Positions 1-21,284 of a stretch of 21,284 nucleotides of DNA are shown here, in pieces. Position numbers and translations under genes: made by a program. Source of the DNA: a virus; the IMG/VR virus record IMGVR_UViG_3300009103_001392, positions 1 through 21,284 of that record, one strand, 5' to 3'. A model generated the notes under the pieces. It searched no databases, was not told the origin of the DNA, and saw only the letters and a list, made by a program, of their open reading frames with translations. Numbering within the stretch: the first letter of the stretch is position 1; every line of letters begins with the position of its first letter.

Positions 1-2
1 CC

Positions 3-632
3 TGGACTCCACCCGAGAACTACACTATTCGCTACGCTATTGATCACAATCCTAGCGCAAATAATCCTGATGCGGTCTTGTTCTGTGCAACTGCACCAAC
101 AGGAGAAGTATTCTTTTTCCATGAACTCTTTGATATACTATTGACTCCAGCTCTTTGCGAAAGTATGACTGAAGTGATGTGGGGTTATCATGTTGCAATG
201 GGATTAATTGACCCTATTGCATTTATTGAGAATCCAAATGACGGATCAACTACAGTTAGTGCTTTTGAGGAGAATGGAATCTCTCCAATGAGGGCAGCTA
301 AAGATCCAACAAGAGGATGGAGAGAAACTAACCAAGCCCTTAAAGAATTTACTCCACATGGCTTTCGTAGAGTTAGATTCTATGAAGGGTTAAGAAGAAC
401 TCTTTGGGAATTTGATCGTTATTGTGAAGATACTAACAAGCCAGGTAAAATTAAAGATGCTGGTAAGTGGCACATGATGGAGAATCTTTATCGAATGGTT
501 ATAGAGGGACTTGATTACGAAGAGCCTCAGTTAATGAGTGATTTCTTCTTGATTCCTCGAGGAGATGAAGTAACCCAGAAAGTTGAAAATAATGCAGATG
601 AGGTGGTATTCGGTACCAGATTTGGCGTATGA
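3..632 (+). CDS. terL: Terminase large subunit, C-terminal nuclease part (5' truncated)
   Basis: This is the motor-nuclease that cuts concatemeric phage DNA and drives it into the prohead through the portal. The reading frame is open from base 3, so the gene enters from the left edge; 209 residues remain and the ATPase domain lies outside. The TTG at base 78 is only an internal codon. The visible part begins with a strand ending in the motif YAIDHNP, whose Asp (codon 42-44) fits the first metal-binding Asp of the RNase H-like terminase nuclease. A second strand with a G-E-V-F-F-F-H-E-L pattern follows, as in many TerL nucleases. Near the end, DAGKWHMMENLYRM matches the usual D....H..(D/E)..RY helix carrying the last acidic ligand. 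The stop overlaps the portal start (ATGA), so the two are translationally coupled. Position directly before a portal gene supports the call. Family assignment is by motif and context only. Confidence 0.85.
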   Translation, partial: WTPPENYTIRYAIDHNPSANNPDAVLFCATAPTGEVFFFHELFDILLTPALCESMTEVMWGYHVAMGLIDPIAFIENPNDGSTTVSAFEENGISPMRAAKDPTRGWRETNQALKEFTPHGFRRVRFYEGLRRTLWEFDRYCEDTNKPGKIKDAGKWHMMENLYRMVIEGLDYEEPQLMSDFFLIPRGDEVTQKVENNADEVVFGTRFGV

Positions 633-2527
633 TGACTGAAGATGTTATAAAAGAACTTAATAGAGAAGAGCAGACTGACTTTCATGTTAGGCTGAAGAAT
701 AAGTGCATTACTCTTGTTGATGGTTCTCGTCAGGTAATGTCACAAGAATATTCCAAATGGGATAAGCGGCAGAAAGTCTACCTAGCTGAGAGGGACTTAG
801 ATCAAAAGGATCGTAAAGCGGTTGCAGATAACGAACCAACCAAGATGGTTATTCCAATGTCTACTGCTCAAATCAATACCTTTGTTTCTTCTTGTTTGAT
901 GCTGCTGAGGCAACGAGCAAGATTCTTTGAGTTTGATCCTAGTGGGACAGAAGATTATGTTCTGAGAGAGCCTAGCGAAAGGATTCTTGAGCGTGATCTT
1001 CGTTATAATAAGCATCACTCATTACTTCATCAGTTTTTCCTTAATCTTGCTCGTTACGGAATAGGAGTTATACGTCATCATTGGGTAGAAGAAACAGTTA
1101 AAGTTCTTCTCTCTGAACCTCAGGAAGTACTTGGTCAGTTAGTCGCACAAGCACCTGAATACCAAGAAGTACCTACTTATAGTGGAAATAAACTTGATGG
1201 CATTAGTCCTTACAATTTCTTCCCTGATACACGTCTCCCCTTAACTAAGCACCAAGAAGGTGAATATTGTGCTAGTGATGAAGAGTTCACTAAAGTCAAG
1301 TTACAAAGAATGGAGGACTCTGGTCTTGTAGCTGGAATTGAGCATGTTAAGCCTTTTACTGCACAGAATTTACATAAACGTTATCCTAACGGAGACTATA
1401 GATTCTATTCCGTAGATAAGAGTGATCCTACTCAAGATACAAATAACTTCTGTGTTACTGAGTGTCAGGTCTGGTTAACTCCTAGTGAATTTGAACTAGA
1501 GGGAGGTAAGAAGTTAGGCAAAGAAGATTTTCCAATACTTTATCTTGTCAACTATGTTAATGATGATAGGATTATTCGAGTGGAACCAATGAATAATATG
1601 CATTCAAGTTTCACCTATGAAGTAGCCCAGTTTACTCCCGACGAGCAAAGAAGGCTTTCGACCTCTTTGGCCGACATGGTAGGAGGGCTTCAGGAACTTT
1701 CTGATTGGTATATTAATGCACGAATAAGTGCAGTTAAGAAAACCTTGGAAAACAATATTGTAGTTGATCCTAGGTATATTAATATGCAATCACTTAAGAG
1801 TAGAAGTTCTATTGTAACTCTTTCTAAGCATGCACCGCAAGGAGGAATTGGCAGGACGGTTATGCCGCTTCCTGTACAGGATAATACTCAAAATCACTTC
1901 GACGATATTTCCCGCCTTAATGGTTTAATGGACCAGGCGACTGGTGTGATGGATCCTCTAAAGGGACAGGCCCAGCAAGGAAGACGTTCTGCCTTTGAGA
2001 TGCGTTCGGTTGTGCAAGGAGGAATGAACAGAATTGTCACTCTTTGCCTTCTGGCATGGGAGCAAGCTATTCAGCCTACCGGTATTCGGATGCTCACCAA
2101 TCACAGGCAGAATGTCGACCTAGCCACATTCACTAAGATTATGGGAGAGGACGTTGATCCTATAGTATTTAATGATTTCAGATCTTCTGCTATAGATTTA
2201 ATTGGAAACAATGATCTCTTTATCTTTGATGGAGTGTCTCCCTCAGAGAAAAACTACATGGCTGAATCACTTCAAGAGCTGTTTATTGCAATGCTTCAGC
2301 AACCTGATATTGCTATATCTAATGGATGGGATCTTAGTAAGATGCTGAAGGAGATTTATGAGCTTCGTGGAATTACAGGACTGGATAGATTCAAACTTAC
2401 TCCTGAAGAGCAGCAGCAACAAATGATGCAGCAAATGTTAATGAGTCAACAACAAGTACAACAAAATGGAAACGCTACCGCAAACAGAAGTCCCTCTCCT
2501 CCGATACGATCAGCGGGACTACAGTGA
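629..2527 (+). CDS. Portal protein
   Basis: The portal forms the dodecameric ring at one capsid vertex through which DNA enters and leaves. The 632-residue product has the size and layout of portals of short-tailed phages: a charged helical N-terminus, a DGISPYNFFPD segment near residues 190-200 like the usual 'v.P.dff.DP' motif, and a long middle region with paired hydrophobic helices. Around residues 425-455 an 'L.GLMDQATGVMDPLKG' stretch matches the portal tunnel-loop region that precedes the Gly-rich 'A.E.R..VQ' helix. The C-terminus (about residues 590-632) is Gln-rich and probably a disordered or barrel tail. The start is the first of two consecutive ATG codons overlapping the terminase stop. 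No Shine-Dalgarno sequence precedes it. The next gene begins inside its last 62 bases. Portal identity is well supported by gene order (terminase before, scaffold and capsid after) and by the motifs. Confidence 0.88.
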   Translation: MMTEDVIKELNREEQTDFHVRLKNKCITLVDGSRQVMSQEYSKWDKRQKVYLAERDLDQKDRKAVADNEPTKMVIPMSTAQINTFVSSCLMLLRQRARFFEFDPSGTEDYVLREPSERILERDLRYNKHHSLLHQFFLNLARYGIGVIRHHWVEETVKVLLSEPQEVLGQLVAQAPEYQEVPTYSGNKLDGISPYNFFPDTRLPLTKHQEGEYCASDEEFTKVKLQRMEDSGLVAGIEHVKPFTAQNLHKRYPNGDYRFYSVDKSDPTQDTNNFCVTECQVWLTPSEFELEGGKKLGKEDFPILYLVNYVNDDRIIRVEPMNNMHSSFTYEVAQFTPDEQRRLSTSLADMVGGLQELSDWYINARISAVKKTLENNIVVDPRYINMQSLKSRSSIVTLSKHAPQGGIGRTVMPLPVQDNTQNHFDDISRLNGLMDQATGVMDPLKGQAQQGRRSAFEMRSVVQGGMNRIVTLCLLAWEQAIQPTGIRMLTNHRQNVDLATFTKIMGEDVDPIVFNDFRSSAIDLIGNNDLFIFDGVSPSEKNYMAESLQELFIAMLQQPDIAISNGWDLSKMLKEIYELRGITGLDRFKLTPEEQQQQMMQQMLMSQQQVQQNGNATANRSPSPPIRSAGLQ

Positions 2528-2786
2528 TCAAGAAGTAACTAAACTGATTAAAGAATTAGAAGATTTTGAACAAACTTCACTTTATGAACTATTTCTCTGG
2601 GATGTTCAAGTAGAAATTGCAGAGATACGTAATGAGATTGAAGATGATGATACTCTTACTGAAAAACAAGTAGATAAATTAAGAGGCAAGGTAAGTAAAC
2701 TTAAAGACATTTCTATAAGATTCCCTTCCTTTGCCGAATATCTTCTTACAGTAATTAACCAAAATAACGACAACCAAAATGAGTGA
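2466..2786 (+). CDS. Small acidic protein overlapping the portal 3' end
   Basis: Function not recognised. The 106-residue product is strongly acidic and predicted helical, with a run IEDDDTLTEKQVDKLRGKV near residues 58-76 that looks like a helical hairpin. The ATG lies 62 bases inside the portal gene in another frame, and no ATG, GTG or TTG start is visible further down in this frame before conserved-looking sequence, so a long overlap seems genuine. The stop overlaps the scaffold start by 8 bases. It fills the only space between portal and scaffold, with the same codon style as its neighbours, which supports it being real. A small protein between portal and scaffold is common in phages and may be a head-assembly helper; that is inference. 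Upstream bases are CAA-rich without a Shine-Dalgarno sequence. Confidence 0.7.
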   Translation: METLPQTEVPLLRYDQRDYSDQEVTKLIKELEDFEQTSLYELFLWDVQVEIAEIRNEIEDDDTLTEKQVDKLRGKVSKLKDISIRFPSFAEYLLTVINQNNDNQNE

Positions 2787-3525
2787 TATTGTAGATCCAA
2801 GTCTAGTTGAAGATAATCAGTCTTTTGAGTCGGGTGGAGAAGTTGCAGATCAACAAACTACCGAGACTCAAGAACCGATTCAAGAAAATCCTAATGCAGA
2901 AATCGCATCTGCAATTCAAGAAGGGTTTAAGAATGTTCAGCAAAGTCAGCAGCCAGCAGAACCAGAACAACCTCAACTTACTCAAGAAGAGATTAATGAG
3001 CGGCTTAATATAACTTCTTTTGATGAGAAGGATGCCGCTTCTCTAAGAGAGGCTCTTCTTTCAGAAGATAATCCTGAACTGCTTGTAAACTTTTTGAATG
3101 GAATGCACCAACGTATGGCTGCCCAACACCAGACATACTCTAACTTGATAAACCAGAAGGCGCAAATGGATATAAACGATCAGTTTGCTCCAATGGCTAA
3201 TCATATTCAGCAACAAAGAAATGAAGCAATCAAAGAGCGTTTCTTTAAATCGAATGAATCCTTAAGGGATTTTAGTAAGGTTATTCCAATGGCAGCACAA
3301 GAACTTGCCAAAACAGAACAAACTTTTGCAAATGAGTCCGAAGAGTTTCAGGCTCTTGCAAAGCAAACTGAGAAACTAATCCAGCAATTTCAACCTGGAT
3401 TTAAACTCGGACAAGCAAAGAGTGGAGAACAACCTAAACCTGCGGCTTCACTTGGCGGCGGTACTGGCGGAGGATCGGGTGATTCCGTTTCCGTTAGTAT
3501 TGGTGCTGATCCGGCTATAAGGTAA
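2779..3525 (+). CDS. Capsid scaffolding protein (probable)
   Basis: Scaffolding proteins guide capsid subunits into a closed shell and then leave before or during DNA packaging. This 248-residue product fits by composition and place: it sits directly before the major capsid gene, is rich in Glu, Gln, Asn and Ala, and has almost no aromatic residues in its first 70 positions. The N-terminal third is acidic and probably disordered (many EPEQPQ-type stretches). The middle (about 75-215) is predicted helical and coiled-coil-like. The tail is a Gly/Ser-rich linker (about 225-240) before a short end. The start ATG overlaps the previous stop by 8 bases, and the leader reads AACCAAA just before ATG, with no Shine-Dalgarno site. 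No protease gene is visible nearby, so it may be expelled intact. The assignment rests on composition and order, not on a catalytic motif. Confidence 0.68.
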   Translation: MSDIVDPSLVEDNQSFESGGEVADQQTTETQEPIQENPNAEIASAIQEGFKNVQQSQQPAEPEQPQLTQEEINERLNITSFDEKDAASLREALLSEDNPELLVNFLNGMHQRMAAQHQTYSNLINQKAQMDINDQFAPMANHIQQQRNEAIKERFFKSNESLRDFSKVIPMAAQELAKTEQTFANESEEFQALAKQTEKLIQQFQPGFKLGQAKSGEQPKPAASLGGGTGGGSGDSVSVSIGADPAIR

Positions 3526-3559
3526 CTTCAACTAACAACCAACAACCAACTGAAATAAA
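3526..3559 (+). promoter_or_regulatory. CAA-rich, SD-less leader of the capsid gene
   Basis: The 34 bases between scaffold stop and capsid ATG contain tandem AACAACC/AACCAAC units followed by GAAATAAA. There is no purine-rich Shine-Dalgarno core. The segment has almost no G or T in its repeated part, so it should stay single-stranded. I infer that it is an unstructured translation leader for the most highly expressed gene of the window. Similar AACCAA pieces occur before the starts at 2779, 4946 and 5337, and an A/C-rich leader precedes 8567. Confidence 0.5.
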
Positions 3560-4942
3560 ATGGCTGGAATCATGGGATTGATTAGTGAGAAGGAGTTCTC
3601 CGACAACTCTTTCCACTCCTTTAATAATCGTCGGCAAACGTTTTGGAACTATCCTGAAGGCGCAGCTACACTTTCGTATCTGCTGTCTCTGATGGATTCA
3701 GAACCAACTGATACTCCTCTTAACTTCGGTTGGGAAGAGATTCGATACGCATATATTCGTACTCAAACTGCGGGTGGTGATGGTCCTTTTTCGGCGTCTG
3801 GTAGCGATACAGCTGCCTCTTCTCCGATGACTATTACACAAGATACTGAGTACCGTGTTGAGGTTGATGATACCTCGAACTTCCAAGTGAATGACTCCAT
3901 TATCTTTGTTGATATGGTGATCAACGGTACAACGAATCTTACCACTATTCGTGGTGTAGTGTCCTCTATTGTAAGCTCTACTAAGCTTGAGTTCCGTGCC
4001 TTGCACACTGTAACCAATGTGGTCAATACGCTTGCCTCTACTGTAGACAAGAATGTTGCTAAGATTGGTTCGGCTTATGCTGAAGGTAGTACGTCTGGAC
4101 AAGGCCGTATGCTTGTTCCTGTTGAGCCCACGAACAACACTCAGATCTTTAAGGATCCGGTTGAGTTCACTGGTTCAGCATTGAAGATTCCTACGGACTT
4201 CGATAAGACTGGCGCTTACAAAACTAAAGCTAAGACAACTGCTCTTGATCACGTAATTGGTCAGGAAATGGCTCTGCTCTTTGGTAAGAAGCACACCTTC
4301 AACAGTGCACTCGCCGCTGGTGGGTCATTTGGTGGTGCCACTACTCCTACTCGCACAATGGGTGGAATCCTGCACTTCCTTGAAGAGTGGGAAGCTACTG
4401 GCGGTGGAGCTGCTGGTTATCGTCCTGGTGGAGCTGCACTTACAGCTGATACTGCAGACGATAAGCGCATCATTGAGAACTCCACTGGTACAATGACTTC
4501 TGAAAAGTGGGATGAGTACACCGAGCGGGTATTCCGCAAGGCTAATACTCAGTCTCGCGAGAAGATCTGTCTTGTGGGTAATGGTGCTGCTAAGGCAATT
4601 AACCAACTCATTAAGCGTGAAATCGTGCGGGAAATTCCTGCTACTGATCGCGGTGATACTTGGAGAATGCGTGTTAAGTCGGTTGAAACTTCTTGGGGTA
4701 CACTTCACTTCAAGACCCATCCGTTGCTTACCGATACTCCCGGACTGTTCTATGCGATGTTTATCATCGACGTGCCGTTCCTTAAGTATCGTCCGCTTAA
4801 TGATCGTGATATGGTCAAACTCAATAATCGTCAGTCGAATGACGAGGATGGTCGTAAAGATCTGTGGTTGACTGAAGCCGGGCTAGAGCTTCAATTCCCC
4901 GAAGCGCACATGCTCATCAAAAACGTACAAAAGATTGTCTAA
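3560..4942 (+). CDS. Major capsid protein, SU10/DUF5309-like HK97 fold
   Basis: This 460-residue protein builds the icosahedral or elongated head shell. From about residue 190 it has the layout of the SU10-type major capsid family (DUF5309): 'NTQIFKDPVEFTGSALKI' near 192-209, a basic helix with GQEMALLFGKKH around 233-244, then TRTMGGILHFLEEW starting at residue 264, close to the 'R.TGGLL.F' motif of the family. The C-terminal part alternates strands and a long helix as expected. Residues about 73-165 form a beta-rich stretch (V.D...F.VND.I...V, then V.SIV.S.KLEF) that looks like an inserted or extended domain, possibly surface-exposed. Codons are richer in C-ending and preferred forms than in the neighbours, consistent with high expression. 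It follows the scaffold after a CAA-rich leader and is followed by a 3-base gap to the next gene. Family placement is from memory of motifs and gene order. Confidence 0.85.
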   Translation: MAGIMGLISEKEFSDNSFHSFNNRRQTFWNYPEGAATLSYLLSLMDSEPTDTPLNFGWEEIRYAYIRTQTAGGDGPFSASGSDTAASSPMTITQDTEYRVEVDDTSNFQVNDSIIFVDMVINGTTNLTTIRGVVSSIVSSTKLEFRALHTVTNVVNTLASTVDKNVAKIGSAYAEGSTSGQGRMLVPVEPTNNTQIFKDPVEFTGSALKIPTDFDKTGAYKTKAKTTALDHVIGQEMALLFGKKHTFNSALAAGGSFGGATTPTRTMGGILHFLEEWEATGGGAAGYRPGGAALTADTADDKRIIENSTGTMTSEKWDEYTERVFRKANTQSREKICLVGNGAAKAINQLIKREIVREIPATDRGDTWRMRVKSVETSWGTLHFKTHPLLTDTPGLFYAMFIIDVPFLKYRPLNDRDMVKLNNRQSNDEDGRKDLWLTEAGLELQFPEAHMLIKNVQKIV

Positions 4943-4945
4943 CCA

Positions 4946-5323
4946 ATGGCTAATGTCACTTCAAATGAGATCACTACGATCTCTATCGACGCATTTGGTA
5001 AGAAGGGCCACGATTTAGTTCTCGTTGAACTTTACATCGAACACGCCTGGGCTACCAATGATAAAGTGTTTGCAGCTGATATTGGAGTTAAGTCTATTTG
5101 TGGAATCCTGGGCTCTTCGGCCTTAGACTCTTCAAATGATCTTTCAGAAAGGGCTTTAGATGCCAATGACTGGTCACTTGGTTGTGACACCAGAATCCGT
5201 ATTGGAGCTGATGTTGCAGGCGATACAGTTAATTCTGCGGCCGTAGATGACTTCATTAAAGCTGGAAGCAATCTTAATAGTAGCACAGCAGCGTGGCTAA
5301 CGTTGCTTTGCCGAGTATTCTAA
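4946..5323 (+). CDS. Small capsid-adjacent virion protein
   Basis: Function not recognised. The product has 125 residues, is acidic, rich in Ala, Ser, Asp and Thr, and looks beta-strand-rich (VLVELYIEHAWATNDKVF, then alternating hydrophobic stretches). It has no signal peptide or membrane segment. It begins three bases after the capsid stop, inside an AACCAATG context, and shares the capsid gene's more GC-rich codon style, so it is probably made in large amounts with the capsid protein. Small beta proteins in this position are often head decoration or head-stabilising proteins; that is an inference from place and composition only. An alternative is a minor head protein unrelated to decoration. 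Confidence 0.72.
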   Translation: MANVTSNEITTISIDAFGKKGHDLVLVELYIEHAWATNDKVFAADIGVKSICGILGSSALDSSNDLSERALDANDWSLGCDTRIRIGADVAGDTVNSAAVDDFIKAGSNLNSSTAAWLTLLCRVF

Positions 5324-5336
5324 CCAACCTAATATT

Positions 5337-5528
5337 ATGCCAAAAGGAACTGACGTAACTGCAGCTGAATATGATATGGATTCTGGTGAAGATCATCGGA
5401 ATTCACGGGTAAACAAACAGCACGCACGAGAGCATAAACCTCATGTGTCTGCTAACAACAGTACTGCTCCTCACAAACCTAAGAAGATCGACTTCGGTCC
5501 TCTCGGTATGCATCGAGGCGGTAGTTAG
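5337..5528 (+). CDS. Small basic, His-rich protein
   Basis: A 63-residue hypothetical protein. The first third is acidic (ATAAEYDMDSGED-like), the rest is basic with six His and many Lys and Arg residues, and it lacks clear hydrophobic core segments, so it is probably disordered. No domain is recognised. Support for it being a real gene: it fills an otherwise empty 280-base stretch, begins 13 bases after the previous stop behind an AACCAACC leader, and ends just before a strong hairpin. A small basic protein made with the capsid could bind packaged DNA or the inner capsid wall, but nothing in the sequence shows that directly. Confidence 0.55.
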   Translation: MPKGTDVTAAEYDMDSGEDHRNSRVNKQHAREHKPHVSANNSTAPHKPKKIDFGPLGMHRGGS

Positions 5529-5550
5529 GTTCAATAACTGAATTGGACAA

Positions 5551-5584
5551 TGGAGGGGGAGGGTTATGATCCCCTCCTCCTCCA
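5551..5584 (+). terminator. GC-rich hairpin ending the head block
   Basis: A nearly perfect inverted repeat: left arm TGGAGGGGGAGGG (5551-5563), an 8-base loop TTATGATC (5564-5571), and right arm CCCTCCTCCTCCA (5572-5584). It forms 13 pairs, one of them a G-U wobble. It lies in the 71-base gap between the 63-residue gene and the adaptor-like gene. The T-run after it is weak and displaced (AAATTTT at about 5590-5596), so it may be a leaky terminator, an mRNA-stabilising 3' end for the capsid transcript, or a processing site rather than a full stop. Confidence 0.6.
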
Positions 5585-5599
5585 TAACTAAATTTTCAA

Positions 5600-6631
5600 A
5601 TGAATACTATTGGTGAGCTAAAAGAGGTTGTTAAGGAGTACTTGCAAATAGAAGCTCCTTCAGTAATTGATTCCACTCTTCAGTTGGGCGGAGATCAACT
5701 GGGTAAAAATGTAAAAATTGATAATCTTATTCTTCGTGCTGCCAATACTGCAAGGATTAAGGCTGAAAGAAAGCACGACTTTGGATGGGCAGATGACACT
5801 GTGCAGGGTGTAATTCCAATGAATGGGAATGGTCTGCCATTCGATCATCTTTATGAAATTCCCAAGTATAAGGCTACACTTGTAATTAATAGTGCTGGAA
5901 CAAGCACACTTACTTACGATACAGATATTACATCACTAGCGCACAGACCTTTAGTGCGAAGTAGTGATACACATTTTGCAGTAGAGCCACAAGTAGCTGG
6001 AGCTTTTACTACAGACATTGTGAAGTTCACTCGTGAACTAGATCCTATTGACGATTTTCCTGACTATGTATTAAGTAGTCTTGGAGGTATTTCTAATGGC
6101 ACTTATGCTGTGTATGTTCGTAGTATCAATAATGCACGAACAGAAGAGAACTATACTGAAAGGTACCGTAAGATTAAGACAATTAACGATTGTTGCATTG
6201 TTGATGAAGATGACAATGATGTTCCTATTAGGTATGAGAAGAAAGCCCGACTAGCTAAGAGGTCATTGGAGCACCAAGAACGAAGAACTGAATTAGGTAT
6301 TGCATGGAACTTCACTACTCTCATTAGTATTGGAGAAAGGTTTTTCTTATACCCTGAGTCTACTGCTACTGACCAGACAATTAGAGTTGATGCTAACTTA
6401 TGGATGCCTGAATATCTTGATGATAGTGATAGTGATTCTTTCCTCAAGCATGGATTTGACTATATGCAATGGGCTTGTATTGTAGAGCTTAATAGACTAC
6501 TTCAGGTCTTTGTTCCAAGGCAAGAGGGTAATATCCCTCCTCCAAATAACGAGAGAGATGAAGCTCTGAAAGAACTTATCGAGTTTGATATCTTCCAATC
6601 TGAAACAGGATCAACTGACGACCTTGATTAA
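5600..6631 (+). CDS. Head-tail adaptor-like protein
   Basis: Probably the ring protein that sits under the portal and accepts the tail. The 343-residue product starts with 'IGELKEVVKEYL', then an 'A.NTARIKAERKHDFGWADDTV' stretch around residues 48-70. It ends with the combination FLYPES (about 249-254), a strand 'IRVDANLWMPEYLDD' and a helix 'F.KHGFDYMQWACIVELNRLL' (about 263-305). This order of short helix N-terminus, beta-rich middle, 'YP....' strand, 'LP.L.dd' and a long D....l.eL helix is what I recall from the SU10-type adaptor family, and fits with the SU10-like capsid. A larger-than-usual middle (about 85-190) may be an inserted beta domain. Its ATG follows the hairpin by 15 bases with no Shine-Dalgarno site; its TAA overlaps the next ATG. 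Certain as a gene, moderate as to role. Confidence 0.62.
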   Translation: MNTIGELKEVVKEYLQIEAPSVIDSTLQLGGDQLGKNVKIDNLILRAANTARIKAERKHDFGWADDTVQGVIPMNGNGLPFDHLYEIPKYKATLVINSAGTSTLTYDTDITSLAHRPLVRSSDTHFAVEPQVAGAFTTDIVKFTRELDPIDDFPDYVLSSLGGISNGTYAVYVRSINNARTEENYTERYRKIKTINDCCIVDEDDNDVPIRYEKKARLAKRSLEHQERRTELGIAWNFTTLISIGERFFLYPESTATDQTIRVDANLWMPEYLDDSDSDSFLKHGFDYMQWACIVELNRLLQVFVPRQEGNIPPPNNERDEALKELIEFDIFQSETGSTDDLD

Positions 6632-7746
6632 TGGCCTTTAAACTTCCAGAAGTATTTACCCAAGGTAACTTACTGTCGTCTCACTCTAAGATTCGACAGA
6701 GTCACAAGGAACATCCTATCTCGAAAGAGAAGATGATCTACTTTGAGGTTAATGTTAAGAATGGGTTTGTTGTTCCTACACCTCTTCCATTTGGAGTGTT
6801 TGCGGAGACAACTGAAATTAGCTCTAATGAAGCTCAACTGCAGGTTTGGGTGGCTAATGGATTCTATCAGAATAACCCTACATTTGCAGAGAATAGAAAG
6901 AGGGTTTATAATCTTACTCCCTTTATTCAAGAAGCAGATGTCTTTGAGCAAATTGTTTTATCTGGTGCACCGATCATTACTGACACAGATACATGGGAAG
7001 CTAATCAAACCGCAATAGATCAAACTCATGACTTCAGCAGAAAGGTTCAGGTTGTTACTAGAAATGACATTGTTTCTGGTGAGCGGGATCTTCAAATGTT
7101 TGAAACACATACGATCACCAAAACACTAGAGAAAGCTGTAGATGCTGAAGCGGCTGCAGACTTTCCCGCAGCATTAAGTGCTGGAACACCTCCCAACTTT
7201 AATTATATTGAGTATAATGAAATCCGTTATGGGTGGTATATTAAAAGTAATGAAGAAATTTCAGAAGGGACTAAAACTGCATTCTGGACCACAAGAAGTC
7301 AATTCTGGCCTGCAGTACTTGAGAATATTGATTTAGGTATTCTTGAAGGTCAATTAGATTCGGGTGAAACTTACATTGCTTCTGTACTTATTGATGCTAG
7401 GTATAAAGAATCATATAGTGGTCCCTGTAAAACACTAGTAACTAAGAAGTGGTCATCAGATATGCCTGAGATAGTTAACCCAACTCAGCTAGTTACAGAC
7501 GCTTTTCAATATCAAGGTATCTTCTTTAACTTTACTTGTCCTGAGTGCCTTCATCATACAGTTGATTTTAAGGAGTTCACAGGGTCTTTTCATCCTAAAC
7601 TAAAGTCAAGCCAATTTAGAATTAAAAGCTTTCCTGGTACAAGATATGTTGACTGGCCTTCATTTCAAGAAAGAACAGATGACCCTACTCCTTATAAAGG
7701 TGGGTATCTTTACGATGTGATTAGAATCTTTGCACCTCAGAAGTAG
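6631..7746 (+). CDS. Virion-associated protein of unknown role (371 aa)
   Basis: Not recognised. The 371-residue product is soluble-looking, with no signal peptide or membrane segment, and mixes beta strands with aromatic-rich loops (IEYNEIRYGWYIKS near 190-203; FWTTRSQFWPAVLEN near 213-227). One short CPECLHH stretch lies near residue 301; a single CxxC plus two His is too little to claim a zinc site. The start ATG is part of TAATG, overlapping the adaptor stop, and the stop overlaps the GTG of the next gene, so three genes (5600-8531) form a tightly coupled set. By position, after the adaptor and before probable ejection proteins, a tail tube, tail-hub or appendage-anchoring role is likely. 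That is inference from order. Confidence 0.7.
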   Translation: MAFKLPEVFTQGNLLSSHSKIRQSHKEHPISKEKMIYFEVNVKNGFVVPTPLPFGVFAETTEISSNEAQLQVWVANGFYQNNPTFAENRKRVYNLTPFIQEADVFEQIVLSGAPIITDTDTWEANQTAIDQTHDFSRKVQVVTRNDIVSGERDLQMFETHTITKTLEKAVDAEAAADFPAALSAGTPPNFNYIEYNEIRYGWYIKSNEEISEGTKTAFWTTRSQFWPAVLENIDLGILEGQLDSGETYIASVLIDARYKESYSGPCKTLVTKKWSSDMPEIVNPTQLVTDAFQYQGIFFNFTCPECLHHTVDFKEFTGSFHPKLKSSQFRIKSFPGTRYVDWPSFQERTDDPTPYKGGYLYDVIRIFAPQK

Positions 7747-8531
7747 TGGCTGAAGAAAATAATATAAGACAAGCTAACCCAAAGCAAGGCCTAGGTCCAG
7801 GTGGGGCCGGGAGAGGCTTGAATGTAGGCGAAGTCGAAGGTCCAGAGCTTCAGGGTGGAGGAGAACTTGATTGGCAAGGAAGGCCACATCCTGAGACTAC
7901 TACTAAGCCCTTAAGGACAGGCAGATTAAGTGATCCTCCTAGACCATTAAGGGTTGAAGCTGGTGGAGATGGAGGTGGTAAGCTTGACGCAAACAACGGA
8001 GGGATTAATTTCAGACAGCCTATGATGATTGTCGGTTTTCCCATTTGGCGTTTCGCTGATGACCTAGATCCTTTTCGAGTGCATCGAGTTACTGATGACA
8101 CAATGAGAGTTAATAAAGGGAGTGCTTATTATAACACAGGATCAGGTGGTGCTAGTCCTGCCATATACGAGCATAAGCTTTTAGAGATTCCAACTTCAGA
8201 TCCAATTGGACCAGATCTTGGTGATGACGGCATATGGGCAAAGTTTAGGGGTACAACAGTACGACAATCATTCAGTCAAACCACCCATATCACTACTCAT
8301 GAACTAAGCATGTATAAGGTCAATACATGGGAATTTACTGAATATACTACTACTGCTCCAACTGTAACGAATAATAATACCGATGTGTCTGGAGTAGATC
8401 AGACAACTGTTGATATTTATGTGAAGATCTGTGATCTTAAGAATAGTGAAACAGGAGGAATAGCTGCTACTCAACGTATAGGAGGTGCAATCTGGCTACC
8501 TGAAATTATAGACGGCAAACTAGGACCGTAG
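7746..8531 (+). CDS. Virion protein with Gly/Pro-rich N-terminus and beta-rich body
   Basis: Unassigned. Translation starts at a GTG within TAGTG that overlaps the stop of the previous gene; the next in-frame Met is about 90 codons downstream, so GTG is the best start. Residues 1-90 are Gly-, Pro- and Arg-rich without hydrophobic core and should be disordered. From about residue 90 a beta-rich domain begins, with 'FRVHRVTDDTMRVNKGSAYY', a pattern like the 'v.v..G.v' strands found in many phage tail-fibre-associated proteins. A Thr/Asn-rich turn region (TTTAPTVTNNNTDV, about 200-213) precedes the last strands. A flexible N-terminal anchor plus a beta body suits a tail-attached appendage or adaptor, but no receptor-binding or enzymatic motif is visible. 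Confidence 0.68.
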   Translation: MAEENNIRQANPKQGLGPGGAGRGLNVGEVEGPELQGGGELDWQGRPHPETTTKPLRTGRLSDPPRPLRVEAGGDGGGKLDANNGGINFRQPMMIVGFPIWRFADDLDPFRVHRVTDDTMRVNKGSAYYNTGSGGASPAIYEHKLLEIPTSDPIGPDLGDDGIWAKFRGTTVRQSFSQTTHITTHELSMYKVNTWEFTEYTTTAPTVTNNNTDVSGVDQTTVDIYVKICDLKNSETGGIAATQRIGGAIWLPEIIDGKLGP

Positions 8532-8566
8532 TTAGTCCTATCAAATTAAACTAAACAAACAAAAAT
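8532..8566 (+). promoter_or_regulatory. A-rich, SD-less leader
   Basis: The 35-base gap before the ATG at 8567 ends in AAACTAAACAAACAAAAAT. It carries no Shine-Dalgarno core and no convincing -10/-35 pair. It resembles the A/C-rich leaders before the capsid and scaffold genes and is probably an unstructured ribosome-loading site. Confidence 0.4.
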
Positions 8567-8944
8567 ATGGCAAATGAAATTTCGGTCACTAGCGGCCTAT
8601 CATTAAATAGAACGACTGCACCTGCTAGTAGTGTCAGTAAGAATGCAAGTGTTCAAGTAGATCAGTCTGCTGCAACTGGAGGGTTTGTCTTTGGTTCAGC
8701 AGTTATTGGTGCAAGTGAAGAAACGCTTGAAAAATCAGATATTACTACTATCGGATGGGTATGGGTTAAGAATTTAACTGCTTCAGGATCTAATTATGTT
8801 AGCCTTGGTTCCGTTTCAGGTCAACGTCCAGTACTAGCTTATCCAGGAGAGACTGCTGGTCCAGTTAGAATTAACGCTGCTGAGGTTTATATTGAATCTT
8901 CTAGTGGCAATCAAAATATTGAATTCGTACTTATAGAAAGTTAA
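8567..8944 (+). CDS. Small beta-rich virion protein
   Basis: A 125-residue protein, acidic and Ser/Val/Gly-rich, predicted to be almost all beta strand. The core 'GWVWVKNLTASGSNYVSLGS' near residues 64-83, followed by 'VLAYPGETAGPVRIN' and a last strand 'NIEFVLIES', has the order N-l-(T/D)..N.v.lG....l.PGe...v found in many small phage structural proteins of beta-sandwich type. It could be a decoration, fibre-tip or tail-cap subunit. The Ser/Thr-rich N-terminus (1-35) is probably flexible. It has its own 35-base A-rich leader, which suggests strong separate expression. Not homologous by eye to the other 125-residue protein at 4946. Confidence 0.7.
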   Translation: MANEISVTSGLSLNRTTAPASSVSKNASVQVDQSAATGGFVFGSAVIGASEETLEKSDITTIGWVWVKNLTASGSNYVSLGSVSGQRPVLAYPGETAGPVRINAAEVYIESSSGNQNIEFVLIES

Positions 8945-8946
8945 TC

Positions 8947-9492
8947 ATGCCAAATACAAGAGAATCATTGGCAGCTTTGGCTGCAATAGCTAACTTGTTT
9001 CCACAGGAACAGTCACTCACTATTGGTGATCTAATTGGACTGGATACTCAAATGAGGAACCAGAAGAGGTTAGATCAACAAGCACAGTTGCAACAACTGG
9101 CTTCACAAGAGGCACTTACTCAAGGTGCTTATGGTAGAACAATGGGAGACAAGCAGTTTGGGTTAGATGAGCAACGTGTAATGGATGCTGCAATGGCCCA
9201 GATGGCACAGCAGCAAATGCAACAACAGGCCTTAGGTCAAGCAGGAGAAAGAATTGCAATGGAGCAGCAACTTAGTCCTGCGAAAGTTGGATACTATGAA
9301 ACTGGTGCTCAGGCTAATCTGGCACGGATGCGTGCTGAAGAGGAAAAGAATGCCCTGATGAACATGTACTTACAGCGAGCTTTCCAACAACAAGGAGGAG
9401 GCCCACTTACTGGTGGAATGGGAGGTCCGCTTACTGATGTACAACAAGGACAACAGGCTTTTTATAATCAGGTATTCCAACCACAAATGTAG
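8947..9492 (+). CDS. Gln-rich coiled-coil protein, candidate ejection protein
   Basis: A 181-residue protein of unknown function. A short hydrophobic N-terminal helix (LAALAAIANLFP, about 8-19) is followed by a long Gln/Met/Ala-rich helical region (about 30-130) and a Gly/Gln-rich tail. There is no signal peptide. Such low-complexity helical proteins directly before a giant virion gene are commonly internal virion proteins that leave the head with the DNA; this role is inferred from composition and order. It starts two bases after the previous stop, without a Shine-Dalgarno site, and is followed after 11 bases by another low-complexity gene. Confidence 0.65.
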   Translation: MPNTRESLAALAAIANLFPQEQSLTIGDLIGLDTQMRNQKRLDQQAQLQQLASQEALTQGAYGRTMGDKQFGLDEQRVMDAAMAQMAQQQMQQQALGQAGERIAMEQQLSPAKVGYYETGAQANLARMRAEEEKNALMNMYLQRAFQQQGGGPLTGGMGGPLTDVQQGQQAFYNQVFQPQM

Positions 9493-9503
9493 AACTTAGA
9501 ACA

Positions 9504-10715
9504 ATGGCTTTATTCGGAACATCACAATCACCAAGTAGCAGGCTTATGGATGCCTTTCTTGCACAACAAGGAGGCGGACAACAGCAGGGAATCAATATGA
9601 ATCAGGCAATGAATCAGATTGGACAGCAACAAGATTTACGAAATCGTAGGATGGGAGACCTTGGTAGAAGGGCTTTTGGCGGTATTCGAAATAGAAGGGG
9701 CATGAGCGGAAACGTTATTGATCCTGTAACTGGGATAGAACCAAAAAGAGCATTACCTAATAACTTAGGTGCATGGTATGATGCGAATCCTAACGTCAGA
9801 AGAGGTGAATTTGATCCTACTGGAAGAATGACGAACTGGCGTAGCAATGTACAGAATACAACCGCTGATCTTAACCTCTTAGGAGAACAAGGACTAGCGA
9901 GACTTGCAAATGAAAAAATTGGATTAGCTAGAAGAAACCTTCATCAGCCACCCACAACTACAACTACACCTGCACCTACTCCTAGTAAACCTTCTGGTAG
10001 TGGGTATTCAATATACGATGTGTTTGGTGATATTGAGAACACTATAAATGACCTCATAACTGCATATAATAGTGACGACGGAGTTGTACCGCCTGATCAA
10101 CCACCCACAATTACACCTACACCTGATCCGTGGGGCGATATTGGAACGGGAGACGACCCATGGATGACTTCACTTGAAGGTTACCCGGCAGGTTTAGGGT
10201 CTGATTTTCAAAGAGCAGATGCTCGTGCTGAACCTGGTCCGCCTATGCCAACTCCTATGCCCACAATGGAAGTTGATCCAAGAGAAGCTCCACTTGGTGT
10301 AGATCCTGTTACTGGTGAGCCTAGAGTTCCAGGAAGCACGCGTGACCCGCATCCGAACACGCCCATGCCGGATTCAGTTTGGGGTGGTCAGCAAAGAGGA
10401 ATTGAGGATTTGGGAAAGGCTGATCCGTTTGATTTGATACAAAATCAAATGTATGATGCCTTAACTGATATTCAAGTTGCACCACAACATCAACGTGATG
10501 CTGCAACAAGACAAATCCATCATCAAACAGTAATGGAGTTATTGGAAGGCATGGATCCTGAAAGTTTCCTTTACCAACAGATACAAGAATATTACGGAAT
10601 GAATAAAGACAATCCAGGCAATCCAGGCAATCCACAATATAAGGACGATCCCTTTAGTGTTATTCAGTCATTCATTCAGCAACCTCAAGGCGGTATCCCC
10701 ACACCAGTACAGTAA
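9504..10715 (+). CDS. Pro/Gln-rich disordered protein upstream of giant gene
   Basis: A 403-residue protein without a recognised fold. The N-terminus has 'SRLMDAFLAQQGGGQQQ' followed by an Arg-rich patch (about 46-70: RNRRMGDLGRRAFGGIRNRR). Two Pro/Thr linkers lie near residues 147-165 (PTTTTTPAPTP) and 194-212 (PPDQPPTITPTPD), separated by a short helical piece (YSIYDVFGDIENTINDLITAY). More Pro/Asp/Met-rich sequence follows to about 290. A helical stretch (about 300-365) then leads to a small NPG repeat and a Gln/Pro end. The stop overlaps the ATG of the giant gene (TAATG), so the two are coupled. I infer a virion-internal partner or chaperone-like companion of the giant protein; the sequence gives no enzymatic clue. 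Confidence 0.65.
   Translation: MALFGTSQSPSSRLMDAFLAQQGGGQQQGINMNQAMNQIGQQQDLRNRRMGDLGRRAFGGIRNRRGMSGNVIDPVTGIEPKRALPNNLGAWYDANPNVRRGEFDPTGRMTNWRSNVQNTTADLNLLGEQGLARLANEKIGLARRNLHQPPTTTTTPAPTPSKPSGSGYSIYDVFGDIENTINDLITAYNSDDGVVPPDQPPTITPTPDPWGDIGTGDDPWMTSLEGYPAGLGSDFQRADARAEPGPPMPTPMPTMEVDPREAPLGVDPVTGEPRVPGSTRDPHPNTPMPDSVWGGQQRGIEDLGKADPFDLIQNQMYDALTDIQVAPQHQRDAATRQIHHQTVMELLEGMDPESFLYQQIQEYYGMNKDNPGNPGNPQYKDDPFSVIQSFIQQPQGGIPTPVQ
10611..10631. repeat. Short tandem 9-mer (NPG repeat)
   Basis: Two perfect copies of AATCCAGGC followed by a partial third (AATCCA) inside the 403-residue gene. They encode N-P-G units near residues 370-376. The in-frame repeat could expand or shrink by slippage without breaking the protein. 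Confidence 0.7.
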
Positions 10716-13700
10716 TGCCAATACAGCCACCACCACTCGAAGGAGTACAACGGAATCTCACTTTTAGTGAAGTAGAGGACGCTTATAGACGAGCGTTAAC
10801 TACTCCAAAAGGACAGTTCTATTTTCCCGAAGCGGAATTTCCACGTCGTTATGTTCAATATACAGATGGAACAATATCACGTGATGAAATTTATCCAACT
10901 TCGATGGGCTACACTGATGAAGGCCTAAGAAAGTTTGCACAACTTGGGAATCAGCTAACTGGAACTGAGGCTTTTCGTGCTGCTGATCTTGATAAGTGGG
11001 GAATGGCTTGGGCTAGAAGTGGGCAAGGTGTTAATGAAATTGCAGAGGATTATGGTGTTAAGTGGGCTGGTGGAAAGGTTGGTCAAGGAATAGGTGATCT
11101 GCTCTTTGATGATCCAGAGTTTGGGCATGAAATTGGCGAACATATGGGATCTGCCTTGGTTGCCTTTGCTCCTGCCCTTATTGGTGGAATACTTGGTAAG
11201 AGAGTTCCTGGTGCTCAGTATGCGGGTAATATGATAACGGGTGCTGCTATGAGTGGATTGAAGATGGAGCAAACAGGTGATCCACTTCGCTCTACAGTAG
11301 CAGGTGGGCTTGCAGCAGTTACACCATGGGGAATTCAGAAAGGAGCACATGCACTTACTCAAGGCGCAGCTAAAGTAGTTGGACCTAAGATATCTACAGC
11401 AGTTGGCACACTTCTTAACAGTAGTGCTGCTTTGGGCATGCCTGCCAGAACAGTTCCAAGTGCCGTTAGTAGCTTTGGAGTAACAGCAGGTGCAGATATA
11501 GTGGACATTGGGCTTGCTGACGATCGTACTCTTGGTGAGTTATCTCATCCTGATTATTGGAAGGCTCACACAATTGGAAGTGTAGCGTTCTTGCCATTCG
11601 ATGTTATGGCTGGTGTTGCCCTACATAAGAATGCTGTTGCGCAGCAGAGTCTAGTTAATGTTAATGCTGGAAATCGTGATGCTATTAGTCAATCCCGTCT
11701 GAATTCATTCGATGATAGGGTACTACAGCCACGGTCTATTGAGGATGTAGTTAGTGCTACAGGGTTGGGTAGGGATCAGACTCACACCTTCATGACTGTA
11801 GAAGAAAGGCAGGCAGCACGTAAAACGGATCCAATGTTTAAGTACACGGAGTTAGGCCAGAAACTTACTCCTGAAAGATTCGATGTTCTTTATGGAAAAG
11901 AGAAAGCGAAGATGGGTAAGTTCCTTTCTAAGTTTGAACAAGAGAATGTAAAGGCTGGAGAAGAGGCTAAGTTAGCATGGAAACGTTCTGCTGGACTTAT
12001 AGAGAAATATCCTTGGGATGATCCTGCAGCACCAAAAGATAGCGAAAGTAAGCCCGTAACTGAACAACGTACAAAACTTCCTGAAACTTCAGAGGAGTTT
12101 GCGACTCAGTTAAAGGGTATGAATAGGGCTCGAGAAGAGGCTGGACTTCTTCCTATTGATGATATTCCACTTCGAACAGCTGTCGAACGTGATATCAGAA
12201 AGGGTAGAGACCTTGCTACGGCAGAAAAACGCGCATTAAGGAAGTTTAGCGACCAATCAGAACGTGATATTCGTAGAGTAGAAGCAGGCAGAATTCAAAT
12301 TGAACGAGATCGTGTCTTTATGGATGAACTGGGGGAGCTACGTAAGTCAACACCAGAACACACAAAACAAGCAGATGCGTTTGAGGATGCTGTAACCAAG
12401 TATGCCGCAGATAGTACTTTACGGCAGGATGTTGAAAGGATTAAACGTGACTGGGAAACAAGACCAAGTGAAGAACAAGGAATTGCACCCTTGAGAGCAA
12501 AGCTTGATAATATTGTAGCTCGAGCGAAGAAACGAGCAGAGGCTAACCTTCCATCTGATCCCTCTAAGGCGGGCAGAAAGAGTGATGTTGAAGCTGGTAA
12601 TATTAACATGCAAGACCTTACAGCTAAGGTTGAGGCTCTAGGAAGCAAGAAGAACAGCGAGGTTTGGGCGATGTACGAGAAGTTTACTAGTGAACTTGAT
12701 CGTTTCATGGTATCAGGTGGCGAATCTGTTGCATTTTTCTCTGTGTTAAATAAGTGGTTTAAGGATGGAAATGGTGGTAAGATGGATGTGCTTGGTGGAC
12801 TGCTGAAAGCCAAGAAGGAGGGAATGAAATTGGATACCTGGAAAAAGGTAAAAGAATCAGGTCACGATGATGAGACTCTTCAAGGTCTTATGGATGGTGA
12901 AGGTCATAAACAGTGGATGGATGATCAGAATGAAGGCTTCGATGCAATGTTGCTTAAGCGCGCTGTTGAGAGTGATCAAGATTTCATTATGGGTATGACT
13001 GGAAGGATTAAGTACACTGAAGATAATCAACTAGTCATTGGAACTCCGAAAAATAGAATAAAGATAAGTGGCCTTATTGATGAAGAACGTTTAGTTAAGT
13101 TACTTCAAAAAGCACAAATTTCACCACCAGAATGGCAGGCTATTAAGAGGTCACAGGCAATAACGGATGAACAGTTTTTAGCTAGTCCAGCTGTAATGAA
13201 GCAACTCCTTAAGGGAGATTTTACTGGCGCAGCAGCAAGGTTTAAAGATAATTTAGTTGTTTATCCAGAGAAGGGTAAGCCTATAGTTAATGCTAAAAAT
13301 ATAGTAAATACTCTTAATCGTACTTTTATTACAATTAAAGATTTAGGCTTCCAAAGAGGCCCATCTAAAGATCCAGCAGTACTACAAAAAGAAGGTGAAG
13401 TAATTGCACTACATCAACAGCAGGCAGATATTGTACATCAGTTTGAGAGTTTAGCTCAAGACTTTGACGCTAATTTTATTAGAGATGTAAGCGGTACAGC
13501 TTTTACTGGCAAAGAACTTCTAAAGTTTTATGGTGAATTAAATACTCGAAGTTTTCCCCATGATGTAGCCAGAGAACCTAAAGAATATTTGCACTTGGAT
13601 GTGCTAGAAATGGCACGACTAGCAAAAGAGGAAACGTACAAGATTCAACGTGGACAGGACATTCCCCACGACGGACCACGACGTGATCAGGAAGCCTTGT

Positions 13701-16700
13701 TGGACCAAGGAGCTAAGATGTTTGATGAGTTCAGGCAAAGCTGGAAAGCATCTCATGAATTGTCAGCAGAAATGTCTAGATTCGGTATGGACGCACCCGA
13801 ACCAAGTCACAATCCTTTAGTGTCAGTTCAAACGCCATCTGGAACTATATATAGTGGTGAAGTGCCTCCAAACTGGCATGTACCCTTTACAAACATTGGT
13901 CCTTATGATACTCAAACAGTACCCTTTGTAATGAATAAAACAAATCCTACTGGAGATACTGGATTTGTGGTAGTTATGAAGGGAGGTGGTCAAGGCCAGA
14001 ACCATCAAGATGCTGAAGCTCACGGTCTACCAGCAGATAACATTGTATTCGGTCGTGGAAGATTTACAGAACATAACGGCGAACTTATCTATCATTTATA
14101 TGAAATGCAGTCTGATGGTCTACAGGCTATGTCAAAAGATATCGAGAATTTCGTTAATAGTCTAGTTGATACTAATACAGGTAAACCTGCTGATATACAT
14201 GTAAATAGACGAGCACTTCTTTATACTGGTGCTGAAGATTTACCAACACATATTAGAGCGCAAGCGAAAGCAAGTGCGGTTTATCAGCAGCAAGACTCTA
14301 TAATTGTTGGTGTTACTCATGAATTTAGGGCTGCTCGTGGACCAAGAACCAGAACTAATTACGACCAATTTGATGAGTTAAGAGCATACCGAAAAGAAGA
14401 GTATGGGAAACTTGGAGAGGCAATAGCACCTGAATGGGATCCTCGGTTAGTTCCTCTAGCTACTGCCGAAGAATTTTATATAGTTAATCCTAAAACAAAA
14501 GCAGTTCAGCTTTTAGAGCATTTTACTAAACTACCGTACAAGACAGGGTCGGTCAAGAAACGTGTTTCCACAAACAACGAAACTAGAACCCATTTATTTT
14601 TCAATGACTCTAAGACAATGCTTGATGATCTGTTAGCATTGGATAACCTTACACCGAGATGGGAAGAAAATGTACAAAACCATCCTTTACTTAAGAACAT
14701 CCAAGAGTTACGTGATCATGGTAAATACTTTAAAGAAAATCCTGATCTAAAGAAAAGGTTACTTCAACAAGCAGAAAAGGGTTGGCCAGAGGACGTAACT
14801 GATGTACTTCCTACAGAACACTCTTGGGCAGATGAAGCAATAATACCAGGCTCAAGTGCTATTAATAAAGGTATTAAAAAATACCTAACTGATAAAGCAC
14901 ACCCAATGCTTGATGAGTGGAAGAATATTGGACTACGTGCAACTGTATCACATGCAATTAAAGGAGGTGCAACAAAGCTTGTACTTGCCGATGGTACAAC
15001 AGTAAACTATGGTGAAGGACATAATGCCTCACTCAGACTTGCTGGTAGACCAAAAATAGAAGAGCTTTTTACTAGTGTGCAAAAAGATCTTGCTTTTGAA
15101 AAAGGTGAACTTGCAATAGCACCATGGCTAGGCCGCACTGGGCCTACTCAGGTACCACAACTACGAAATGCTTCCTTTTCTGAAAAACAAATTAATGATT
15201 TCTTCACTCATATGTGGGGAGCTGATTGGAGAGATGGTAATTATATTACACCTACCAAAGACCCCGTATCAAACAATTCTATTACTGCTAAAGCTGTAGA
15301 AGAAGGAACAGCAGATGCGTCTATAAAATTAGGTCAAAACCCACATTCAAATATTAACCAGAGTAATTTATTTTCTATTGGTATTTCCAATAAAATAAAC
15401 CTGCTAAACACTTTCCGTGTAGATAAACCTAAATCAAATGGTTCATTACGTGATATGGATCTAGCTTTACTAGCTAGTTTTCGTGATGCTGTCTATGCTT
15501 CAAAAGATATGCTGGTTGGTGTTGATAGTCATTCAACATTAACAGATTCAACTAGATTTGTAATTAGTAATCGATTGGGCGAAGTAGGCACACTAGATGA
15601 AATGCTTTGGCATCTTGGTTATAAAATGGATGACCGGATAAAGAATGATAGTCTTGCTGGACCAGGAAAATATGAAGCAGGAGACAGAAAGACTCGAGTT
15701 GAGCGTGCTTTAGAACTAGGTAAAGAAGTTCCACCATCAAGAGAACCAAATAAAGAAGTACTTGCTCTTCCCATTAGTCGTGCTAAGGGAATGGAAGTAA
15801 ACTACGATGAAATATATCCTAATACTTTAGCTAAGCTTACTGGTGAAAAAGGCGAACCAGTCAATTTAGGTAAAGGTTGGCGTGATCCAGCCAAAAGCGG
15901 CTTTGTGACTTCAATACCTAAAGGAGCGGAAATTTTCATACCATGGAATCAAAGAGATGTACACTTTCCAGAAATGGGTGTAGTGGCGGCAGATGCACCA
16001 GCAATAGCGGCACGTTATAGAAACGAACATTATCACCCAGAAGATAATCCAGTAATATTCGAAGTTCCCATAAAAGGATGGAGTGAGAAACCAATAAACG
16101 TATCTCCTAAAGTGAATGACGCTGGAGAAACATTCTACTTCAGGTTAATGGATTTACATCGACTGCATTCACAGGCTAGCTACTCAGACAAATTTAGTGA
16201 GTCTCAATTTACCAACTTTCGTAATCAAGAGATTGATACGACAATACGCCGACCGGCAAATGATCCAACCACTAACGCCCCAAACGCTAAACGTTCTGTT
16301 CCCACACCAGCAGCTCATTTTAGAGCATCAAAAGCTCGTGAAGGAAGTGTAGATCTTATTATAAACACTCCTAAAGATCTTACAAGATATGCAGAAGCTG
16401 CAAGAGATTACATTATTAATTGGTTACATTTGACTCCGAAAAGCAGCATTTATCATCAAGAACAACTTAATAGTATTATTGAGGCATTTGGCTTTAGACA
16501 AGATGATAATGTAATTCCTAAAGCATTTAGGCAAGGTAGCTTAAGTGAAGTTCCAATTACTAAACAAGGAGTACAACATACTGGTAATAAGGGTTTAAGT
16601 TTTGATCTAGGTAAAGCACAAGAATCCTACCAAAAGCTGGGTGGTGTTCCTATGCTAGGTAAGACTATTGGCTACGAACCACTAGGACTTAATCAAGCGA

Positions 16701-19700
16701 AGGCAGCAGAAAATATGCTTCTTCGTAATGGCTTTACTCCAGACGAAGCTGCAGCTCATGCACCATTTATTGAGAAAACTGGTAGGGCTTTTGAAGAGCT
16801 TTCAGGACAGAAGATTGAGATCGGTACTATTGTAGATGAGTCAGGTAGGGTTGCTGGACTATCTTCACGTTCACCGGTTCAGCGAGAAATTCTAGTTAAC
16901 CCAAAGTTAGCTGGTAATGCTCCACTCTATAGTATGCTACATGAGGCCTTTGGTCACCAGATGGTTAAGTCCTTCGAGCTAGGTCAACTTGATTTGCAGA
17001 CAACCAGAGTGGTCGAGAACTACCTCAAGACTATGGTCGATGCTAGTCCTGCTGAACTTTCCAAATTGTGGGACAGCTGGGCTAAATCTTCACTAGATAA
17101 GGAAACATATGGCACGACACGTGAGGCTGTAATGGAGGCAATGAACCAACCAGCAGAAGCCGCATCTAACTTTGCAGCTCTGGCAGCGTGGGATTCAATA
17201 ACTAAAGCAGACCCTTACCAGCATATTAAGTTTCTGCCTTATCCAATAGCCAGGTTCGTTGTAGAGACTATGCGATACATGGGGCAGGTATTTACAGCCA
17301 TGAAAGACTGGTTTAATTATCGTCTCCTATCTAATGATGTTTCGTTTGAGAATTGGAAAAGCATTAGGAACTTTGAATCTAAGATTAGTGAGACATTCAA
17401 TAAGGTAGCTAATCAGGAGCACAGAGATCGTGTAGCGTTCGAGCGCCTTGGTATGGTTATGCCAGGTGAAACTGGACGCTATAGAAGTGATGCCATCATA
17501 GACGCTGAAGGACTGATGTTCAAGGGCAATAAGTCACTTAATATGATGGCAGACGCTATGCTATTACCTGGAAGTAAGAAGGGTAAGGAGTTACTGAAAA
17601 AGGCTGCGGATATTTGGGAGCCTATTCTTCACAGAGCAGAGCGATACCCAGCACTAGTCCCTTATGCTAACTGGTTAAGAGGTGAAAGTAATGTTGGACA
17701 TATGCTCCACAGAACACTCCTTGCTCCTATCTTCTCTAAGCGAGGAGAGGATGGTTCACTTCTTATGGATGATCTGCAAAGACCTATCATTGAACGGAGA
17801 GGGACTGCTGATAAAGTGCTTGGTGACAAGAAACTGATAACCGCTTTCAGTGATATTCTTCGTGCACAAAATACAGAAAGAAAGTCGATTGCAGGAATTA
17901 AAGAAGATAATCCCAAGCTGTATAATGATCTTATGGAAGGAAGGTCTGCGAAAGAGATCAATATGCTTGAGGAAATGTCGGCTAGGTTTAAGGAGGCTAC
18001 TGTTCGAGCACAGACTGAAATCATTGAAAAGCTTCATGGTAAGGGACAGAAGTTGTTTGCTAGGTTTCTTAGGAAAGATGTTGAGGGTAGCAATCAAGAT
18101 GTATTAAGAACAGCAGAGGAACTCTATAATCAGTACAGGGTGTCAAGAGACACTGAACAGTGGGAACCTTATATGATAAGAGCTGCAGAACTTGGACTAG
18201 ATGCGGGCGTGATGAGAAGATTCCTTGAGCCTTATATCAATGACCTAGCTAAGCAGAAAGACTTCTTTAGAGGCAACCAACATTACGTGAGTGAGAAACG
18301 TTGGAAACGCTATCATGTTGCGTATGATGATCCAAACCAGAAGGCAACAGGACGTGCTTCATATGATTCTCCTAGTGAGGCTCTAGCCGCAGGTGCCGCT
18401 CTTAGAAAGAAGGGATTTAAGCTACTCTATCCTAGAGTGTTTAAGGATATGTGGACAGGAAAGAATCGTCCAGAGCTTGAGGCACTTGATGAAACGCTTG
18501 ACTTTGCCTACATGAAAACCTTCACTCGTGAGATGACGAGAATGAAAGAGGAAGGTCTAATTGATGCAGAAGTTGCAGCTGACTTGGATGCTGCAGCTCA
18601 GAATTACCGAGCATCTATTGAGTCGGCTGGTATGACTCAGGATGTTACAAAGTTAGGATCAGCTAGGAGGTTTGCTCCTGGTAGGGAAGAGTTAGATATG
18701 GCACTACAGCATATGGTGTGGCTGAGCAAAGTATCACATAGAGTTCCCCAGCTTGAGACTGATGCTATGATGAGGTTTGGTGCAGTCGATCCTGCGGTCA
18801 TTGGTGATGCTAATCACTTCAGTATGTTCGAGCAGCTTGGACAAGCAATAACTAACTTTAGAAGAACAGATACTGAGCTAGGCCAGCAGTTACTTAAAGG
18901 AGCATTCGCTCACTATATGATCTTCCGCACTTCAACTGCAATGATCGAGGCTGCGAGTTGGCCTCTGTGGTTAAGTCCACACTTGACTGAAGAAGGAGCG
19001 GGAATGGTATCTAGCTATACTCTACCTACTGAAGCCTCTGCACATGTTGCTGGATTTAATCTTACTGGTAAGTGGAATTCTGGTATAACAGTAGATATTG
19101 GTGGGAAGCAAGTCGATGCTTATGCTGCACTAATTGAACGTGCTGCTGCATTCAGAAGGCTAGGTAGAGGACGCTCTGCAGAATTCTTTGAAGCTGCATG
19201 GAAGTCCCAAGAAGATCTAGGACGTATTGCCAAAGGTATGGAGCCTATGGGAGAAAAACTAATAACCAGACCTGCTGGTTGGATGTTTAATACTGGAGCG
19301 AAGCTATACTCCTGGTTCGTTTCCGTCAATAGTATGATTGGTTATATTAGTGCTTTCAATATGAAGAGAAAGCAGCTCTTTAAGAACAAGAAGAACCTCA
19401 GCGAAAGAGAGTTCAATACTTTGTTTGACGAGGCAGACAGGATTACTGAGATTGTTAATAATGACATTGGCAGAGCCGGACGTCCTACCGGATTGTTCTC
19501 TGGTTGGCGTACACCGGGCATGGTTCTCCACTCACTACAGAGCTTCAACTCTGCGCAGATTTCGAACATCTGGCGGAGAGGTGTGAAGGGACTTACTTGG
19601 GGTGAGACGGCTCAACGGTTTACGCCTAAAGAGAGAGCGCAGGCACGTAAGGCAGCTGTTCAAGGCTTCGTAAGTTTAGCCATGGGTGCAGGTGTATTAG

Positions 19701-20713
19701 GAGCAATACCTTTTGCTAGGTCTTTAGTAGCTCTACTTGAGAAACATACCGAACTCGAAATTGAGAAAGAACTAAGACAGCTAATTGCTGATCAGTTCGA
19801 GGACCCCGAGACAAGTACCTTCATGGCTGATCTAGCTACACATGGATTAGCTTATGCAGCAGGCTCAGAATATGATTTATCAGGTCGCCTAGCTCTGTCA
19901 GGTACAGCTGGATTTAATGACTATGAAGGATGGAGTCTTGCAAGCCTAGGTGGACCTATTGTAGGACAGTTTGAAGGTTACGTTAAAGGTGCTGGGAATG
20001 TATTAAAGGGTGACTTAAGTAAGGCACTTGAAGATACTCTCCCTAAAGGATTCAAGGATCTTTATATGGCCTTTCGTGCTGATGGAGCTGTTAACAGTCC
20101 AGACGGAAAAGTCAAATACCTACCAACAGATTCAGAACGGATAGGTATAGCAATGGGCTTTCAGCCTTCAGCTCTCAGTCAAATGAGAGAAGAACAACGG
20201 ATTGGTTCAAAGAGTGAAAGAGTTATTCGAGATCGCAATCGACGTTTCTACAAGCAGGTAGCTAAGGCAGCTAAAAATCAAGGTCCGCTTGTTGCTCAAC
20301 AGATGATTCGTGAGAAGGCTCAAACGACTCCCGGCTTTTCAGAACAAGGAGCGTATGATGGAGTAATCGCTTATCTGGAACGGGAGGAGTTCGGTCAAGA
20401 TACTCGTCGCCAAGGTTCAGTTCAGGGTGCTCTCGAAGCGCGAAGGATCGCTCAAACTTTCCGAGATCGCGGTACTCCAAGATATTCAAAACTTCAAGAA
20501 GCAGAACACGAACTGGGTGCAAGGGCTTCATTGGGTGATAGTAGGGTACTTAATTTTAGACCTGAACAGTTTAGTCATGCTGTTCTTGTGGACCTGATTC
20601 AAAACCAAACCGGTTTGAACTTCGATGCTGCTGGCTTTCTTGCTCGTCAATTAAGTTCTCCTTCTCCTGAAGCCGTGCCAACTGTGCAGGCGTTCCTAGA
20701 AGAACCATTCTAG
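10715..20713 (+). CDS. Giant polyvalent-type virion protein (3332 aa)
   Basis: One uninterrupted frame of 3332 codons. Residues 1-100: 'NLTFSEVEDAYRRAL' and a charged start. About 140-305: Gly/Ala-rich hydrophobic helices (such as MGSALVAFAPALIGGILG at 144-161 and VAFLPFDVMAGVAL near 290-303), likely membrane-active. About 370-640: long charged helices. About 800-1000: helical segments with 'KISGLIDEERLVKLL'. About 1090-1440: a module with EMQSD at 1130-1134, then W1402 and 'L..TVSHAIKGGATKLVL'. The matching GMEVNYDEIYP follows only at 1692-1702, after some 260 residues. HEAFGH at 2076-2081 fits an HExxGH zincin motif. About 2860-3010: LPD38-like helices with 'DIGRAGRPTGLFSGWRT' near 2920 and a hydrophobic stretch (2984-3008). 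'GFQPSALSQMREEQR' near 3145 resembles the usual end of such proteins. This fits the large polyvalent proteins of phages, thought to be packaged and delivered with DNA. I found no convincing RNA-polymerase motifs. Confidence 0.8.
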   Translation: MPIQPPPLEGVQRNLTFSEVEDAYRRALTTPKGQFYFPEAEFPRRYVQYTDGTISRDEIYPTSMGYTDEGLRKFAQLGNQLTGTEAFRAADLDKWGMAWARSGQGVNEIAEDYGVKWAGGKVGQGIGDLLFDDPEFGHEIGEHMGSALVAFAPALIGGILGKRVPGAQYAGNMITGAAMSGLKMEQTGDPLRSTVAGGLAAVTPWGIQKGAHALTQGAAKVVGPKISTAVGTLLNSSAALGMPARTVPSAVSSFGVTAGADIVDIGLADDRTLGELSHPDYWKAHTIGSVAFLPFDVMAGVALHKNAVAQQSLVNVNAGNRDAISQSRLNSFDDRVLQPRSIEDVVSATGLGRDQTHTFMTVEERQAARKTDPMFKYTELGQKLTPERFDVLYGKEKAKMGKFLSKFEQENVKAGEEAKLAWKRSAGLIEKYPWDDPAAPKDSESKPVTEQRTKLPETSEEFATQLKGMNRAREEAGLLPIDDIPLRTAVERDIRKGRDLATAEKRALRKFSDQSERDIRRVEAGRIQIERDRVFMDELGELRKSTPEHTKQADAFEDAVTKYAADSTLRQDVERIKRDWETRPSEEQGIAPLRAKLDNIVARAKKRAEANLPSDPSKAGRKSDVEAGNINMQDLTAKVEALGSKKNSEVWAMYEKFTSELDRFMVSGGESVAFFSVLNKWFKDGNGGKMDVLGGLLKAKKEGMKLDTWKKVKESGHDDETLQGLMDGEGHKQWMDDQNEGFDAMLLKRAVESDQDFIMGMTGRIKYTEDNQLVIGTPKNRIKISGLIDEERLVKLLQKAQISPPEWQAIKRSQAITDEQFLASPAVMKQLLKGDFTGAAARFKDNLVVYPEKGKPIVNAKNIVNTLNRTFITIKDLGFQRGPSKDPAVLQKEGEVIALHQQQADIVHQFESLAQDFDANFIRDVSGTAFTGKELLKFYGELNTRSFPHDVAREPKEYLHLDVLEMARLAKEETYKIQRGQDIPHDGPRRDQEALLDQGAKMFDEFRQSWKASHELSAEMSRFGMDAPEPSHNPLVSVQTPSGTIYSGEVPPNWHVPFTNIGPYDTQTVPFVMNKTNPTGDTGFVVVMKGGGQGQNHQDAEAHGLPADNIVFGRGRFTEHNGELIYHLYEMQSDGLQAMSKDIENFVNSLVDTNTGKPADIHVNRRALLYTGAEDLPTHIRAQAKASAVYQQQDSIIVGVTHEFRAARGPRTRTNYDQFDELRAYRKEEYGKLGEAIAPEWDPRLVPLATAEEFYIVNPKTKAVQLLEHFTKLPYKTGSVKKRVSTNNETRTHLFFNDSKTMLDDLLALDNLTPRWEENVQNHPLLKNIQELRDHGKYFKENPDLKKRLLQQAEKGWPEDVTDVLPTEHSWADEAIIPGSSAINKGIKKYLTDKAHPMLDEWKNIGLRATVSHAIKGGATKLVLADGTTVNYGEGHNASLRLAGRPKIEELFTSVQKDLAFEKGELAIAPWLGRTGPTQVPQLRNASFSEKQINDFFTHMWGADWRDGNYITPTKDPVSNNSITAKAVEEGTADASIKLGQNPHSNINQSNLFSIGISNKINLLNTFRVDKPKSNGSLRDMDLALLASFRDAVYASKDMLVGVDSHSTLTDSTRFVISNRLGEVGTLDEMLWHLGYKMDDRIKNDSLAGPGKYEAGDRKTRVERALELGKEVPPSREPNKEVLALPISRAKGMEVNYDEIYPNTLAKLTGEKGEPVNLGKGWRDPAKSGFVTSIPKGAEIFIPWNQRDVHFPEMGVVAADAPAIAARYRNEHYHPEDNPVIFEVPIKGWSEKPINVSPKVNDAGETFYFRLMDLHRLHSQASYSDKFSESQFTNFRNQEIDTTIRRPANDPTTNAPNAKRSVPTPAAHFRASKAREGSVDLIINTPKDLTRYAEAARDYIINWLHLTPKSSIYHQEQLNSIIEAFGFRQDDNVIPKAFRQGSLSEVPITKQGVQHTGNKGLSFDLGKAQESYQKLGGVPMLGKTIGYEPLGLNQAKAAENMLLRNGFTPDEAAAHAPFIEKTGRAFEELSGQKIEIGTIVDESGRVAGLSSRSPVQREILVNPKLAGNAPLYSMLHEAFGHQMVKSFELGQLDLQTTRVVENYLKTMVDASPAELSKLWDSWAKSSLDKETYGTTREAVMEAMNQPAEAASNFAALAAWDSITKADPYQHIKFLPYPIARFVVETMRYMGQVFTAMKDWFNYRLLSNDVSFENWKSIRNFESKISETFNKVANQEHRDRVAFERLGMVMPGETGRYRSDAIIDAEGLMFKGNKSLNMMADAMLLPGSKKGKELLKKAADIWEPILHRAERYPALVPYANWLRGESNVGHMLHRTLLAPIFSKRGEDGSLLMDDLQRPIIERRGTADKVLGDKKLITAFSDILRAQNTERKSIAGIKEDNPKLYNDLMEGRSAKEINMLEEMSARFKEATVRAQTEIIEKLHGKGQKLFARFLRKDVEGSNQDVLRTAEELYNQYRVSRDTEQWEPYMIRAAELGLDAGVMRRFLEPYINDLAKQKDFFRGNQHYVSEKRWKRYHVAYDDPNQKATGRASYDSPSEALAAGAALRKKGFKLLYPRVFKDMWTGKNRPELEALDETLDFAYMKTFTREMTRMKEEGLIDAEVAADLDAAAQNYRASIESAGMTQDVTKLGSARRFAPGREELDMALQHMVWLSKVSHRVPQLETDAMMRFGAVDPAVIGDANHFSMFEQLGQAITNFRRTDTELGQQLLKGAFAHYMIFRTSTAMIEAASWPLWLSPHLTEEGAGMVSSYTLPTEASAHVAGFNLTGKWNSGITVDIGGKQVDAYAALIERAAAFRRLGRGRSAEFFEAAWKSQEDLGRIAKGMEPMGEKLITRPAGWMFNTGAKLYSWFVSVNSMIGYISAFNMKRKQLFKNKKNLSEREFNTLFDEADRITEIVNNDIGRAGRPTGLFSGWRTPGMVLHSLQSFNSAQISNIWRRGVKGLTWGETAQRFTPKERAQARKAAVQGFVSLAMGAGVLGAIPFARSLVALLEKHTELEIEKELRQLIADQFEDPETSTFMADLATHGLAYAAGSEYDLSGRLALSGTAGFNDYEGWSLASLGGPIVGQFEGYVKGAGNVLKGDLSKALEDTLPKGFKDLYMAFRADGAVNSPDGKVKYLPTDSERIGIAMGFQPSALSQMREEQRIGSKSERVIRDRNRRFYKQVAKAAKNQGPLVAQQMIREKAQTTPGFSEQGAYDGVIAYLEREEFGQDTRRQGSVQGALEARRIAQTFRDRGTPRYSKLQEAEHELGARASLGDSRVLNFRPEQFSHAVLVDLIQNQTGLNFDAAGFLARQLSSPSPEAVPTVQAFLEEPF

Positions 20714-21284
20714 GCGGACCAGCCTGTTCGTACTTTTCAAGTACCTTATCATCGACTAGCTGCTTGATAGCTTCTTGAATCTCTTGAGTTGAGCCGTCGG
20801 GTCTGAACTGGTGCATGATCTTCTTCAGATTCTGCGGTACTTCAACGATCTCCATAGCAGTACGAATCTTGTTAGCAATATCAGCGACAGGATTTCTACC
20901 AGATAAGGAGAATATACGATGAAAGTTCTTTTCTGTAGCATCGACTAGTTCAACAGCTTTGAGAAAAGACTCGACAGAAAGTAACCGTTCTTTAGATATA
21001 GCTAACTCATAGAGCATAGCAGTACGAAGGATAATCTGGTCCTTTGAATTCAGCCATGACGCCATGAAGGGTACTGACTCATTCTTCATACGTTGTCTAT
21101 TAGACATGTACCAATCTTCATAGGCTTCCATTGTGTTGGGTCCGAAAGTAAATGGACCTTTAACAGTAAGTAAATCCTTTGCCCACTTGAGGCAGTAATC
21201 CCTGGCTTGCATTTGAGCATCAGTAAGTGTACGCATAGGAACACACTTACCTGAGAACCCTGATACAACAAAGACGCAACGTCG
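20571..21284 (-). CDS. Replication primase/helicase-like protein, C-terminal part (5' truncated)
   Basis: The frame is open to the right edge (16 further codons upstream of the ATG at 21236, with no stop), so the gene continues beyond the window; 237 residues remain. Features that recall the C-terminal region of DUF3987-type phage primase/helicase proteins: 'F.FGPNTMEAYEDWYMSNRQR' placed before a 'R.AMLYELAISKERLLSVE.FLKAVELV..TE' helix pair (the 'R..KLAM..Als...i....l..Ai.lv..E' pattern), then a predicted winged-helix-like end (ANKIRTAMEI... and IQEAIKQLVDDKVLEKY). The ATPase or primase core would lie outside. The last 47 codons run antisense to the end of the giant gene; that tail is Gln/Glu/Ser-rich and probably disordered. 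Being convergent with the structural genes fits a separate replication module. Family is by pattern memory; a different replication protein is possible. Confidence 0.55.
   Translation of the reverse strand, partial: RRCVFVVSGFSGKCVPMRTLTDAQMQARDYCLKWAKDLLTVKGPFTFGPNTMEAYEDWYMSNRQRMKNESVPFMASWLNSKDQIILRTAMLYELAISKERLLSVESFLKAVELVDATEKNFHRIFSLSGRNPVADIANKIRTAMEIVEVPQNLKKIMHQFRPDGSTQEIQEAIKQLVDDKVLEKYEQAGPPRMVLLGTPAQLARLQEKENLIDEQESQQHRSSNRFGFESGPQEQHD
20606..20617. repeat. Perfect 12-bp palindrome CAAACCGGTTTG
   Basis: A perfect 12-base palindrome lies in the antisense overlap of the giant and replication-type genes. It has no loop, and no T-run follows on either strand, so it is not a classical terminator. 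It could bind a dimeric protein or be chance. Confidence 0.3.

Follow-up and report, generated by a model that had tools for sequence, protein, structure and literature searches.

A single gene takes up nearly half of the window, which is a whole IMG/VR contig of podovirus type with a length of 21,284 bases, and the question raised by this locus is what kind of protein the gene encodes and what its parts may do. The giant gene (10715..20713, + strand) runs from an ATG to a stop codon over 3332 aa with zero internal stops, and the longest stop-to-stop frame of the window has 3351 codons. In 50 dinucleotide shuffles of the window the longest frame averaged 146 codons and never exceeded 217. The single 3332-codon frame claimed earlier in a sequence-only reading of this DNA was found to be intact. 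The GC content was highest in codon position 1 and lowest in codon position 3 in 7/7 blocks of the gene, and this uniform pattern therefore indicates one gene without a frameshift. The whole protein and pieces of 300-832 aa gave zero significant matches in Pfam and PHROGs, and sequence searches of solved structures returned nothing significant for the protein, its termini or the EQSD module described below. Searches made directly against phages and plasmids, at the DNA and the protein level, revealed no close sequence relative of the giant, the matches being confined to the C-terminal, DarB-like region.

The giant gene is located at the end of the virion-gene block. A portal protein (629..2527, +; phrog_332, E 4.5e-22) and the major capsid protein (3560..4942, +; phrog_1328, E 1.3e-19, and relatives) are followed by small genes upstream of the giant. 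The last two of these are of low complexity, one with 19% Gln (8947-9492) and one encoding 403 aa rich in Pro, Gly and Gln (9504..10715, +), the last base of which is the first base of the start codon of the giant. The low-complexity neighbours noticed earlier are thus present, whereas no family match makes any neighbour the adaptor that had been named along with them. Capsid proteins with 27-28% identity to that of the window are found in Roseobacter phage CRP-810, Microcystis phage Mel-JY34, Vibrio phage VS-ABTNL-3 and Caulobacter phage Kuura. In the last three of these phages a long gene likewise ends the virion block, or stands within two small genes of its end, and genes on the opposite strand including a DNA polymerase come after it. 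A search for the host by way of the capsid protein gave remote matches only, spread over many phyla.

Two further genes were noticed in the window. A convergent gene (20571-21284, −), incomplete at the contig end, covers the final 143 bp of the giant gene, matches a DNA primase weakly (phrog_14296, E 9e-4) and has homologues in 9 relatives. The convergent 3′ overlap ranges from −120 to +230 bp among the relatives, and such a variable overlap at the 3′-end of the giant was judged to be ordinary. A 106-aa ORF in another frame (2466-2786) shares 62 bp with the 3′-end of the portal gene, and no relatives of it were detected among the fetched loci.

Relatives of the virus were found by searching with the capsid protein, which gave 80 loci. 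A match to the C-terminal 1,132 residues of the giant was present in 17 of 25 records from this search (E down to 3e-36), and a homologous giant gene is present at the same position, as the last gene of the head block with convergent genes next to it, in at least 16 environmental viruses of IMG/VR. The complete giants of the relatives are 1,817-2,645 aa long, and the one in the window is the longest. Alignment of the clade displayed two conserved ends (residues 60-310 and about 2,500-3,300) around a middle that differs in size and content; BLAST to single relatives covers residues 65-301 and 2,508-3,321. Conserved through the clade are the hydrophobic N-terminus, a zincin site and the C-terminal helical region. 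The N-terminal region (aa 60-310; 10892..11644, +), supported by alignment A5 of 15 viruses, by BLAST and by hydropathy, is glycine-rich and holds three hydrophobic segments at 142-165, 250-268 and 284-304, in accordance with the hydrophobic N-terminus read earlier from the letters. It is followed by a charged and poorly conserved middle stretch (aa 311-1054; 11645..13876, +) with no family match. In two members of the clade, L092 and L096, the giant genes have two HExxH motifs each. The giant of L092 also has a Pfam LPD23 match at 1025-1055 (E 1e-12), and such a match was found in two clade members. Two relatives have another large ORF elsewhere, about 1,190 aa long (L091:10075-13653, −, and L034:2536-6087).

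The C-terminal helical region (aa 2500-3332; 18212..20710, +) was assigned to the tail-700 superfamily from alignment, profiles and a structural model. The tail-700 (PLxRFG) profile NF032893 matches the giant at aa 2967-3197 (19613..20305, +; E 1.9e-16, 59.7 bits), spanning profile positions 393-634 of 681. The score lies under the curated cut-off of 100 bits for the whole protein and also for the C-terminal piece (64.6 bits). The same profile matches 13 of the 16 alignment members, the best relative at 3.2e-42. A fourth hydrophobic segment (aa 2980-3009; 19652..19741, +), identified by hydropathy, has an equivalent position in nearly all relatives as well as in gp30 of phage POI1126, which is itself a full tail-700 member with 929 bits. 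By hhalign, the clade profile and the C-terminus of POI1126 gp30 were related with 99.5% probability (E 4e-22, 594 columns). Judged by these profiles, the giant is a member of the tail-700 superfamily, as a divergent variant that stands outside the curated membership.

The C-terminus had earlier been called LPD38-like. As a Pfam identity LPD38 (PF18857) was rejected, since the profile found nothing at E 10 in the window or in 18 related records, searches in which the controls were also silent, and NF032893 matches instead; the same PF18857 profile matches JC1 gp69 at 6e-34. Something of that name nevertheless survives. Compared family against family by hhalign, the tail-700 and LPD38 C-termini matched at E 2.9e-4 over 374 columns, whereas 22 controls, including a reversed and 20 column-shuffled ones, gave 0.4 or worse, and the two families are likely, though not proved, to be remotely related. 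The model of the C-terminus is almost wholly helical (mean pLDDT 66.6). Its structural matches were to phage entries named 'large polyvalent protein associated domain' (top E 5e-25, TM about 0.5), with a weak one to internal virion protein D of Roseobacter phage CRP-4 (E 2e-4, prob 1.0); Foldseek against the PDB gave no match, which carries little weight for a helical model of middling confidence. The search in windows for LPD or polyvalent families, proposed along with the earlier reading, thus found none in Pfam or PHROGs and did find matches in NCBIfam and in structure. The kinship to polyvalent and DarB-like proteins that had been suggested is borne out by the tail-700 and POI1126 matches, the structural matches, the zincin site and the place of the gene as the last of the virion block.

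The zincin-like metallopeptidase region (aa 2030-2165; 16802..17209, +) was delimited from alignment A10, and pLDDT is about 67-92 over about 2060-2165. The HExxGH motif picked out earlier is HEAFGH (aa 2076-2081; 16940..16957, +), an HExxxH variant that aligns with the HExxH of the relatives, and E2148 (17156-17158, +), aligned with their downstream glutamate, is the candidate third ligand. HExx(G)H was present in 16 of 17 giants, whereas shuffling would give 0.58, and the site of L088 is degenerate. The motif longer by one residue is found again in L098 (HELIGH), and the like motif HEGAGH is located at a comparable place in L136. In Foldseek the best PDB match of the region was the zincin PPEP-2, weakly (E 0.33, prob 0.30). 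The A10 profile had its best match in 7bqs (E 0.0015), mostly outside the HExxH columns, and its sub-threshold matches were mostly metalloproteases, e.g. Wss1p (E 0.09). The models point tentatively to a zincin fold for residues 2030-2165. HEXXXH forms a described subset of the peptidases in polyvalent proteins, for which roles in processing have been suggested, be it ahead of packaging, within the head or following injection (PMC5512222).

The EMQSD sequence noticed earlier is located at residues 1130-1134 of the giant and belongs to a three-motif module, the EQSD module (aa about 1055-1823; 13877..16183, +), which is common to the window and the relatives L087 and L095 and is delimited by 39 other viral loci, conserved residues and a model. 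Motif 1 (aa 1103-1137; 14021..14125, +) contains H1103, R1114 and E1130-x-Q1132-S1133-D1134, all invariant in 21/21 others, with a pLDDT of about 90. Motif 2 (aa 1397-1437; 14903..15025, +) is a helix-strand element recognised from conservation and the model, and motif 3 (aa 1692-1719; 15788..15871, +) has the conserved pattern GM....YD..(Y)P...LTG.KG. Also invariant in the 21 aligned others and the window are A1414, G1418, Y1697 and D1698. The window departs from its relatives by N1108 to D, W1135 to G and A1136 to L, and by a change of the near-invariant K1408 to R. Its motifs are split by inserts of about 260 and 250 aa that most relatives are without, and stretch 1435-1690 therefore looked unfamiliar in the sequence-only reading. 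Stretches 1435-1690 and 1750-1960, said there to match nothing, are largely EQSD inserts or the last element of the module; for 370-800 the statement stands, as no family match was found.

A scan detected the module in 40 viral loci, one of them the contig of L087 itself, and mostly within large ORFs; in the clade a minority of the relatives carry it. The tail-700 end was found in 5 of 34 other ORFs with the module, most of the others being without it within the sequence examined, and the module is therefore shuffled. In many EQSD ORFs an HExxH motif is also present, at a distance of a few hundred residues. The loci L112-L151 (e.g. L139, L141, L145 and L147) include many giant ORFs with EQSD and no detected tail-700 end, and the canonical form in them, EEVQSDWAQKG...MKRMIRYAAENGFDRIAWTTGEQQ...GMKAFYDK, has no Pfam name. 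In L136 the frame read has the module at residue 686 and HEGAGH at 1567; with an N-terminal region, EQSD, HExxGH and tail-700, this ORF has the architecture closest to that of the window.

The module might have been thought to be LPD3 (PF18798). This identity was rejected: the window has no Pfam match to LPD3, and the LPD3 stretches of JC1 and POI1126 are without the EQSD motif and differ in sequence. The EQSD modules of the relatives likewise had no significant Pfam match. From comparison of the motifs, the EQSD module is an uncatalogued three-motif module separate from LPD3, and it is the most interesting piece of a divergent giant.

In the AlphaFold model the three motifs and a strand near 1803-1808 converge, in a middle of low overall confidence (mean pLDDT 47). 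All of the best 50 VIA matches of the EQSD model were of GNAT fold (Z 6.0-8.6, 94-146 residues), among them AtaT, Naa10, Naa50, Eis and Rv1916, with the model mostly of low confidence and with the caveat that a Z under 8 may reflect a common arrangement. The module thus resembles GNAT acetyltransferases in its model. The acetyl-CoA loop (Q/R)xxGx(G/A) is absent; the window has QSDGLQAMSKD, and the glycines are missing in most relatives. It is conceivable, and we put it forward tentatively, that EQSD is an unnamed GNAT-fold enzyme family in which an active site of E-x-Q-S-D, H, R and YD replaces the acetyl-CoA loop. Such enzymes would be delivered at entry by giant virion proteins, often near a releasing zincin, and would modify a host target so that defence is disarmed or the cell redirected.

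From the observed gene, its homologues and position, the conserved core, the motifs and the module boundaries, we consider it probable that the giant is carried inside the virion of a podovirus-type phage and ejected from it, and that it is a divergent polyvalent protein of the tail-700/PLxRFG kind with a peptidase that frees or processes an effector part. By analogy with known systems, the giant would be made late alongside the head genes, packaged into the capsid and, upon infection, would leave it together with the DNA or before it. The host envelope may be contacted or spanned by the hydrophobic N-terminal region and by the hydrophobic segment of the C-terminal helices, and the predicted zincin (HEAFGH...E2148) may cleave the giant itself or a host protein. 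A freed central cargo including the GNAT-like EQSD module would then act inside the host, possibly by acyltransfer. That the giant is both an ejection machine and a delivered enzyme set, as was proposed earlier, is plausible. That interpretation was right in kind, with two of its named parts corrected, tail-700 taking the place of LPD38 and a separate GNAT-like module that of a known LPD.

Fixed ends with an exchanged middle fit an ejected cargo protein, and they also fit a purely structural ejection protein. In the main rival, which we regard as somewhat unlikely, the giant is mainly an ejection-channel protein like T7 gp16: the helical ends form the conduit, the zincin and EQSD parts are structural or act locally, e.g. 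in opening the envelope, and the cytoplasm receives no enzyme. The restriction of clade-wide conservation to the N-terminal region, the zincin and the C-terminal helices, with EQSD in a minority, speaks for such a conduit, as does the likeness of the C-terminal model to internal virion proteins. Against it stand the enzyme-like EQSD residues that are invariant across divergent giants, and the variation of the middle in size and content, which is as expected of cargo.

The giant could also act outside the virion, as a late or early host-takeover polyprotein that is made in the infected cell and processed by its own zincin. Giant polyproteins with peptidases can act after synthesis, and no mass-spectrometry data were found for the clade. 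We nevertheless hold this to be very unlikely, given that the gene sits in the virion-gene block, that the ends of its product are hydrophobic, as would be expected for passage through the envelope, and that the giants of JC1 and P1 occur in virions: JC1 gp69, the counterpart of the giant in its phage, was identified in purified virions by 51 unique peptides in mass spectrometry (PMC9144972), and DarB of P1 is carried in the capsid and is believed to pass into the cell (PMC9024508). A dead HExxGH site, with the giant packaged and acting uncut, is unlikely. The motif longer by one residue is unusual, and the virion RNA polymerase of N4 is packaged unprocessed (PMC5512222); against this, HEXXXH is a described peptidase subset, and H, E and H are kept where the longer form recurs in L098 and the like motif in L136. 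The ejected polyvalent protein with a predicted peptidase remains our preferred reading.

Giant virion proteins occupy a large share of many phage genomes. The clade of uncultured viruses described here shows which parts are fixed (a membrane-prone start, a peptidase and a helical tail) and which are exchanged, and the EQSD module, which is conserved and enzyme-like and has no Pfam entry, lends itself to direct study as a recombinant domain of short length.

Several known systems may be compared with the giant. Like the polyvalent proteins of Iyer et al. 2017 (PMC5512222), it combines at least two unrelated domains in one phage ORF, here the EQSD module, the zincin and tail-700, in a late-gene context, and the zincin-type peptidase motif, with the HEXXXH form included, is common to both. 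Unlike that set, it carries EQSD, a module without a Pfam match. The tail-700 giants of NF032893, including DarB-like POI1126, PBC5, LASTA, Kuura and VS-ABTNL-3, share with it the giant size and a homologous C-terminal part, about 700 aa long, that includes a hydrophobic segment. The giant at the end of the virion block also carries tail-700 in Kuura, Mel-JY34 and VS-ABTNL-3. POI1126 gp30 differs by its methylase-helicase dyad, LPD3, LPD39 and InPase, which the window is without. Burkholderia phage JC1 gp69 and the Bcep22 DarB-like proteins are likewise last in the virion block and multi-domain, and JC1 gp69 also has a zincin-like HEAFH motif and a hydrophobic segment near its C-terminus. Its C-terminus, however, is Pfam LPD38, and its other domains include transglycosylase, methylase, helicase and LPD3; the giant of the window showed no lytic transglycosylase, methylase or helicase domain of the kind seen in JC1 or POI1126. 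For the giant, a role analogous to that of internal virion protein D of T7-like phages (CRP-4) is proposed; the weak structural match between them has TM-scores of 0.22-0.27, with no full-length sequence homology shown. Finally, the comparison of LPD38 with tail-700 suggests that two separately catalogued DarB-like C-termini may be one ancient module.
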